Positions 1-64,000 of a DNA stretch of 64,000 nucleotides are shown piece after piece (the stretch's first letter is position 1; every line of letters starts with the position of its first letter). Source of the stretch: Halovenus carboxidivorans (GTDB taxonomy: Archaea > Halobacteriota > Halobacteria > Halobacteriales > Haloarculaceae); contig NZ_WUUT01000008.1 of NCBI RefSeq assembly GCF_009831575.1, positions 1-64,000 on the forward strand, in the 5' to 3' direction. The position numbers and the translations under genes are program-made. Below the pieces are notes generated by a model that ran no database searches, was not told where the DNA came from, and saw nothing but the letters and a program-made list of their open reading frames with translations.

Positions 1-106
1 AGTTCAGCGTTGGACAGCCGGTGGTATAGTTGATCGAGCGGATTCTCGGACTCTGGGGGCGTTTCTCAGCGCCGTGGGAACACCACCCAAAGATGATCGG
101 GTGCCT

Positions 107-115
107 CTTATATAC
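107..115. promoter_or_regulatory. TATA-like element in the left-edge intergenic region
   Basis: A CTTATATAC element lies in the otherwise gene-free first 238 bases. Read on the minus strand it is GTATATAAG, which would drive a gene off the left edge; read on the plus strand it could start a leader of about 100 bases for the kinase gene at 239. The direction cannot be settled from this window. Confidence 0.35.
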
Positions 116-238
116 TGATCACGGCGGCGACCTGTGGGGGTCGCAATCGTGGCCATCGGTGTGCACGCGGGCGTTCACGGTGGTTGTGAACAAAAGGCAC
201 GTTTTAATTGTCGTAATCTCGTAGTCTGAGACGGTCAG

Positions 239-2047
239 ATGACTGAGTCCGGGGGGACAGTCGACGTGGTCCACGTCGACGACGATCAACACGTGAGAGA
301 ACTCACTGCGACGTACCTCGAACGTGAAGACGAGCGCATCACCGTTCATACTGCGGCGACTGCCGAGGAGGGCCGCACGTTGCTCGACCGGATCGACCCG
401 GACTGCGTCATCTCGGACTACGAGATGTCCGAGACGGACGGAATCGAATTTCTCAGAACGGTCCGGGAGAGCCACCCCGACCTCCCGTTCATCCTGTTCA
501 CTGGAAAGGGAAACGAGAGCGTCGCCAGCGAGGCAATTGCGGCTGGCGTTACCGATTATCTCCAGAAGGGGAGCGGCGGGGATCAGTACGCGGTCCTGGC
601 CAACCGACTGATGAACGCGGTCGAGGCGTCGCGTTCGCGGGCGGCGCTCGCCGAGCGAAACCGTGATCTCCGCAGATACAAGCGCATGATAAACGCCATG
701 CAGGAGGCGGCGTGGATCTACGATGCGGAAGGACAGTTCGAGGTTGTCAACGAATCACTGGCCGCGTGGTACGACACGACCCGGGAGGCGCTGGAAGGAA
801 CAGAGGGGAACCTGCTCGCGCTCATCCGCGAGGAGAGCGAGGCCGAGCGTCCGTTTCGGGAACTGCTCGACGGCGAGCGCGAACGGCTTCACGGCCGGAT
901 CGAGAGCAACTTTCCCGGTCACGGCCACGCCGTCATCGATTACCGGCTCTATCCGCTAACCGACGGCGAAGAGCGGAAGGCTGTCGGCGTCGCTCGGGAT
1001 GTCACGGAGGCACAGCACCGCGAGGAGCGTCTCCGCCGGTACAAGACGATTCTCGAAACGATCGACGACGCCGCCTTCGTCGTCGACGAGACGCGCCGGG
1101 TGAGCTACGCGAACCCCGCCGCGATGGAGAACGTCTCGCTGTCCCCCGGCGAAGTGCTCGGTGAACCCATCGAAGCACTTGTCGACCGATATGCCGCGAC
1201 TACCGAGGAGACAGAGCGGTTCGTCCAGACGCTGAATTCGGCGTTCGCGGAGCCGAGTCCGGACGAACCGACCGAAGTCACGCTCACGCTTTCGGTCCAG
1301 GGGACCGAGGTGACCTTCGAGTACCGGTTCGCTCCGATCGTCGAAGGCGGAACCGCATCGGCAGTCGTCGTCACCGGACGAGACGTGACCGAGCGCAAGG
1401 AGCGCGAGCGCCGACTCAACGAGCAGAACGAACGCCTCGAAGAGTTTGCCAGCGTCGTCAGCCACGACCTGCGGAATCCGCTGCACGTCGCGGCGACACA
1501 CCTCGAACTCGCCCGCGAGGAGAGCGATTCCGACCACATCGGGGATGCGCTCGACGCCATCGAACGGAGCCAGGCGCTCGTCGACGACCTGTTGACGCTG
1601 GCACGGGAGGGGGACCAGTTGGACGAACTCGAGTCGGTCGACCTCCAGGAGATTGCCGACGAGTGTTGGTGCGCTGTCGAGACCGACGCGGAGCGTCTCG
1701 AAACCGGGGAGTTGCCGAGCGTACGGGCCGACCCGGGACGGCTCAGACAGTTGTTCGAGAATCTCTTTCGGAACGCGGTCGAACACGGCGGCTCCGGTGT
1801 CGCCGTAACCGTCGGACGGCTACCGGATGGCTTCTACGTCGAAGACGACGGCGTGGGAGTTCCGGAGGACAAGACAGAGCAGATTTTCGAGCCCGGTTTC
1901 TCGACCGATCCCGACGGGACCGGATTCGGCCTGCGGATCGTACAGGAGATTGCCAACGCTCACGGCTGGAGTGTCACGGTGACTGACGGCACCGATGGCG
2001 GCGCTCGCTTCGAGATCAGAGGTGTCGAGCCACTCGTCCGGCAGTGA
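239..2047 (+). CDS. Receiver-PAS-PAS sensor histidine kinase
   Basis: A 602-residue soluble signalling kinase. Residues 8-120 form a receiver domain with acidic residues D14-D16, phospho-acceptor D60 (ISDYEM), T88 and K90. Two PAS-like sensor segments follow at about 150-260 and 265-385. The HisKA helix carries the phospho-accepting H409 (VVSHDLRNPL), and the HATPase domain shows the N box (N512), G1 (DDGVG, 536-540) and G2 (DGTGFGL, 559-565). No membrane helices are seen, so it should sense an intracellular or diffusible cue. This receiver-first arrangement is common in haloarchaeal kinases. No response-regulator gene is adjacent, so the target is unknown. Start ATG at 239. Confidence 0.9.
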   Translation: MTESGGTVDVVHVDDDQHVRELTATYLEREDERITVHTAATAEEGRTLLDRIDPDCVISDYEMSETDGIEFLRTVRESHPDLPFILFTGKGNESVASEAIAAGVTDYLQKGSGGDQYAVLANRLMNAVEASRSRAALAERNRDLRRYKRMINAMQEAAWIYDAEGQFEVVNESLAAWYDTTREALEGTEGNLLALIREESEAERPFRELLDGERERLHGRIESNFPGHGHAVIDYRLYPLTDGEERKAVGVARDVTEAQHREERLRRYKTILETIDDAAFVVDETRRVSYANPAAMENVSLSPGEVLGEPIEALVDRYAATTEETERFVQTLNSAFAEPSPDEPTEVTLTLSVQGTEVTFEYRFAPIVEGGTASAVVVTGRDVTERKERERRLNEQNERLEEFASVVSHDLRNPLHVAATHLELAREESDSDHIGDALDAIERSQALVDDLLTLAREGDQLDELESVDLQEIADECWCAVETDAERLETGELPSVRADPGRLRQLFENLFRNAVEHGGSGVAVTVGRLPDGFYVEDDGVGVPEDKTEQIFEPGFSTDPDGTGFGLRIVQEIANAHGWSVTVTDGTDGGARFEIRGVEPLVRQ

Positions 2048-2102
2048 ACCCGGTGTCAGCCGCGGCACCGACGTGTTGCTGAGAGTGAAACCATGATCGA
2101 TT

Positions 2103-2110
2103 ACTTATAC
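2103..2110 (+). promoter_or_regulatory. TATA box of the sppA-like gene
   Basis: ACTTATAC is centred about 29 bases upstream of ATG 2136. This fits a leaderless transcript and supports that ATG over the in-frame TTG at 2124. Confidence 0.5.
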
Positions 2111-2135
2111 AGCTGTAAGCCAATTGGTCGCCTGC

Positions 2136-3128
2136 ATGCCAGTCGGTCCACTCGATTCGAGGCGGGGGCAGATTGCCCTCGTCGCAGTTCTCGCAGTCGC
2201 TGCCGGTGCGGTACTCGCACCGCAGGTGTACAGTTCGACAAGCGGACCGGACGGGACCGTCGCCGTGATCGAACTCGAGGGGACGATCGACGAATCGACG
2301 GCCCAGTTCGTCGAGGGGCAACTTCGTGACGCCCGACGGAACGACTCTATCAAGGCCGTCGTTCTCGAGGTCAACAGTCCCGGTGGGCTCCCGGCACAGA
2401 GCGAGCGGATCTACGCCGCCGTCGAGCGGACGAGCCAGCAGATGCCGGTGATCGCCGCGGTCGACACGCTCGGCGCATCCGGTGCGTATCTCTCTATCGT
2501 TCCGGCTGATGATATCTACGTCGCACCGTCCGCCCAGGCGGTCGGCAGCGTCGGTGTCACCGGGACGGCACCACAGCCGCTTACTCCGTCGGCCGGCGAT
2601 ACCGGGCCGAACAAGGGCAGCACGCACCCGGACGACGCTCGGGCAAATCGGGAGACCCTCGCGAACCTGTTCCTCGAAAGCGTGATGACACAGCGCGGTG
2701 ACGAGATCGAACTGAGCCGCGAGGAGGTCTCGCGTGCGAACGTCTACCTGGGAACGGAGGCCGTCGAGAACGGGTTCGCAGACGAACTCGGGTTCGTCAG
2801 CGACGCGATCAACGACGCGGCGAACCGTGCCGGACTCGATTCCTACGAGGTCGACACCCGGCGGGCCGAACAGCAGCAGAACCCGCTGTCCAGCCTGCCA
2901 CTGCAGACCGAGGACGGCCGAGTTGTCGTCGGTCAGGATCAGAAGACGCTCAACGGAAACCTGATCCTCGCCGTGGCCCCGCAGTACGTCGACGAGGTCG
3001 TTCCACCGGAGTACGAGGTGGTCTATCACTCCGGGGAGTACGTCCCCGAAGCGGCCCGTCAGTCCGGTTCCAGCGAGACGGCCCCGACACAGGAGTCCAC
3101 TGCCGAACAGGGAGGTGACGAGAAATGA
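2136..3128 (+). CDS. sppA: SppA-like membrane serine protease (peptidase family S49)
   Basis: About 330 residues. One N-terminal membrane helix (about 12-30) is followed by an SppA/ClpP-fold domain. The family signature NSPGG is at 80-84 and the candidate nucleophile is S115 in GASGAY. SppA enzymes use a Ser-Lys dyad; K160 (GPNKGS) is the best-placed lysine, an assignment by spacing only. Family members cut remnant signal peptides or membrane proteins with the active site outside or within the membrane. The gene overlaps the next one by 4 bases (ATGA), so the two are probably translated together. The start was moved from TTG 2124 to ATG 2136 because of the TATA spacing. Confidence 0.8.
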   Translation: MPVGPLDSRRGQIALVAVLAVAAGAVLAPQVYSSTSGPDGTVAVIELEGTIDESTAQFVEGQLRDARRNDSIKAVVLEVNSPGGLPAQSERIYAAVERTSQQMPVIAAVDTLGASGAYLSIVPADDIYVAPSAQAVGSVGVTGTAPQPLTPSAGDTGPNKGSTHPDDARANRETLANLFLESVMTQRGDEIELSREEVSRANVYLGTEAVENGFADELGFVSDAINDAANRAGLDSYEVDTRRAEQQQNPLSSLPLQTEDGRVVVGQDQKTLNGNLILAVAPQYVDEVVPPEYEVVYHSGEYVPEAARQSGSSETAPTQESTAEQGGDEK

Positions 3129-4204
3129 ATCGCTGGGCGACACTTCTCGGCGTGTTCGTCGGCGTCTTCGTGTTGACCGTCGGTCTGGTCGCCGTGGGTG
3201 GGTTCGTCCTCGGGGATAGCCAGCCCAACCAGGCCGACGTCCAGACTGACCAGTGGCAACTCGACAACGTCGCTCCCGACGGCGCGAGCGAGGGCGGAGA
3301 GATCACGATGGACAGCGAGGAGTCGAACAAGACGGTGCTCGTCCACCTCCCGTCGACAGCGACCGCGAGCGGGACGGGAATCCAGATTCCCCTCCAGGGA
3401 ACAGACAGTGCAATAACGACCGGATCGGCAGCGGGCCAAGAGCGGTCTGTCGGCGCGCTCGCGTCGACGCTCGTCGCGAACGGTCACGAGGTAGAGTTCT
3501 ACACGCAGTCGACACAGACGGGTAGCTCGTTCGGCCAACAGAGCACACTCGCCACCGAACTGAGCGACGTCGACGCGTTCGTGACGGTCGCGCCCGCGTC
3601 GCTGTCGAGCACCGACCTCGCTGACGTGCGGACCTTCGCCGAGGAGGGAGGTCGCGTCTTCGTCGGTGCAGATCCGGGTCAGGTCCAGGGCACCATCGAG
3701 GTCGGCTCTCCGGCCGGAATCTATCAGGAAACCGGCTACGTCTACAACGTCGCGGAGAACGATCAGAACTTCCTCAGTGTCTTCGCCGAGCCGTCCGGTG
3801 AGTCACCGATCACGGACGGAATCGAGCGAGTCGTCTTCCGCGGCGCGGCACCGGTCAACCAGGCAGGGGAGACCCCGGTGTTCACGACGGAAGGGCAACT
3901 CACGACCAGCCAGCAGAACGGAACCTTCGGCGTCGGTGCCGTCGACGGGAACATGACGGCCCTGGGAGACACGAGTTTCCTGCGCCCGGAAAACGCCTAC
4001 CGAGCGGACAACAACGTGTTGATCGGCAACCTCGCCGACTTCCTCGTCACCGGCAACGTCAGCGAGAACCCGTTCCAGGAGTCGGCCGGAGTCGGTCAGC
4101 CAGGCGGCGGCACACCCCCCGGCGGCGGCCTCCGACCTCCGACTAACGGCACCAGCGGCATCGGTGACCTCGACTCCGGAGCAGCCGAATCGACGAGCGA
4201 CTGA
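3125..4204 (+). CDS. Membrane-anchored extracellular protein with a DUF4350-like domain
   Basis: 359 residues. An N-terminal hydrophobic segment (about 7-30) acts as a signal or anchor. The exported part contains a Rossmann-like GATase/DUF4350-type domain: a strand ending in LVHLP, then a hydrophobic strand DAFVTVAPAS and the turn FAEEGGRVFVGADPG. The C-terminus is a Gly/Pro/Thr/Ser-rich tail. Several N-x-S/T sequons (NKT, NGT, NMT, NVS) suggest glycosylation. It is coupled by a 4-base overlap to the SppA-like gene, so it may be that protease's partner or a linked envelope factor; this is inference. The exact function is not known. Confidence 0.6.
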   Translation: MNRWATLLGVFVGVFVLTVGLVAVGGFVLGDSQPNQADVQTDQWQLDNVAPDGASEGGEITMDSEESNKTVLVHLPSTATASGTGIQIPLQGTDSAITTGSAAGQERSVGALASTLVANGHEVEFYTQSTQTGSSFGQQSTLATELSDVDAFVTVAPASLSSTDLADVRTFAEEGGRVFVGADPGQVQGTIEVGSPAGIYQETGYVYNVAENDQNFLSVFAEPSGESPITDGIERVVFRGAAPVNQAGETPVFTTEGQLTTSQQNGTFGVGAVDGNMTALGDTSFLRPENAYRADNNVLIGNLADFLVTGNVSENPFQESAGVGQPGGGTPPGGGLRPPTNGTSGIGDLDSGAAESTSD

Positions 4205-4211
4205 CGACGTC

Positions 4212-4220
4212 GGCGTTTTT
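4212..4220 (+). terminator. T-rich terminator between convergent genes
   Basis: The run GTTTTTTAT lies 8-16 bases past the stop codon of the DUF4350-like gene and just before the end of the convergent gene at 4236. Short T tracts are the usual haloarchaeal termination signal. Confidence 0.45.
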
Positions 4221-4235
4221 TATTCGGCCGAGCGA

Positions 4236-5183
4236 TCAGACGGCGAGAAGTCGTTCGTGCGCGGCCCAGAGCGCGGCCGTCCGGACAGACATTTCGACTG
4301 CAAGCCCGTCCGACCAGGCGGAGTGGCCGAGTTCGTCGACGGACTCGTCGGCGCTGAGTTCGTCACGAAGGGAGTCGACCGCGTGGCGGTGGTCAGCGTC
4401 GACACGGAGAACGTATCGCAGCGTCGTCGTCTCGGGGCCGACGACCGCGCTGACTCCCGCCGCCCGGGTTCCCCGAACGAGCGTGTCGAGCGCCGTGGCC
4501 GACTCCGGCAGTTCGGCACGGAGCGCGTGCCGTGTCTGTTCGCCAACCGTCGCGTGAACCACGACATCACCGTCGAGGACAGCCCCGAGTTCCGAATCAC
4601 CGGCGTCGTCCGGGACCGCCGACCGTGACTGCTCGCGGGCACTGAGAAGCCGCTCCGTCGAGTCGTCTGAGGACAGGCCGTGGGCCATGTCGATCCGCTG
4701 CCCACCGACGACCAGTGCCGCTGTCGGGGTATCCCTGGTCAGCAGTTCCGGTCCGGGGCCGTCTCGCCGCTTTCCGGAGCGTCGAGTCGCCGCCCGTTCG
4801 GAGAGCGACCGGGACCCGGTGACGCGGCGGAAGTTCGTCTTCGCCTCGAGTTCGGTCGCGATTGCGTCCGGGTCGAAGGAGCCGTAGGCTGTCCCGAGGC
4901 CGGTCTGAATTTCGCGGCCCGTGGTCCGTACTGACGCCGAGACGTGCTCGACGGCAGCGGGCGAGAGCGACTGGTAGCGACGGTTCGCCGCCGTGATCTG
5001 CGGGGCGACCGCGTCGGGAACTCCCGTGAGTCCGATCACCTGTGGTGAGCCCCGGACGGCGACCGCTGTCTCGCCGCGAGCGAGACGAGCGTCGCCGTCG
5101 GACGACGCCGCGGCCGCTCCGAGGAGCGGCCCGCCGAGCGAGAGCACGACTGCGCGTCTGAGAAAGCGCCGTCTAGTTGGCAT
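4236..5183 (-). CDS. Tat-exported protein of unknown function
   Basis: 315 residues. The N-terminus has a twin-arginine signal (RRRFLRRA) followed by a hydrophobic stretch and an Ala-rich cleavage region near residues 20-27, so it should be exported folded through the Tat system. The remainder is mixed alpha/beta with no cysteines and no catalytic motif I recognise. It is a single gene, divergent from the ATP synthase operon and convergent with the gene ending at 4204. A TATA-like box about 26 bases upstream supports this ATG. Confidence 0.7.
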   Translation of the reverse strand: MPTRRRFLRRAVVLSLGGPLLGAAAASSDGDARLARGETAVAVRGSPQVIGLTGVPDAVAPQITAANRRYQSLSPAAVEHVSASVRTTGREIQTGLGTAYGSFDPDAIATELEAKTNFRRVTGSRSLSERAATRRSGKRRDGPGPELLTRDTPTAALVVGGQRIDMAHGLSSDDSTERLLSAREQSRSAVPDDAGDSELGAVLDGDVVVHATVGEQTRHALRAELPESATALDTLVRGTRAAGVSAVVGPETTTLRYVLRVDADHRHAVDSLRDELSADESVDELGHSAWSDGLAVEMSVRTAALWAAHERLLAV

Positions 5184-5205
5184 TGGCCCCGGATATGGAG
5201 CGGGG

Positions 5206-5214
5206 ATATACAGT
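5206..5214 (-). promoter_or_regulatory. TATA box of the Tat-exported protein gene
   Basis: On the minus strand the box reads CTGTATATC, centred about 26 bases upstream of the start codon at 5183, giving a leaderless transcript. Confidence 0.55.
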
Positions 5215-5277
5215 ATTTGTGACCAGTTTCTGACAGTGAAACAACAGCGGTGGGACGGGATCGGACCGACAGACCGG

Positions 5278-5300
5278 ATCTGCCGGAGAACAGGGCAGAT
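5278..5300. promoter_or_regulatory. Inverted repeat upstream of the ATP synthase operon
   Basis: ATCTGCC and GGCAGAT face each other across a 9-base spacer. The element sits 75-97 bases upstream of atpH and 95-117 upstream of the divergent gene, a position suited to a protein-binding site. Confidence 0.35.
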
Positions 5301-5374
5301 AGCGGGCCGAGCGAGCGGCGTCTAAATCCGCAACAACCAAATACGCATTTACACAAGACACAGACGATTGAGGA

Positions 5375-5707
5375 ATGCCTGACCAGAAGGTACTGCGGGA
5401 GATCAAGGAGTCCGAAGCAGAGGCCGACGAAATAATCGAGGAGGCCCGCGAGGAGGCCGACGAGCGGATCGCCGAGGCCCGCGAGGAGGCCGAACGGATC
5501 CGAGAGCAGGCCCGCGAGGAGGCCACCGAGGAGGCTGAAACGCGGATCGAGGAGGCTCGCGAGGAGATCGAAGCCGAGCGCGAGGAGATCATCGCCGAGG
5601 GCGAGCAGGTCCGGGAGGATCTCGAAGCACAGGCCGAGGAACGGATCGACGACGTGACCGAGTTCACACTCGAACAGTTCACGGAGGCGATCCATGCTCA
5701 GACCTGA
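5375..5707 (+). CDS. atpH: A-type ATP synthase subunit H (peripheral stalk)
   Basis: 110 residues, almost entirely a charged coiled coil of repeated EEAREEA-type units, as expected for AhaH/subunit H, which pairs with subunit E to form the peripheral stalks. It has no membrane segment. It is the first gene of the operon and its end overlaps atpI by 14 bases. The only promoter-like sequence nearby is a weak GCATTTACAC about 26 bases upstream. Confidence 0.88.
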   Translation: MPDQKVLREIKESEAEADEIIEEAREEADERIAEAREEAERIREQAREEATEEAETRIEEAREEIEAEREEIIAEGEQVREDLEAQAEERIDDVTEFTLEQFTEAIHAQT

Positions 5708-7958
5708 GCAGATGTCCAAGATCTCGGTGGCAGGCTCGAAGCGCGTCATGGACGACGTCATCGAGACGATGCACGAACTGAACCTCGTCCACATCACCGA
5801 CTACGACGGTTCGTGGGAGGGGTTCGAGCCCGGTGACTCCCTGGAGGGCGCGGACGAGGTCTCCAGCAAACTCGTGACCGTTCGGGCGCTGGAGAGCAGC
5901 CTCGGTCTCGACGAGGACGAGATCGACTCCGATGCGACGGTCGATCTCACCAACGCCGACGAGCGCCTCGAAGAGATCCGCCAGGAAGTCAACGATCTCG
6001 ACGACCGCCGCAACGAACTCGAGGACCGGAAACGCGAGATCGACGAACAGCTCGACCAGATGGAACTGTTCGCCGACCTCGGACTCGATCTCGATCTGCT
6101 CTGGGGCTACGACTCCCTGGACGTCCTCGTCGGTGAGGGCGACGCCGCGGCGATCGAGGAGTCCCTCGCGGAGGCCGATCACGTCGAGGAGTACGAGGTC
6201 TTCACCGGCTCTTCGAGCAACAGTGTCGCAATCTTCGGCTACCTGGCGGAGGACGCCGAGGACGACCTCGACGACGCGCTCGTGGGCGTCCCGTTCACGG
6301 CCTACGAGGTCCCACAGACGGAGGGCGATCCGGAGTCGAACGTCGCAGATCTGCAGGAGGAGCGCCAGCAGATCGAGGCGGAACTCGAATCGATCGAAAA
6401 CGAACTCAACTCGATCAAACTGAACTCCGGAAACTTCCTGCTGGCACTCGAAGAGGAGCTGACCATCGAGGCGGAGAAGACGGAGGCTCCGCTCCGGTTC
6501 GCAACGACAGAGCGGTCGTTCATCGTCGAGGGATGGGTCCCGACGAACAAGGTCGAGGACCTCGAGTCGACGCTCGATTCGGAGATCGGCGGCCGGCTCG
6601 AAATCTCGGAGATCAAACGCGCGGAGTACACGGACGCCAGCGGTCACTCCGAGGAGGAGGTCCACGACGAGCAGGCGGCCACCGACGGCGGAGAGACGGT
6701 CGCGACCGACGGCGGAACGCCGGCGGGGGAGCCGTCCACCGAGGAGGACGAGCAGGTCATGACCGACGGCGGCAAATCCGACGGCGACCTCGTTACCGTC
6801 GAGGACGACCCGCCGGTCATCCAGCGGAACTCCAAGATCGTGAACCCGTTCGAGATCCTGACGCGGGCGGTCAACCAGCCGAAGTACTCGGAGTTCGATC
6901 CGACCATCACGCTGTTTCTGACCTTCCCGCTGTTTTTCGGGTTCATGATCGGTGACGTGGGATACGGACTGCTGTACGTCCTGCTCGGCTACACCGTCTA
7001 CAAGAAGTTCGAGGACGCAGTCTCGGACTTCGGTGCCGTCATCGTCTGGCTCGGACTGTGGACCACGCTGTTCGGGTTCCTGTACGGAGAGGTACTCGGG
7101 TTGCACTTCATCGAACAGATGGGCTATCACCCCGTCCTCAAGAAGGGACTCGACTCGACGGCGTGGGCGATTAGCTGGCTGCTCATCGCCGTGATCGCCG
7201 GCTGGGTCCACCTGAACATCGGCTACATCCTGAATTTCGTCGAGGAGTTGTCCGTTCACGGCGCAAAGGAGGCCGTGGTCGAAGTCGGCTCGTGGATCCT
7301 GATGTTGAACGGACTGTGGATGTTCATCTTCAGCAAACTCTTCGAGGGCGGCAAGCCCTCCTTCGGCGAGTACGCACTCGTCGGCCAGAACGCGATGCTC
7401 GCAGAGGGACCGATCGGGTTCGGCTTCACCGGGTTCCCGGCGGTCTTCGGCTGGATTGGACTCGGCCTGTTCCTCCTCGGCATCGTCATCCTGCTCACCG
7501 GCCCGTGGTACGAGGTCGTCGAGTTCCTCGTCCCGCTGGCACACGTGCTGTCGTACACCCGACTGACCGCGGTGCTGCTCGCGAAGGCTGGGATGGCGCT
7601 GGCGGTCAATCTCCTGTACTTCGGCGCGTACTCGGACGAGGAGGGATTCCACTTCATGCACGAGTACGCCCCCGGATACGAGCCACATGGAGAGGAAGCC
7701 GAAGTGGTCTTCGGCGGCATCTCCAACATGGGCGGCACGCTGATCGAACTCGGACCGGTACAGCTCGCGCTGGAGGGCGCACTGCTCGGCCTGCCGGTCT
7801 ACATCGTCGGTCACGTTGTCGTGTTAGCAATCGGAGGAACCGCCGCCATACAGGCTGTCCGCCTCGAATACTTCGAGTTCTTTGAGAAGTTTTATGAAGG
7901 CGGTGGCAAGAACTATGAACCGTTCGGACACGAACGAACGCACACATCGGACGACTAA
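5694..7958 (+). CDS. atpI: A-type ATP synthase subunit I (membrane stator, a-subunit)
   Basis: 754 residues. The cytoplasmic N-terminal half (to about residue 360) is coiled-coil rich. The C-terminal half has seven or eight membrane helices, including FPLFFGFMIGDVGYG and the helix with VLSYTRLTAVLLAKAG, whose arginine matches the essential proton-channel arginine of V/A-type a subunits. Between the halves is an acidic low-complexity insert (about 320-365) with three TDGG motifs, a haloarchaeal embellishment. With the K ring it forms the proton path. It overlaps atpH by 14 bases. Confidence 0.95.
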   Translation: MLRPEQMSKISVAGSKRVMDDVIETMHELNLVHITDYDGSWEGFEPGDSLEGADEVSSKLVTVRALESSLGLDEDEIDSDATVDLTNADERLEEIRQEVNDLDDRRNELEDRKREIDEQLDQMELFADLGLDLDLLWGYDSLDVLVGEGDAAAIEESLAEADHVEEYEVFTGSSSNSVAIFGYLAEDAEDDLDDALVGVPFTAYEVPQTEGDPESNVADLQEERQQIEAELESIENELNSIKLNSGNFLLALEEELTIEAEKTEAPLRFATTERSFIVEGWVPTNKVEDLESTLDSEIGGRLEISEIKRAEYTDASGHSEEEVHDEQAATDGGETVATDGGTPAGEPSTEEDEQVMTDGGKSDGDLVTVEDDPPVIQRNSKIVNPFEILTRAVNQPKYSEFDPTITLFLTFPLFFGFMIGDVGYGLLYVLLGYTVYKKFEDAVSDFGAVIVWLGLWTTLFGFLYGEVLGLHFIEQMGYHPVLKKGLDSTAWAISWLLIAVIAGWVHLNIGYILNFVEELSVHGAKEAVVEVGSWILMLNGLWMFIFSKLFEGGKPSFGEYALVGQNAMLAEGPIGFGFTGFPAVFGWIGLGLFLLGIVILLTGPWYEVVEFLVPLAHVLSYTRLTAVLLAKAGMALAVNLLYFGAYSDEEGFHFMHEYAPGYEPHGEEAEVVFGGISNMGGTLIELGPVQLALEGALLGLPVYIVGHVVVLAIGGTAAIQAVRLEYFEFFEKFYEGGGKNYEPFGHERTHTSDD

Positions 7959-7976
7959 CAATACCCCAACATACCC

Positions 7977-8234
7977 ATGATTGAAGCCCTAAGCGTTGTA
8001 CTGAGTCAAGCACAGGCGACTGGAGGCGCACCAGCACTCGAACCACAGGCGGCCGCGGCAATCGCTGTCGGTCTGGCAGCGATCGCGACGGGATACGCAC
8101 AGCGCGGGATCGGTTCCGCCGCTGTCGGTGCCGTCGCGGAGGACAGCGACAACCTGATCTCAGGGCTGATTTTCACAGCCATTCCTGAGACACTGATCAT
8201 TATCGCGTTCGTGACCATCTTCATCGTGGGTTAA
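7977..8234 (+). CDS. atpK: A-type ATP synthase subunit K (proteolipid ring)
   Basis: 85 residues with two hydrophobic helices joined by a short polar loop (GYAQRGIGSAA). E71 in the second helix (AIPETLII) is the ion-carrying carboxylate. The first 20 residues are variable and may be trimmed. The two-helix size, rather than a duplicated four-helix form, points to a rotor with one carboxylate per hairpin. The gene starts 18 bases after atpI. Confidence 0.93.
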   Translation: MIEALSVVLSQAQATGGAPALEPQAAAAIAVGLAAIATGYAQRGIGSAAVGAVAEDSDNLISGLIFTAIPETLIIIAFVTIFIVG

Positions 8235-8259
8235 CACTCACACCCCCCATTACTCACCT

Positions 8260-8841
8260 ATGAGTCTGGATACAGTTGTCGAGGACATTAGAGAACAGGC
8301 CCGCGCGCGTGCGGACGAGATCCGCGACGAGGCCGACGCCGAGGCCGAGGAGATCATCGCCGAGGCAGAGGCCGACGCCGAGGAGATCCGCGAGGAGATC
8401 CTCGACGACGCCGAGCGGACGATCGAGCAGGAGCGCGAGCAGAAGCTCTCGAGCGCGAAACTCGAAGCCAAGCAGGCCCGCCTGGAGGCCCGTCGAGACG
8501 TCCTCCAGTCGGTTCGAGACGACATCGAGCAGGAAGTGTCGGAGCTGTCCGGCGACCAGCGCGCGGAGCTTACCGAAGCGTTGCTCGATGCGACCGCCGA
8601 GGAGTTCGACGACGACGCGTCGGTTCGGATCTACGGCCGGGCCGAGGACCAGGAACTGCTCGAAGAGCTACTCGAAGAGTACGACGGCTTCGAGTACGAC
8701 GGCGAGTTCGACTGTCTCGGCGGCGTGGTCGCGGAGAGCGACGAGTCCCGCGTCCGGGTCAAGAACACCTTCGATTCCGTCCTCGACGAAGTCTGGGAGA
8801 ACAATCTCCGTGAAATAAGTGACAGACTGTTCGAGCAATGA
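8260..8841 (+). CDS. atpE: A-type ATP synthase subunit E (peripheral stalk)
   Basis: 193 residues. The first 90 form a long charged helix partnering subunit H; the rest is the globular head with LGGVVAESDE, typical of V/A-type subunit E, which contacts the catalytic A/B hexamer. It ends with an ATGA overlap into atpC. Confidence 0.93.
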   Translation: MSLDTVVEDIREQARARADEIRDEADAEAEEIIAEAEADAEEIREEILDDAERTIEQEREQKLSSAKLEAKQARLEARRDVLQSVRDDIEQEVSELSGDQRAELTEALLDATAEEFDDDASVRIYGRAEDQELLEELLEEYDGFEYDGEFDCLGGVVAESDESRVRVKNTFDSVLDEVWENNLREISDRLFEQ

Positions 8842-9899
8842 GCGCGACAGGTAGTTCCAACCCCGAGTACGTGAACGCCCGCGTCCGCTCACGCCGAGCA
8901 GCGCTGTTCGCAGAGGAGGATTACCGCAAGCTAGTCAGGATGGGCACCGGTGAGATCGCCCGCTACATGGAGGAAACCGAGTACGAGACCGAGATGAACG
9001 AGCTCGGGGCCCGCCACAGCGGCGTCGATCTCATCGAGTACGCACTCAACCGGAACCTCGCCAAGAACTTCGAGGATCTGCTCGACTGGGCGGACGGCGA
9101 GCTACACAACCTGATCGCGAACTACCTCCGGAAGTTCGACGCCTGGAACGCCAAGACGGCGATCCGCGGCGCCTACTCCGGGGCGAGTCCCGATGAGATC
9201 CAGACGGATTTCATCCGCGCCGGCGAGTTCGACGACGAGCTTCTGGATTCCCTCGCCAACGCGGGCTCGATCGAGGAGATCGTCGAGTTGCTCGACGGGA
9301 CGATCTTCGAGGAGGGGCTGGAGGCGGCGTTCGAGGACTTCGAGGACCAGGACGTCCTCGTGCCGCTCGAAAACGCCATCGACAAGACGTTCTACGAGCA
9401 CCTGCTCGACGACGTGAACACGATCACCCTCAACCCCAACAGCCCGAAGGGGCTGTACGTCGAGGTCCTGCAGGCCGAGATCGACTTCCGGAACGTCCGG
9501 AACGCGCTGCGGCTGTCCCGGACCGGGACGGACCTCGACCCCGAGGAGTACTACATCGAGGGTGGCAAACTGTTCAAGGAAGGCGAACTCCGCCAGCTCG
9601 TCGGCAGTTTCGACGATCTCGTCGAGTACATTCGGGACAGCCCCTACGGCGAGGATCTCTCGAACGCGCTGGCGGATCTGAGCGAGGCCGAGAGCCTGAG
9701 CGCCTTCGAGCAGGCACTCGACGCTGCGCTGCTCGAGTACTCCGATACGCTCTCGCACTCGCATCCGATCTCGATCTGCTCGGCGCTGTCGTACATCCTC
9801 GCCAAGGAGCGGGAGATCGAGAACGTCCGGGCCATCGCCCGGGGCCGGGAGGTCGGACTCTCGGTCGACGAGATCGAAACCGAACTGGTGGTAATATGA
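8838..9899 (+). CDS. atpC: A-type ATP synthase subunit C (central shaft socket)
   Basis: 353 residues, all helical and without membrane segments, matching V-type subunit d / A-type subunit C. It opens with the family-typical region PEYVNARVRSRRAAL and closes with a helix containing ILAKEREIENVRAIARG. It seats the central stalk (D and F) on the K ring. It overlaps atpE and atpF by 4 bases each. Confidence 0.93.
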   Translation: MSATGSSNPEYVNARVRSRRAALFAEEDYRKLVRMGTGEIARYMEETEYETEMNELGARHSGVDLIEYALNRNLAKNFEDLLDWADGELHNLIANYLRKFDAWNAKTAIRGAYSGASPDEIQTDFIRAGEFDDELLDSLANAGSIEEIVELLDGTIFEEGLEAAFEDFEDQDVLVPLENAIDKTFYEHLLDDVNTITLNPNSPKGLYVEVLQAEIDFRNVRNALRLSRTGTDLDPEEYYIEGGKLFKEGELRQLVGSFDDLVEYIRDSPYGEDLSNALADLSEAESLSAFEQALDAALLEYSDTLSHSHPISICSALSYILAKEREIENVRAIARGREVGLSVDEIETELVVI

Positions 9900-10228
9900 G
9901 CCAGGAAATCGCAGTGATCGGCAGTCCCGAGTTCACCACCGGCTTCAGGCTCGCGGGCGTCCGGAAGTTCCAGAACGTCCCCGAAGACGACAAGGCCGAG
10001 AAGCTCGATGATGCAGTCGAGGAGACACTCGCCGACGACGGCGTGGGGATCGTCGTGATGCACGACGAGGATCTGGATCACCTCTCGCGGGGCGTTCGCC
10101 AGGACGTGGAGACGAGCGTCGAGCCGGTGGTCGTGACACTCGGCGGCGGTGCAGGCAGCAGCGGATTGCGCGAACAGATCAAACGAGCGATCGGAATTGA
10201 TCTAATGGACGAGGAAGACAATGAGTAA
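9896..10228 (+). CDS. atpF: A-type ATP synthase subunit F (central stalk)
   Basis: 110 residues with the compact alpha/beta fold of subunit F: an N-terminal strand [18 protein letters not shown], a second strand [11 protein letters not shown], and a C-terminal helix. It regulates rotation together with subunit D. In this genome its partner atpD is not in the operon but at 28988-29683 on the other strand. It overlaps atpA by 8 bases. Confidence 0.93.
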
Positions 10229-11999
10229 AGCAACAGACTCCGATGTCCGTGAAGACGGCATCATCGAAAGCGTCAGTGGCCCTGTCGTGACGGCGACGGA
10301 TCTGGACGCGCGGATGAACGACGTCGTGTACGTCGGTCACGAGGGCCTGATGGGAGAGGTAATCGAAATCGAAGGGAACCTGACCACAATTCAGGTGTAC
10401 GAGGAGACCTCCGGCGTCTCGCCGGGCGAACCCGTCGAGTCGACGGGTGCGCCGCTGTCGGTCGACCTCGGGCCGGGAATGCTGGACTCCATCTACGACG
10501 GCGTCCAGCGACCGCTCGATGTCCTCGAAGAGAAGATGGGATCGGCGTTCCTCGACCGCGGTGTCGACGCGCCGGGGATCGACCTCGAACAGACCTGGGA
10601 GTTCACTCCCGAGGTCGAGGAAGGTGACGAGGTCAGCAACGGTTCGATCGTCGGCACCGTCCCGGAGACCGAGAGCATCGACCACAAGGTGATGGTGCCG
10701 CCGGACACGCTCGGAGAGGACGAGACCGCCGAGGTCGTCTCGATCGAGTCCGGCGCGTTCACCGTCGAGGAGACGGTCGCAGAGCTCGATACCGGCGACG
10801 AGATCCAGATGCGCCAGGAGTGGCCGGTCCGAGAGGCCCGCCCCACGGTCAACAAGCAGACACCGACGGAGCCGCTCACGTCGGGCCAGCGGATTCTCGA
10901 CGGGCTGTTCCCGCTCGCGAAAGGCGGGACGGCGGCGATTCCCGGACCGTTCGGCTCGGGGAAGACCGTCGCACAGCAGTCCCTCGCGAAGTTCGCGGAC
11001 GCCGACATCGTCGTCTACATCGGCTGTGGCGAGCGTGGCAACGAGATGACCGAGGTCATCGACGACTTCCCGGACCTGCCGGACCCACAGACCGGCAACC
11101 CGCTGATGGCCCGAACCTGCCTCATCGCCAACACGTCGAACATGCCCGTCGCGGCGCGTGAGTCCTGTGTCTACACGGGAATCACCATCGCCGAGTACTA
11201 CCGAGACATGGGCTACGACGTGGCGCTGATGGCCGACTCCACCTCGCGGTGGGCAGAGGCGATGCGTGAGATCTCCTCGCGACTGGAGGAGATGCCAGGT
11301 GAGGAGGGCTACCCCGCCTACCTCGCCGCGCGGCTCAGCGAGTTCTACGAGCGAGCCGGCTACTTCGAGAACATCAACGGCACCGAGGGCTCCGTCTCGG
11401 CGATCGGTGCGGTCTCGCCGCCGGGCGGTGACTTCTCGGAGCCGGTGACCCAGAACACGCTGCGGATCGTCAAGACGTTCTGGGCGCTCGACGCCGACCT
11501 CGCGGAGCGACGACACTTCCCGGCGATCAACTGGGACGAGTCCTACTCGCTGTACCGCGACCAACTCGACCCGTGGTTCAAGGAGAACGTCGCCGACGAC
11601 TGGCCGGACCAGCGTCAGTGGGCCATCGACGTGCTGGACGAAGAGGGCGAACTGCAGGAGATCGTCCAGCTGGTCGGGAAGGACGCGCTGCCGGAAGACC
11701 AGCAGCTAACCCTGGAGGTCGCGCGCTTCCTCAAGGAGGCGTGGCTCCAGCAGAACGCCCTGCACGACGTCGACCAGTACTGTCCGCCGGAGAAGACCTA
11801 CCACATCCTCGGCGCGATCAAGACGTTCAACGACGAGGCCTTCGACGCGCTAGAGGCCGGCGTCCCGGTCGATGAGATCACCGACATCGACGCGCTCCCG
11901 CGGCTGAACCGGATCGGAACGACGCCCGACGACGAGGCCGAGGAGTTCGTCGAGGAACTCGAAGAGGAGATCACAGAACAGCTACGCGCACTCTACTAA
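10221..11999 (+). CDS. atpA: A-type ATP synthase catalytic subunit A
   Basis: 592 residues. It carries the P-loop GPFGSGKT (242-249), the bulge (non-homologous) region at about 115-190 that marks A-type catalytic subunits, and the conserved [18 protein letters not shown] segment. It makes or hydrolyses ATP in the A3B3 head. No intein is present, which is worth stating because atpA is an intein site in some archaea. The gene ends 2 bases before atpB. Confidence 0.97.
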
Positions 12000-12001
12000 C
12001 A

Positions 12002-13408
12002 ATGAAAGAATACCAAACTATCACGGAAATCAGCGGTCCGCTGGTCTTCGCCGAAGTCGACGAGCCGGTCGGCTACGACGAGATCGTCGAGATCGAGACC
12101 GCAGACGGCGAGGTGCGCCGTGGACAGGTGCTCGACACCTCCAGCGGCACCGTCGCCATTCAGACCTTCGAGGGGACCGGAGGGATCGACCGCGAATCGT
12201 CCGTTCGTTTCCTGGGCGAGACGATGAAAATGCCCGTCACCGAAGATCTGCTCGGTCGGGTGCTCGACGGCTCCGGGAACCCGATCGACGACGGGCCGGA
12301 CATCGTGCCGGACGAGCGCCGAGACATCGTCGGTGCGGCGATCAACCCCTACTCCCGGGAGTACCCCGAGGAGTTCATCCAGACCGGCGTCTCCGCCATC
12401 GACGGCATGAACACGCTGGTCCGGGGCCAGAAGCTTCCGATCTTCTCCGGATCGGGGCTGCCGCACAACGATCTCGCCCTGCAGATCGCGCGACAGGCGA
12501 CCGTCCCGGAGGAGGAAGGCGACGAGGACAGCGAGTTCGCAGTGATCTTCGGCGCGATGGGAATCACCGCCGAAGAAGCGAACGAGTTCATGGACGACTT
12601 CGAGCGGACCGGCGCGCTGGAGCGGTCGGTCGTCTTCATGAACCTCGCGGACGACCCCGCGGTCGAGCGGACGGTCACGCCGCGACTCGCGCTCACCACC
12701 GCCGAGTATCTCGCCTTCGACAAGGGGTACCACGTGCTGGTCATCCTGACGGACATGACCAACTACTGTGAGGCCCTGCGTGAGATCGGTGCGGCACGCG
12801 AGGAGGTTCCGGGTCGCCGTGGCTACCCCGGATACATGTACACCGACCTCGCCCAGTTGTACGAGCGCGCCGGCCGTATCAAGGGCCAGGAAGGATCTGT
12901 CACGCAGATCCCGATCCTGACGATGCCCAGCGACGACATCACCCACCCGATTCCGGACCTGACCGGCTACATCACCGAGGGGCAGATCCTCGTAGACCGA
13001 GACCTCAACAGCCAGGGGCTGCAGCCGCCGATCAACGTGCTGCCGAGCCTCTCGCGGCTGATGGACGACGGGATCGGCGAGGGGCTGACCCGCGGTGACC
13101 ACGGTGGCGTCTCCGACCAGATCTACGCCGCCTACGCGGAGGGCGAGGACCTGCGGGACCTGGTGAACATCGTCGGTCGCGAAGCGCTCTCCGAGCGCGA
13201 CAACAAGTTCCTCGACTTCGCGGACCGCTTCGAGGAGGAGTTCGTCGAGCAGGGCTACGACACCAACCGCGATATCGACGAGACGCTCGATATCGGCTGG
13301 GACCTGCTCTCGATGCTGCCGAAAGAGGAACTCAACCGCGTCGACGAGGAGTACATCGAGGAGTACTACGTCGAAGAGGAGTCGGCCGAAGTGCCCGCCG
13401 ACGACTGA
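12002..13408 (+). CDS. atpB: A-type ATP synthase regulatory subunit B
   Basis: 468 residues, homologous to subunit A but with the P-loop replaced by [11 protein letters not shown], as in all non-catalytic B subunits. Conserved segments include [18 protein letters not shown] and [14 protein letters not shown]. It is the last gene of the operon; atpD, which follows atpB in many archaeal operons, is absent and a minus-strand gene follows instead. A T-rich stretch just after the stop may end the transcript. Confidence 0.97.
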
Positions 13409-13438
13409 GCGGCTGATTCTCTTTTCGCTGTGTGCGTC

Positions 13439-13714
13439 TCAGTCCGTGGTGACTCGCCAGGTCGTCCCGTTCGTGTATCCCCACTTCTCGATGGTCGGCC
13501 CGACCGGTTCGTCCTGCAGGCGGGCCATCATCGCGCCGATTTCCTTCGCCGAAAGCTCCAGATCGCCGGCGATATCTCGGCTCTTGAGGTAGGACTCCCC
13601 GTCGAGTTCGGCGTCGAGATAGGCCAACAGCCGTCGGGCCTTCGGCGGAAGGTCGGAGTGGGCGTCTGATCGATCCCGTTCGCTGTCGTCGTTCGGGGAT
13701 CGCTGTGCACACAT
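13439..13714 (-). CDS. Small winged-helix-like haloarchaeal protein (DUF7123-type)
   Basis: 91 residues starting at ATG 13714. The C-terminal 65 residues look like a helix-turn-helix domain (LKSRDIAGDLELSAKEIGAM) followed by a beta wing ending in GTTWRVT. Proteins of this form are widespread in haloarchaea and are presumed DNA-binding; no target is known. The gene converges on atpB and lies just downstream of the small membrane gene at 13717. Confidence 0.7.
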   Translation of the reverse strand: MCAQRSPNDDSERDRSDAHSDLPPKARRLLAYLDAELDGESYLKSRDIAGDLELSAKEIGAMMARLQDEPVGPTIEKWGYTNGTTWRVTTD

Positions 13715-13716
13715 CG

Positions 13717-13938
13717 TCAGGATCGGTAGCGGTGGCCGACCAGCAGGCAGAGCACGTTCACCGCCACGAGTGCGGCCACGGCGAGCAGTTTCGTCTGTCC
13801 GTCGAGGCTGTAGAGAGCCGGAAGGTAGGCGACTGGGAGGAGGACAGTCCCCCAGAAGCCGATCCGTTCGGCCGTTCCGACGGCGATGCGGGACACGGGA
13901 CTGTCTGGAGGGATCGCGGGACCAACTCGCTGGTTCAT
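13717..13938 (-). CDS. Small membrane protein of unknown function
   Basis: 73 residues from ATG 13938 (MNQRVG). Two hydrophobic helices cover about 25-45 and 50-68 (the second contains LLAVAALVAVNVLCLLVG), ending in a short basic tail. The start was moved inward 12 codons because the extension is non-hydrophobic filler. It is separated by 2 bases from the winged-helix gene, so the two probably share a transcript. Confidence 0.6.
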   Translation of the reverse strand: MNQRVGPAIPPDSPVSRIAVGTAERIGFWGTVLLPVAYLPALYSLDGQTKLLAVAALVAVNVLCLLVGHRYRS

Positions 13939-14036
13939 ATACCCAACTCCGGACGGGGATACAAAGGCCCTCACGGAGACTCAAAGAGCCGTTTGACAGC
14001 GCCCGGACCGAGTCAGCCGTATCAGTTGCTGGGCTG

Positions 14037-15089
14037 TCACTCCCACTCCAGTCCCGTCGGGTCGGTGGGCGGTGAGAGCGGGCTTCGAGGGAGTCCCGAT
14101 TCGGGATCCGGGTCGTTGTAGCCACGCGGCGCGACGTCGTTCGGTGCGTCGGGGTAGAACAGCGACGCCAGCGCGTGGAGATGCTGTCGACCGACGCCGA
14201 GTTCGAACTGTCCGCCGCCGTACATCCGAATCGAGTGTTCGTCGCAGTACTCGACCGTCGAGAGCAGCGACTCGACGGAGCCGAACCGCGACGGCTTGAT
14301 GTTGAGCCAGTCCGGTTCCCACGGCCGCTCGGTGACTGAGTCGACGCCCGTGATCGGCACGTCCCAGGAGACGCGGTCGCGCTCGCCGTCGAACAGCGGG
14401 CGCGTCTCCTCGTTCAGGTCGGGGTCCTCGATGATCGCCTCCGGAAACGCCTCCAGGAGCATCCCGTACAGCTCCGGGTCGCCGGACTGGTCGACATCCG
14501 TCCCCTCGTACACGCCTTTGAGATCCAGCGTCCGGACGGCATCCATCTCCGCGAGGCGGTCGACAATCTCTGCGGTCCACTCCTCTGTCGGGTCGAGTTT
14601 GAACTGCAGGTCCGGGTTGTCCGCGAGCAACTGCTCGACGCGGTCGGTCGTCGGTGGCTCTCCGAGTCGCGTGCTCGCGACGAACCGAACGGGGGAGTAC
14701 TCCCGGTCGAGGGCCGTAGCGAGATCAGTTCCGGCCTGTTTCAGCGCGAGGTCCAGCGCCGCGCTCTCGAAGCCCCACCGCCGGTACGATCTATAGATCG
14801 AATCCTCCGGGTCGCCGCCGACGAACAGATCCAACTCACCGATCAACTCCGAGAACTCGTCGAACGTACTCGCCTCACCGAGCGGGAGATCCGGCTCGGC
14901 GTCGACGAGTTCGTGGTGCGGTTCGTTGTCGTAGGTCACGTCCTCGCCGCGGCCCGTGTCGCCGTCGCCGTGTAGCGAGATGATCGTGGACGTGCGGAGA
15001 AAGCCGCTGGAGGTGTCCCGTTCTCGCAGTTCGAGGTCGTAGCCGTCGATATCGACTGAGAGGTCCGCCAACCGGTCGTACAGTGACAT
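14037..15089 (-). CDS. Enolase-superfamily protein (MLE-like)
   Basis: 350 residues. The barrel strands follow the enolase-superfamily plan: LDLKGVY, the metal-ligand strand IIEDPD, then ITGVDS, LNIKPSRFGS with the expected lysine, and MYGGGQFELGVGR near the C-terminus. Known members abstract a proton alpha to a carboxylate (muconate lactonization, o-succinylbenzoate synthesis, racemization, dehydration). The substrate cannot be read from the sequence. It starts 31 bases after panB on the same strand and is probably co-transcribed with it. Confidence 0.65.
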   Translation of the reverse strand: MSLYDRLADLSVDIDGYDLELRERDTSSGFLRTSTIISLHGDGDTGRGEDVTYDNEPHHELVDAEPDLPLGEASTFDEFSELIGELDLFVGGDPEDSIYRSYRRWGFESAALDLALKQAGTDLATALDREYSPVRFVASTRLGEPPTTDRVEQLLADNPDLQFKLDPTEEWTAEIVDRLAEMDAVRTLDLKGVYEGTDVDQSGDPELYGMLLEAFPEAIIEDPDLNEETRPLFDGERDRVSWDVPITGVDSVTERPWEPDWLNIKPSRFGSVESLLSTVEYCDEHSIRMYGGGQFELGVGRQHLHALASLFYPDAPNDVAPRGYNDPDPESGLPRSPLSPPTDPTGLEWE

Positions 15090-15120
15090 ACCACAACTGG
15101 GGGCCGCACGAGTGTAAAGG

Positions 15121-15930
15121 TCAGTACAACTCGTCGAGTTCCTCCGCGACGTGGCTGTGTTCCTCCGCGGGGAACTGTCCGTCCTCGACGGCGGTGACGT
15201 AGTCGTCGATAGCCGAGCGCATCTCCTCGCGGACGTTGCCGAAGGCCTTCGCGAACGGCGGCGTCCGCTCGGAGAGACCGAGAATGTCGTTGACGACGAG
15301 CACCTGGCCGTCACACTCGCTGCCGGCACCGATGCCGATGGTTGGGATGTCGAGGTCGTCGGTGATCTGTGCGGCGAGGTTCGCCGGGATGTGTTCGAGA
15401 ATACAGGCGAACGCCCCCGCCTTTTCGTGTTCGCGCGCCAGGCGGGCAATCTCTCTGGCCTGTTCGGGGTCGCTCCCCTGTCGGGTGTACCCCGTCTGGT
15501 TGACGCTCTGTGGCGTCAGACCGACGTGTGCGACGACCGGAATCCCGAGGTCGCTGAGCCGTTCGGTGAGTTCGATGGTGTGGTCACCGCTCTCGATCTT
15601 GACGGCGTTTGCGCCCTCCTCTTTGACCATGCGACCGCAGTTCTCGACGCTCGTCTGGAGATCCGTCCCGAAGGAGAGAAAGGGCATATCCGCGACCACT
15701 AGGGTATCGTCCGTGCCGCGCGCGACCGCGCCCGTGCGAGAGGCGACCTCGTCTACGGTTACCGGGAGCGTATCGTCGTAGCCGAGGACGGCGTTGCCCA
15801 TGCTGTCGCCGATCAGCGCGATGTCGACACCCGCTTCCTCGACGAGCGTCGCCGTGACGGCGTCGTATGCCGTCACCATGGTGATCGGTTCGTCGCCGGC
15901 CATCTGCCGAATGTCCTGAACGGTGGGCAT
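15121..15930 (-). CDS. panB: 3-methyl-2-oxobutanoate hydroxymethyltransferase
   Basis: 269 residues, normal PanB length. It shows the signature MVTAYDAVTATLVEEAG and the metal/ketoacid site GDSMGNAVLGYDDTLPVT. It transfers a hydroxymethyl group from methylene-tetrahydropterin/folate to 2-oxoisovalerate, the first pantoate step of coenzyme A synthesis. A TATA-like box lies about 25 bases upstream. It is the lead gene of a likely panB-enolase-like operon. Confidence 0.95.
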   Translation of the reverse strand: MPTVQDIRQMAGDEPITMVTAYDAVTATLVEEAGVDIALIGDSMGNAVLGYDDTLPVTVDEVASRTGAVARGTDDTLVVADMPFLSFGTDLQTSVENCGRMVKEEGANAVKIESGDHTIELTERLSDLGIPVVAHVGLTPQSVNQTGYTRQGSDPEQAREIARLAREHEKAGAFACILEHIPANLAAQITDDLDIPTIGIGAGSECDGQVLVVNDILGLSERTPPFAKAFGNVREEMRSAIDDYVTAVEDGQFPAEEHSHVAEELDELY

Positions 15931-15950
15931 ACTCGCAGTTTTCCCCGGCG

Positions 15951-15960
15951 AAACATAGGT
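15951..15960 (-). promoter_or_regulatory. TATA-like box of panB
   Basis: On the minus strand the box reads ACCTATGTTT, centred about 25 bases from the panB start codon. Confidence 0.45.
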
Positions 15961-15985
15961 GCTTGGGAACGGCGAACCACCAGAC

Positions 15986-15993
15986 GCTTATCG
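15986..15993 (+). promoter_or_regulatory. TATA-like box of the gene at 16015
   Basis: GCTTATCG is centred about 26 bases upstream of GTG 16015, supporting a leaderless GTG start. Confidence 0.45.
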
Positions 15994-16014
15994 CTGGTCT
16001 CCGTAGGTACGGGC

Positions 16015-16362
16015 GTGACTCCAGAGGTTCGAACATCCGACCCGGACGGGATCGATTACGGGTGGATCATGCAGGTGACGTTCATCGCGACGCTGTTCGT
16101 CGGGACCCCCGTGGTCACCGTCCTCTCGGTCTTTGCGGAGCTTCCGACCTGGCCGGACCGGGCGATGTTCGCGGTCCGAGTCGGTGCCCTCATCTGGTTC
16201 GTGACCCTGCTCGTCGTGTATCTGTACGCCCGGCTATACCGCGATCCGGGCGACAGAGAATCGGGATCTCAGCCCGAGGACCGGGAGGCGGTTAGCGAGG
16301 GGCAGAGAGAGGAACCCGAGCGGGACGTGCAACCGTCGCCGCAGTCGGGCGACGACGACTGA
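16015..16362 (+). CDS. Two-helix membrane protein (DUF5822-like)
   Basis: 115 residues from a GTG start. Two membrane helices (about 17-40 and 51-74) are followed by an acidic, low-complexity cytoplasmic tail. It resembles a conserved haloarchaeal family with no assigned function. It is divergent from panB and 10 bases upstream of another membrane gene, so the two probably form a pair. Confidence 0.6.
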   Translation: MTPEVRTSDPDGIDYGWIMQVTFIATLFVGTPVVTVLSVFAELPTWPDRAMFAVRVGALIWFVTLLVVYLYARLYRDPGDRESGSQPEDREAVSEGQREEPERDVQPSPQSGDDD

Positions 16363-16372
16363 CTATCGGACG

Positions 16373-16783
16373 GTGACACCGCGTAGCCGGGCGCTCGGCG
16401 TCGATTTCGGGCTCGGAGCCGGGGCGGTCGGACTCGGCGCACTCGCGGGGGGAACGCCGCAGTCGCTCGACGGATTTCTGATCGGCGGGATCGGGTTGTT
16501 CGCGTTCGTAGCGACGCTGTACGTCGCGGAACAGACTAAGGTGCTGGTACTGATAGAGCGGACTCGACCGACATCACTCGTGGTGGCCTGTGTGACGCTC
16601 GCCGCGGTCGGTGTGGCCCTCGTCGTCGGGCAGGTGGTCGTGGAGACGCCAGCGGCGACGCTGTTGGTCGGGATGGGAACCGGACTGATCGGATATCGAC
16701 TCTGGTTCGGACTCGTTGCCCCGGTTCCACCGAAGCGGCTGGACCAGGCCAGCGTGTGGGGGAGTCGCCGGAATCGAAAATAG
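16373..16783 (+). CDS. Four-helix membrane protein of unknown function
   Basis: 136 residues from GTG 16373. Four Gly/Val/Ala-rich hydrophobic helices span most of the length, ending in a basic tail (WGSRRNRK) likely in the cytoplasm. No enzyme motif is visible. It converges on pstA with a 48-base gap. Confidence 0.6.
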   Translation: MTPRSRALGVDFGLGAGAVGLGALAGGTPQSLDGFLIGGIGLFAFVATLYVAEQTKVLVLIERTRPTSLVVACVTLAAVGVALVVGQVVVETPAATLLVGMGTGLIGYRLWFGLVAPVPPKRLDQASVWGSRRNRK

Positions 16784-16831
16784 ACCAGCCGAAGACGCAG
16801 TGTGCCGTCGTGGTCTGTGAGCGGCCGGGAG

Positions 16832-18649
16832 TCAGGCGTCGCGCTCGTACTTGTTGCGGATGATGATCGCCGTCGCGTTCATCGCCAGCAGAACCGACAG
16901 CAAGGTCAACACGCCGGCGGCGACGACGCCGAAACGGAACTCCGGGGAGGGGTTGTTCGCCCACGAGTAGATCAGCATTGGCATCGCGCTCAACTGACTG
17001 AACAGCCCAGACGGCGGGCTGAAGGCGATAGTCGCCATCCCGATCATGATCAGCGGTGCCGTCTCGCCGATCGCGCGACCGAGCGCGAGGATGATCCCAG
17101 TCAGGATACCGGGCATCGCCTCCGGCAAGACGACGTTTTTCGTCGTCTGCCAGCGGGTCGCACCCATCGCCAACGAACCGTCGCGGAGTTCGTCGGGAAT
17201 CGACCGGATCGCCTCCTGGGCGGAGATGACGGTAATCGGGAGGATCAGAAGCGAAAGCGTCAGCGACGCGCTGATCGCCGTACCGACGCCGAACCCGGCG
17301 AAATTGACGAAGACCGCCAGACCGAGCAACCCGTACACGACCGAGGGGACGGCGGCGAGATTCGCGATGTTGACCTGAATGAGCCGCGAGATAGCACCGA
17401 TCACACCCGAGTCTCTCGTGTACTCTTCGAGGAAGACGGCGGTTCCGACACCGAGGACGAACGAGATCAGCGCCGTGAGCGTGATCAGCAGTACCGAGCC
17501 GACGATAGCCGGGAACAGCCCCGCACTGCGAGCCTGCGTCGTCTGTGTCGTCGGCGTCCCGCGGATGTATGAGAGATCGAGCCACGGGTCGGGTGACTGG
17601 ATCCCGAACGTCTGGACCAGCACCGCGCCGGCGAGGGCACCGGCGACGATCAGCAGCGGGAGAGCGAGTCCGGCGCGGCCTTCGTCAGCCCGCCACACCC
17701 GGTTCAGATAGGTCGCCGTCGGCACGGAGACGCCGAGCAGCAACAGGACAGCGCCGTTCTGTGAGAGTGCCCCGACGGAGAGGCCGAATCCGCCACCGAG
17801 CGCCACGAGCAGGACGGCCGCGCCGACCAGGACACCCCTGCGGCGGTCGTACCGTCGGGCAGTCAACACCGTCGTGACCGCCGTCACGGGGGCGACGAGC
17901 GACCACGCGAGCATGATCAGATCGGTTGGGTACACGGGCAGGCTACCACGGAGGACGACTGCACCCGCCGTGCCAACGACTCCGACCGCTCCGACGAGCA
18001 CTCGCGTGGTCAGCAGTTCCGCGGCGTCCCGATCCACCCGCGAACCGGCAAGCCGCGCGGCGACGTTCCACCGTCGGACCGCGTACCAGACGAGGGCCGT
18101 CGGGAAGACCCCGACCGTGTAGACGAGGAAGTACATCTGCAGATCGAAGACGACGAAGATGATGAACAGCCAGAGACCGAGTGCGGCCCCGCCGGCGATC
18201 CGACCGAGCAGCCCGAACCCGACGGCCCCGGTCGGAGTGTTGCTCCCGGCGACGGTCACGTACCCTGCGACCGGCACCACGAAGAGGAACAGATAGACCA
18301 GTTGCCAGGTCAGTCCCGGAATCGGGCGAACGAACGCTTCGACGGCCGTGAACACCACTGCCGTAATGACGAGTCCACCGGCGAGGATCAAGGCGGTACG
18401 GCGCTGGATCGCTCGGTCCGTCTCGTACAGGCAGAACCCGATATACGGGAGTACGAGCGTGACGAAGTACACGAGCAACCACTCGGGACTCGCGGCTTCG
18501 AGGTCGAAGGCGTCGATGGTGACGTAGATGAGAAGCGCAGCGAGCGCCAGAATGCCGGTAATCGACGCGGCGAAGGTCACCGACTCGAATAGCTGTCCTC
18601 TGAGTCTGCTCACGCGACCGAACTCGTTGCCCGGGGATTCTGTCGCCAT
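16832..18649 (-). CDS. pstA: Phosphate ABC transporter permease PstA, long form
   Basis: 605 residues, about twice the bacterial PstA. The C-terminal 270 residues are the transporter permease domain with the EAA loop (RDGSLAMGATRWQTTKNVV, then LPEA). The N-terminal 330 residues add about eight more hydrophobic helices with no recognised domain; such extensions occur in haloarchaeal PstA. It pairs with PstC for phosphate import. It begins next to the pstC stop with no spacer. No pstB or phoU follows; the next gene is convergent. Confidence 0.88.
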   Translation of the reverse strand: MATESPGNEFGRVSRLRGQLFESVTFAASITGILALAALLIYVTIDAFDLEAASPEWLLVYFVTLVLPYIGFCLYETDRAIQRRTALILAGGLVITAVVFTAVEAFVRPIPGLTWQLVYLFLFVVPVAGYVTVAGSNTPTGAVGFGLLGRIAGGAALGLWLFIIFVVFDLQMYFLVYTVGVFPTALVWYAVRRWNVAARLAGSRVDRDAAELLTTRVLVGAVGVVGTAGAVVLRGSLPVYPTDLIMLAWSLVAPVTAVTTVLTARRYDRRRGVLVGAAVLLVALGGGFGLSVGALSQNGAVLLLLGVSVPTATYLNRVWRADEGRAGLALPLLIVAGALAGAVLVQTFGIQSPDPWLDLSYIRGTPTTQTTQARSAGLFPAIVGSVLLITLTALISFVLGVGTAVFLEEYTRDSGVIGAISRLIQVNIANLAAVPSVVYGLLGLAVFVNFAGFGVGTAISASLTLSLLILPITVISAQEAIRSIPDELRDGSLAMGATRWQTTKNVVLPEAMPGILTGIILALGRAIGETAPLIMIGMATIAFSPPSGLFSQLSAMPMLIYSWANNPSPEFRFGVVAAGVLTLLSVLLAMNATAIIIRNKYERDA

Positions 18650-19624
18650 CTAGTACACCTCCCGGTATCGTTTTGCGATGATGTCACTGATGACGTTCAA
18701 TACGAGCGTGATAACGAACAGCGCCAGTCCCAGCGCGAACATCGCCTTGTACGGCAGCGTCCCCCCGGTGAGATCACTCACCGCGATATTGACCATGGCG
18801 ACGGTGATCGTCGCGCCGTCCTGTAACAACACGTCGGCGGGGTGGATGTACGGGATACCCAGGATTGCGTCGCGGACCTGCGGCATGTTCGCCTGCGATC
18901 CCATCGCGACGACGACGATCATCGTCTCACCGATTGCGCGGGAGATGGCGAGGATGTACGACGAGACAATGCCCGAGATAGAAGCGGGGATCACGACGGA
19001 TGTGGAGACTTCGTATTTCGTCGCCCCGAGGCCGTAGCTCGCGTTTCTGAGTCGGTCCGGCACCGCGTTCATCGCGTCCTCGCTGATCGAGGAGACCATC
19101 GGAATCGTCATGATTCCGATCATCAGCGACGCCGACAGCGCGTTGAAGGTGCCGAGATTCGGGAACAGCGTCGCCTGGAGCGCGGGCGTGACGTAGACGA
19201 ACGCGAAGTAGCCGTAGATGACCGTCGGCACGCCGGCCAGAATCTCGAGCATCGGTTTCAGAATCGCTCGAACGCGAGCCGACGCGTACTCGGAGAGGTA
19301 GACCGCCGTGAGCGTCCCGATCGGAAGCGAGATGAACGCCGCAGTGATCGTTACAGTCAGCGTCCCGATAAGCAGCGGAACGATACCGAACGCGAGCGAT
19401 CCGCCGGAGGGGTTCGGGCTCCACTCCGTGCCAGTGAGGAAGGTAGCGACAGAGATACTTGCGAAGAAATCGACCGCCGGGCGCAGCAGCGTGACGAAAA
19501 TTGCGACCGTCGTGACCAGCGTCACCAGGGCACAGAGTGCGAACACGCCCGTCGTGGTTCCTTCGACGAGTTGACTGAGCCCCGTGTCCCGTGTCAAGTC
19601 TGGAGTCTCGTTCTCACTGCTCAT
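18650..19624 (-). CDS. pstC: Phosphate ABC transporter permease PstC
   Basis: 324 residues, normal PstC length, with about six membrane helices. The EAA-type cytoplasmic loop reads NAVPDRLRNASYGLGATKYE and is followed by the conserved SRAIGETMIVVVAMG segment. It is in the pst operon, 85 bases after pstS and directly abutting pstA. Confidence 0.93.
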   Translation of the reverse strand: MSSENETPDLTRDTGLSQLVEGTTTGVFALCALVTLVTTVAIFVTLLRPAVDFFASISVATFLTGTEWSPNPSGGSLAFGIVPLLIGTLTVTITAAFISLPIGTLTAVYLSEYASARVRAILKPMLEILAGVPTVIYGYFAFVYVTPALQATLFPNLGTFNALSASLMIGIMTIPMVSSISEDAMNAVPDRLRNASYGLGATKYEVSTSVVIPASISGIVSSYILAISRAIGETMIVVVAMGSQANMPQVRDAILGIPYIHPADVLLQDGATITVAMVNIAVSDLTGGTLPYKAMFALGLALFVITLVLNVISDIIAKRYREVY

Positions 19625-19709
19625 CTGTCCTCACCTCGCGGACGGTCTGTCGATGCGGCCGGGGGAATCCCATACCCGGCGCGTTCGGGACGCTCGTACA
19701 TTAGTGCTA

Positions 19710-20687
19710 TCAGTTCGCCTGTTCGATTGCGTCTTCGAGCTTCTGCATCTGTTCTTGCTGTGTCGATTCACTCAGCGGGACGTAGCCGACATTCTCCGCG
19801 ACGAGTTCTTGGTTGGTCGTTTGCTCGACGACGTACCGAGCGAAATCCGCGATGTAGTCCTCGCTGAGGGCCTCCATCGACGGGTACGTGTACAGCGACC
19901 GGGTGAGGGGCTGGTACTCGCCGGAGCGGGCGGTTTCGAGTGACGGTTTCACGCAGCCGTTGCCGTTGTCGATGCCGACCGCTTTCAGCCCGTCGGGGTT
20001 CTGGAAGAAGTACGCGAACCCGAAGTACCCGATCGCGTTCTCGCTACCCATGACCCCCTGTGCGATCTGGTTGTCCTGTTCGGTCGCCGTGTAATCGCTC
20101 GTGTGTCCGCGCTCTTCGCCCTGGACGTTTTCGATCAGGTAGTCGTAGGTCCCGGAGGTGTCGGCGGCACCGTAGCGTTCGATCTCCTCGTTCGGGAACT
20201 CGTCGCGGATTTCGTTCCAGGTGTCCGCCGAGTCGGACTCCCAAATCCGAGCCAGTTCCTCGACGGTGAGACAGTCGACGAAACTGTCCTCGCTGACGAC
20301 GATTGTCAACGCGTCGGTCGCCAGCGTCAGTTCGACGTACTCGACGCCGTTGTCCCCACAGAGTTGTTCCTCTTCGGGCTGAATGGGGCGGCTCGCGTTG
20401 TTGAAATCGGAGTTCCCGACACAGAAGTGATTCGAGAAGCCGCCGCCGGATCCCGTCCGGTTGACGGTCGGGTCGACGTTGTCGTTGTTCTGTCGGTACT
20501 CCTCAGCAATGGCGCTCATCAGCGGGTACACCGTACTCGATCCGGTGATCGTGATCGATTTCGTCTCCTGGTCAGCGGTCGAGGACTGCGTACAGCCGGC
20601 CAGAGCGGCCGTTCCGGCGCCGGCTGCGGCTGTCAGAAACGTTCGTCGGGATGTCGTGGAGAATCGCTCTGGATCGGTATCCATCAT
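19710..20687 (-). CDS. pstS: Phosphate-binding lipoprotein PstS
   Basis: 325 residues. A twin-arginine signal (SRRTFL, 13-18) runs into a lipobox LAGC with C32, so it is a Tat-exported lipoprotein. The binding-protein body starts ITGSSTVYPL, the conserved phosphate-contacting motif, and GSGGGF supplies the second phosphate-binding loop. Two adjacent ATG codons (20687, 20684) are possible; TATA spacing of 28 bases favours 20687. It leads the pstSCA operon. Confidence 0.94.
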   Translation of the reverse strand: MMDTDPERFSTTSRRTFLTAAAGAGTAALAGCTQSSTADQETKSITITGSSTVYPLMSAIAEEYRQNNDNVDPTVNRTGSGGGFSNHFCVGNSDFNNASRPIQPEEEQLCGDNGVEYVELTLATDALTIVVSEDSFVDCLTVEELARIWESDSADTWNEIRDEFPNEEIERYGAADTSGTYDYLIENVQGEERGHTSDYTATEQDNQIAQGVMGSENAIGYFGFAYFFQNPDGLKAVGIDNGNGCVKPSLETARSGEYQPLTRSLYTYPSMEALSEDYIADFARYVVEQTTNQELVAENVGYVPLSESTQQEQMQKLEDAIEQAN

Positions 20688-20710
20688 TACCAGTACGGAG
20701 GAGAGAAGTC

Positions 20711-20720
20711 CATAAATACT
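20711..20720 (-). promoter_or_regulatory. TATA box of pstSCA
   Basis: On the minus strand the box reads AGTATTTATG, centred 28 bases upstream of the pstS start. It is followed upstream by an AT-rich stretch to about 20785 that stands out from the GC-rich surroundings and is the likely phosphate-control region. Confidence 0.6.
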
Positions 20721-20765
20721 GTACTAATTTGTATATAGGCCCGTCGTAAACTATATTTTCGACGC

Positions 20766-20777
20766 TATAGATCTATA
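20766..20777. promoter_or_regulatory. Perfect palindrome upstream of pstS
   Basis: TATAGATCTATA is a perfect 12-base palindrome about 80-90 bases upstream of pstS. A weaker repeat, CGTCG-N13-CGACG, lies between it and the TATA box (20742-20764). Confidence 0.4.
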
Positions 20778-20899
20778 TATCTCTATCCATGGCATCAGAT
20801 ACCAGGTTCGGGAGGACCACCCAGAGACAGGCGTGTCGTGGGAGAGAGCAGCGGGACAAGACGGTTACGGGAGAAGCGTGTGCCGGAACGGTGGCACGG

Positions 20900-21664
20900 T
20901 CACTCCGGAGAAACGTCGAGAATCTTGTCGGACGACCGCTGCTGGTAGGTCGCCTCGGCCGGGACGGAGGCCACGTCGCCGGACCGGAGGTCGTACGCAG
21001 TTAGTGAACCGCCGTAAACACACCCGGTATCGAGACCGACCGCGTGCTCGGAGACGAACGGCGAGCCGAGAACGGTGTGGCCGAAGCAGATCCGTCGGGG
21101 ACCGTCGTACTGCTGGAACCAGAACGGCCCGTCGTACCCGTTCGACGGCGGTACGGAGCGCATCTCTAACAGATCGTCCGGGGAGTGTGCACGAAGCGGC
21201 CGGGTCGGGTCGACGCCGCCGTGGACGACCATCGCGTCGCCAACGGTGACGACCAGCGGGAACGATGCGACGGCGTCTTCGATCCCCGCGAACGGGTCGG
21301 TGTCGATCCGCTCGTGGATGATCTTCGCCTCGTTGTTCCCGCGGACGCTCACGGCGTTCTCTCGTTGGTGGACGAACTCGACGACGGCGGTGCTGTCCGG
21401 TCCTTTCCGGACCAGATCACCGACGAAGAGCACGAGGTCGTCCGCGCTCGGGTCGAGTCGCGCCCACAGCGTCCGCAGTTCGTCGATACAGCCGTGGACG
21501 TCACCGACAACGTAGATCCCGTCGTACTGATCTGGATCGAACCGCCGGTGGAGGGCCTCGACGGAGTCACTAAACTCGGGCGGACTCATTTGCGGTGATG
21601 GCTGTTGGTTCGCTGCGGACTGGCCGGCCGCGTTCGACGCCGAGGACGGATTCTGGTGGCTCAC
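20900..21664 (-). CDS. PPP-family metallophosphatase (ApaH / protein-phosphatase type)
   Basis: 254 residues. Metal-site motifs appear in order: GDVHGC, GDLVRKGPDS, RGNNE (usually GNHE), VHGG and GHT. This is the set of symmetrical diadenosine tetraphosphatases and Ser/Thr phosphatases; the substrate is not decided by sequence. The first 25 residues are Ser/Gln/Asn rich. GTG 21664 is supported by a TATA box about 24 bases upstream; ATG 21589 is the alternative. It lies 65 bases after ppk1, which hints at a role in phosphate or nucleotide polyphosphate turnover (inference). Confidence 0.82.
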   Translation of the reverse strand: MSHQNPSSASNAAGQSAANQQPSPQMSPPEFSDSVEALHRRFDPDQYDGIYVVGDVHGCIDELRTLWARLDPSADDLVLFVGDLVRKGPDSTAVVEFVHQRENAVSVRGNNEAKIIHERIDTDPFAGIEDAVASFPLVVTVGDAMVVHGGVDPTRPLRAHSPDDLLEMRSVPPSNGYDGPFWFQQYDGPRRICFGHTVLGSPFVSEHAVGLDTGCVYGGSLTAYDLRSGDVASVPAEATYQQRSSDKILDVSPE

Positions 21665-21673
21665 AGTGGGACA

Positions 21674-21716
21674 AGCAGTCGTTCGTATATGACTGCTGCT
21701 AGTTCTGCTACGAACG
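21674..21716 (-). promoter_or_regulatory. Two overlapping inverted repeats around the phosphatase TATA box
   Basis: AGCAGTC (21674-21680) pairs with GACTGCT (21691-21697) and brackets the TATA-like CATATACG. CGTTCGTA (21680-21687) pairs with TACGAACG (21709-21716). The two pairings cannot form together as hairpins. They may be operators, or a transcript switch after ppk1. Confidence 0.45.
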
Positions 21717-21729
21717 GATATATAGACGA

Positions 21730-23919
21730 TCAGCGTCGATCGAGTGCCTGCTCGGCCTCCTCCATGAGTCGCGTCTGGGCGTTTCGCGGCTGTTCGTCGC
21801 CGGGACTGCGCTGTGTGTAGCTCCCGTCCGGGTTCAGTTCCCAGGCTTTGGTGTTGTCGGAGAGGTTGAGATCCAGGACGTGGCGGATCCGAGCCCGTAG
21901 CTCGGGGTCGTGGATCGGGACGGCCGCCTCGACGCGGTTGTCCAGGTTGCGCTCCATCCAGTCGGCGGAACCGATGTAAAACTCCTCGTCACCGCCGTTC
22001 CGGAAGTAGTAGATCCGGGAGTGTTCGAGGAATCGGTTGACGATACTCACGACGCTGATGTTCTCGCTGATACCCGCCAACCCCGGCCGGAGTCGACAGA
22101 TGTCCCTGACGACGAGATCTATCTCGACGCCGGCCTGAGACGCGCGGTAGAGTTCTTCGACGATTTCGGGATCTTCGAGGCGGTTCATCTTCGCGGCAAT
22201 GCGGGCCGGTTCACCCGCCCGGGCGTGCTCCGCCTCCCGGCGGATCGCTTCGACGAACCGTTCGCGCATGTTTCCGGGAGCGATGAGCAGTTCGCGGTAC
22301 TCGTCGTGTACCGAGTTGCCGGTGAAGTAGTTGAACAGTTGGACGAGATCCTGGCCGATGTCGCGGTTGGCGGTGAACAGCCCCAGATCCTCGTAGCGCT
22401 TTGCCGTCTCCGAGTGGTAGTTTCCGGTGCCGATGTGTGAGTACAGTTCGACGCCGTCGTCCTCCTCCCGGACGACGAGAGCGGTCTTGGTGTGGGTCTT
22501 GTACCCGATCGTGCCGTAGGCGACGTGGATTCCTTCCTCTTCGAGTCGCTGGGCCCATTCGAGGTTGTTCTCCTCGTCGAATCGGGCCTTCAACTCGACC
22601 ATCACGGCGACCTGTTTGCCGTTTTCCGCCGCGTCGATCAGCCGCTGGATCACCTCCGAATCGCTCGCTGTCCGGTAGATCGCCGCCTTGATCGCGAGCA
22701 CGTCGGGATCGGTCGCGGCCTCGTCGAGGAATCGCTGCACCGTGGTGTTAAACGAGTGATAGGGGTGGTGAACGAGGATGTCGTCCTCGCGGATCTCCTC
22801 GAAGATGGAGCGACCGGTTGCGTCGCGGCCGTCGCCGAGACGAGGGTGTGGTTTCGGGGTCCACTCCGGGAGTTTCAACTCCGGGCGGTCGATGTCGGTT
22901 AGCGTCATGAAATCCGAGAAATCCAGCGGGCCGGGGAGCCTGAACACCTCTGCCGGCCCGATGTCCAGATTCTCCAGAAGGGGTTCGAGCATCTGATCGG
23001 ACATGCCGGCCTCGACCTCGAGTCGGACGACGGTCGCGAACCGTCGCTGTTCGATCACCTCCTCGGCCAGTTGTAACAGATCCTCAGCGACCTCCTCGTT
23101 GCGACGGACCTCGGCGTTCCGGGTGACACGAAACGTCGCGTCCTCGAGGATCTGCGCGTTCGGGAAGATCTGATCGAGGTTGGCCCGGACGAGTTCCTCC
23201 AGGAGAATGTACCTGGTCTGCTCGCCGATCTGAACGAATCGGGGCCTGTTTTTCGGCATCTTGATCCGCGAGAAGGTCACGTCGTCGTCGCCGGGGTGTT
23301 TCGCCAGTACACCGAGGGACAGCGAGAGATTCGAGATGTGCGGGAACGGTTTCGCCGAGTCGATTGTCAGCGGCGTCAGCGTCGGGAGAATCGAGTCCTC
23401 GAAGTAGGCGTCCACCTCAGTCTGCTCTGGCGGGGTGAGTTCGTCGTACGAACAGATTTCGATGCCCGCGGCGTCGAGTGCCTCGCCCAAGCCGTTGCGG
23501 TAACACTCGACCTGCCGTTCGAGCATCGGCCGCGCCTCCGCGAGCACCTCCTCCCAGTGTTCGTCGGGCCGACGGCCGTCCGGCGTCCGTTCGGTCACCG
23601 ACGCCGCACGCTGTTGTTTCAGTCCACCGACGCGTTTCATGAAGAACTCGTCCATATTCTCGGTGAAAATCGCGAGAAATTTGACCCGTTCGAGCAACGG
23701 GTTCTCCTCGTCGATTGCCTCCTGGAGCACCCGTCTGTTGAACGCGAGTTTGCTCAGTTCTCGGCTCAGATAATACTCTGAGTCGGACAGATCGACCGCC
23801 TCGTCCTGTTCGTGCCACTCACAGCCGGTGTTTCCGCCGTTTATGTGGGCGACTAGCTGTGCTCTCGTCTCGAAACACTGCTCACAACTCGGACACTGAT
23901 ACGCGTTTCCTGAATTCAT
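21730..23919 (-). CDS. ppk1: Polyphosphate kinase PPK1 with N-terminal zinc finger
   Basis: 729 residues. The PPK1 body begins at about residue 46 (SEYYLSRELSKLAFNRRVL) and continues with HHPYHSF, the catalytic-histidine motif YSHIGTGNYH and the later conserved FLEHSRIYYF. It polymerises the gamma phosphate of ATP into polyphosphate. The first 40 residues add a C2H2/C2HC-like finger: C9, C12, H25 and C33 or H36. That finger is not part of bacterial PPK1. The gene neighbours a phosphatase and the phosphate-uptake genes. Confidence 0.93.
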   Translation of the reverse strand: MNSGNAYQCPSCEQCFETRAQLVAHINGGNTGCEWHEQDEAVDLSDSEYYLSRELSKLAFNRRVLQEAIDEENPLLERVKFLAIFTENMDEFFMKRVGGLKQQRAASVTERTPDGRRPDEHWEEVLAEARPMLERQVECYRNGLGEALDAAGIEICSYDELTPPEQTEVDAYFEDSILPTLTPLTIDSAKPFPHISNLSLSLGVLAKHPGDDDVTFSRIKMPKNRPRFVQIGEQTRYILLEELVRANLDQIFPNAQILEDATFRVTRNAEVRRNEEVAEDLLQLAEEVIEQRRFATVVRLEVEAGMSDQMLEPLLENLDIGPAEVFRLPGPLDFSDFMTLTDIDRPELKLPEWTPKPHPRLGDGRDATGRSIFEEIREDDILVHHPYHSFNTTVQRFLDEAATDPDVLAIKAAIYRTASDSEVIQRLIDAAENGKQVAVMVELKARFDEENNLEWAQRLEEEGIHVAYGTIGYKTHTKTALVVREEDDGVELYSHIGTGNYHSETAKRYEDLGLFTANRDIGQDLVQLFNYFTGNSVHDEYRELLIAPGNMRERFVEAIRREAEHARAGEPARIAAKMNRLEDPEIVEELYRASQAGVEIDLVVRDICRLRPGLAGISENISVVSIVNRFLEHSRIYYFRNGGDEEFYIGSADWMERNLDNRVEAAVPIHDPELRARIRHVLDLNLSDNTKAWELNPDGSYTQRSPGDEQPRNAQTRLMEEAEQALDRR

Positions 23920-23932
23920 CTGTCGAACTCTG

Positions 23933-23977
23933 GAGCCGATCTGGCTCTGTACGAGAGTGCGACTGTCGTTTAAAAAA
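23933..23977 (-). promoter_or_regulatory. ppk1 promoter with hairpin-forming leader
   Basis: A TATA-like GCTTTTTTAAAC (minus strand, about 23968-23979) would start transcription near 23946. The leader would then begin with GAGCC-N5-GGCTC (23933-23947), a hairpin ending 14 bases before the ppk1 start codon. Confidence 0.4.
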
Positions 23978-24045
23978 GCGCTCCTATGAGGGATATGTAC
24001 AGGTACGTACGGATTATTGCCGACTGTATGTTTTGTATTTCGGGT

Positions 24046-24246
24046 TTATCTTGGAAGGTATGGATGTAACGGAGCCGTCGTCTGTGCGATGTACTGGAGT
24101 GTACTCGGCGGTTCGTCAGTCGGGGCGGCGGTCGTTCTGAACGCTGTCCCCCCGCAGCTCGGACACTCTGTGTGAAATGCCGTCACTGTGTCTTCACAAG
24201 CGAGACAGGTGTACCGTCGGACCGAAGCAGGGCGTTCGAAGCTCAT
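24046..24246 (-). CDS. Small zinc-ribbon protein
   Basis: 66 residues. Two CxxC knuckles (CLAC and CPSC, about 20 residues apart) form a rubredoxin/zinc-ribbon-like fold, followed by a Thr/Pro-rich tail. Similar small haloarchaeal zinc-binding proteins exist, but I cannot assign a role. A TATA-like box about 82 bases upstream implies an unusually long leader for this genome. It lies upstream of ppk1 on the same strand. Confidence 0.6.
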   Translation of the reverse strand: MSFERPASVRRYTCLACEDTVTAFHTECPSCGGTAFRTTAAPTDEPPSTLQYIAQTTAPLHPYLPR

Positions 24247-24275
24247 AACGTGGAATGTCAGTGGTGCCGTTCCGT

Positions 24276-24332
24276 TCGGGGATCCGACCCCGAGTGAACA
24301 CAGTCGACGCCCCGCAAGAAGGTTTTATAATA
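24276..24332 (-). promoter_or_regulatory. Promoter and structured leader of the zinc-ribbon gene
   Basis: TATTATAAAA (minus strand, 24323-24332) would start transcription near 24302. The leader then contains TCGGGG-N6-CCCCGA (24276-24293), a strong hairpin ending about 29 bases before the start codon. Confidence 0.4.
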
Positions 24333-24379
24333 GGTGTCCGTACGTCACGGCACCGGCCCGTTCGGCTTGGTATCTGTCT

Positions 24380-25324
24380 TCACAGGTCGTATTCGACGCC
24401 GGTCAGCTCCTCGGAGACCGTCCAGAGTCGCTGGGCGCTCGATTCGTCGTAGGATCGGTCGCTCGATTCCTGGAGTTCTGGGGTGCCTCGCATGTTTGCG
24501 AACCCGCCCGGACCGACGTACTCGCCGCCGGTGATCTCGGAGTGGGTCGCGGCGTAGAGCATCGGCAACGCGCCCGCTTGTGCCGACTGGGCGAGCACCG
24601 CGTTTGCGACTTTCATCATCGCCAGCCGGAGCCGGGATCCCGCCATCTCCGGGCCGCGTTTCTGGAGGTTCGTCGCGGCGTAGCCCGGATGACAGGCCGT
24701 GCTCACGACGTCGCCCTCGTCGTCGAGCCGTCTGTCCAGTTCGTACGCGAACAGCAGGTTCGCGAGTTTGCTCTGGGCGTACGCTTCCCACTTGTCGTAG
24801 GACTGCTCGTGCTGGAGGTCGTCGAAGTCGATCCGTCCGCGCTCGTGGACGCCGCTGCTGTGGGTGACGATTCTGCTCTCGCCGCTGGTCGAGCGGAGCA
24901 ACCCGAGCAGTCGGCCGGTCAGCGCGAAGTGACTGAGGTGGTTGACGCCGAACTGCATCTCGAAGCCGTCGTCGGTCTCCCGGCGGGGAATCGCCATCAC
25001 CCCCGCGTTGTTACAGAGGACGTCGAGGGAGTCGTACGCCGCTGTGAACTCCTCTGCGAACGAGCGGATCGAATCGAGGTCCGCCAGGTCGAGTTCCCGG
25101 ACAGACAGCGACGCCGCCGGAAACGCCTCGCGAATCGATTCGCGGGCCGACTCGCCGCGGTCCGTACTCCGGCAGGCCATCACGACGTGGGCACCCTTCT
25201 CGGCGAATGCCTTCGTCGCTTCGTAGCCCAGTCCGGAGTTCGCACCCGTGACCAGCACCGTCTTGCCAGACTGATCCGGCATCGATGATTTCGTCCAGCC
25301 GTCAGTGGAGAAAAGTGATCGCAT
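24380..25324 (-). CDS. Short-chain dehydrogenase/reductase (retinol-dehydrogenase-like)
   Basis: 314 residues. The Rossmann motif TGANSGLG binds NAD(P); LCNNAGVMA is the NAG motif; the catalytic serine lies in VTHSSGVH and the YxxxK pair is YAQSKLA. The extended form with a variable C-terminal lid resembles retinol dehydrogenase/WWOX-type SDRs; the substrate is unknown. ATG 25324 was chosen over the longer frame because a TATA box is 27 bases upstream. It stands alone between the zinc-ribbon gene and the glycosyltransferases. Confidence 0.87.
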   Translation of the reverse strand: MRSLFSTDGWTKSSMPDQSGKTVLVTGANSGLGYEATKAFAEKGAHVVMACRSTDRGESARESIREAFPAASLSVRELDLADLDSIRSFAEEFTAAYDSLDVLCNNAGVMAIPRRETDDGFEMQFGVNHLSHFALTGRLLGLLRSTSGESRIVTHSSGVHERGRIDFDDLQHEQSYDKWEAYAQSKLANLLFAYELDRRLDDEGDVVSTACHPGYAATNLQKRGPEMAGSRLRLAMMKVANAVLAQSAQAGALPMLYAATHSEITGGEYVGPGGFANMRGTPELQESSDRSYDESSAQRLWTVSEELTGVEYDL

Positions 25325-25347
25325 ACACGTCAGTCGGGGCGGGACGG

Positions 25348-25355
25348 TATAAAAT
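25348..25355 (-). promoter_or_regulatory. TATA box of the SDR gene
   Basis: On the minus strand the box reads ATTTTATA, centred 27 bases upstream of ATG 25324; the transcript would be leaderless. Confidence 0.6.
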
Positions 25356-25368
25356 CCGCTGGTCGCGG

Positions 25369-26505
25369 TCAGTCCGGGTCGAGGATGGTCCGCCACCGCC
25401 GGACTGCCGCCTCGAAACTGTACTCCTCTGTAATCGTCTCCCGGCAGGTCTGACTGATCTCCGCGAGATCCTCACGGTCGAGAATCCCCTCGATTTCGGC
25501 GGCGATTGCCGCGCCGCGCTCGTCGTCCATCAGAAAGCCGGTCTCGCCCTCCCGGACGACATCCGGGACCCCCGAGACGGGTGTCGCGTAGGCTGGCGTC
25601 CCACACGCCATCCCCTCCAGGATCGCGGTCGGCAGTCCCTCGGTCGGGTGTGACGGAACGACCTGGAGCCGAAACCGGTTCAGTTGCTCGGGGACGTCCT
25701 CGCGGTCGACCCAGCCGACCACCTCGACGGACCCGGCCTCGATCTCCTCGGCCAGTTCCCGTTCGAGCTGCTCCCTGTACGAGCCGTCGCCGACGAATAC
25801 GAAGGTGATCTCGTCTGGTAACCGCCTGGCCGCCTCGGCCAGCTCCGGAATCCGCTTCTCCACGTCGAGTCGACCGACGAAGCCGACGACCTGTTCGCGT
25901 TGCTCGAAGGGGCGGTGCACGTCGAACTGCTCGGTGTCGACGAACCGTGCGCCGTTGGCGTACAGGCGTCTGGCGTCCCGGCTCAGTCCCAACTGCTCGG
26001 CCATCGCCGGCGTGTAGCTCACGACGCCGTCGGCCAGCCGATAGCCCGCGCGTTCGAGCGCGGCGACGAGGCCGGCGAGCAACCGGGGGAGCGGACTCGG
26101 TAGCTGTTCCTCCCAGCGCAGGCGCAGCGACAGCGGCACGTCACCCCGCGGGAGGACGAGCACGCGCTTGCCGAGCAACCGAGCACAGACGACCGGGAGC
26201 AGGTACGAGGTCGTCCCGAAAAACAGGACAGTCCCCTCCTCACGACGGGCGATGGCCAGACACAGCCGGAGCTGGTTCAGCGCGAACCGGACCGCTTCGA
26301 CGAGGACACGTTCGCCAGTGCCGGCGCTGCTGAACTCGACGATCTCGTGATCCGACCGAATCGGCGCGTCCGCCGGGAGATTGGCCGTCAGCACCGTGAC
26401 GGTCGTGATCTCTGCGATGATATCCGCCAGGTCGTGCGCGTGGTCTTTCGAGACGCGGCTTCGCTGTGGCTGGGTGATTAAACAGGCGCCACGGTCGTCA
26501 CTCAT
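25369..26505 (-). CDS. Glycosyltransferase family 4 (GT-B fold)
   Basis: 378 residues from ATG 26505. The C-terminal domain shows VGFVGRLDVEKRIPELAEA, then VVPSHPTEGLPTAILEGMACG, the GT4 nucleotide-sugar site with its glutamates. The N-terminal acceptor domain has a hydrophobic patch that may touch the membrane. Such enzymes add sugars from nucleotide donors to lipid carriers or surface polymers. It follows the AglG-like gene on the same strand with a 50-base gap, so it is probably part of a small glycosylation unit. Confidence 0.87.
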   Translation of the reverse strand: MSDDRGACLITQPQRSRVSKDHAHDLADIIAEITTVTVLTANLPADAPIRSDHEIVEFSSAGTGERVLVEAVRFALNQLRLCLAIARREEGTVLFFGTTSYLLPVVCARLLGKRVLVLPRGDVPLSLRLRWEEQLPSPLPRLLAGLVAALERAGYRLADGVVSYTPAMAEQLGLSRDARRLYANGARFVDTEQFDVHRPFEQREQVVGFVGRLDVEKRIPELAEAARRLPDEITFVFVGDGSYREQLERELAEEIEAGSVEVVGWVDREDVPEQLNRFRLQVVPSHPTEGLPTAILEGMACGTPAYATPVSGVPDVVREGETGFLMDDERGAAIAAEIEGILDREDLAEISQTCRETITEEYSFEAAVRRWRTILDPD

Positions 26506-26555
26506 TTTTTTCACATTTCGTCCCCGGTGGTTTGAATGCATCGGGGAAGTCGGGG

Positions 26556-27473
26556 TTACGACCGAATGATACCGAACAGGTATCCGAGCCCGACACAGGC
26601 CGTCAGTACGGAGAGCATCACGAGTTGCTGGACCCCTTCGCTTGACGGCTGTCGAGACAGTTCTTGGAGCCGCCGAGGTATTGACTCGGTCACCAGATGT
26701 GAGAGAAATTCCTGCTCGTCGGTGGTCTCAATAGCGACCCTGTTTGTTTCAAGAGTTCGCTTTGAGTAGCCCTGCCAGAACGCCCGCCGACACAGCCACG
26801 TCACCCTCGTTCGATACTGAAATACTTTGTGTGCGACGACGGCATCCGGCTGGTATAACATCCCCTTTCCGAAGGCCCGCCGCATTCTGAGTGCGAGTTC
26901 TGTCTCGTCGGCTTGGATCTGACTCTCCGCGGTCAACCCGACCTCCTCGTTGAACCCACCAATCTCCTCAAACACCACGGATCGAAACGACATGTTCGAT
27001 CCGAAGGTGTTTCGTACCTCGCTCCAGGGTTCGCGTAACGCCTCGTAATCAACGCCGACGAGCCAAAAGAACTCTTCCGGAAGATGTGGTGGTCGCGTGG
27101 CCATCCACTCAGGGATCATCCGTCCTCCGACTGCGATCGCATTGGTCTCCTCGTACCCCCGGACGAGCTGTGCTATCCAGTCTGGCTCGGCGACGGCGTC
27201 GTCGTCAAGAAATGCGACCACCTCACCCGTCGCTTGACGAACTCCCTGCGTTCGACTATACGACAGACCTCGATTCTCGTTGTTCGTCACGATCTGTACT
27301 TCGTTCAAATCCCCGAACATTTCTCTTACTTTTCGATCCACCTGTTCATTCCCGTCGATGACAAGTACAACTTCAACCGGATCGTATGTCTGATTCAGTA
27401 CGCTCCGGACCGCGGCAATAAAATCATCGAGCCGGTCCAGCGAGTACGTACAGATTATAACAGATACTTTCAT
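26556..27473 (-). CDS. Glycosyltransferase family 2, AglG-like
   Basis: 305 residues from ATG 27473 (MKVSVIICTY). The GT-A site is clear: ICTYS, AVRSVLNQTYDPVEVVLV, and the metal motif FLDDDAVAEPDW. A hydrophobic helix near the C-terminus anchors it to the membrane. The N-terminal pattern resembles haloarchaeal AglG, which transfers glucuronate to a dolichyl-phosphate-linked glycan for S-layer N-glycosylation; this is resemblance, not proof. Base composition and codon use are more AT-rich than the neighbours. The TATA box at 27554 rules out starts upstream of about 27531. Confidence 0.75.
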   Translation of the reverse strand: MKVSVIICTYSLDRLDDFIAAVRSVLNQTYDPVEVVLVIDGNEQVDRKVREMFGDLNEVQIVTNNENRGLSYSRTQGVRQATGEVVAFLDDDAVAEPDWIAQLVRGYEETNAIAVGGRMIPEWMATRPPHLPEEFFWLVGVDYEALREPWSEVRNTFGSNMSFRSVVFEEIGGFNEEVGLTAESQIQADETELALRMRRAFGKGMLYQPDAVVAHKVFQYRTRVTWLCRRAFWQGYSKRTLETNRVAIETTDEQEFLSHLVTESIPRRLQELSRQPSSEGVQQLVMLSVLTACVGLGYLFGIIRS

Positions 27474-27507
27474 TATTCGTGCTCCATCTCTCATCATCGA
27501 GTCGTTC

Positions 27508-27563
27508 AGAGATCTCTCTGTAGTGATCTCTTCTCGATCTAATCGATTCTCTGTATTTATAAA
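27508..27563 (-). promoter_or_regulatory. Promoter and palindromes upstream of the AglG-like gene
   Basis: The TATA box TTTATAAATA lies at 27554-27563. Around and downstream of the predicted start site are a perfect palindrome AGAGATCTCT (27508-27517), TCGAT-N3-ATCGA (27534-27546) and a second GATCTCT. The 258-base gap to 27731 holds no other gene that I can support. Confidence 0.4.
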
Positions 27564-27731
27564 CATTCGCACTGGGCCCGCTGCCAGTCCAACTCGTAGT
27601 AGCGGTTAGTTCCGTTTGAAGATAACGTCGTAGCTGAATTCGAATCAGGCCCGAGGTTAAGATAGAGGGTTTTTGTCGATAATTTGGCCGTCGGTCGTAT
27701 ACTCTTGATATTGGCACCGCTTCGCTGTTAG

Positions 27732-28505
27732 TTATTCACAATTAAATTTCTCTGTCAGCAAGGTGGCTGCGCAAAAACCGTCTGTTGCGCGGTCGTCGCT
27801 GTCGGTCAGCCGTCCGGCGACAAGATCCCGGTCCGCCGGGGTATTGACGTTGTAACACCGGCCGTCGAGATCGACCGTCTCCAGCGGCCAGCTGGCGGAC
27901 AACAGCAGATCGATCGCGTCGGTGAGTTCGTACTCGCCGGTCTCGTTCGGGGTCAGGAGGTGGGCGGCGTGGAGGATCTTCGGAGAGAAGGCATAACAGC
28001 CCCGCGGCACCAGCCGAGAGGGCGGGTTCTGTGGCTTCTCGACGATCCCGGTAATCTCGCCGTCGGTTAGCTCGAAGACCGCCCCTTTTCCGGCGTCGTC
28101 TTCGGTGACTTCCTCGACGAGCGCCGTCACGGCGGCGTCGGTCTCGGCGTGTCGCTGTACGAGGTCGTCGGTGTTCGCCCGGACCACGTTGTCGCCGTTC
28201 AGCCAGACGAAATCCGTCTCGATTTCGCTCTCGGCGGCGAGCAGCGCATCCGCTAGTCCGTCCCGGGACTGTTGGGTCACGTAGCTGATCGGCGTGCCCT
28301 CGAAGGACCCGCCGTAGTGCTCGCGGATCTGGTCGCCCCGGTAGCCGATTACGACGATCAGCTCGCGCACGTCGAGTGCGGTCAGCGTCTCGAAGACGTG
28401 TGTGAGAAGCGGTTTGCCGGCGACCTCGACGAGGCCTTTCGGTTTCTCGGCCGTCAGCGGCCGCATGCGGGTGCCCTGGCCCGCGGCCGGAACGACCCCC
28501 TGCAT
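27732..28505 (-). CDS. aglF: Nucleotidyltransferase, glucose-1-phosphate UTP/dTTP type (AglF-like)
   Basis: 257 residues from ATG 28505. The nucleotidyl-transfer motif GQGTRMRPLTAEKPK is at the N-terminus, with FVWLNGDNVV (metal aspartate) and GIVEKPQNP after it. It should make UDP- or dTDP-glucose from glucose-1-phosphate; the haloarchaeal homologue AglF supplies the N-glycosylation pathway. Its start overlaps the thioredoxin stop by one base (TGATG), so translation is coupled. The sugar and base specificity is inferred. Confidence 0.75.
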   Translation of the reverse strand: MQGVVPAAGQGTRMRPLTAEKPKGLVEVAGKPLLTHVFETLTALDVRELIVVIGYRGDQIREHYGGSFEGTPISYVTQQSRDGLADALLAAESEIETDFVWLNGDNVVRANTDDLVQRHAETDAAVTALVEEVTEDDAGKGAVFELTDGEITGIVEKPQNPPSRLVPRGCYAFSPKILHAAHLLTPNETGEYELTDAIDLLLSASWPLETVDLDGRCYNVNTPADRDLVAGRLTDSDDRATDGFCAATLLTEKFNCE

Positions 28506-28933
28506 CAGGCCGCCCGCTGGAGGAGCTGCTCCAGGGTCGCCCGATCCTGTGCGCCGACGACTCGCTCGACCGGCTCTCCGCCCGCGAAGACGACGAGCGT
28601 CGGCACCCCCTGTGCGCCGAGTTGCTGTGCGAGTCGCTGGTGGCGATCCACGTCGACTTTCGCGACGGCCGCCTCGCTCTCTGCCGCGAGCGATTCGATC
28701 GTCGGCTCCATCATCTGACACGGTCCACACCAGTCCGCGTAGCAATCGACCAGTACGAGGTCGTGCGTCGACGTGACCTCCTCGAAGTGAGAGTGGCTCT
28801 CGATTTCGATGGGTGTCCTCGGACTGTCCGCCGAGCCCGTCTCGGCTTGCTCGGCGGCCTGTCGCCGTTTGAGTCGCTCGCGTTTCCGCTCCCGGATTCG
28901 CTGGAGTTCGTCCCGCTCGTCGCTGTCGCTCAT
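28505..28933 (-). CDS. Thioredoxin with charged N-terminal extension
   Basis: 142 residues. The active site WCGPC has C69 and C72, followed by the cis-proline region GVPTLVVF, so it is a functional thiol-disulfide oxidoreductase. The first 45 residues are a highly charged, Arg-rich helix not present in standard thioredoxins. It lies between atpD (55 bases upstream) and the aglF-like gene (1-base overlap), an unusual operon setting. Confidence 0.9.
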   Translation of the reverse strand: MSDSDERDELQRIRERKRERLKRRQAAEQAETGSADSPRTPIEIESHSHFEEVTSTHDLVLVDCYADWCGPCQMMEPTIESLAAESEAAVAKVDVDRHQRLAQQLGAQGVPTLVVFAGGEPVERVVGAQDRATLEQLLQRAA

Positions 28934-28987
28934 GGGAGAACGTACGGCGCGGATTCTGTAAAACGTGACGACGGGCCGCGTCGGGAG

Positions 28988-29683
28988 TCAGTCGTCCGCG
29001 GAGACGCGCTCTTTCTCGGCCTCGGCCTCTCGCTCCTGCTCGCGTTCGGCCTTTTCCTCCTCTTCTTTCTTGGCTTTGATCTTCTTCAGGCGGAAGATCT
29101 CCTCTCGTTCCTGCTCTTCGAGTTTCTGCTCGATGTACTCCTGGTTCTCGCGAAGCTCCGGGAGCAGTTTGAACTCCAGGGCGTTGACGCGGCGTTTCGT
29201 CGTTTCGATCTCGTTGAGCATCTTCTTCATCGCCGTCTCGACCTCGGCGGCGAGGATGATCTGGTCGATGAGTTCCTCGTAGGCGTCGGCCGCCTCGTCG
29301 ATCCGGGCGCTCGTGCCGAGCACGCCGTAGCCGCGTTCCTGGAGGTTTTTCTGGACCTTGGTGGACTCGATCTGGGGGACGACGACGCCCATGATGTTTT
29401 TGGACTGGGTCGTGATTTCCGGGTGTTCCTTCAGCGCGGAGGCCGCACCGCGGACGGCCACGTCACCCTCCGTCGCGCGGGCGATGTCGATGGCGCGCTG
29501 GGCTTGCTGGTATTTCTCTTCGAGATCCTCCCGGACATCCTGTGCCTGATCGAGAATATCCATGAACTCCATGATCAGGCCGTCACGCTTCTTTTCGAGC
29601 GTATCGTGCCCACGCTCGGAGAGTTCGATGCGTTCCTCGATCTGCATCAGATTCTTCCGGGTGGGTTTGACATCGTCGGCCAT
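28988..29683 (-). CDS. atpD: A-type ATP synthase subunit D (central stalk), displaced from the operon
   Basis: 231 residues, starting with the subunit D signature [20 protein letters not shown]. The helical hairpin and the second conserved helix [14 protein letters not shown] are intact, and an extra Lys/Glu-rich tail follows. It forms the rotating shaft with subunit F. All other subunits are at 5375-13408 on the plus strand, so this gene is 15.6 kb away and in the opposite direction. It has its own weak TATA-like sequence (GGTTAACTGG) and is followed by thioredoxin. Confidence 0.95.
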
Positions 29684-29741
29684 TTGCTCCCTTCTACAGA
29701 GCGTAGCCAGTTAACCGTTTCCGAACAGGCTCATCCGAGCC

Positions 29742-31961
29742 CTACTCCGACAGCGAGGAGACGCCGGTAATCTCGAAACGAGCGCCGCCCGCATCGCCCT
29801 CCGCGACCCCGACTTCCCAGCCGTGCGCGTCCGCGACGCGGGCGACGATGCTCAGGCCGAATCCAGTCCCGTCCTCGGTCGCCGAATGCCCCGACTCGAA
29901 CACCTCCTCGCGTTCCTCGGGGTCGATACCGGGACCGTCGTCCTCGACGTAGAAGCCATCCGGCAGTTCGGCGACGGTCACGGCCACGTCCTCGCCGCCG
30001 TGTTCGACCGCGTTCCGGAACAGGTTCGCGAGCAACTGCCGGAACCGGTTCCGGTCGGCGGTCAGCGTCCGTTCGACTTCGACCGAAAGCGTCGCCTCCG
30101 CCGTGTCGACGGTCTGCCAGCACGCCCGACAGCTCTCTGCGAGGTCGATCTCCTCGGTATCGAGCGCCCGACCGCCCTCGCGAGCGAGTTCCAGAAGTTC
30201 CTCGATCAACACGTCCATCCGTTCGTGCGCCTGCGCGATGTTGTCGAGGTACTCGCTTTTCGGCTCCTCCTTGGCCAGTTCGAGCCAGCTGTTCGCGACC
30301 TGAAGCGGATTGCGGAGGTCGTGGCTGACGACGCTTGCGAACTCCTCCAGCCGCTCGTTCTGGCGTTCGAGTTCGCGTTCGCGGCGCTCTCGCTCGGTCA
30401 CGTCGGTCGTCAGCCCGATCATCCGCTGCTGGTCGGCCGAGCGGACGAACCCGGTCGCTTCGACCCACCGGGTCTGGTCGTCGGCCTGATTCGTCCGGTA
30501 GACGACGTCGAACTCGCCGTCGCCGGAAACCGCGTCGGCACTCACCTCCCGAATCCGCTCGGCGTCAGAGGGGTGGACGGCCTGCTCCAGAAAGTCACCG
30601 ACGGTCGTTATCTCCTCCTCACCGAGGCCGAACAGCCGCCGGGACGGCCCCAGTCGTGTCGTGATCTCCCCGGTCCCCAGATCGACCGCCCAGACGACAG
30701 AATCGGTCGTCTCCAGCGCAAACTCGACGTGGTCTCGGATCTGTTCGAGTGTCTGTTCGCGTTCCAGACGAGCCAGCGCCGTTTCGACGTGCTGGACGAG
30801 CAGGCGGGCGAGTTCGAGGTCCTGCTGGTCGAACGCCGCTGGCTGTCTGTCGATCACCTGAAAGACGCCGTAGCCGCTGATCGGGACGCTGAGAGCGGAG
30901 CGGATGAGATCTGACTGGGGCTGTGCGGCGTCTTCCTCTCGAACGTCGTCGATGACGTAACACTCGTCGTTCCGGTAGGTCTTTCCGGCGATCCCCTCGT
31001 CTACGGGCATCTTCGTGCGCTCGTTGATCGGTGACGCATCCGACAGCGCCCGAGCGGTCAGGTAGCCGTCTTCCTCGGTGGCGATGGCGACCTGATCGAA
31101 GTCGAGGATCCCCCGTGCGGCCTCGACTGTCCGCTCGTAAATCGCCTCGCGGGTCGAACAGCGCGTCAGTTCGTCGACGATGTCGTGCAGGTCGGCGATG
31201 GCTTCGGTCCGCGAGCGGCGTTTCGTGATGTCCTGAAACTGTGAGTAGATCGCAACGACGTCGCCGTCGTCGTCGGTCACGGCCCTGTTGTGCCACTCGC
31301 AGGTGATCCGCTCGCCGTCCTTCCGGAGGTTCTGGTTGACGCTGTGAAATCCCTCCGCGCTCTCACGGAGCCGGTCGATCACCCCCGCCACGTCCGTCTG
31401 CTCGCTCTCCGGGACGATGGTCTCCCAGGACCGGCCGACCAGTTCGGATTCGGAGTAGCCGAGAATCTCCTCCGCGGCCGGGTTGACGCGAACCGCCTCG
31501 AAGGCGCGGTTCCACTCGATGACGCCGAGCGGTGACTGCTCGATAAACAGCGAGAGCCGTCGCTGGCTCTCTGCGGCCGACCGAACGTGACGGCACTGGT
31601 CGACGGCGTCGCGGATCCCTGCCGCGAGACTGTCGGGACCTCCCCCCTGTCTGGGGACGTACTCGGTGACGCCCGCGGAGATGGCCTCGCTCGCGAGTTC
31701 CTCCGAGCCGTCTGCGTACAGGACGACCGGAAACGCCGGACGATCCGTTCTGACCTCCCGGAGCGCATCGATCCCGGTCGACTCGGGGAGGGCGTACTCG
31801 GAGACGAGACAGTCGAAGTTCGCGGCGTCGAGTCTGTCGAGGGCGTCAGTCGCCCGGTCCACGGTCTCGACCCGCAAAGAATCGGAGGTACGTTCGAGTG
31901 TGTCGGCGACGGTCTCCGCGCGGCCAAGATACAACACGTCGATCCCGTCGGGAGTCTCCAT
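29742..31961 (-). CDS. Multi-sensor histidine kinase with a degenerate receiver domain
   Basis: 739 residues. The receiver-like domain (about 5-125) has lost its chemistry: the N-terminal acidic pair is replaced (YLGRAE), the phospho-aspartate is E55 (VSEYAL) and the switch lysine is absent (YADGSE). PAS (130-250), GAF (255-395) and PAS (410-525) segments follow, then HisKA with H547 and a complete HATPase domain near the C-terminus. The kinase core should be active; the receiver probably acts as an unphosphorylated protein interface. It lies 58 bases upstream of atpD on the same strand. Confidence 0.9.
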   Translation of the reverse strand: METPDGIDVLYLGRAETVADTLERTSDSLRVETVDRATDALDRLDAANFDCLVSEYALPESTGIDALREVRTDRPAFPVVLYADGSEELASEAISAGVTEYVPRQGGGPDSLAAGIRDAVDQCRHVRSAAESQRRLSLFIEQSPLGVIEWNRAFEAVRVNPAAEEILGYSESELVGRSWETIVPESEQTDVAGVIDRLRESAEGFHSVNQNLRKDGERITCEWHNRAVTDDDGDVVAIYSQFQDITKRRSRTEAIADLHDIVDELTRCSTREAIYERTVEAARGILDFDQVAIATEEDGYLTARALSDASPINERTKMPVDEGIAGKTYRNDECYVIDDVREEDAAQPQSDLIRSALSVPISGYGVFQVIDRQPAAFDQQDLELARLLVQHVETALARLEREQTLEQIRDHVEFALETTDSVVWAVDLGTGEITTRLGPSRRLFGLGEEEITTVGDFLEQAVHPSDAERIREVSADAVSGDGEFDVVYRTNQADDQTRWVEATGFVRSADQQRMIGLTTDVTERERRERELERQNERLEEFASVVSHDLRNPLQVANSWLELAKEEPKSEYLDNIAQAHERMDVLIEELLELAREGGRALDTEEIDLAESCRACWQTVDTAEATLSVEVERTLTADRNRFRQLLANLFRNAVEHGGEDVAVTVAELPDGFYVEDDGPGIDPEEREEVFESGHSATEDGTGFGLSIVARVADAHGWEVGVAEGDAGGARFEITGVSSLSE

Positions 31962-31990
31962 TCTCTCTGTTCGGCCTTCGAAATCAGCGC

Positions 31991-32010
31991 TAATAAAGAC
32001 ACTGCGCAGT
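31991..32010 (-). promoter_or_regulatory. Promoter of the kinase gene with an upstream palindrome
   Basis: On the minus strand a TATA-like CTTTATTA (31991-31998) is directly preceded by the perfect palindrome ACTGCGCAGT (32001-32010), placed where TFB and a regulator would compete. Confidence 0.4.
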
Positions 32011-32036
32011 ATCGGGAAAAATAATCGTTCCGGACG

Positions 32037-32234
32037 TTAGCTGTCGCCTGACTGCCGTCGGTAGTACAGCTGTGAGCCCCAGTAGACGGCTCCACCGAGC
32101 AGGAGCAGATCGAACAGCCGCTGGTCGGGTCCGCCCGCGGAGACGAACCCGAAGGCCCACACGGCGAGGATGGCCACCATCAGCACGCCGAAGCCGTTTC
32201 TCGCCGCTCGCATCACCGGGTCGTGATCGGCCAT
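32037..32234 (-). CDS. Small two-helix membrane protein
   Basis: 65 residues from ATG 32234 (MADHDP). Two hydrophobic helices (about 15-33 and 40-58) are flanked by a basic tail YYRRQS. No known domain. It is on its own transcript between the kinase promoter and the HAD gene. Confidence 0.55.
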   Translation of the reverse strand: MADHDPVMRAARNGFGVLMVAILAVWAFGFVSAGGPDQRLFDLLLLGGAVYWGSQLYYRRQSGDS

Positions 32235-32294
32235 TACCACGACCTACAGGGCCGCTGCATAAACAGACACCGCCTCGGTTACGACGGGCCCGGC

Positions 32295-33095
32295 CTATCG
32301 ACTGGCCGCGGCATCCGCGAGAACGGTGTCGATGTCACCGAGGCTGTCGATCACGTAGTCGGGATCGATATCACTGGCGGCGATGTCCTCGCGGTCCGAG
32401 ACGCCCGAGAGGACGAGAACGGTCGTCATCCCGGCCCGCTCGCCCAGCCTGAGGTCGGTGTCGAGACGGTCCCCGACGACGAGGCACTCCTCCGGGTCGA
32501 CGCTGAGTCTGTCCAGCGCCGCCTGTTGTGCAGTCTCGGATGGTTTTCCGAGGATCGCGTCCGGGTCACGGCCGAGAACCGCAGCGACCGATCCGATGAT
32601 CGCCCCCGATCCCGGGACCACGGTCCCGCCCTCCATCGGGAAGGTCCGGTCGGGATCGGTGCCGAGAAACGGGGTGTCCTCGTCGGCGGCGGCCAGCGCG
32701 TCCCGCATGTCCCCGAAATCGAACTCCGAGGTCCAGGAGGCGACGAGGACGTCCGCCTCCGTCGGTTCGTCCGTGACCGCGAGCGAGGCCGCCCGGAACT
32801 GCTCGCGGAGGCCGTCCGCGCCGATACAGAACACCTGCTCGTCGGGGTGGTGATCGACCAGATACTCCGTCGTGACGACGCCAGACGAACACGCCTGGCA
32901 GTCCGAGACGTCCAAGCCGAGGTCGGTCAGCCGGTCGATGTAATCGGCACCGTCTTTCAGCGGATTGTTCGAGAAGAAGAGGATATTCAGCCCCGCGCTC
33001 CGGAGCGCGTCGAGTCCGTCTGCCGTTCCCGCACAGAGATCACCACCCCGGTACACCGTTCCATCCAGATCGACAATCGCCCCGCGGAGTGTCAT
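32295..33095 (-). CDS. HAD-superfamily hydrolase, class IIA (NagD type)
   Basis: 266 residues. Motif I is IVDLDGTVYRGG (nucleophile and acid aspartates), motif II is FSNN, motif III the lysine of GKPSETAQ, and motif IV VGDRLDTDL. The large cap inserted between motifs II and III defines class IIA. Family members dephosphorylate small phosphoesters such as nucleotides or sugar phosphates; the exact one is unknown. Confidence 0.9.
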   Translation of the reverse strand: MTLRGAIVDLDGTVYRGGDLCAGTADGLDALRSAGLNILFFSNNPLKDGADYIDRLTDLGLDVSDCQACSSGVVTTEYLVDHHPDEQVFCIGADGLREQFRAASLAVTDEPTEADVLVASWTSEFDFGDMRDALAAADEDTPFLGTDPDRTFPMEGGTVVPGSGAIIGSVAAVLGRDPDAILGKPSETAQQAALDRLSVDPEECLVVGDRLDTDLRLGERAGMTTVLVLSGVSDREDIAASDIDPDYVIDSLGDIDTVLADAAASR

Positions 33096-33141
33096 TGGTC
33101 ACACAACGGCCGGGGACAAGATAACGTCGGCGGTCGGGCCC

Positions 33142-34485
33142 TCATCGATACGCCTCGAACTCCCGCCCGAAGGCCAAGAAGTAGAGCGTGCCGACCCCGG
33201 CGATGACCGTCGCAACTCCGAAGGCGAGCGGTTCGCTCCCGGCAAAAGAGACGCCGAGTCGGTCGAGGCTGAACCCGCCGTAGATCGCTCCGCCGATCCC
33301 CGCGCTGGGGATGACGACGACGTTTCTGACGAGATAGTACGATCCGGCGACGCGCCCGCCGCTGTCTCGTTCCGCCGGGCCGACGATCAGCGCCTTGTGT
33401 GCCGGAAGCCCCGCGAACCGAAGCCCCGAATACGCGAACAACAGCGCGACGACTCCGGCGTTTGCGGGGGCGCTAATCAACAGGATCGGAAAGAGGGCGT
33501 ACACGGAAAACCCGAAGGCGACGACGGGCTTCAGCCCGACAGATTCGGCCAGTCTCGCGGCCACCGGCATCGAGACGAGCGCGACCAGCATCTCGACCGC
33601 TAGCAAAACGCCGAAAAACACCTCCGGCGAGAGCGAGAGCGGACCCCACACCAGTCCCACGTTCAGAAACTCGGTGACGACGATGACGAAGAAGACGTAG
33701 ACCATCCCGTTGCCGAATCTGACGAGCGTATCGGCGACCAGTAGCGGTCGCATCTCCTCCGGGAGCGCTCGGAGGTCCGCGAGAATCTCTCCGAACCCCT
33801 CGAAGGATTTGCCGAGCGTGCTGTCTTCGGGTTCGTACAGGTAGTGTTGTGTCGCGGTCGCAACGAGCGCGAAGGCGACGCCGATTGCGAGCACGAACTG
33901 GAATCCGACGGTAAAATCGGCAGCGACCGCGAGGACGACGGCGGCGAGCAGCGGACCGATCAGGAAGGCGGTCCGGCGAAACAGTTCCGTGCTGGCGAAC
34001 CCGCGGGCGAGTCTGGAGGGCGGGACGGCCTGTTTGACGATCGCGAAGGTCGCACCCAGTCCGAACGATTTCCAGGCCTGTGCGAGAAAGAGCCCGACGA
34101 AAATCCAGAACCACGGCTCGATCGTCGCTCCGAGCACCGATACCGTGCCGAGGGCCGGTGCGAACAGCCAGACCGCGAACCCCGCCGTCGAGCAGAGTCC
34201 GAACAGCGTCAGCGCGAACCGCGAGCCGATCCGATCGGAGAGCCTCCCACCGGGGTAGGGGTAGGCCGCACCGATGATGTTCCCCACCGTTCCGAACAGC
34301 CCGATTGCGAACGAACTCGCCCCCAGAACGCGTAGGTACTGCGGGATGTAGCGGTTCGTCATCTGGAAACTGAGACTGAACGCGAACATCGCGACCGAGA
34401 GAACCAACACGTCGCGCTCGAAGGAGAGAAACTGCCGGAACGGATCGAGCAGCGCGCCTGACTCGTCTGGTTGCTCAGTGCTCAT
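33142..34485 (-). CDS. Major facilitator superfamily transporter
   Basis: 447 residues with about 12 membrane helices. The MFS motif between helices 2 and 3 appears as GGRLSDRIGSR. The substrate is unknown. A long divergent intergenic region (34486-34738) with three GC-rich palindromes separates it from the metallophosphoesterase gene. Confidence 0.87.
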   Translation of the reverse strand: MSTEQPDESGALLDPFRQFLSFERDVLVLSVAMFAFSLSFQMTNRYIPQYLRVLGASSFAIGLFGTVGNIIGAAYPYPGGRLSDRIGSRFALTLFGLCSTAGFAVWLFAPALGTVSVLGATIEPWFWIFVGLFLAQAWKSFGLGATFAIVKQAVPPSRLARGFASTELFRRTAFLIGPLLAAVVLAVAADFTVGFQFVLAIGVAFALVATATQHYLYEPEDSTLGKSFEGFGEILADLRALPEEMRPLLVADTLVRFGNGMVYVFFVIVVTEFLNVGLVWGPLSLSPEVFFGVLLAVEMLVALVSMPVAARLAESVGLKPVVAFGFSVYALFPILLISAPANAGVVALLFAYSGLRFAGLPAHKALIVGPAERDSGGRVAGSYYLVRNVVVIPSAGIGGAIYGGFSLDRLGVSFAGSEPLAFGVATVIAGVGTLYFLAFGREFEAYR

Positions 34486-34561
34486 ACTGTTCGATCACCG
34501 GACCAGTGGGATCATAGGTCAGTTCTCGACGGGGACTACCAAACCGTTTGGGACTCCAGTG

Positions 34562-34610
34562 CCCGGCCGGGAGCGATGTGGCCGGCCCCGTCAGTGCCGA
34601 ATCGATTCGG
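34562..34610. promoter_or_regulatory. Cluster of three palindromes in a divergent intergenic region
   Basis: CCCGGCCGGG (34562-34571), GGCCGGCC (34580-34587) and CCGAATCGATTCGG (34597-34610) are all perfect. The last, at 14 bases, is the strongest candidate operator for one or both divergent genes. Confidence 0.4.
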
Positions 34611-34697
34611 ACGGATCGAAAATACTGCTATGTGATCTCTGTACCGGAGGGGAACACTCTGATTGGCTCCGGAGCACATCCGATCCGGACGACGACC

Positions 34698-34707
34698 TAT
34701 TATAAAC
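34698..34707 (+). promoter_or_regulatory. TATA box of the metallophosphoesterase gene
   Basis: CTATTATAAA lies about 36 bases upstream of ATG 34739, giving a short leader of about 8 bases. Confidence 0.5.
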
Positions 34708-34738
34708 GCTCTTTGGGATCACCGGTGGCGTTCCGATA

Positions 34739-35737
34739 ATGTCACGGCGCCCGACCCACGGACACCCAGAGGAAGCCGTCGACGCCCTGCCGACCATGGG
34801 TGATTCCTGCGAACTCGCCCAGTTCGACCGACCCCGGGGATCACCGACGACGTTGGCCGTGATCTCCGACCCGCACCTCAGCGGGACGGCCCGCGGAACG
34901 AGCAAGATGTATCACCGGAGCAAACAGCGGTTGCAGACTGCCTTCGACGACGCCGCGTCCCGCGACGTGGACCTGACCGTCGTCGCCGGCGACCTGACCA
35001 GAGACGGCGAACGCTCCGAGTACGAACTCGCGACGGGGCTGTTTCGGTGCGGTCCGGACCCGACCGTCGCCGTCCCCGGAAATCACGACGTGGCCTACGA
35101 CGGGGACCGCGGACCCGTACCGGACGGCAACGCGTTCGCGGCGTGGCGCGGCCGCGGTGCGTTCCCGCGGGTGCACTCGACCGGAGCCGTCGAACTGCTC
35201 GCACTGGACAGCACCAAGACGGACGGGACGACGAAAGTCGGCGGAGCGCTCGACACGGAGACGCGCGGCTGGCTCACGTCGCTGTCGAAGCCGTCCGGAC
35301 CGCGGGTCGCCGTCTGTCACCATCCGGTCGGGCGGATTCCCGACCCTCTCGGGCGTGCACTGCCGAGCCGCTCGTATCAGTTAGCGAACTCCCGGGTGGT
35401 TGCCGACGAACTCGGTTCGGCCGGCGTCGACCTGCTGCTCTCGGGGCACGTCCACTGGCCGTACGCGACGAAGTACCGGGGACTCAACGTCGTCGGTGCG
35501 CCGAGCGTGTCTTCGTTCCCGCCGTCGTACCTCCTCGTCGACATCGGTCCGGACGGAACCACGGTTTCGATGGTCCCGGTCGCAGGAGAGTCGGGACTGA
35601 TCGAGGCCTACGAGTTCGCCCTCGAAGACGAGTGTCGGGGCAAGGCGATCCGAGACGCCGTTTCGTCGGGATATTTCGACGCCTTCCCGACCCGCCGCCC
35701 CGAAGTGACACCGGATTCCGTCTCAGGCGTCCCCTGA
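34739..35737 (+). CDS. Calcineurin-type metallophosphoesterase
   Basis: 332 residues. The di-metal motifs are in order: SDPHL, GDLTRDG, GNHDV, CHHP and GHVHW. This is the layout of cyclic-nucleotide phosphodiesterase (Icc/CpdA)-like and related enzymes; the substrate is not known. No signal peptide, so it is cytoplasmic. Its last 15 bases overlap, tail to tail, the repeat-protein gene on the other strand. Confidence 0.87.
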   Translation: MSRRPTHGHPEEAVDALPTMGDSCELAQFDRPRGSPTTLAVISDPHLSGTARGTSKMYHRSKQRLQTAFDDAASRDVDLTVVAGDLTRDGERSEYELATGLFRCGPDPTVAVPGNHDVAYDGDRGPVPDGNAFAAWRGRGAFPRVHSTGAVELLALDSTKTDGTTKVGGALDTETRGWLTSLSKPSGPRVAVCHHPVGRIPDPLGRALPSRSYQLANSRVVADELGSAGVDLLLSGHVHWPYATKYRGLNVVGAPSVSSFPPSYLLVDIGPDGTTVSMVPVAGESGLIEAYEFALEDECRGKAIRDAVSSGYFDAFPTRRPEVTPDSVSGVP

Positions 35738-36361
35738 TTCGGTCCCGTCGACCGTCTTCTCGACGGTCTCCTCGACCGTTTCTTCGACAGTATCAGCGAC
35801 AGTCTCCTCGACCGTTTCCTCGACAGTCTCGGCAACGGTGTCTTCGACTTTCCCTTCGACGGTCTGTTCGACCGTTTCTTCGACAGTCTCGGCGACGGTC
35901 TCCTCGACTGTTCCTTCGACTGTCTCTTCGACAGTGTCCTCTACTGTCCCCTCGACAGTTTCGGCGACGGTCTCTTCGACCGTTCCCTCGACGGTCTGCT
36001 CGACAGTTTCGGCGACTGTCTCCTCGACTTTCCCTTCGACCGTCTCGCCGACGGTCTTCTCGACAGACTCGCTGACGCTCGATTGGACCTGTTTCTCGAC
36101 CGCCTCCCCGACGCTCTCGTTGACCGAGTCGTCGACCTGCTTTTCGACGCTGCGTTCGACGGTCTCCTCGACGGTCCGGGTCATCCACTCGGGGTCGAAC
36201 CGTCCCATCTTCCAGCCCACGTGCAGCATATAGGAGAGAATGATCCCCACGCCGAAGGCGATTCCCGTCGCCTGGCCGACGACAGCCATCATCACGAGTG
36301 CGGTGAGAAGCAAAACTCCGTATCCAACGTCGACGGCCATATCCACTCTCGACGGATCCAT
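35723..36361 (-). CDS. Membrane-anchored protein with 36 tandem TVEx tetrapeptides
   Basis: 212 residues (205 if the second ATG, 36340, is used). Two N-terminal hydrophobic segments (about 10-30 and 31-47) are followed by a basic junction and, from R62 to D205, a strictly 4-residue repeat with valine at position 3 and mostly Glu/Thr elsewhere. Repeats 1-10 are degenerate, while most of repeats 12-36 are near-identical. The repeat part is strongly acidic and devoid of aromatics. I recognise no family. A valine every four residues would make a slowly turning right-handed helical stripe, or the region may be extended; both are inference. Confidence 0.72.
   Translation of the reverse strand: MDPSRVDMAVDVGYGVLLLTALVMMAVVGQATGIAFGVGIILSYMLHVGWKMGRFDPEWMTRTVEETVERSVEKQVDDSVNESVGEAVEKQVQSSVSESVEKTVGETVEGKVEETVAETVEQTVEGTVEETVAETVEGTVEDTVEETVEGTVEETVAETVEETVEQTVEGKVEDTVAETVEETVEETVADTVEETVEETVEKTVDGTESGDA
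35747..36178 (-). repeat. Tandem 12-base coding repeat, 36 units
   Basis: 432 bases of in-frame 12-base units, each encoding one tetrapeptide. The unit nearest the N-terminus is the most diverged and the C-terminal half the most uniform, as expected if recent expansions by slippage or unequal recombination occurred there. Confidence 0.9.
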
Positions 36362-36406
36362 ACGTCATCTACTCCGGCCGACGGTTAAGCAGTTCCGAAG
36401 CCGTCC

Positions 36407-38218
36407 TCACAGCGCGACGAGCAACACGAGCGTCAGGACGGCCACCAGAATCGCAATCGACGTGCCGACGCCCGCGCGGATGTACAGCCGGGAGACCGCT
36501 CCGCCGTCGGCCGACAGATCCTCCCGGACGAAATCGGGCTGCAGCGTCCGCGGGAGCCGCCGGCCCACGCGGAACACGACGGTCACGGGGTTCGACCCTG
36601 CCCAGTAGCAGAGCCGGACGAACTGGACCGCGACGCGGTCGACCGCGGCGAACAGTTCGGTCGTCGCGACGATCAGCCCCCGACCGCCGTAGAAGAACAC
36701 GCGGTTGTAGACGGCGTCGATGTCGGGCACGCGGCCGACGTGATGGAGCGGTCCACGGAGGATTGCGAAGCCGACGAGTCCCGCCAGCCCCAGGCCGACG
36801 CCTTCCGCGATGTGCGGGACGGTGAAGGTGTGATACTCGTAGGCCTCCGCGGGGACCGGCAGAATCTCGAACAGCAGATCCGGCACGAGACCGAAGGCGA
36901 CACACAGCCCCGCGACCGAAACCATCGCCACGCTCTGACCGACGTTGGCGTCTTTGATATCTCCGGTGTACTCGCCCTCGATGAAGGCGAAGTAGCCGAG
37001 TTTGATAAACGAGAGGAACGTCCCGACACCACCGATCAACAGCAGGTACCACAGCGCTTCGAGTTCCTTCTTTTCGGCGGCACCGATGATCATCCCCTTC
37101 GAGACGAAGCCGTTGAAGCCGGGGAAGCCAGCAATCGACAGCGCCGCGATTCCGAACGTGCCCGCGGTGAGCGGCATCTTCCGGCCGAGGCCGCCGATAT
37201 CGTCCAGGCTCTCCTTGCCGGTGCGGTAGATGATCACACCGACGGCCATGAACAGAAGCGCCTTGTAGAGGATGTGGTTGAAGACGTGTCCGAACGCGCC
37301 GGCGGTGGCGAGTTCGTGGTAGTACTTCCCGCTGTGGCCGATAGCCGCGCCGCCGAGACCGACGCCGGCGACCATGTAACCGACCTGTGACTGGATGTGA
37401 TAGGAGAGCAGTCGGCGCATGTCCGACTGCAACAGCGCCGCGAAGGCGCCGAAGACGGCCATCGCACCGCCCATGTACGCGATCCAGAGGTGGCCGTCGG
37501 GGAACGCCCGGAACATCCCGTAGACGCCCGTCTTGGTCGTGTAGACACAGAGGAAAACGCTCGCGGCGATATGCGGCCGGGGATACGTGTCCGGAAGCCA
37601 GGCGTGCAGGCCGACGAACCCGACGTTGACGCCGATGCCGACCGCGGCCAGCGCCGCCGGGACCCCGCCGGTCAGCCCCGCGCTCGCCGTAAAGGCGACC
37701 GACCCGACCTCGACGTAGTGCCAGACGATGCCGGCGAGCAGCAGGCTTCCGCCGATACCGTGCAGGACTGCGTACCGGAAGCCGGCCCGGACCGCCGCGC
37801 CGCCGTAGTACCAGACGAGCAGCGTGCTCGTGACGGCCATCAGTTCCCAGAAGAAGATCAGCGTGAGCCAGTCGCCGGCGTAGACGGTTCCCAGTCCGGT
37901 GCCGACGTAGGACAGCGCGATTGCCGTCTGTCGGCTGTCCGCGCCGCTGGCGTAGGAGTACAGCACCGCGACGGCACCGATGAGCCCGAATATCAGCCCC
38001 ATCAGCCGCGAGAACGGGTCGACGTTGTAGAGAATCGCATCGAACGCGCCGAACAGCGTCACCTGGAGGTGTGCACCTTCGGGGACGACCCACGACAGCG
38101 CCGCGACCCCGCCGGTCGCGAGCACGCCGACCGCGTGGCCGATCCGTCGCGGGAGCACCGCGGCCAGAAGCGCCGCCGCGAGCACGATCACCACCGGCGG
38201 GACGGTATCGAGCACCAT
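36407..38218 (-). CDS. Mrp antiporter MrpD/MrpA-type proton-conducting subunit (third copy)
   Basis: 603 residues from ATG 38218. About 14 membrane helices of the antiporter/complex I ND2/4/5 family: FFWELMAVTSTLLVWYY carries the conserved glutamate, HAWLPDTYPRPH the broken-helix signature, and a lysine-bearing helix (HILYKALLFMAVG) follows. A C-terminal extension after about 470 adds extra segments. It is the last gene of the mrp operon and shares one base (TGATG) with the previous one. Confidence 0.88.
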   Translation of the reverse strand: MVLDTVPPVVIVLAAALLAAVLPRRIGHAVGVLATGGVAALSWVVPEGAHLQVTLFGAFDAILYNVDPFSRLMGLIFGLIGAVAVLYSYASGADSRQTAIALSYVGTGLGTVYAGDWLTLIFFWELMAVTSTLLVWYYGGAAVRAGFRYAVLHGIGGSLLLAGIVWHYVEVGSVAFTASAGLTGGVPAALAAVGIGVNVGFVGLHAWLPDTYPRPHIAASVFLCVYTTKTGVYGMFRAFPDGHLWIAYMGGAMAVFGAFAALLQSDMRRLLSYHIQSQVGYMVAGVGLGGAAIGHSGKYYHELATAGAFGHVFNHILYKALLFMAVGVIIYRTGKESLDDIGGLGRKMPLTAGTFGIAALSIAGFPGFNGFVSKGMIIGAAEKKELEALWYLLLIGGVGTFLSFIKLGYFAFIEGEYTGDIKDANVGQSVAMVSVAGLCVAFGLVPDLLFEILPVPAEAYEYHTFTVPHIAEGVGLGLAGLVGFAILRGPLHHVGRVPDIDAVYNRVFFYGGRGLIVATTELFAAVDRVAVQFVRLCYWAGSNPVTVVFRVGRRLPRTLQPDFVREDLSADGGAVSRLYIRAGVGTSIAILVAVLTLVLLVAL

Positions 38219-39870
38219 CAGGCGCTCACCTCCTCCGCGACGAGTTCGATCAGTTCGAGGAAGCCGACCTCGTAGGGGATCAGCCCCAGCACGACCGCAC
38301 CCGAAGCGATGAGCAGAATCGGCCCGAGCATCAGCCACGAGCCTTCCTGGCCCGTCCAGCCGACGCGCTCCCAGCCGTCGGGACCCGGACCGCCGTGATG
38401 GTGGTTATCGGCGTGGTCGCCGTCCTCGTGGCCGCCGTCGGCCGCGACGTTTTCCTCCGCCGGACCGCCGCCGAATCTACCCTCGACGAGCGGTTTCGAG
38501 TCCGCCTCGTCGTGGGACTCGAAGAAGGCGCCGTAGACGATGGGCCAGAAGTAGGCGATGTTGAGCACCCCGGAGATGAGCAGGACGACGGCGAAAATCG
38601 CCTGATCGGCCTGGACGGAGCCGATCAGGAGGAACCACTTGCTGACGAAGCCGGCAACCAGGGGGATACCCGCCATCCCCGCGGAGGCGACGGCGAAGGC
38701 GACCATCGTCAGCGGCATCCGCTTGCCGATCCCGTCCATCTCGCTGATGTAGTCGGTGTGCGTTTCGACGTGGATGAAGCCGGCACAGAAGAACAGTGTG
38801 AGTTTCATGAAGGCGTGCGCAGGGATGTGGAGCAGTCCGCCCCAGATGACGTATTTCAGCGCCTGGCTGTCCGACAGGGCCGGCCCGACGAGCGCCAGCC
38901 CGAGGACGATATAGGACAGTTGACTGACCGTCGAGTACGCCAGGCGGCGTTTCAGCCGATCCTGTCGGAGCGCGATCACGCTCGCCGCCGTCAGCGTGAA
39001 CGCGGCGACGACCGCGAGCGGCAGGCCCAGCCCGAACTGTGCGATCCGCTCCGGTCCGTACACCTCCAGGACGAGCCGTGCGATGCCGAAGACGCCGCTT
39101 TTGACGACCGCGACCGCGTGCAACAGCCCCGAAACTGGCGTCGGCGCAACCATCGCGTCGGGCAGCCAGGAGTGCAACGGCATCAGCCCGGCCTTCACGC
39201 CGAACCCCGTCGCGAGCAGGGCGAAGGCTGCCTTCGCGAGCGCGGGGTCGGCGTTCGCCAACGCGGCACCGGTCTGGCCGAAGGTCGTCGATCCGGTGAG
39301 CACGAACACCAGCGCCGTCCCGGCGAGAACGAGGACGCCCCCGCCGAAGAACGTGTAGGCGACGTACTTCCGGCCCGCCGCCCGGGCCTCCGGATCCTCG
39401 TCGTGTGCGACAAGCGGGTACGTCGCCACCGACAGCAGTTCGTAGAAGACGAAAATCGTCACCAGATTCTCCGCGAAGGCGACACCGACGGCCGTCGAGA
39501 GGCTGGCGGCGAAGGCCGCGAAAAACCGCGTCTGGGCGTGTTCGTCCAGCCCGCGCATGTACCCGGTCGCGTAGAAGGCGGTGAAGATCCACAGCAGGCT
39601 GGCGAGGGTGGCGAAGATCATCCCGAGGGCGTCGGCTCGCAACGCGAACTCGATGCCGCCGACCAGGTCGCCCATCGACCAGCGGTACTCGGTGCCGTCG
39701 AGGACGCCCGGTAGCATGCTCGCGATGATCGCGAACTTCGTGACCGCGGCCACGACCGACCACGCCTCGCGGATGTTCGGCCGTCTGTGCGAGGCGATAA
39801 TCAGCGCGATTGCGAGCGCCGAGGCCAGGACTGCGAGCAGCGGTCGCGGGTCAGCGACGACATCTGTCAT
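38218..39870 (-). CDS. Mrp antiporter MrpD/MrpA-type proton-conducting subunit (second copy)
   Basis: 550 residues, about 14 helices. The conserved glutamate is in FVFYELLSVATYPLVA and the discontinuous-helix motif is LHSWLPDAMVAPTPVSGLLHA. A cytoplasmic Asp/Gly/His-rich insert (VAADGGHEDGDHADNHHHGG) near residues 465-485 is unusual and could bind metal. It overlaps the first MrpD gene by 4 bases. Confidence 0.9.
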   Translation of the reverse strand: MTDVVADPRPLLAVLASALAIALIIASHRRPNIREAWSVVAAVTKFAIIASMLPGVLDGTEYRWSMGDLVGGIEFALRADALGMIFATLASLLWIFTAFYATGYMRGLDEHAQTRFFAAFAASLSTAVGVAFAENLVTIFVFYELLSVATYPLVAHDEDPEARAAGRKYVAYTFFGGGVLVLAGTALVFVLTGSTTFGQTGAALANADPALAKAAFALLATGFGVKAGLMPLHSWLPDAMVAPTPVSGLLHAVAVVKSGVFGIARLVLEVYGPERIAQFGLGLPLAVVAAFTLTAASVIALRQDRLKRRLAYSTVSQLSYIVLGLALVGPALSDSQALKYVIWGGLLHIPAHAFMKLTLFFCAGFIHVETHTDYISEMDGIGKRMPLTMVAFAVASAGMAGIPLVAGFVSKWFLLIGSVQADQAIFAVVLLISGVLNIAYFWPIVYGAFFESHDEADSKPLVEGRFGGGPAEENVAADGGHEDGDHADNHHHGGPGPDGWERVGWTGQEGSWLMLGPILLIASGAVVLGLIPYEVGFLELIELVAEEVSA

Positions 39871-41471
39871 GCTATCACCTCCGGAGCGGAGTCGACGACG
39901 GCCCGCCAGACCGGATCGAGCAGCGACGCCAGTTGTGCCCCTCCGAAGCCGAGCGCGACTGCGACGACCGCCGCAGTCACGCCGACGCCGGCCATCCCGT
40001 ACGACAGCGAGCGGCCGCCGTCAGCGGCGATTGGCTCGACGTCCTGCAGGTCCACCTCTGTCGCCTCGGGCGTGAAGTACAGTTTTTCGAGAATCTGTGC
40101 GATGTACAGGAGCGACAGCACCGTGCTGGCGAAGATGACGACGACGACGGGCCAGAGATTCGCGCCGACGGCACCGACGCCGATGTACCACTTGCCGACG
40201 AATCCGACCGAGGGCGGAACACCGACGAGGCTGAGACCGAGCACGGTTAGCGACCCGGAAATGAACGGACGCCGCCGAGCGAGACCGGCGATTTCCGACA
40301 GCGTTCTGGCGCCCTCGCCGGCTGCGAGCGCACCGGCCGTCGCGAACAGACCGCCCTTGATGACCGCGTGGCCGATCAGATGGATCACGGTCCCGTAGAC
40401 CGCGAACTTCGTCGCTTCCTCGGTGGCTGCGGGATGGACGGCCACACAGATCCCGAGGAAGACGAGACCGAACTGCGCGACCGAGGAGTACGCGAACGTG
40501 CGCTTGAGGCGCTGCTGCATCGCGGCGATCACGCTCCCGGCGACGACGCTCGCGCCGGCGAGCAGGAGGACCACTTCGAGCAGGCGCCGGTTCACGGCGA
40601 AGAACTCGGGGGTGAACACCAGCCAGGTGATCCGTGCGAAGGCGTAGGCCGCGGAGGTCGAAGCCAGCGCCGAGATGTAAACCGTCACCGCGTCGGGCGC
40701 TTCGGCGTAGGCGCCGGGCTGCCAGGTGTGCAGCGGGAAGATTGCGGATTTCGTCGCGAGACCGACGGCAACGAAGCCGAAGGCGGCGACGACAAGCGGT
40801 TCGGAGTACAGTGCCCCGTCGAACCACGGCGCGTCGCCGGCGAGCGAGCGTGACACGTCCACCATGTTCAACGCTCCCGTCTCCAGGAAGACGTAGCCGA
40901 CGCCGATCAGGTACATCGACGCGCCGGTGGTGCCGACGACGAGATACTTCAGCGAGGCGACGGCCGCCTCGGGGCCGCGCCCGGCCGCGATCAACGCGTA
41001 CGTCGCCAGTCCGACGATTTCGAGGAAGACGAACAGGTTGAACAGGTCACCGGTCAGCGCCACACCCATCAGCCCGCCGGTCATGATGAGATAGACCGTG
41101 TAGAAGGCGTTCCCGCGCGGACCTGCTCGTCGCATATACGCGAGGGCTGCGAGGGCGACTCCGGCGACCAGCACGACGACCAGCCCCGACAGCGCGTCCC
41201 CGACGAGTTCGATGCCGACGGTGAAGTTCGTCGTCTCGCCGCCGACGGTGATCGACTTGCGGCCGAACGTCTCACCGCCGAGGACGTGAACGAGACGGTC
41301 GCCACCGACGTAGATGACGTACGCGACCCAGGACGCGAGTCCCGCTTCGACAGCGAGGACGAGGGTGGCGACCCACCAGCCGACTCGCTCCCGGACGAGT
41401 CCGAGGCCGAGCGAGAGCGTCGATCCGAGCAGCGGAAGCACGATCAACAGACCGAGGAGCAGGTCACTCAT
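39867..41471 (-). CDS. mrpD: Mrp antiporter subunit D (first copy)
   Basis: 534 residues from ATG 41471 (MSDLLLG), about 14 helices. LFVFLEIVGLATYALIA holds the membrane glutamate and LHTWQPGAYAEAPDAVTVYI the proton-channel signature. It conducts protons in the cation/proton antiporter. Its start overlaps mrpC by 8 bases, the reason for choosing this ATG over the longer frame. Confidence 0.92.
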   Translation of the reverse strand: MSDLLLGLLIVLPLLGSTLSLGLGLVRERVGWWVATLVLAVEAGLASWVAYVIYVGGDRLVHVLGGETFGRKSITVGGETTNFTVGIELVGDALSGLVVVLVAGVALAALAYMRRAGPRGNAFYTVYLIMTGGLMGVALTGDLFNLFVFLEIVGLATYALIAAGRGPEAAVASLKYLVVGTTGASMYLIGVGYVFLETGALNMVDVSRSLAGDAPWFDGALYSEPLVVAAFGFVAVGLATKSAIFPLHTWQPGAYAEAPDAVTVYISALASTSAAYAFARITWLVFTPEFFAVNRRLLEVVLLLAGASVVAGSVIAAMQQRLKRTFAYSSVAQFGLVFLGICVAVHPAATEEATKFAVYGTVIHLIGHAVIKGGLFATAGALAAGEGARTLSEIAGLARRRPFISGSLTVLGLSLVGVPPSVGFVGKWYIGVGAVGANLWPVVVVIFASTVLSLLYIAQILEKLYFTPEATEVDLQDVEPIAADGGRSLSYGMAGVGVTAAVVAVALGFGGAQLASLLDPVWRAVVDSAPEVIA

Positions 41472-41823
41472 CGGCACGCACCTCCCGGAGCGTCTGTTCG
41501 TCGAGTGTGCCGTACTCGGAGTAGATGCGGACCACCAGCGCGAGCGCCACCGCGGTGAGCGCGACACCGACGACGATTGCCGTCAGCACGATCACCTGCG
41601 GGAGCGGGCTCGCGTACGGGCCGCCCTCGCCGTGGATCACCGGCGAGGCGCCGCCCTCGATGTAGGCGGCCGAGACGAAAAACAGGAAGATGGCGGTCTG
41701 GAAGATGTTCAGCCCGATGACCTTCTTCACCAGATTCGAGCTAGCGATGACGATATACAGTCCAACGACGAGCAACGCGGCGAACAGTACGTAGGTGTAG
41801 CGAGTTGTGAGCAGATCAATCAT
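41464..41823 (-). CDS. mrpC: Mrp antiporter subunit C
   Basis: 119 residues with three membrane helices, equivalent to NuoK. Typical features are KKVIGLNIFQTAIFLFFV and PLPQVIVLTAIVVGVA. It overlaps mrpB by 8 bases and mrpD by 8. Confidence 0.93.
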   Translation of the reverse strand: MIDLLTTRYTYVLFAALLVVGLYIVIASSNLVKKVIGLNIFQTAIFLFFVSAAYIEGGASPVIHGEGGPYASPLPQVIVLTAIVVGVALTAVALALVVRIYSEYGTLDEQTLREVRADE

Positions 41824-42307
41824 CGGTAGTCACCTCCTGGTCGGGGGCCTCTGTGCCGAGTCCGGCGGCGATCACGAAAAACAGCCCGATAACGATGCCG
41901 GTAACGATGGGCGCAACGCCGAGGATCTCGACCGCTTCCAGCCCCCATTTCGCCTTGATTCCGAACGCCTTCTTGAACACCGGGAAGCCGAGGAAGTTAT
42001 CCCCGTAGACCACCGGGATCAGGCCGACGGCCGCGAAGGCGGCCACTCCGCCGGAGGCGAGGAGGACGACCGTGCGGTTGCGAAGCCACTCACGGGTCGG
42101 CTCGATGCCGAACGCGAAGGCGATCATCAGGACCGTCGCGCCGGCGATTGCGCCGCCCTGGAACCCACCGCCGGCCGAGTCCGCACCGTGGAAGGTCAGA
42201 AACAGCCCGTAGGTGAGCGAGAACGGAGCCACCAGCCGGACGGTCGTCATGATGATCTGGCTCTCGACGTACGCGGAGACAGTCCGTTCGGAGTCAGCGT
42301 CACTCAT
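41816..42307 (-). CDS. mrpB: Mrp antiporter subunit B
   Basis: 163 residues from ATG 42307. Four helices with the MnhB signature GADSAGGGFQGGAIAGA. It forms part of the membrane core next to the MrpA C-terminal domain. The longer frame was rejected because it would run deep into the upstream gene; the chosen ATG gives an 8-base overlap. Confidence 0.93.
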   Translation of the reverse strand: MSDADSERTVSAYVESQIIMTTVRLVAPFSLTYGLFLTFHGADSAGGGFQGGAIAGATVLMIAFAFGIEPTREWLRNRTVVLLASGGVAAFAAVGLIPVVYGDNFLGFPVFKKAFGIKAKWGLEAVEILGVAPIVTGIVIGLFFVIAAGLGTEAPDQEVTTDD

Positions 42308-42842
42308 TGGTGAACACCTCGCGTTTGAGTACCAGTAGCGCGGCCATCCCGGCGAGGAACACCACGGTCGCCTCGCCGAAGGTATCGAATCCACGGTAGC
42401 CCGCGAGCACGGCCGTCACGGCGTTTTCCACGCCGGTGTCTTTCGGGGCGTGTTCGAGGTAGTACTGGGTGATTGCGGGGTTGTCCCAGGCGATGCCCGG
42501 GTCACCGACGACGGGGAACTCCGTAATCGTCACCAGCAGGACGACGAGGAAGGCCCCGCAGACGAACACCGCCGGCACGTTCGGGCGTTCGAGCAGTTGG
42601 GTGTGGTCGGTACGGGCGGTCCGAGCGATTGTCAACAGCAACAGAAGCGTCGTGACGCCGGCACCGATTGCGGCCTCGGTCATCGCGACGTCGGGCGCCA
42701 ACAGGAAGGCGTAAAACAGCGCCATCCCCAGGCTGTACGCCCCGGCGATGACGATCACCGCCAGGATGTCCCGCAACAGGGCCGTCGCCACGGCCGCGAC
42801 GAGGACGAACACGAACAGCGCGGCCTCGAACGGCGAGATCAC
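42300..42842 (-). CDS. Free-standing MrpA C-terminal domain (DUF4040 / MbhB-like subunit)
   Basis: 180 residues with about five helices. It carries AGAYSLGMALFYAFLLAPDVAMTEAAIGAG, split here as AGAYSLGMALFY and APDVAMTEAAIGAG, the DUF4040 signature normally fused to MrpA in bacteria. Here it is its own gene, as in archaeal Mrp and membrane-bound hydrogenase operons. It overlaps mrpG and mrpB. Confidence 0.9.
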   Translation of the reverse strand: MISPFEAALFVFVLVAAVATALLRDILAVIVIAGAYSLGMALFYAFLLAPDVAMTEAAIGAGVTTLLLLLTIARTARTDHTQLLERPNVPAVFVCGAFLVVLLVTITEFPVVGDPGIAWDNPAITQYYLEHAPKDTGVENAVTAVLAGYRGFDTFGEATVVFLAGMAALLVLKREVFTNE

Positions 42843-43297
42843 GCCGGCTCACCCCCGTCACCCGGTTCTGTCTCCTCCGGCGTGACATCTTCGGCCTCGG
42901 CTCCCGCCGGACCCGGTTCGCCCGGGTCGGCCGTCTCGACCGCGGCGGTTCCCTTTGCGGCGGCGAAAAGATCCCGGTCCGTGCGGTCGTCGTCGGTCGT
43001 CCAGGGCTCGATCCCCTCCTCGTGGGCCGCACGAGCGACCGCGTGTGCCGCCGTTGGGTTCGTCACGAAGATGAAAAACAACAGCAACACGGTCTTGATC
43101 GTCACCGGGGTGACTCCGAGAACGAGCGCAACGCCGGCGAGGGTAAACCCGGCACCGAGCGTGTCGGCCTGCGAGGCCGTGTGCGAGCGCGAGTAGATGT
43201 CCGGCAGCCGCAACACGCCGACCGCCGAGACGAAGGTGAAAAACAGCCCAAGCGCGACGAACAGGATCGCCCCGCCGGTCCTGACCGACTCGATCAC
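42839..43297 (-). CDS. mrpG: Mrp antiporter subunit G
   Basis: 152 residues. Three membrane helices with the MnhG hallmark VLRLPDIYSRSHTAS. After about residue 100 comes a long acidic hydrophilic tail rich in Glu, Pro and Gly that bacterial MrpG lacks. It overlaps its neighbours by 4 bases on each side. Confidence 0.92.
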   Translation of the reverse strand: MIESVRTGGAILFVALGLFFTFVSAVGVLRLPDIYSRSHTASQADTLGAGFTLAGVALVLGVTPVTIKTVLLLFFIFVTNPTAAHAVARAAHEEGIEPWTTDDDRTDRDLFAAAKGTAAVETADPGEPGPAGAEAEDVTPEETEPGDGGEPA

Positions 43298-43590
43298 AGC
43301 ACACCACCTCGCTCGACGGTGAACTTCGAGATGGCGACGGCCATCAGGAAGTTCAACAGCGCGTAGATGAGCGCGATATCGAGCAGCGCCGACTCACCGA
43401 GCGCGGCGGCCAGCAGTGCGAGCACGACGACGGTGTTCGTGCCGAGGACGTTCACCGCGAGCACCCGATCCTGGGTCGTCGGGCCCTTGATCGCGCGGTA
43501 GAACATCGCTACCGCGAGCAGCATGAACAGCCCCGCGGCGCCGAGAAAGACGTCCTCGATCAGCGGGCTGAGCGGTGTCGCTCCCGTCAT
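43294..43590 (-). CDS. mrpF: Mrp antiporter subunit F
   Basis: 98 residues, three helices. Conserved segment GPTTQDRVLAVNVLGTNTV defines MnhF. It overlaps mrpE and mrpG by 4 bases each. Confidence 0.92.
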   Translation of the reverse strand: MTGATPLSPLIEDVFLGAAGLFMLLAVAMFYRAIKGPTTQDRVLAVNVLGTNTVVVLALLAAALGESALLDIALIYALLNFLMAVAISKFTVERGGVL

Positions 43591-44669
43591 TGGTCACCCT
43601 CCGTCTCGTCGTCAGCGGTATCCTCCGGCGAGGGCTGGAGGTTCTCCGCATCGCCCCGTTCAAGCGGGCTCGCTATCGCCATCGCTTTACGCCCGTAGAA
43701 GACGAACCGAACCGCGCGTTCGAGCCCCCCGTCGAAGAGGTCCTCGCGGACCGACGGCAACAGCGTGTGAACGATCAGACTGTCGCCCTCGACCCGGACG
43801 CTCAGCGTTCCGGGCGTGAGCGTGATGCTGTTTGCGAGCACCGAGATGGGGAGACTGCCGTAGACCGCCGGCCGGATCCGCGTCAGTCGCGGCTCGATAG
43901 ACCGTCTCGGGTCGAGGATGGCGGCCGTGACGGTGACGTTCGACTTGAGGATCTCCCAGAACAGGAAGGGGACGTACGGGATGTGCCGGAGCAGTCGTGC
44001 GACCGACGTGGTGTCCGGATCGCGATTGAAACTGATCTGTGACATGCTGACGGCGACGACCGTCGCGGTAACCAGTCCCGTCGCCCACTCGAACCAGTAG
44101 GTCGGATTGGCCGCGAGTATCATGTAGAACGCGAGCGAGGTGAGGAAGACTGCGGCGAAGCGAAGCGGCGAACTCCGGGTCAGAAGCGGCCCCCGGCGGA
44201 TCTGTCTCGTAACCGGTGCCGTCTCGTAGCTGACACCGAGTTCCCGGAGTTCACTCTCCAGCGGACGCAGCAGCGGCGCGCCGACGCCGGGATCGTACTC
44301 CGGATCGAGAACGAGGCCGTCGAACTCCGCCTGACGGAGTTCGTCCGCGAGCGCCCGAGCGACATCCTCCGGGCTAAACAGGTACTGATCCAGCCCGACG
44401 TGGCTCGTCTCGACCGTCAACAGGTCGGCGTCGTCGCCGGCGTCTTCCGCCGCCCAGATCTCGGCGCGGTCGAGGAGTTCCTCCGCCGCCCCGAGGTCGC
44501 GGTCGCGGTCCGCGGCGGGGACGTCCTCGCTGGTCGCGTCCGGAGCGTGGACGAACGCGAACCGAACCGTGCCCCCGCCGTCTTCGAGCGCGCGAGAAAC
44601 GGCGTACTCGACCGTCTGTCGGAGCGTCTCTGTCTCCGAGACGGGGACGAGCAGTCGTTCACCCGACAC
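43587..44669 (-). CDS. mrpE: Mrp antiporter subunit E with N-terminal universal-stress-like domain
   Basis: 360 residues, twice the bacterial MrpE. The first 155 residues fold like a universal stress protein (LLVPVSETETLRQTVEYAV start, then FDGLVLDPEYDPGVGAP), though the classical ATP loop is not obvious. Residues about 165-330 are MnhE: two helices, then VARLLRHIPYVPFLFWEI and NSITLTPGTLSV. It is the first gene of the mrp operon. The soluble domain could couple antiport to an intracellular signal. Confidence 0.87.
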   Translation of the reverse strand: MSGERLLVPVSETETLRQTVEYAVSRALEDGGGTVRFAFVHAPDATSEDVPAADRDRDLGAAEELLDRAEIWAAEDAGDDADLLTVETSHVGLDQYLFSPEDVARALADELRQAEFDGLVLDPEYDPGVGAPLLRPLESELRELGVSYETAPVTRQIRRGPLLTRSSPLRFAAVFLTSLAFYMILAANPTYWFEWATGLVTATVVAVSMSQISFNRDPDTTSVARLLRHIPYVPFLFWEILKSNVTVTAAILDPRRSIEPRLTRIRPAVYGSLPISVLANSITLTPGTLSVRVEGDSLIVHTLLPSVREDLFDGGLERAVRFVFYGRKAMAIASPLERGDAENLQPSPEDTADDETEGDQ

Positions 44670-44691
44670 CGTTGTACCCCCATTGGCCGCC

Positions 44692-44728
44692 GGATATGCA
44701 CAGTTGCATCGCTGGTCTCTTGCATATG
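44692..44728 (-). promoter_or_regulatory. mrp operon promoter with overlapping inverted repeat
   Basis: The TATA-like GCATATCC (minus strand) is about 27 bases upstream of mrpE. ATGCA-N4-TGCAT (44696-44709) overlaps it and a further TGCATATG lies at 44721-44728. A protein bound there would block TFB/TBP. Confidence 0.45.
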
Positions 44729-44849
44729 ACTCCGAGGGTTTCCACGAAAACCATTTCGTTCTTCGACCGGGGGTTCGGCCTCTACTCGGAGGGACCGCTG
44801 GGTGATCGTCGACTTCGTCCGACGGTTTTTCGACGAATCGAAACGCGGT

Positions 44850-44858
44850 CCTTATTCG
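44850..44858 (+). promoter_or_regulatory. TATA box of the DUF2103 gene
   Basis: CCTTATTCG is centred about 27 bases upstream of ATG 44881. Confidence 0.45.
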
Positions 44859-44880
44859 GCTCGTCCGCCTACGATCGGGT

Positions 44881-45603
44881 ATGGAGTGTCGGCAGTGTGC
44901 GAGTCCGCTCGAACGACCCGGCGACTACTGTCTGGTCTGTCGAACGGAGAACGCCGACACGCTCGTTCTCGAACTCGGGCGCGAGCGCGGGACAGTCACG
45001 GCACTCTACGAGGGCGACATCGTCGGCTCCCGGACGGTCACGACGACACCCGAGACCGACGAGGAGCAGGTGAACTCCGAACTCCGGTATTTCGCCGGCC
45101 AGATTGCCGACGAGATTCGGCGGAAACGACCCGACGAGGTGTACGCGACCGGGGACAGGGAGGTGCTCCGGGCGGTCCGCTCGCAGGTGCACTACTCCTT
45201 CTATCGAATCGAGGGTGACGACCCGATCGAACGCGCGCTCGAACGCCAGGGCGAGGCCCCGCTGGAGGTCGTCGAGGCGTCGGTGGCCGAAAAGCTCGGC
45301 GGGACGCACTCGACGCTGATCGGCGGCCGGACGGGGCGGGAGGCGCTCGAAGTCGTCGCCGAACATCCTCACGTCAAGAAGATCATCCCCGGCCCGATCG
45401 ACGCCAGCGGATCGAGCAGCGACGGCGGTCTCCGGGCGAAGGTGACCCGGGCAGACAACACCGGCAACGTCCGACTACTGATCCGGGACGGTTCCAGCGT
45501 CCAGGAGAACCGCGTCGTGACGACCGCCGACGACCGGGAACTCGGCGAACGCGTCCGGGAGGATATCAACCAAGCGCTCGTCGAGGCGGAGTTCAAGGAG
45601 TAA
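44881..45603 (+). CDS. Predicted metal-binding protein (DUF2103)
   Basis: 240 residues. An N-terminal zinc ribbon has CRQC and CLVC knuckles (C3, C6, C17, C20 region). The body ends with the DUF2103-typical VKKIIPGPIDA segment. The family is archaeal, and its biochemical role is not established. It is divergent from the mrp operon. Confidence 0.75.
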   Translation: MECRQCASPLERPGDYCLVCRTENADTLVLELGRERGTVTALYEGDIVGSRTVTTTPETDEEQVNSELRYFAGQIADEIRRKRPDEVYATGDREVLRAVRSQVHYSFYRIEGDDPIERALERQGEAPLEVVEASVAEKLGGTHSTLIGGRTGREALEVVAEHPHVKKIIPGPIDASGSSSDGGLRAKVTRADNTGNVRLLIRDGSSVQENRVVTTADDRELGERVREDINQALVEAEFKE

Positions 45604-45650
45604 CGACCACGTTGCAAGATCGACAGCGTTGAAACAAAGCGCCCCCAAAA

Positions 45651-45660
45651 GAATATAATT
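45651..45660 (+). promoter_or_regulatory. TATA box of the exported glycoprotein gene
   Basis: GAATATAATT is centred about 26 bases upstream of ATG 45682, indicating a leaderless transcript. Confidence 0.55.
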
Positions 45661-45681
45661 GCAGGCGTTGGACCGTACTGT

Positions 45682-46752
45682 ATGGTCCGCCCGTTGCCCC
45701 TCCAGCGAGTCCTCGGTCTCTGTCTCTGTCTGTCGGTTCTCGCTATCGCTTCCCTGTCAGTCGTCCCGACGGCTGGAGCGACCACCACGCCAGCGAACGC
45801 ACAGGTCGATCCCTGCCTCAGCGACAGCTACGACCCCGAGCTATCTGAGCCGGACTGGGAGACGGAGTTCACTGATCCAATCGAGAACGGCTCGCTGGCG
45901 AACTGGGACGGGGGTCGCCTGGCCAGGGTCGGCTCGGACCGGGGCTGTTCGCTGGCGGTGTTAGACGAGGAATCCACGCAGTTGACGGCGGCGAACGTCT
46001 CCGTCGGCCACGATGTCGTCACCGGACGGCTCGACCTCGGGAGCAACGGAACATTCGAACTCGTGGAAGCCGGGACCGGGGCGAGTAACGGAACCGCGAC
46101 CGAATCGGGAGCGAACGCGACGGTCCTGCGGATCTCGAACACCGGCCCCGACTACTCGAACACGGTCGCCGTCAGCGCCGGGAACGCCTCCGAGAACGTC
46201 ACACTAACCACGGGGCGGTTTTTCGGATTCGCGGCGATCCGGGACAACGGGACAGTTCGGGTCAAGCTCTGGCGGGCCGGGGACGATCCGCCCGGCGACT
46301 GGGATCTGACAGCCGAGAACGCGACCACAGACGGGCAGTTAATGCTTCGCATGGACGGCCGGGCGTTTCTCGACGCGGTCGCGATCGGAGCCGTCGAGCC
46401 ACAGACCCCGCCCGACTCGGGTGAGGACGGCGAGGAGGATCCGTTCGGATCCGAGAGTCCGAGCGATTCGCTGCCAGAGGTGCCCGACGATACGACGACA
46501 CCGACGTATACGACGGAGACGGACGGGACCGCGGGACGGTTCATCTTCGGGCTGTTTCTGATCGTCGTCGGTGGAATCGATGTCGCCTACGCTCGGCCGT
46601 TGGCACGGTTCGGCGAACAGATCGACGCGATCGGTAGCACGAGATCGTGGTCCGAGGTCGAACCCGCCGAGTGGAAAGTCTGGTTGACGAAGGTCGGCGG
46701 CGGGGTCGCTATCTTCGTCGGCGTGGTACTCGTGTTGGTGGCTGTGCTGTGA
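45682..46752 (+). CDS. Exported membrane protein rich in N-glycosylation sequons
   Basis: 356 residues. A Sec-type signal peptide (about 1-33, ending ATTTP) leads an extracellular beta-rich domain (about 40-250) with nine N-x-S/T sequons. A Thr/Pro/Glu-rich stalk (about 240-280) follows and two C-terminal membrane helices anchor it. No catalytic motif is recognised. The sequon density suggests a heavily glycosylated surface protein, consistent with the glycosylation genes at 25-28 kb. Confidence 0.7.
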
Positions 46753-46808
46753 GCCGAGTGTCCTAACTCGCAGGGTTTTTGTAGCCGCTCGGCGGACGTT
46801 GTTGTACT

Positions 46809-47075
46809 ATGAGCGACGACCAGAACCGGACCGGCAGTGCCGGCCGATTCGGCGCGCGTTACGGGCGGGTCGCCCGGCGACGCGTCGCACAGATCGAGCG
46901 AGAGATGGAAAACGCCACCGTCGACGGCGACGACGTCAAACGCGTCGGCACCGGCATCTGGGTCAACGAGGAGACCGGCGAGAAGTTCACCGGCGGAGCC
47001 TACAAACCGCAGACTCCCGCGGGCAAGACCGTCACGCGGTCGATCCGCGCCGCACTCTCCGAGGACGACGAATGA
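46809..47075 (+). CDS. rpl37ae: 50S ribosomal protein L37Ae, zinc-ligand-free form
   Basis: 88 residues. The family core [14 protein letters not shown] and [17 protein letters not shown], then [14 protein letters not shown], are clear. Zinc-bearing L37Ae has two CxxC pairs around the GTGIW segment; here all four cysteines are absent (NATVDGDD and NEETGE take their places). It must hold its fold without zinc. The gene overlaps rpoP by 4 bases. Confidence 0.9.
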
Positions 47076-47206
47076 GCTACAAGTGTTCCCGCTGCAAGCG
47101 CGACGTGACGCTCGACGAGTACGGCGGCGTCCGGTGTCCCTACTGTGGCCACCGCGTCCTGCTCAAAGAGCGCAGCAGGGACATCAAGGAAGTCAACGTC
47201 GAATAG
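47072..47206 (+). CDS. rpoP: DNA-directed RNA polymerase subunit P (Rpb12-like)
   Basis: 44 residues, shorter than 60 codons. It carries CSRC and CPYC knuckles forming the zinc ribbon, then [19 protein letters not shown], the conserved end of archaeal RpoP. It is required for polymerase assembly and open-complex formation. Start is the ATGA overlapping the L37Ae stop. Confidence 0.95.
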
Positions 47207-47207
47207 C

Positions 47208-47450
47208 GTGGTTCACGAGGCAGTTCTCTCCTTTCAGTACGACTCCCCCGAGCAGGCCGCTCGGGTCGCCGACGCTATCGACCCCGAACTCGGGGAGATC
47301 GACGACGACCGTAGCGGCGTCCGCGCCGACCGCGACGGCTCCGCCCTCGAACTGACCGTCGAGGCCGAGGATCTGGTCGCGATGCGGGCGGCCATCAACA
47401 CCTGGTGTTCGCTCGTCGATGTCGCCGAGCGCGCCGGGGCGACCGAGTAA
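47208..47450 (+). CDS. pcc1: KEOPS complex subunit Pcc1
   Basis: 80 residues from GTG 47208, one base after the rpoP stop. The KEOPS Pcc1 fold is indicated by the sequence [16 protein letters not shown] and the helix [19 protein letters not shown]. It dimerises and organises the complex that makes t6A on tRNA. The L37Ae-RpoP-Pcc1 order is standard in haloarchaea. Confidence 0.9.
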
Positions 47451-47521
47451 CGGAGTTCTCATCGGCGGGTCTGGCGACTCGAAAGCGGGGGTTTAACACT
47501 CCGGGTCCCGAGGTGGTTGGT

Positions 47522-47902
47522 ATGCAAGGAAATCTACCGCCGGAAGCACAGGAAAAGCTCGAAGAGCTACAGGATCTGCAGGAGACCGCCCAGGAAGTGG
47601 CGGCCCAGAAGCAGGAAGCCGAGACACAGCTCCGCGAGTCCGAGACGGCCCTCGAAGAGCTCGAAGACATCGAAGGGGACACGACGATGTACCAGCAGCT
47701 CGGCGAACTGCTCGTCGAGACCGACTACGACGAGGCCAAGTCCGACCTCGAAGAGAAGGTCAGCAGCCTCGAAGTCCGCGTCGACACTCTCGACAAGCAG
47801 GAAGAGCGCGTCCAGGAGCAGTTCGAGGAACTGCAGGAGGAACTGCAGCAGATGCTCGGCGGCGGACCGGGCGGCGGCATGGGCGGCGCAGGCGGCGCAT
47901 AG
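47522..47902 (+). CDS. pfdB: Prefoldin subunit beta
   Basis: 126 residues from ATG 47522. Two long coiled-coil arms flank the central beta hairpin ([17 protein letters not shown]). The C-terminus is Gly-rich. The heterohexameric chaperone hands unfolded chains to the thermosome. The next gene starts one base after its stop. Confidence 0.94.
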
Positions 47903-48154
47903 ATGAGCCCCGAGGGGGATCGCCCGGAGGACGGAGAGATCGTCCAGACCGCGGCACGAGCGGCCGAAGAGGTGATCTTCGCCCGCTACTCGCGCTCTGC
48001 CGTTCGCGATTTCGACGTGACGGTCAGTTTCGAGGACGAGCGCCTCGAAGTCGACGTGTATCTCGACGCCGAGGACGGCCAGCGAGACCCGGAACAGGTC
48101 GCCGACGACGCGGTGCTGGCGGCCCGGAACGCGGTCGACGAACTCCTGGCATAA
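47903..48154 (+). CDS. DUF3194 family protein
   Basis: 83 residues, acidic, alpha/beta. It follows prefoldin beta directly, as DUF3194 genes do in many archaea. Function unknown; no catalytic residues visible. Confidence 0.85.
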   Translation: MSPEGDRPEDGEIVQTAARAAEEVIFARYSRSAVRDFDVTVSFEDERLEVDVYLDAEDGQRDPEQVADDAVLAARNAVDELLA

Positions 48155-48184
48155 CCTTTTGCCCGTCCGTCCGTATGTTGAGAC

Positions 48185-48715
48185 ATGGAACACGAGGCCA
48201 CAGTCGAGGGTGTCGGGGTCGGCGTCAGCGACGAGGGACCCGGGGCACCGGTCGTGCTGCTCAGCGCGCGCGACGAACTGATCCCGATTTTCGTCAGCGC
48301 CGATCAGGCCCAGTCGATGCAGCTAGCGCTCGACGGCGAACCGTTCGAGCGGCCGCTGACACACGACCTGTTCGTCGAGATGGTCGCGGAGTTCGGCGCC
48401 GCAATCGACCGGGTCCGGATCGACGACCTGGCTGATGGCACCTTCTACGCGAAAATCGACACCGAACAGTACCACGGCGGAGAGCGCAAGCAGGCGGTGT
48501 TCGACGCCCGGCCCTCCGACGGCATCGCCCTCGCTCTGCGAGTCGATTGTCCGCTGATCGTCAGCGACGAGGTGATCGACGAGGCGGGTCGACCCCCGGA
48601 GGCCTTCGAGCGCGAGGACGACGATCCGAGCGGGTCAGATTTCGGCGAGGGCGCCGGGTTCGGAGAGGATTCGGACCTCGGAGACGACTCCGATTTCGGT
48701 GACGGGCCGTTCTGA
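48185..48715 (+). CDS. Bifunctional nuclease (DUF151) family protein
   Basis: 176 residues. The BFN/DUF151 core includes FVSADQAQSMQLALDGE and DARPSDGIALALRVDCP. Relatives act on DNA and RNA or link to stress responses. The C-terminal 30 residues are an acidic Asp/Gly/Phe repeat (DLGDDSDFGD). It shares one base with the next gene. Confidence 0.85.
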   Translation: MEHEATVEGVGVGVSDEGPGAPVVLLSARDELIPIFVSADQAQSMQLALDGEPFERPLTHDLFVEMVAEFGAAIDRVRIDDLADGTFYAKIDTEQYHGGERKQAVFDARPSDGIALALRVDCPLIVSDEVIDEAGRPPEAFEREDDDPSGSDFGEGAGFGEDSDLGDDSDFGDGPF

Positions 48716-49389
48716 TGAGCTACGACAGCCTCCTTCTGGATTTCGACGGTGTGGTCGTGAACGTGCTACCGGACGAGCGTCGCCTGCCGGCGTTTCGCGA
48801 GCGGATCACGGCGGAACTGATGAATCGGGACACGGACGCGATCGACGACAGTCTGGTCGAACGACTCGCCCACAGCGTCAGCCCCGAAGATCTCCCGCGG
48901 TTGAGCGAGCGGGTCGGGATCGATCCCGAAGCGCTCTGGCGTGCCCGCGACGACGCGCTCGCAGACGTGCTGACGGAGGCGGCCAGAGACGGTCACAAGA
49001 CCCCCTACGAGGATGTGACAGCCGTCTCGGAGTTGGACCGCCCGGTCGGAATCGTGAGCAACAACCAGCGGCGAATCGTCGAGTCGATAAGTCGGGAGTT
49101 CGGTCTCGCCTTCGACGCCGTTCAGGCGCGCGAGCCACACCCCGACAGCCTCCGTCGGAAGAAACCCGAACCGACCTTTCTTGAGGAGACGGTCCAGGCA
49201 CTCGGGGCGGAAGAGCCGCTTTTCGTCGGGGACAAGGAGACGGATGTGCTGGCCGGCAGACGCGCCGGCCTGGATACGGTGCTGATCCGTCGCGGACACA
49301 ACGCCGACCGGGAGGTCGACGTGGAACCGACCTACGAAGTCGACGGGCTGGATACCGTCGTCGAACTGATAGGAGAGTCGCCACGCTGA
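48715..49389 (+). CDS. HAD-superfamily hydrolase (phosphoglycolate-phosphatase-like)
   Basis: 224 residues. Motif I LLLDFDGVVV, motif II VSNN, the lysine of KKPEP and motif IV VGDKETDVLAG are complete; the small helical cap between motifs I and II defines class I. Substrate unknown. The start overlaps the BFN stop codon (TGATG). Confidence 0.9.
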   Translation: MSYDSLLLDFDGVVVNVLPDERRLPAFRERITAELMNRDTDAIDDSLVERLAHSVSPEDLPRLSERVGIDPEALWRARDDALADVLTEAARDGHKTPYEDVTAVSELDRPVGIVSNNQRRIVESISREFGLAFDAVQAREPHPDSLRRKKPEPTFLEETVQALGAEEPLFVGDKETDVLAGRRAGLDTVLIRRGHNADREVDVEPTYEVDGLDTVVELIGESPR

Positions 49390-49416
49390 TTACCGGCGGT
49401 GACCTGTTGACAGCTA

Positions 49417-49896
49417 ATGAAACACCTCCCGAAGCATCTCCAGCCGCGGTGGCGGTATCTCGCGGTCGACATCGAGAGCTGGCCCGATGTCGAGATGGGC
49501 CGCGACGAGTTCCAGCGTCGGCTCTGGTACAGCGCACAGAACCTGCTCGGGGACGCCGGGAGCGCGGATCTCGACCTCTCGGTGATCCGGTTCGAGTTCG
49601 GGGGCGGCGACGGGAGCGCCATCGTCAGAACGCGCCGCGGAGAAGTCTCGCGAGCACGGGCGGTCATCGCCGCTGTCGACGCCGTCCACGACCACGCGGT
49701 CGGGCTTCGAGTGACTGGCGTCAGCGGGACGATCCGGGCCTGTGAGGAAAAGTATATGGGTCGGGGACGGGAAGACCCAGAGCAGAGACACGTCGCGTTC
49801 GAGGGCGCCGATCAGCGGGCGACCGTCCGCGGATCGCGGGTCGACGTTCCCGTCGAAGAGGCGTTCACCGGCGCGACGATCCTCGATTGTGAGTAA
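49417..49896 (+). CDS. rnp2: Ribonuclease P protein component 2 (Pop5)
   Basis: 159 residues. The Rpp14/Pop5 fold begins KHLQPRWRYLAVDIES, then the helix QRRLWYSAQNLLGDAG and strand IRACEEKYMG. It helps the RNA subunit process the 5' ends of pre-tRNAs. The C-terminal 40 residues resemble the haloarchaeal extension. It is 2 bases upstream of psmA; its usual partner gene rnp3 (Rpp30) is not adjacent here. Confidence 0.93.
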   Translation: MKHLPKHLQPRWRYLAVDIESWPDVEMGRDEFQRRLWYSAQNLLGDAGSADLDLSVIRFEFGGGDGSAIVRTRRGEVSRARAVIAAVDAVHDHAVGLRVTGVSGTIRACEEKYMGRGREDPEQRHVAFEGADQRATVRGSRVDVPVEEAFTGATILDCE

Positions 49897-49898
49897 CT

Positions 49899-50675
49899 AT
49901 GCAGGGTCAAAACCAACAGCAAGCGTACGACCGGGGGATCACCATCTTCTCCCCAGACGGTCGTCTCTACCAGGTCGAGTACGCCCGCGAAGCGGTCAAA
50001 CGCGGGACAGCGAGCATCGGTGTCCGAACCGCCGACGGTGTCGTCCTCGCGGTGGACAAACGCATCCGGTCGCCGCTGATGGAACGGGACAGCGTCGAGA
50101 AGATCCACAAGGCCGACGACCACATCGGTATCGCCAGCGCGGGCCACGTCGCGGACGCCCGACAGTTGATCGACTTCGCCCGCCGTCGCGCCCAGGTCAA
50201 CGAACTCCGCTACGGCGAACCGATCGCCGTCGAGACGCTGACGAAGGAGGTCACGGATTACATCCAGCAGTACACCCAGGTCGGCGGCGCGCGCCCGTTC
50301 GGCGTCGCGCTGATCATCGCCGGCATCGCCAACGGCGAGCCGAAACTCTACGAGACCGACCCCTCGGGGACTCCCTACGAGTGGAAGGCACTCGCGGTCG
50401 GAGCGGACCGGAGCGACATCCGCGACTACCTCGAAGCGCACTACGAGGAGGGGATGGATCTCGACGCGGGCGTCGAACTCGCGCTGTCGGCGCTCGCCTC
50501 GGTCAACGACGACTCCCTCGAACCCGAGGGGATCGGACTCGCGACGATCAGCGTCGACGACCAGCAGTTCCACGAGCACGACATCGACGAGCGGAAGGCG
50601 TACCTCGAACAGTTCGAACTCCTCGCCAGCGGGGACGAGGAAATCGACGAGCCAGAGGACGACGGCGAGCAGTAG
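49899..50675 (+). CDS. psmA: Proteasome subunit alpha
   Basis: 258 residues. The family signature YDRGITIFSPDGRLYQVEYAREA is present, here read as ITIFSPDGRLYQVEYAREA. Alpha rings gate the 20S core and dock PAN/AAA ATPases. The C-terminus is acidic. It is in an operon with rnp2, a widespread archaeal pairing. Confidence 0.97.
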   Translation: MQGQNQQQAYDRGITIFSPDGRLYQVEYAREAVKRGTASIGVRTADGVVLAVDKRIRSPLMERDSVEKIHKADDHIGIASAGHVADARQLIDFARRRAQVNELRYGEPIAVETLTKEVTDYIQQYTQVGGARPFGVALIIAGIANGEPKLYETDPSGTPYEWKALAVGADRSDIRDYLEAHYEEGMDLDAGVELALSALASVNDDSLEPEGIGLATISVDDQQFHEHDIDERKAYLEQFELLASGDEEIDEPEDDGEQ

Positions 50676-50682
50676 CCCGAAT

Positions 50683-50700
50683 CACTCGGATTTTTGAGTG
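50683..50700 (+). terminator. Hairpin and T run after psmA
   Basis: CACTC and GAGTG bracket an 8-base loop containing TTTTT, starting 8 bases after the psmA stop. Confidence 0.45.
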
Positions 50701-50741
50701 CTTGCAGTATACCCAAGGGCCTGGTAGCCCAACGTACGTCT

Positions 50742-51473
50742 ATGAAGCCGCTCGAACGGCCGACCTTCCGGTCAGAAGCGAGCAAGCAGATCTACCAGTA
50801 CGTCGAGCGCCACGGGACGACCGCGCGCCACCAGACGCGCAGCGCAGTCGGCCTCTCGTCGGGGGAGTTCGAGGACGAACTCGAATGGCTCATCACGAAA
50901 GGGTATCTCGAAGACGAAGGGGGGACGCTACGGATCGGGCTCAACGCGGGTTCGGTCGAGGAACACGTCGGGCCGGATCTGGCGTACACGATCCGTCCGG
51001 CACGACAGGAGGACTTCGAGGGGCTGGTGGATACGATCCGTGACGTCACCGCCGAGGATACCTACGTCGTCGCCGAGAGCATCGCGGATCGGTTGCTGTA
51101 CGAGGACACGGTCCAGCGACACAACACCGTCGAGTCCCGCGTCTTTTTCGTCGCGACCCACGACGGGGACGTGATCGGTTGGACGCATCTCGACTTGCCA
51201 CAGTCCGACAAGCTACAGAGCACGGCACAGCTGACCGTCGGCGTGCGCGAGGACTACAGACAGCAGGGCGTCGGCAGCCAACTGCTCGGCCGGGGACTGG
51301 ACTGGGCGGAGGCCAACGGTTACCAGAAGGTGTACAACAGCGTCCCGATGACCAACGACGAGGCGCTCTCGTTTCTGGAGTCACACGGCTGGGAGACCGA
51401 GGGGATCCGGCGGGACCACTACACGATCGAAGGCGAACTGGTGGACGAAGTGATGATGGCATACACCTTCTGA
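50742..51473 (+). CDS. GNAT acetyltransferase with N-terminal winged-helix-like domain
   Basis: 243 residues from ATG 50742. Residues about 5-65 form a small helical DNA-binding-like domain (ASKQIYQYVERHG...LEWLITKGYLEDEG). Residues about 85-243 are the GNAT domain with the acetyl-CoA loop VREDYRQQGVGSQLL and the helix ALSFLESHGW. The acceptor is unknown. It follows psmA, but behind a terminator and its own weak leader. Confidence 0.85.
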   Translation: MKPLERPTFRSEASKQIYQYVERHGTTARHQTRSAVGLSSGEFEDELEWLITKGYLEDEGGTLRIGLNAGSVEEHVGPDLAYTIRPARQEDFEGLVDTIRDVTAEDTYVVAESIADRLLYEDTVQRHNTVESRVFFVATHDGDVIGWTHLDLPQSDKLQSTAQLTVGVREDYRQQGVGSQLLGRGLDWAEANGYQKVYNSVPMTNDEALSFLESHGWETEGIRRDHYTIEGELVDEVMMAYTF

Positions 51474-51535
51474 TCGAGTATCATCTGGCGCAATGTTGAT
51501 GTGAGCGGACGGAGTTGACACCGCTACCGCGAAGG

Positions 51536-52381
51536 ATGGACCCAGAGGAGTACTTCGAGCGCGTGATCCGGTTTCTGGAGACCAAAGGCTGGAACACGTC
51601 GACGACACAGGTCAACGACACGATATACATCGTCACCGGCACCCGCAAAAGCGAGACCTACTACGACCGGATGATGGCGATGGTCGGCGTCGACGCGGAG
51701 ACCGCCTTCGGGGAGGGACATCTGAACTACCTGGTCGACGCGGCCGCCGAACACGATGTCGATCAACTGATGGCGACCTGCCGCAGCGGCGTCGACGAGG
51801 AGGCGAGTGCCCTGCTGGGAGAACACGGCATCGAGTTCATCGATCCCGAGACGATCGACGACGCCTTCATCGACGAGTTCGAGGTCGAGCGCCCCGACGG
51901 GCTCTTCGAGCAGGCGCGGACGACCGGCGGCGGACTCGCCGCCCTCGGGACCGACCGGTTTCGGAGCGGTCTCGGTTCGGTGCTGGGGCTGTACCTCCTC
52001 TCCGCGCTGCTGTTCGGCCTCACGACGGGCGTCGTCGGAGTCGTCGGTGGTGCCAGCGAGCCACATCCGGCGCTGCTCGCGGCTGCGCTCGTGCTCGTCA
52101 GCCCGTTACTCGCGCTCGTGGGTGCACTCACGCTCGTCGCCGGTGACGACGGCGAACCCTCGCCGGCGGGCCTGTTTCTCGGCTCCGTCTTCGGTCACAT
52201 CCTGTTCGTGCTTCTCGTCGGGGCGGCCGGCGGGGTCGGCGGACTCACCGCCGCGGCGGGACTGTTCGGCTCCGTCGCCGGCGTGCTCGTCGTGTTCGCG
52301 CTCGGGATTCCAGCGGGTGCCGGGGCTGTCGGTGTCGCGTACGTGTTCATCGCTCTCGATCCGGACGGCGAAGAAGACTGA
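51536..52381 (+). CDS. Restriction-endonuclease-like domain fused to membrane helices
   Basis: 281 residues from ATG 51536. The first 130 residues resemble the Mrr-type nuclease fold (DPEEYFERVIRFLETKGW and an LLGEHGIEFIDPE strand), although the expected D-x(n)-ExK residues are not clear. Residues about 145-278 hold four or five Gly/Ala/Val-rich membrane helices. The fused form occurs in haloarchaea; a role in DNA restriction or a non-nuclease function is undecided. Confidence 0.65.
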   Translation: MDPEEYFERVIRFLETKGWNTSTTQVNDTIYIVTGTRKSETYYDRMMAMVGVDAETAFGEGHLNYLVDAAAEHDVDQLMATCRSGVDEEASALLGEHGIEFIDPETIDDAFIDEFEVERPDGLFEQARTTGGGLAALGTDRFRSGLGSVLGLYLLSALLFGLTTGVVGVVGGASEPHPALLAAALVLVSPLLALVGALTLVAGDDGEPSPAGLFLGSVFGHILFVLLVGAAGGVGGLTAAAGLFGSVAGVLVVFALGIPAGAGAVGVAYVFIALDPDGEED

Positions 52382-52450
52382 GACGACCCACCGTCGCTCG
52401 ATCCCGCCTTGCCGTGAACGCGCACAGACCTGACAGACAGACAGAAAGTA

Positions 52451-52458
52451 TTTATAAA
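52451..52458 (+). promoter_or_regulatory. TATA box of the lipoprotein gene
   Basis: TTTATAAA is centred 25 bases upstream of GTG 52479, supporting a leaderless GTG start. Confidence 0.6.
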
Positions 52459-52478
52459 GACACGGAGTCAGTCAGCAC

Positions 52479-52931
52479 GTGAAACGGAGATTCGTGCTCG
52501 CGGGACTCGCCGCACACGTGGCGATCACCGGAGGGTGTGTGAGCGCCGAGTTCGGCGGGGACGAGGAGCCACCGCGACCGACGGAGATCACCGGATACGA
52601 CTATGAGACCGGTGTCGATACGAGCGTCGAGATGCCGGACGGCCCGGTGATAACGGCCGACCGCGAACGGGCGGCGGTCTCCGTGAAGGGGGTCGCCCCG
52701 TACGGCTCGGCTCGCTGTGGGTATCTCGACGGACACGCGCCGTCGTACGATGCCGACGAATCGAAGCTATCGATCAGCGTGACCGCCGAGCAGGACAGAT
52801 CGGGCGAGAGGCCCTGTGAGGACGACATGGGAGGCGATTCCTATCGGTTCGTCGTGTGGTTCGACAGGGGCGTCCCCGCGGTTGTCGACGCGAGAGAGCC
52901 CTTCGAGACACAGGCGACCGAAGAGTTCTGA
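52479..52931 (+). CDS. Putative lipoprotein of unknown function
   Basis: 150 residues from GTG 52479. A signal sequence (KRRFVLAGLAAHVAI) ends in the lipobox ITGGC with C20. The mature protein has four further cysteine positions (SARCGY, RPCEDD among them), which may form disulfides outside the cell. It converges closely on the TraB-like gene (9 bases apart). Confidence 0.65.
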   Translation: MKRRFVLAGLAAHVAITGGCVSAEFGGDEEPPRPTEITGYDYETGVDTSVEMPDGPVITADRERAAVSVKGVAPYGSARCGYLDGHAPSYDADESKLSISVTAEQDRSGERPCEDDMGGDSYRFVVWFDRGVPAVVDAREPFETQATEEF

Positions 52932-52940
52932 CCCGCGTTG

Positions 52941-53858
52941 TCAGTACAGCTCGAACGCGGTAGGGATCTCCTTGTCCCTCTGGTACTGTTCGAGGTAGTA
53001 CGCGACGCCGTGCTGGTGGGCGGCTCCGACGATCAGGTGGACCTCCTCGGCGCGGTCGTTGTGATAGGCGACGTATTCGGCCATCCGCTCGTTGCGAGCG
53101 TGTGAGAGGAGTTCGAGTTCGGGGTCGTGGCGGCGCAGCCACTCCCGCTCCAGCGGCTGGGGAAGGAAGGTTCGTTCGTAGTACTGCTGGAGGGCGTGCA
53201 AGCGCGAGGGGTCCTCGCTGGCGTCGCGGCTCAGCCGGAACGCCTCGTAGCTGTTCCCGATGGCCCGGTCGGTGTGATCGGTTAAAAAGTCCGCGGCGAT
53301 ATCCCCGAGCGCCCGCTCGAACTGCTCGCCGTACATCGCGCTGCCGGCGTCGATCAGCGCGAAAGTGGCGTCTCTGATCTCCGAGGCGACCTCTCCGAAG
53401 TCGACGGACATCGTCCCGAACCCCTCCGGCACGGTAGCGAATCCCGACCGGTCGTCGATGTCCTCACGCTGGGCGGTCGCCCAGAGATAATCGTCCATCT
53501 CGCAGACGCCGTCGACGTTCCCGAAGTACATCGGGCGGATCCCTTGCTCGCAGTAGACGCTGGCACCGCGGTCCAGAAACCGCTGGACGTGTGTGCGGAG
53601 GGAGGCCTGTTCCGCGTCAGTCCCGGCGTGTGTCACGCCGTGGACCGTGATCGAGTGGCCGTCGACGACGACAGTCGTTCCGGGGAGGCGATCCGGGTCG
53701 GGCCGACCGGACTGCTCTTCCGCGAGCGCGGACTCCCAGATCCGTTTCGCTCGAAAGTACGCCTCGTGGATCGAGTCGGTGTCGAGAAGCTCCGACAGGT
53801 CCGCCAACGTCTCCGCCTCGCGGATTGCATCGACGCGGTCGTCGCCCTGTTCACGCAT
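52941..53858 (-). CDS. Possible TraB/TIKI-superfamily protein
   Basis: 305 residues. Three motifs spaced as in TraB/PrgY/TIKI proteins: HGVTHAGTD near residue 73, VYCEQGI near 100, RNERMAEYV near 257 followed by VHLIVGAAHQHGVAYYL near 273. That superfamily includes metal-dependent proteases and pheromone-shutdown proteins. There are no membrane helices here. The match is by pattern, so the call is tentative. A TATA-like AATATTAA lies about 27 bases upstream. It is downstream of the YfcE-type gene on the same strand. Confidence 0.45.
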   Translation of the reverse strand: MREQGDDRVDAIREAETLADLSELLDTDSIHEAYFRAKRIWESALAEEQSGRPDPDRLPGTTVVVDGHSITVHGVTHAGTDAEQASLRTHVQRFLDRGASVYCEQGIRPMYFGNVDGVCEMDDYLWATAQREDIDDRSGFATVPEGFGTMSVDFGEVASEIRDATFALIDAGSAMYGEQFERALGDIAADFLTDHTDRAIGNSYEAFRLSRDASEDPSRLHALQQYYERTFLPQPLEREWLRRHDPELELLSHARNERMAEYVAYHNDRAEEVHLIVGAAHQHGVAYYLEQYQRDKEIPTAFELY

Positions 53859-53989
53859 AGCCGAGGTACGAGCGCCGCAGATATTAATCCGGGGAAATAC
53901 GTATCGTAGAAAACTCCGGCCACACGCCCGTCACTGTCTTCTTTTCAACTGATTTCCGGCACGTCTGTCCAGTTACTCCGTGGCTCGTG

Positions 53990-54481
53990 TTACCGCAGGT
54001 CGTGGAAGGTTACGTCCCCGGTTTCGGTATCGAGGACGACGCCGGCGGGCGGTTCGGACTCCGAGGACTCCGTTCCGATTCCGCCGGGATTGATACGGAC
54101 GGTTCCGTCGCGTTCCTCGTGGACTCTGTTGTGGGTGTGGCCGTGGAGAACGTAATCGTAGCTGCCGGAGTCGACCAGCGCCTCGATGATCGGATTGCTG
54201 GTCCCGTGATAGACGGCGACACGCTCGCCACCGAGGGAGAGTTCGCCCATCTCTCCGAGATAGGCACCGAAGTTCCGGACGGCGTCCTGGAGTGCCCACT
54301 CCCCGTCGTTGTTCCCCCGGACCGCGTAGAAGTCGAAATCGGCGTTGAACTTCGAGACGGAGAACGGAGCGATGACATCGCCACAGTGGACGACAGCGTC
54401 GACGTCCCCCGTGAACAACTCGACTGCCGATTCGATCACGTCCTGGTTGTCGTGTGTGTCAGAGACGATTCCGACTCGCAT
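53990..54481 (-). CDS. YfcE/MJ0936-type metallophosphodiesterase
   Basis: 163 residues from ATG 54481. The metal motifs are VSDTHDN, HCGDVIAPF, RGNND, and GHTHN with NPGG. Family enzymes hydrolyse phosphodiesters with manganese or nickel. A TATA-like TTGATACC lies about 25 bases upstream; the longer frame reaching to 54880 is a shadow. Confidence 0.88.
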   Translation of the reverse strand: MRVGIVSDTHDNQDVIESAVELFTGDVDAVVHCGDVIAPFSVSKFNADFDFYAVRGNNDGEWALQDAVRNFGAYLGEMGELSLGGERVAVYHGTSNPIIEALVDSGSYDYVLHGHTHNRVHEERDGTVRINPGGIGTESSESEPPAGVVLDTETGDVTFHDLR

Positions 54482-54718
54482 ACCCTGTTGTTCTCCCGGT
54501 CGGGGTATCAATGTTTTCAGACGGTCGCCGGCGCGTAACGAACGCGTAAAAACGACGGTCACTCGCCGCTCTGGGTGCACAGATCGACAACTACGTGATC
54601 CGTCGCTGCCGAGCGAGCACCGAAACCACAGACGTGGTCCGGCGCGGTAAGGTGACAGAACCGTCGCGAATCGCACCAGACCAGCACACACAAACCGGTC
54701 GGGGCCAAACGAGAGTTC

Positions 54719-55642
54719 ATGAGCGAGGCGGCCACAGAACTCTTCGAGGATGTCGACCTCCCGGCGGTCCGGTCGGCGCTTCTCGATTGGTACCGCGAGG
54801 ACCACCGGGCGTTCCCCTGGCGGGAGACGACCGACCCCTACGAGATTCTCGTCTCGGAGGTGATGAGCCAGCAGACCCAACTCGGTCGGGTCGTCGACGC
54901 GTGGGAGGACTTCCTGGATCGGTGGCCGACGACAGCGGACTTAGCCGCCGCAGACCGCGGGGAAGTGGTCGCCTTCTGGAGCGACCACAGCCTCGGGTAC
55001 AACAACCGCGCGAAGTACCTCCACGAGGCCGCCGAACAGATCGAGACGGAGTACGACGGCACGTTTCCGGAGACGCCCGAGGAGTTGCGCGAACTGATGG
55101 GCGTCGGTCCCTACACCGCGAACGCAGTCGCCAGTTTCGCGTTCGACAACGGCAACGCTGTCGTCGATACCAACGTCAAACGGGTGCTCTACCGCGCGTT
55201 CAGCTGTCCCGACGACGACGACGCGTTCGAGCAGGCGTCGAGTGAACTCATGCCGTCCGGGGAGTCTCGGGACTGGAACAACGCGATCATGGAACTCGGC
55301 GGGGTGGCGTGCGGACAGAAACCGGCCTGCGACGAGCAGTCCTGTCCGTGGCGGGAGCACTGTGACGCGTACCACTCCGGGGATTTCACCGCGCCGGACG
55401 TGCCCGAACAGCCCGAGTTCGAGGGGAGTCGTCGGCAGTTCCGCGGGCGAATCGTCCGTGCGCTCGGGGAGCACGACGCGCTCGCGCTGGACGAACTCGG
55501 CCCGCGGATTCGGGTCGATTACACGCCGAACGGAGACCACGGCCGCGAGTGGTTGCGAGACGTACTCGCCGGGTTGGCCGACGACGGACTGGTCGAGTTG
55601 GAGACGCGCGACGACGAAACCGTCGCTCGACTCCGCCGGTAA
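54719..55642 (+). CDS. mutY: A/G-specific adenine glycosylase MutY
   Basis: 307 residues. It has the HhH-GPD domain with the MutY glutamate in SEVMSQQTQ, the hairpin LMGVGPYTANAVA and the catalytic aspartate in VVDTNVKRV. The iron-sulfur cysteines have C-x5-C-x4-C-x5-C spacing, unlike the usual C-x6-C-x2-C-x5-C. The C-terminus is short, with a winged-helix-like end in place of the NUDIX-like 8-oxoG domain of bacterial MutY. It removes adenine mispaired with 8-oxoguanine. Confidence 0.87.
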   Translation: MSEAATELFEDVDLPAVRSALLDWYREDHRAFPWRETTDPYEILVSEVMSQQTQLGRVVDAWEDFLDRWPTTADLAAADRGEVVAFWSDHSLGYNNRAKYLHEAAEQIETEYDGTFPETPEELRELMGVGPYTANAVASFAFDNGNAVVDTNVKRVLYRAFSCPDDDDAFEQASSELMPSGESRDWNNAIMELGGVACGQKPACDEQSCPWREHCDAYHSGDFTAPDVPEQPEFEGSRRQFRGRIVRALGEHDALALDELGPRIRVDYTPNGDHGREWLRDVLAGLADDGLVELETRDDETVARLRR

Positions 55643-55721
55643 AGAGAACCGGGCGGACGCCCGTCGAAACCCCTCGGGGACCGCCACCAAACTTTTATTT
55701 GGGTGACAACAACTGGCAGGT

Positions 55722-55880
55722 ATGATCAGAGCACTGTTCAGCCTGCTGTGGTCCCTGCTCATGCTGCCGATCAAACTGATCATGCTCCCGTTCAAAATCG
55801 TCTCGCTCGTTCTCAGCCTCCTCTTCTACGCCGCGCTCCTGCTCGTCGTCGGCGGCGTCGTCTGGGTCGTCGTCCTCTAA
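55722..55880 (+). CDS. 52-residue hydrophobic membrane microprotein
   Basis: A short open frame from ATG 55722 to TAA 55880. Nearly all residues are Leu, Ile, Val, Phe or Ala with three lysine/arginine anchors, giving two membrane segments. A TATA-like CTTTTATT (55692-55699) is centred 26 bases upstream, strong support for expression. Its last 4 bases overlap the convergent zinc-ribbon gene. No family recognised. Confidence 0.6.
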   Translation: MIRALFSLLWSLLMLPIKLIMLPFKIVSLVLSLLFYAALLLVVGGVVWVVVL

Positions 55881-56173
55881 GACCAGCCGTCGGTCCGCCG
55901 CTGTTCGGTCGTCCCGTCTCGCCGCTTCTGCAGTCGTCGCCCGTCCCGCGGGCAGTACTCGTACTCGTCGTTTAGCGTCTGAAACCCGCACTGTGGACAC
56001 TCACGGGGCTGTGGCTGTCTGGACTCGTCATCTCCGAGGTCCCGAAACAGAAACGGGACGAACGGGACGAACAGAAAGAACAGGAACGTCTCGAAATACA
56101 TCCACAGCAGGGCGCTCGCGGCGAGGCTGACAGCCAATCCGACGGCGGCGGTGAGTACTCGGGAGTCGGCCAT
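55877..56173 (-). CDS. Membrane protein with C-terminal zinc ribbon
   Basis: 98 residues from ATG 56173. One or two hydrophobic helices (about 8-46, with FETFLFFLFVPFVPFLF) precede CPQCGF and YCPRDG, a CxxC...CxxD/C-type ribbon in the cytoplasm. The longer frame up to 56638 is rejected because it overlaps the ABM gene. Function unknown. Confidence 0.6.
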   Translation of the reverse strand: MADSRVLTAAVGLAVSLAASALLWMYFETFLFFLFVPFVPFLFRDLGDDESRQPQPRECPQCGFQTLNDEYEYCPRDGRRLQKRRDGTTEQRRTDGWS

Positions 56174-56220
56174 CGGATCGTGGTAACCGGCACGGAGCCA
56201 TAGTGGTTGCGGGGCCGTAG

Positions 56221-56535
56221 TTACACTTCGATCTCCGCTCGGATCTCGAAGTGTTCCGCGTGGTCGTCGAACCGACACAGTAGGTCCCGTGCCTCCGGCG
56301 GCACGTGTGCCTGCTCGTAGTCCCCACCGGCGAACTGTTCGACCGCGTCGATCGACTCGAACCGCATGGCGGTAAGAAACTCGACGCACTCGTCCGTCTC
56401 GCGTCGGAGGATGCGAACGCCACGGTAGCCGTCGATTTCTTCGGCCAGATCTGCGAACACCTGCTCTCTGAGTAGGCGCTCGTAGGCGTCTGCGTCCGCC
56501 GGTTCGGTCCAACCGCGCCAGAGTCGCTCGATCAT
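56221..56535 (-). CDS. Antibiotic-biosynthesis-monooxygenase (ABM)-like protein
   Basis: 104 residues. A dimeric alpha/beta barrel of the ABM/dabb type is suggested by IERLWRGWTEPADADAYERLL, YRGVRILRRETDECVEFL (split here as YRGVRILRRE and ECVEFLTAMRFES) and the acidic C-terminal strand. Most small members are of unknown function; some are monooxygenases or heme enzymes. Not co-linear with any clear partner. Confidence 0.7.
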   Translation of the reverse strand: MIERLWRGWTEPADADAYERLLREQVFADLAEEIDGYRGVRILRRETDECVEFLTAMRFESIDAVEQFAGGDYEQAHVPPEARDLLCRFDDHAEHFEIRAEIEV

Positions 56536-56588
56536 GCTCCGCCGAACGGTCGGACCGGACGAAAAAGTACTGCAACCAGGTGGGGTCG

Positions 56589-58559
56589 TTACTCGCCTTC
56601 GAACTCCGGTTCGCGGTCCGCGGAGAAGGCCGCGACACCCTCCATCATGTCGTCGGTCGTCAACAGTAGGCCGAAGGCCTGGCTCTCCATCTCGAGGCCG
56701 GCGTCGAGGTCCTGATCGGCACCCTCGTTCATGACGCGTTTGGCCTTCCGCAGCGCGATCGGCGGGCCGTTGACGAGGTCGTCGACGAACTCCTCGACGG
56801 TCTCTTCGTACTCCTCACCGGAGACCGCGCGGTTGATCAGCCCCCAGTCCTGGGCGCGCTCGGCGGAGATGTGCTCGCCGCGGAAGACGAGTTCCTTCGC
56901 GCGGGCGTCCGAGAGGTTGCGAATCGTGCGCTGGGTGCCGCCGCCGCCCGGCAGCAGACCGAGATCGATCTCGGGGAAGCCGAAACTGGAGTCCTCGGTC
57001 GCGATCCGCAGGTCACAGGCCAGCGCGAGTTCGAGACCGCCGCCGAGACAGAAGCCGTCGATCTTGGCGAGGGTCGGCCGCGGGTACTCCGCGACGGCGG
57101 TGAACACTTCCGTCGGCTCCGAGTCCTTGGCGGGATCGGAATCGCTGAACGCGGTCACGTCGGCACCGGCACAGAACGCGCGGTCGCCGGCGCCCTCGAA
57201 GGTCACGGCACGGACCTCCTCGTCGTCGACCGAGTCGAGCAGGTCGACGATAGCGTCCATCAGATCCGGGGAGAGGGCGTTTAGCTGTGCGGGGCGGTCG
57301 AGTTCGATCTCGAGCAGGCCGTCGTCGTGGAGTTCGTAGTTGATGGTGTGGTAATCGCCCGGACCGTCGCCGCTCTCGTACTCGAAGAAGCCTTTGCCGG
57401 CGTCGCGGCCCGTGTGACCCTCCTCGACGAGATCGAGGAGATACTGCGAGGGCTCGTAGCGCCCTTCTCCGTGTTCGTCGCCGTACTCCTCGTCCAGTTC
57501 CTCGAGTTTCTCGACGATGGTGTCGAGACCGGTCTTGTCGGCGCGGCGGCACGGCCCCTCGGGGAAGCCGGCACCGAGGCGCAGTCCAGTGTCGATTGCC
57601 TCGGCCGTCGCCACGTCGTTTTCGATGAGTTCGGCGGCGCGGTTGACGATCACGGATTCGATGCGCAGCCAGTCGAAGTCGTCGCTCGCGTCACTGGGCT
57701 CGTAGTCGGCACCGTCGCCGTCCTCGTAGTCGTAGTAGCCCTTGCCGGTCTTCTGCCCGAGTTCGTCGGCGTCGACTTTCTCCTGGACAATCGGCGGAAT
57801 CGGCATGCCCGCTTCCTTACGGACGTGATAGCCGATGTCGATGCCGGTCATGTCGCTCAACTCGAAGGGACCCATCGGATAGCCACGCTGTGTCATCGAC
57901 GCGTCGGCCTCCTTGATCTCCGCGAGCCCCTCCGAGACCATCCAGGCGGCCTCGCCGCTGAACGGCCCGAGAACGGTGTTGACGACGAAACCCTGGACGT
58001 CCTTGCGGACGTAGATCGGGGTCTTGTCGATGGACTCGATGAACTCGTAGGCCTGCTCGGCGGTCGCGTCGGTGGTCTCGTCGCCGTAGATCACTTCGAC
58101 GAGATCCATCTGGACCGGCGGGTTGAAAAAGTGCAGTCCGACGACCTTGTCGGGCCGGTCGGTCGCCGAGGCGATTTCGGTGATCGACAGCGACGAGGTG
58201 TTCGAGGCCAGCAGCGCGTCCTCGTCGGCCATCTCGTCGAGGTCACCGAAGATGTCCTTCTTGAGGTCCATCTGCTCCGGGGCGGCCTCGATGACCATAT
58301 CCGCGCCCGTGACGGCGTCTTCGAGGTCGACCGTCGTCGAGATGCGGTCGAGGACCTCCTCCGGTTCCTGGTCGATCAGCCCTTTCTCGTCGAGTTTGTC
58401 CAGCGACCACTCGATGTCCTCGTAGCCGTCCTGGACGATATCCTCCTCGATATCCCGCATCGTCACGTCGTAGCCCGCCAGGGCGACGACCTCCGTGATT
58501 CCGTGTCCCATACTACCTGCACCCAACACCGTGACGGTGTCGATACTGTCTATTGTCAC
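56589..58559 (-). CDS. Fused 3-hydroxyacyl-CoA dehydrogenase / enoyl-CoA hydratase
   Basis: 656 residues from GTG 58559. Residues 1-385 are 3-hydroxyacyl-CoA dehydrogenase: VTVLGAGSMGHGITE binds NAD, SNTSSLSITEIA and GLHFFNPP carry the serine and histidine of the active site. Residues about 400-656 are enoyl-CoA hydratase with DRAFCAGADVTAF and the oxyanion loop FPEIDLGLLPGGGGTQR. The order (dehydrogenase first) is the reverse of bacterial FadB. It should carry out two consecutive steps of beta-oxidation. A TATA box is 28 bases upstream. Confidence 0.93.
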   Translation of the reverse strand: MTIDSIDTVTVLGAGSMGHGITEVVALAGYDVTMRDIEEDIVQDGYEDIEWSLDKLDEKGLIDQEPEEVLDRISTTVDLEDAVTGADMVIEAAPEQMDLKKDIFGDLDEMADEDALLASNTSSLSITEIASATDRPDKVVGLHFFNPPVQMDLVEVIYGDETTDATAEQAYEFIESIDKTPIYVRKDVQGFVVNTVLGPFSGEAAWMVSEGLAEIKEADASMTQRGYPMGPFELSDMTGIDIGYHVRKEAGMPIPPIVQEKVDADELGQKTGKGYYDYEDGDGADYEPSDASDDFDWLRIESVIVNRAAELIENDVATAEAIDTGLRLGAGFPEGPCRRADKTGLDTIVEKLEELDEEYGDEHGEGRYEPSQYLLDLVEEGHTGRDAGKGFFEYESGDGPGDYHTINYELHDDGLLEIELDRPAQLNALSPDLMDAIVDLLDSVDDEEVRAVTFEGAGDRAFCAGADVTAFSDSDPAKDSEPTEVFTAVAEYPRPTLAKIDGFCLGGGLELALACDLRIATEDSSFGFPEIDLGLLPGGGGTQRTIRNLSDARAKELVFRGEHISAERAQDWGLINRAVSGEEYEETVEEFVDDLVNGPPIALRKAKRVMNEGADQDLDAGLEMESQAFGLLLTTDDMMEGVAAFSADREPEFEGE

Positions 58560-58582
58560 GTCTGTTGGGTTCTCACGAAACC

Positions 58583-58591
58583 AATATTAAA
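58583..58591 (-). promoter_or_regulatory. TATA box of the hydroxyacyl-CoA dehydrogenase fusion
   Basis: On the minus strand TTTTAATAT is centred about 28 bases upstream of GTG 58559, supporting a leaderless GTG start. Confidence 0.5.
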
Positions 58592-58664
58592 ACATCGGTA
58601 CGAACTCGCTTACATTGCTCAGACCTCTCGGGAGAAGAACAATAGAATCAACACGATGGCGCGT

Positions 58665-58671
58665 GGAGGTG
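58665..58671 (+). promoter_or_regulatory. Shine-Dalgarno sequence that sets the MaoC start
   Basis: GGAGGTG ends 5 bases before ATG 58677, an unusually good ribosome-binding site in a genome of mostly leaderless genes. It argues for 58677 over the in-frame ATG at 58656. Confidence 0.6.
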
Positions 58672-58676
58672 CCGGC

Positions 58677-59180
58677 ATGGCAGAGAAGTCGATGGAGGAG
58701 TTAGAATCGCTCGTCGGCACGTCGGTCGTGACCGTCGAGGACTTCGAGATCGAAGCCGGGAAAGTCGAGGAGTTCGCCAGGGCGGTCAAGGACGACGACC
58801 CCGTCTACAGGGACGAGGAGGTCGCCGAAGAACGCGGTTTCGACGGGATTCCCGCACCGCTGACCTTCGAGCGCGTGTCGATGTTCCCCCGATACCGAAC
58901 GGTCGAGAGATACGGCATCGATCTCGGCTTCCAGGAGGAGTACACCATCCACGGCGAACAGGAGTACGAGTACGAGCGACCGCTGGTCGTCGGCGACGTG
59001 CTGACGGGGACGACCACGCTCGTCGACGTGTACGAACGCAACGGAAACCGCGGCGGGACGATGACCTTCGCCGTGCTGGAGACGGAGTACACCGACCAGG
59101 ACGGCGACCTCGTGTTGACAGCACGGTCGACGGCAATCGAGACCGGCGGGGCGATCGAGGCGGGTGATGCCGATGAGTGA
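58677..59180 (+). CDS. MaoC-like dehydratase, N-terminal (FAS1-type) subunit
   Basis: 167 residues from ATG 58677. It is the hot-dog fold half that lacks the catalytic Asp-His pair: EKSMEELESLVGTSV, PAPLTFERVSM and QEYEYERPLVVGDVLTG are typical of the FAS1-like dehydratase domain. It works as a heterodimer with the next gene's product to hydrate or dehydrate acyl-CoA. It is divergent from the dehydrogenase fusion and overlaps the next gene by 14 bases. Confidence 0.85.
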   Translation: MAEKSMEELESLVGTSVVTVEDFEIEAGKVEEFARAVKDDDPVYRDEEVAEERGFDGIPAPLTFERVSMFPRYRTVERYGIDLGFQEEYTIHGEQEYEYERPLVVGDVLTGTTTLVDVYERNGNRGGTMTFAVLETEYTDQDGDLVLTARSTAIETGGAIEAGDADE

Positions 59181-59610
59181 CCCAGACGTGCCCGTCGCGG
59201 CCGAGTTGGAGGTCGGTGACACCGGGCCGGAGCCACAGATCGAACACATCGAGCGGCGTGACTTCGTCAAGTACGCCGGTGCGAGCGGCGACTTCAACCC
59301 GATCCACTACGACCAGCGACTGGCGGAGATGGCCGGCTACGACGGTGTCTTCGCACAGGGGATGCTCACTGCTGGCTTCGCTGTACAGGCCGTAACCAAG
59401 TGGTTCGGGATCGAAAACATCGACTCCTACGGCGTCCGCTTCGAGTCCCAGGTCTGGCCCGACGATACCGTGACCGCGGTCGCGGAGATCACGGCTATCG
59501 AGGTCGACGGCGAGGAGGCGACCGTCGAGACGGAGCTTTCGGTGACCAATCAGGACGGCGAGGAGGTGCTCAGCGGCGAGGCGACGGCGACGATTCCGGC
59601 GGAGCACTAA
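59167..59610 (+). CDS. MaoC-like (R)-specific enoyl-CoA hydratase, catalytic subunit
   Basis: 147 residues. The hydratase-2 motif YAGASGDFNPIHYDQ contains the catalytic Asp and His, followed by FAQGMLTAGF. ATG 59167 or 59173 may be the start. With the previous gene it forms the archaeal MaoC pair, supplying an (R)-specific step beside the (S)-specific hydratase of the fusion gene. Confidence 0.88.
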   Translation: MPMSDPDVPVAAELEVGDTGPEPQIEHIERRDFVKYAGASGDFNPIHYDQRLAEMAGYDGVFAQGMLTAGFAVQAVTKWFGIENIDSYGVRFESQVWPDDTVTAVAEITAIEVDGEEATVETELSVTNQDGEEVLSGEATATIPAEH

Positions 59611-60102
59611 CTACCGATCCGAGAGGTGTTTTTCCATCCAGACTGAGGACAGTTCGACGCCGTTCGTCGTCGTCCGAGTATCTGTACCAGTCGGCTCGTA
59701 TCCGTGGCGCTCGTAGAAGCCAACGGCGTTGTGCACGGCCCGGAGCCGAGACCGGGAGAACCCCGCCCGCCGTAGCGTCTGCTCGAAGTGTCGCAGTATC
59801 GTGGAACCGATACCAGTGCCGTGACTCTGTGGCTCGACGAAAATCGCCTCGATCACACCGTCGTCGGTGTCGAGTTCACCGAATCCGGTGACCCCCTCCC
59901 GCTCTGCGACGACAATGTCTGTCGCCTCGTCGTCGACGCTGTCGAGATACCGTTGCGTTCCCTCTGTCTTTGCAGCCCAGGCCGCGACCTGTCGGTCTGA
60001 GTACGCCCCGGGGCCGTCGGCGATGATCGCTCCGACGTGAATGTGAAGGATAGCCTCCGCGTCACCCTGTTCGGCGGCGCGGATGGTCACGTCTGAGTCC
60101 AT
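59611..60102 (-). CDS. GNAT acetyltransferase
   Basis: 163 residues from ATG 60102. The acetyl-CoA loop appears as QSHGTGIGSTIL and the C-terminal NAVGFYERHGYEPTG is the GNAT helix-strand. The acceptor is unknown. The stop codon immediately follows the MaoC stop on the opposite strand. Confidence 0.87.
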   Translation of the reverse strand: MDSDVTIRAAEQGDAEAILHIHVGAIIADGPGAYSDRQVAAWAAKTEGTQRYLDSVDDEATDIVVAEREGVTGFGELDTDDGVIEAIFVEPQSHGTGIGSTILRHFEQTLRRAGFSRSRLRAVHNAVGFYERHGYEPTGTDTRTTTNGVELSSVWMEKHLSDR

Positions 60103-60235
60103 GTCGCGGCGTTGATCGACTGCTACGTAAAAACTGCCCGGCATCGGATTCGGACAGAATCAGCGAGACCCCGACCCTACTGCTGGAAAGCCCAGCCGAT
60201 GGTTTCGTGAACAGCCCCGACGACAGAAACCTCCT

Positions 60236-60246
60236 AGGTTTAAGTT
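60236..60246 (+). promoter_or_regulatory. TATA-like box of the acyl-CoA dehydrogenase gene
   Basis: AGGTTTAAGTT is centred about 27 bases upstream of ATG 60268 and supports this start over GTG 60250. Confidence 0.45.
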
Positions 60247-60267
60247 GTTGTGACAACCGTTTCTGGT

Positions 60268-61515
60268 ATGGAGTATCACGACTCCGAGAAAGCGAAAGAG
60301 GTGGCGAGCAGGGTCGAGGCCTTCATGGACGAGGAGGTCATTCCCCGCGAGCGACAGGCGCTCCAGAACCGTGATCCCGTCACAATCGACGAGATGCGCG
60401 ACTTCTGGGAGAAAGCCAAAGAGCGGGATCTGTTCGCGCCGCAGGTCCCCGAGGAGTACGGCGGACAGGGACTGGATTTCAGCGACATGCTGCCCTCCTT
60501 CGAGCAGGTCGGACGGTCGATGCTCGGCGCGATGTCGATTCGCGCACACGCTCCCCAGGAGGGGAACATGCACACCCTGGAGGCGGTCGGTTCCGAAGAA
60601 CAGAAAGAGGAGTGGCTCCGTCCCCTCGTTCAGGGCGATATCTCCTCCGGCTTTGCGATGACCGAACCGCAACAGGGGGCCGGTTCGGACCCGAAGATGC
60701 TGAAGACCACCGCGAAGAAGGACGGCGACGAGTGGGTCATCAACGGCCACAAGTGGTGGACATCCGACGGCTACGACGCCGACTTCCTGCTGGTCATGGC
60801 CCGGACAGACCTCGACAAACATCCCTACGAGGGCACGTCGATCATCCTCGTGCCGACCGACACCGACGGCGTCGAGTGCGTTCGGGATATCCCGCATCTC
60901 GGCCACTTCGACGACCTGATCGACATCCAGCGCGGTCACGCCGAGTTCAAGTTTCACAACGTGCGCGTGCCCGTCGAGAACACCGTCGGCGCGGAGGGGG
61001 CAGGGTTCCAGATCGCACAGATGCGTCTCGGTGGCGGTCGGCTCACCCACTGTATGCGCTACTCCGGGATGGCGATGCGCTCGCTCAACATCGCGAAGGC
61101 GTACATCCAGCACCGTGAGGCCTTCGGCAGTTCGGTCTCCGAAAAGCAGGCGCTGCGACACCGCATCGCCGACGCCGAGACGAATCTCCACGCCGCCCGG
61201 ACGATGGTCCGACACGCTGCCCGCGAACTCGACCGCGGCGAGGCCCGCGTCGAGGTCGCGATGGCAAAGACCTTCACCGCAAACGTGACGACCGAAGCGG
61301 TCGACCTGGCGCTGCAGTGCTGTGGTGGCAACGGGATCGGCAAGGATCTGCCGATTGCGTACTTCTACGAGTCGATCCGGCCGTTCCGGATCGTCGACGG
61401 GACCGACGAGGTCCACCGACGCACCATCGCACGCGACGCCTTCGAGGACGTCAACGACGAGGACCTCGAAAACATCATCCAGTTCGATCCGGAACTGGAC
61501 AAGACCGACGAGTAA
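60268..61515 (+). CDS. Acyl-CoA dehydrogenase (ACAD10/11-like subgroup)
   Basis: 415 residues from ATG 60268. The family motif GFAMTEPQQGAGSD precedes the FAD-contacting WVINGHKWWTSDG. The last third holds CCGGNGIGKD and VDGTDEVHRRTIAR. Most acyl-CoA dehydrogenases have a catalytic Glu in the YEGT motif; here the matching residue is Asp (VDGTDE), as in ACAD10/11-like relatives. It introduces the 2,3-double bond of acyl-CoA with electrons going to ETF. Confidence 0.9.
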   Translation: MEYHDSEKAKEVASRVEAFMDEEVIPRERQALQNRDPVTIDEMRDFWEKAKERDLFAPQVPEEYGGQGLDFSDMLPSFEQVGRSMLGAMSIRAHAPQEGNMHTLEAVGSEEQKEEWLRPLVQGDISSGFAMTEPQQGAGSDPKMLKTTAKKDGDEWVINGHKWWTSDGYDADFLLVMARTDLDKHPYEGTSIILVPTDTDGVECVRDIPHLGHFDDLIDIQRGHAEFKFHNVRVPVENTVGAEGAGFQIAQMRLGGGRLTHCMRYSGMAMRSLNIAKAYIQHREAFGSSVSEKQALRHRIADAETNLHAARTMVRHAARELDRGEARVEVAMAKTFTANVTTEAVDLALQCCGGNGIGKDLPIAYFYESIRPFRIVDGTDEVHRRTIARDAFEDVNDEDLENIIQFDPELDKTDE

Positions 61516-61531
61516 CGGACTGTCTGTCTTT

Positions 61532-61876
61532 TTATTCGTCGTCGACCACCGTCGTCGGGTCGTCGTACCGGTCGTCGGCCCAGCGTTCGAGCGCGTCGAG
61601 CACCTCCGTCCGGAGGGTCTGTCTCCGGGCCGATGGGAGGCCTTCGAGGGTTCCCGTCTCCGGCGCTTCGGTCACGATCTCCCAGTGGTCCACGTCCCGA
61701 TCGTATCCCACGCCGCGGAACTGCTCGGCGCCCTCGATCAGCATCGTACAGACCCGTTCGGTCCCGTCCGATTCGACGGTCGATACCGGGACGAATCGGC
61801 CGTCTCTGTCCGAGAGCTGTTCCGCGACGGACAGCGGCAACGGCCGAGAGGGCAGTGAGTCGGTGAGATCAGCCAT
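61532..61876 (-). CDS. Haloarchaeal protein of unknown function
   Basis: 114 residues from ATG 61876, a start supported by a TTTTATCG box about 30 bases upstream. It is acidic with mixed alpha/beta character (CTMLIEGAEQFRGVGY and LRTEVLDALERWADDRY). No signal, no cysteine pair, no recognised motif. It converges on the acyl-CoA dehydrogenase gene with a T-rich gap. Confidence 0.55.
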   Translation of the reverse strand: MADLTDSLPSRPLPLSVAEQLSDRDGRFVPVSTVESDGTERVCTMLIEGAEQFRGVGYDRDVDHWEIVTEAPETGTLEGLPSARRQTLRTEVLDALERWADDRYDDPTTVVDDE

Positions 61877-61911
61877 CGTCGGCTCGTTTTCGACCGTCTT
61901 CGATAAAACCC

Positions 61912-61939
61912 GCCGACAGTTCCCAGTCGGCAGGAACTG
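61912..61939 (-). terminator. Paired inverted repeats after the methyltransferase gene
   Basis: CAGTTCC-N9-GGAACTG (61917-61939) and GCCGAC-N8-GTCGGC (61912-61931) overlap and are mutually exclusive. On the minus strand they are followed by GGGTTTTATC, so they may terminate the methyltransferase transcript just before the next promoter. Confidence 0.4.
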
Positions 61940-61971
61940 GCGAGGCGTGTCCGGCCGCGTCCTGCGCTCCG

Positions 61972-62682
61972 TTACTTGTCCAGGGCTGTCATGTAGTAGG
62001 AACTGTCCGCACTGTGTCGCGTCTCCGTGACAGTCCAAGCCGTCTGCTCGGCCGCCTCACGGAGTCGGTCCGGGGAGAGCAAGCGAAAGAGCAGCGTCTC
62101 CCCGAAATCGCCCACATACTCGAAGTTCATGACACGAAACGCCAGTCCAACGGCGGAGTCTTCGCGGTGGCCGAGTAGATCCGCGGCGGCCTCGTCTGTC
62201 GGGTCGTAGCAGTCCACGACGGCGGTAGCACCCGGCGTGGTCACGGTAGCCAGGTCGTCGAGAAACTCGCGGACGCCAGCCATCGACTTTCCGAGTGCGA
62301 GCTGTGTCCCGCGGACGAGGGCGGACTCGAACCGGTCGGGATCGAACTGCTCGGGAAGTGCGAACATATCGCCGTGCCGGGCCTTTTCCACGCCTCGTTC
62401 CTCCATCAGCGTCACGAGCTGTCGGCTGTGTTCGAGCCCGACGGCCTCGAACTGCCGTTGGAAGTGCAGCGTATCGCGTCCGGCCCCTGCGCCGACGTCC
62501 AGAAGCGGGCCGCGGAGGCGTCGCGCGATCCACTCCTCCTCCGGCGTCGTCGGGTCGAAGGGCTCGAAATAGAACTGCTCGATGGGATGTTCCTGACGGT
62601 CCTCGCCGTCGAACTGCCACAGCGGCCCCGTCTGTTCACCGTGGTAGTGGTCCCTGATAGCGCGGCCGAACGGATCTGACAT
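61972..62682 (-). CDS. Class I SAM-dependent methyltransferase
   Basis: 236 residues. Motif I LLDVGAGAGRDTLHF binds S-adenosylmethionine and is followed by VGLEHSRQL with the acidic ribose-binding residue. The N-terminal 55 residues (FGRAIRDHYHGEQTGPLW) are typical of a small haloarchaeal group. The acceptor is unknown. A TATA-like TCTATACG lies about 30 bases upstream. Confidence 0.85.
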   Translation of the reverse strand: MSDPFGRAIRDHYHGEQTGPLWQFDGEDRQEHPIEQFYFEPFDPTTPEEEWIARRLRGPLLDVGAGAGRDTLHFQRQFEAVGLEHSRQLVTLMEERGVEKARHGDMFALPEQFDPDRFESALVRGTQLALGKSMAGVREFLDDLATVTTPGATAVVDCYDPTDEAAADLLGHREDSAVGLAFRVMNFEYVGDFGETLLFRLLSPDRLREAAEQTAWTVTETRHSADSSYYMTALDK

Positions 62683-62807
62683 GTATCCGAATCGTCTCTC
62701 GCGCAGCGTATAGAACGTATCTGAAATATGGTTCCGAGTGACACACCAGGTGAGGTCCAGAGTGCACTCATCGATACACCTACATACTCGGCAAGAGCAA
62801 GTAGAGT

Positions 62808-63320
62808 ATGAGTACAGCGCACCTCTTCGGACGGGTGTTGGTCGCGACGGGGACGGATATCGACGTACAGATCGGTGCGGAGCAGACGCTGTTCGGTGGG
62901 GCCGTCAGCGCCTTCTTCACGACGCTCGTCGTCGGCGCAATCCTCGTCGCGGTGTTTCCCGACTACACCGAGCGGATGATCGGGGAGGTGTTCGACGACC
63001 CGGTCGGTCCGTTTCTGTACGGGATCACGGTGCTGCTGTTGGTGGTCGTGCTGATCGTGCTGCTCGTCATTTCGATCGTCGGCATCCTCTTCGTGATCCC
63101 GCTGGCGGTGCTCGGCGCACTCGTCTGGGCGGCGGGTTCCTCGCTGGTGTTACTCGGTATCGCTGACCGCGTGGTCGGCCACGAGGACGGGTGGCTGGTG
63201 CCGTTGCTCCTTGCGGCCGGGATCAACGCCGGGCTGGCACTCAGCGGAATCGGCGCGCTCGTCTCGTTCGTGTTCGGCGCGCTGGGCGTGGGAACGATTC
63301 TGGACGACCGGTACAACTGA
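62808..63320 (+). CDS. Polytopic membrane protein of unknown function
   Basis: 170 residues with four or five membrane helices. A short polar N-terminus (about 1-25) leads helices at about 30-50, 68-90, 92-115 and 125-160, with Gly-rich turns (SGIGALVSFVFGALG). No transporter motif is recognised. A TATA-like CTACATACTC lies about 25 bases upstream. Confidence 0.6.
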   Translation: MSTAHLFGRVLVATGTDIDVQIGAEQTLFGGAVSAFFTTLVVGAILVAVFPDYTERMIGEVFDDPVGPFLYGITVLLLVVVLIVLLVISIVGILFVIPLAVLGALVWAAGSSLVLLGIADRVVGHEDGWLVPLLLAAGINAGLALSGIGALVSFVFGALGVGTILDDRYN

Positions 63321-63334
63321 CCGGAGTCACCGGA

Positions 63335-64000
63335 TCAGTAGTGCCACGGGAACTGCCGGAAGTTCGGCTCCCTGTTCTCGTTGAACGCGTCGCGGCCCTC
63401 CTGGGCCTCCTCGGTCATGTAGCCGAGGCGGGTGGCCTCGCCCGCGAAGACCTGCTGGCCGACCATCCCGTCGTCGGCCATGTTGAAGGCGTACTTGAGC
63501 ATCCGGATCGCCATCGGGGATTTGCGGGTGATCTCGTCGGCCCACTCCAGGGCGACCTCCTCTAGCTCGTCGTGGTCGGTCACCTCGTTGACCATCCCCA
63601 TCTCGGCGGCCTCCTCGGCGTCGTAGTCCCGCCCGAGGAAGAAAATCTCGCGGGCCTTCTTCTGTCCGACCTGGCGGGCGAGATACGCCGACCCGAAGCC
63701 AGCGTCGTAGGAGCCGACATCGGCGTCGGTCTGTTTGAAAATCGCGTTCTCGCTCGCGATTGTCATGTCACAGACGACGTGCAGGGAGTGACCGCCGCCG
63801 ACCGCCCAACCGGGAGCGACGCAGATGACCGGCTTGGGCATAAAGCGGATGAGCCGCTGGACTTCCAGGATGTGCAGGCGGCCGAGACCCTCCTGTGCGG
63901 CGGCCTCCTCGCTCTCCTCCTCGTACTCGTAGCCGGACTCGCCGCGGATCTGCTGGTCGCCGCCCGAGCAGAACGCCCAGCCGCCGTCTTTCGAGGAGGG
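63335..64000 (-). CDS. menB: 1,4-dihydroxy-2-naphthoyl-CoA synthase, N-terminus outside the window
   Basis: The last 221 residues are visible. GWAFCSGGDQ is the oxyanion-hole region at the cut edge, then APGWAVGGGHSLHVVCDMTIAS, the Asp-bearing DVGSYDAGFG motif of MenB and the conserved C-terminal end FPWHY. It closes the naphthoate ring in menaquinone synthesis, the haloarchaeal respiratory quinone. The start lies beyond base 64000. Confidence 0.93.
   Translation of the reverse strand, partial: PSSKDGGWAFCSGGDQQIRGESGYEYEEESEEAAAQEGLGRLHILEVQRLIRFMPKPVICVAPGWAVGGGHSLHVVCDMTIASENAIFKQTDADVGSYDAGFGSAYLARQVGQKKAREIFFLGRDYDAEEAAEMGMVNEVTDHDELEEVALEWADEITRKSPMAIRMLKYAFNMADDGMVGQQVFAGEATRLGYMTEEAQEGRDAFNENREPNFRQFPWHY

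Follow-up and report, generated by a model that had tools for sequence, protein, structure and literature searches.

What is a protein in which two hydrophobic segments are followed by a long tract with valine at every fourth residue, and does it work with a partner? The question arises from a gene present in one copy in the genome of Halovenus carboxidivorans, within a stretch of 64,000 nucleotides (the window; contig NZ_WUUT01000008.1). A first-pass annotation, made from the sequence alone, had given the coordinates of the gene correctly; one small correction is that it lies on the minus strand. The features discussed here are the following.

35723..36361, minus strand: whole coding sequence of the Val-tetrad protein, 212 amino acids (P0001; from the list of open reading frames, ATG start, without internal stop)
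36176..36361, minus strand: predicted N-terminal membrane hairpin, residues 1 to 62 (alignment A1, hydropathy, AF2)
35744..36175, minus strand: 36 Val tetrads (xVxx), residues 63 to 206, net charge -41
35726..35743, minus strand: acidic C-terminal tail TESGDA, residues 207 to 212
36407..38338, minus strand: upstream Proton_antipo_M gene (Mrp/NuoL-type antiporter; Pfam PF00361), at a spacing of 45 bp
34739..35737, plus strand: convergent gene for a calcineurin-like phosphoesterase (list of open reading frames and Pfam)

The Proton_antipo_M and Val-tetrad genes, on the same strand and 45 bp apart, are probably cotranscribed. The 3' end of the Val-tetrad gene overlaps that of the phosphoesterase gene by 15 bp, and we do not think that this neighbor is a component of the Val-tetrad system. 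An antisense match (35733-36083, plus strand) was discarded as mechanical, produced by GTCGAC-like codon pairs read from the opposite strand.

Composition and history of the tetrad tract

The first-pass annotation had described two N-terminal hydrophobic segments followed by 144 residues with valine at every fourth position, and both parts were confirmed. Hydropathy places two adjoining segments within residues 6 to 50, and in the tract valine occupies position 2 of all 36 tetrads and none of the other 108 positions; with random placement, the chance of 36 valines falling in one phase among 144 positions is ~10^-34. Threonine is found at position 1 in 26 of the 36 tetrads, glutamate at position 3 in 24, and mainly Glu, Gly, Lys or Asp at position 4. 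The number of tetrads therefore holds, but the TVEx wording attached to them is strictly followed by only 19, the general rule being xVxx. Similarly, the composition originally given (almost only Glu, Thr, Ala, Gly, Lys or Gln) needs a small correction, as Ser and Asp are also present. Tandem Repeats Finder detected the DNA repeat only at 70 to 74% identity.

The near identity of the distal repeats had been taken to imply ongoing expansion, which finds no support in the window gene. The agreement of synonymous codons between repeats was random at every lag (|z| <= 1.3, with the random expectation taken from the codon usage of the gene itself), indicating that the distal uniformity is maintained at the protein level. 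Nor do the membrane-proximal repeats appear to be worn, as had been proposed, since the stretch SVGEAVEKQV is common to the window protein and its same-genus relative L001 and its wording is thus conserved. Among the relatives, 8 of 97 have a lag with a synonymous-codon z > 4, so recent repeat expansion does occur in the family.

Codon choice in the tract differs from that of the neighboring genes. Threonine codons are A or T ended in 11 of 26 cases versus 26 of 218 (P = 3e-4), a trend present in 63 of 87 relatives, while GTC is used for 34 of 36 valines versus 274 of 403 (P = 4e-4). The A- or T-ended threonine codons might reduce exact DNA repeats; the uniform use of GTC for valine makes it unlikely that repeat reduction is the whole story of the codon bias.

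An unnamed family of haloarchaeal proteins

The first-pass annotation had suggested profile searches across haloarchaea and a comparison of repeat number between strains. A profile built from residues 1 to 64 (alignment A1) matched 272 of 392 sampled genomes of the class Halobacteria, i.e., about two-thirds, and the window protein itself (E = 2.7e-31). Among 393 genomes sampled from the phylum, all of the matches came from one order, with none outside it. The hairpin carries the motif HxxWKMxRFDPxWMT, with 16 invariant columns across 38 relatives in the same alignment. A protein search of GTDB contigs yielded 64 loci, the majority of which are haloarchaeal and have the common hairpin; no relative was found among viral contigs, and a viral origin was discarded. 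In 118 distinct loci, which are phylogenetically related, were sampled partly by tract-based patterns and in some cases lie near contig ends, the tract ranges from 3 to 67 tetrads (median, 27.5), and valine occupies 92% of the phased positions and 0.3% of those out of phase.

Three distant relatives (L083, L084, and L086; E values of 1e-4 to 1e-8) combine a hairpin that has HVWEKM, or a variant, at its end with Val tetrads of different wording, for example STEV DEQV AGSV, so that spacing and architecture are conserved beyond sequence. They represent a sister family, distant from the main one, with the pattern FYIDLxYGxLF...HVWEKM followed by Val tetrads (G285 C20, G383 C31, and G001 C1:133259), and L083 and L084 have the same neighbor cluster upstream. 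A stretch of Val/Ile tetrads is also found at the N terminus of a subtilase-like protein of an uncultured Haliea metagenome-assembled genome, a bacterium (L061:5004-6458), where the pattern probably arose independently.

The first-pass annotation knew of no family with this architecture, and no match to the Val-tetrad protein stands after sequence searches of Pfam, NCBIfam, and the PDB. The tract matched DUF445, GvpQ, GerPC, EcsC, bL17, and others, but reversed tracts hit just as many Pfam families at comparable scores; these matches therefore reflect composition and period. DUF445 (PF04286), for instance, aligns weakly across the tract at 19.8 bits, below its cutoff of 33.8, and reversed tracts reach 17.7 to 20.6 bits. 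The middle region of CdrL (PF24252) gave short forward matches above the cutoff in some relatives (L051, 36.6 bits), but the aligned stretch is only ~30 residues long and the window tract scores 18.1 bits against a cutoff of 27; the CdrL-like protein of the window genome is the product of a different gene, starts with a ribbon-helix-helix-like segment and is devoid of Val tetrads. Searched alone against Pfam, the hairpins of 38 members pointed to no consistent family, and Foldseek against the PDB returned nothing at E < 1. In the open-license PMC literature, we found no paper that deals with the protein, with its motif, or with haloarchaeal coiled-coil repeats of four residues, and public records annotate family members as "hypothetical protein." The Val-tetrad protein hence belongs to an unnamed haloarchaeal family, so far without a name or function.

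Linkage to PiT phosphate permeases

When the neighbors of all loci were clustered, a single dominant partner emerged, the PiT phosphate permease (PF01384). This linkage is a new finding, missing from the first-pass annotation. The identity of the permease comes from the Pfam match and, on three plasmids, from the deposited annotation "inorganic phosphate transporter." Of the 118 distinct loci, 73 have a PiT gene at a distance of no more than 800 bp: directly downstream on the same strand in 43, divergent upstream in 25, and convergent downstream in 21 (the classes overlap). In 25 loci, the stop codon of the Val-tetrad gene overlaps the PiT start, mostly as TGATG or ATGA, an arrangement like that of translationally coupled gene pairs. 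A single PiT clade comprises the downstream and the divergent copies, and within it both orders occur in one 13-member subclade (support, 0.999), which indicates that the pair has been retained through rearrangement. At about five PiT genes in each genome, chance adjacency can be put roughly at 0.5% per locus; the loci being related, a formal probability of the linkage is not meaningful.

No PiT was found nearby in 44 of the 118 loci, some of which are truncated where a contig ends. The window copy is among them and is found instead 45 bp behind the Mrp antiporter-type gene. The two PiT genes of its genome are on C1, away from the Val-tetrad gene, and one of them is 65% identical to the PiT of locus L025 yet has no adjoining Val-tetrad gene. 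Every one of the 77 genomes searched from the family of the window organism has PiT, including some that lack the Val-tetrad gene; hence, PiT does not require the Val-tetrad protein.

Other arrangements were also seen. In a Halorubrum group (L003, L017, L018, L020, and L033), the gene is upstream of an amino acid permease (PF13520) in place of PiT, with a UspA-like gene beyond. In many Natrialbaceae (L007, L036, L047, L052, and others), it is flanked by two different PiT paralogs, with a UspA gene between them and an SLC13-type transporter beyond. Linkage to Mrp as a general trait was rejected, as it occurs only in the window and in L001, in different orientations.

Structure of the hairpin and the tract

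Structure prediction, also suggested in the first-pass annotation, was helical over the hairpin and most of the tract. With a 40-sequence alignment, AF2 placed helices at residues 3 to 28 and 30 to 54 (block pLDDT, 77 to 88) and, at low confidence, a helix across most of the tract (pLDDT, ~47 to 60 beyond residue 100 and ~47 to 54 beyond residue 110); for the short relative L045, it predicted the hairpin and a helix at 57 to 90, with a break at RRPR. The hairpin is bordered on both outer sides by basic residues (R5, K51, and R54; RLRGR in the distant relatives), which suggests an N-in/C-in topology with both termini in the cytoplasm.

The tract itself is probably helical, although it does not fit any coiled coil described thus far. 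Heptads have a periodicity of 3.5, hendecads 3.67, and pentadecads 3.75, and the local 3.8 of YadA is the most extreme known; the upper limit is expected near 3.9, so that 4.0 is outside the accessible range (PMC4786415). The tract shares with canonical and high-periodicity coiled coils the regular hydrophobic spacing and the acidic rod, but its period is exactly 4.0: the hydrophobic spectrum peaks there (1.84) and stays at or below 0.35 between 3.4 and 3.9, and the window tract thus falls outside the periodicity of coiled coils (~3.3 to 3.9, with limits from PMC4786415). In a straight alpha helix, a strict 4.0 period would make the valine stripe circle every 36 residues and leave no lasting hydrophobic face; the hydrophobic moment at 100 degrees is 1.63 over 18 residues and 0.22 over 36. 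The best sequence evidence for helicity comes from the 43 of 118 loci in which the tetrads continue in register into 3-4-3-4 heptads ending in RVDRRPR-EDEVEEL. In this subset, positions -13, -10, -6, -3, and +1 are hydrophobic in at least 97% of the relatives, a canonical coiled-coil 3-4-3-4 pattern. The window protein has no such heptad/RVDRRPR module. RVDRRPR-EDEVEEL is a conserved basic motif that directly follows the heptads in an otherwise very acidic protein (L007, L008, L045, L102, L141, and others).

Our preferred explanation, which we hold tentatively, is that of a haloarchaeal accessory membrane protein that works with PiT in most lineages. The two-helix hairpin, with both ends cytoplasmic, would anchor it in the membrane, and the tract would form a long acidic stalk reaching into the cytoplasm, for the most part alpha-helical and probably oligomeric. 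Among the roles listed in the first-pass annotation (spacer, cation-binding brush, or oligomerizing helical stalk), the stalk is the best supported, by the heptad register in 43 relatives and the helical predictions. A bolder version, which we consider doubtful, is that the tetrads form an undescribed rod in which helices assemble through hydrophobic contacts spaced at 4.0 residues per turn. Stabilized in saturated KCl, it would serve PiT-type transporters as a cytoplasmic stalk anchored in the membrane; such a rod might be tightly right-handed or built with regular pi-turns.

The tract could instead be a disordered polyanion brush: an acidic chain, tethered but unfolded, that would attract cations or buffer them in the vicinity of cation-coupled transporters. 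Helices form poorly from Thr, Val, and Gly; the abundance of these residues, the strong negative charge (net, -41), the AF2 confidence of ~50 in the tract, the variation in length from 3 to 67 tetrads, and the ion-coupled classes of the linked transporters would all suit a brush. However, a brush needs charge and not an exact valine phase, which is broken at only 0.3% of out-of-phase positions over the 118 loci, and does not call for continuity of register into a heptad coiled coil, so that we regard it as a rather unlikely alternative to the helical stalk.

A possible accessory role in phosphate transport

In the accessory-protein explanation, the partner in most lineages would be the PiT-type permease encoded alongside and sometimes another cation-coupled transporter, the window copy having come to sit behind an Mrp-type antiporter gene. 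Gene order points to this role, in which the protein may help to assemble, cluster, or regulate the transporter. The variety of neighbors among lineages (amino acid permease, Mrp antiporter, UspA, SecY, and others) and the persistence of the family in 44 loci without a nearby PiT could also be accounted for by a general membrane scaffold or spacer, involved in envelope spacing or membrane organization with no specific transporter partner, the linkage to PiT being inherited gene order. We find this unlikely, given that the pair stays adjacent on plasmids and, within a single supported PiT subclade, in more than one orientation, and that start and stop codons overlap with PiT in 25 loci.

An accessory gene beside the permease has precedents in bacteria, in many of which the PitR/PhoU_div regulator (PF01865) adjoins Pit. 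According to PMC13170248, the neighbor of pitA is pitR or, in certain genomes, the gene for SCO1846, a small and unrelated membrane protein. The Val-tetrad gene resembles both in directly adjoining a Pit/PiT permease, and SCO1846 is likened to it by description and gene position. A more specific version of the accessory explanation would make the protein a haloarchaeal stand-in for PitR/PhoU_div. PhoU_div has no match anywhere in the window genome or in the Haloferax volcanii control, is present in other archaeal controls, and matches only 77 of the 392 Halobacteria genomes. However, the two are not mutually exclusive, as the Val-tetrad family occurs in 61 of the 77 PhoU_div-positive genomes (a 61/16 split obtained by reading two lists by hand) versus 211 of the 315 negative ones, and replacement is thus not supported. 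PhoU_div is a PhoU helical bundle, whereas the Val-tetrad protein is a hairpin with an acidic repeat tract, and PF01865 is absent from the Pfam matches of P0001. Adjacency to pit, as would befit a PitR-like role, is seen in 73 of 118 loci but not for the window copy; no PiT was found within the ~3.6 kb examined around three PhoU_div loci (L164 to L166). A stand-in for PitR seems improbable to us. Lastly, a drifting simple repeat without function, or one that is not translated, as repetitive DNA of variable copy number might suggest, is extremely improbable, since the frame and valine phase have been kept through saturated synonymous divergence in the window gene, across 118 loci and in the distant relatives.

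About two-thirds of haloarchaeal genomes thus carry a gene that so far has had neither a name nor a function. Its tract is a natural test of the structure adopted by a strict four-residue period, outside the range considered accessible in the coiled-coil literature, and its linkage to PiT offers a direct hypothesis, namely, that the family may be a haloarchaeal transporter accessory protein.
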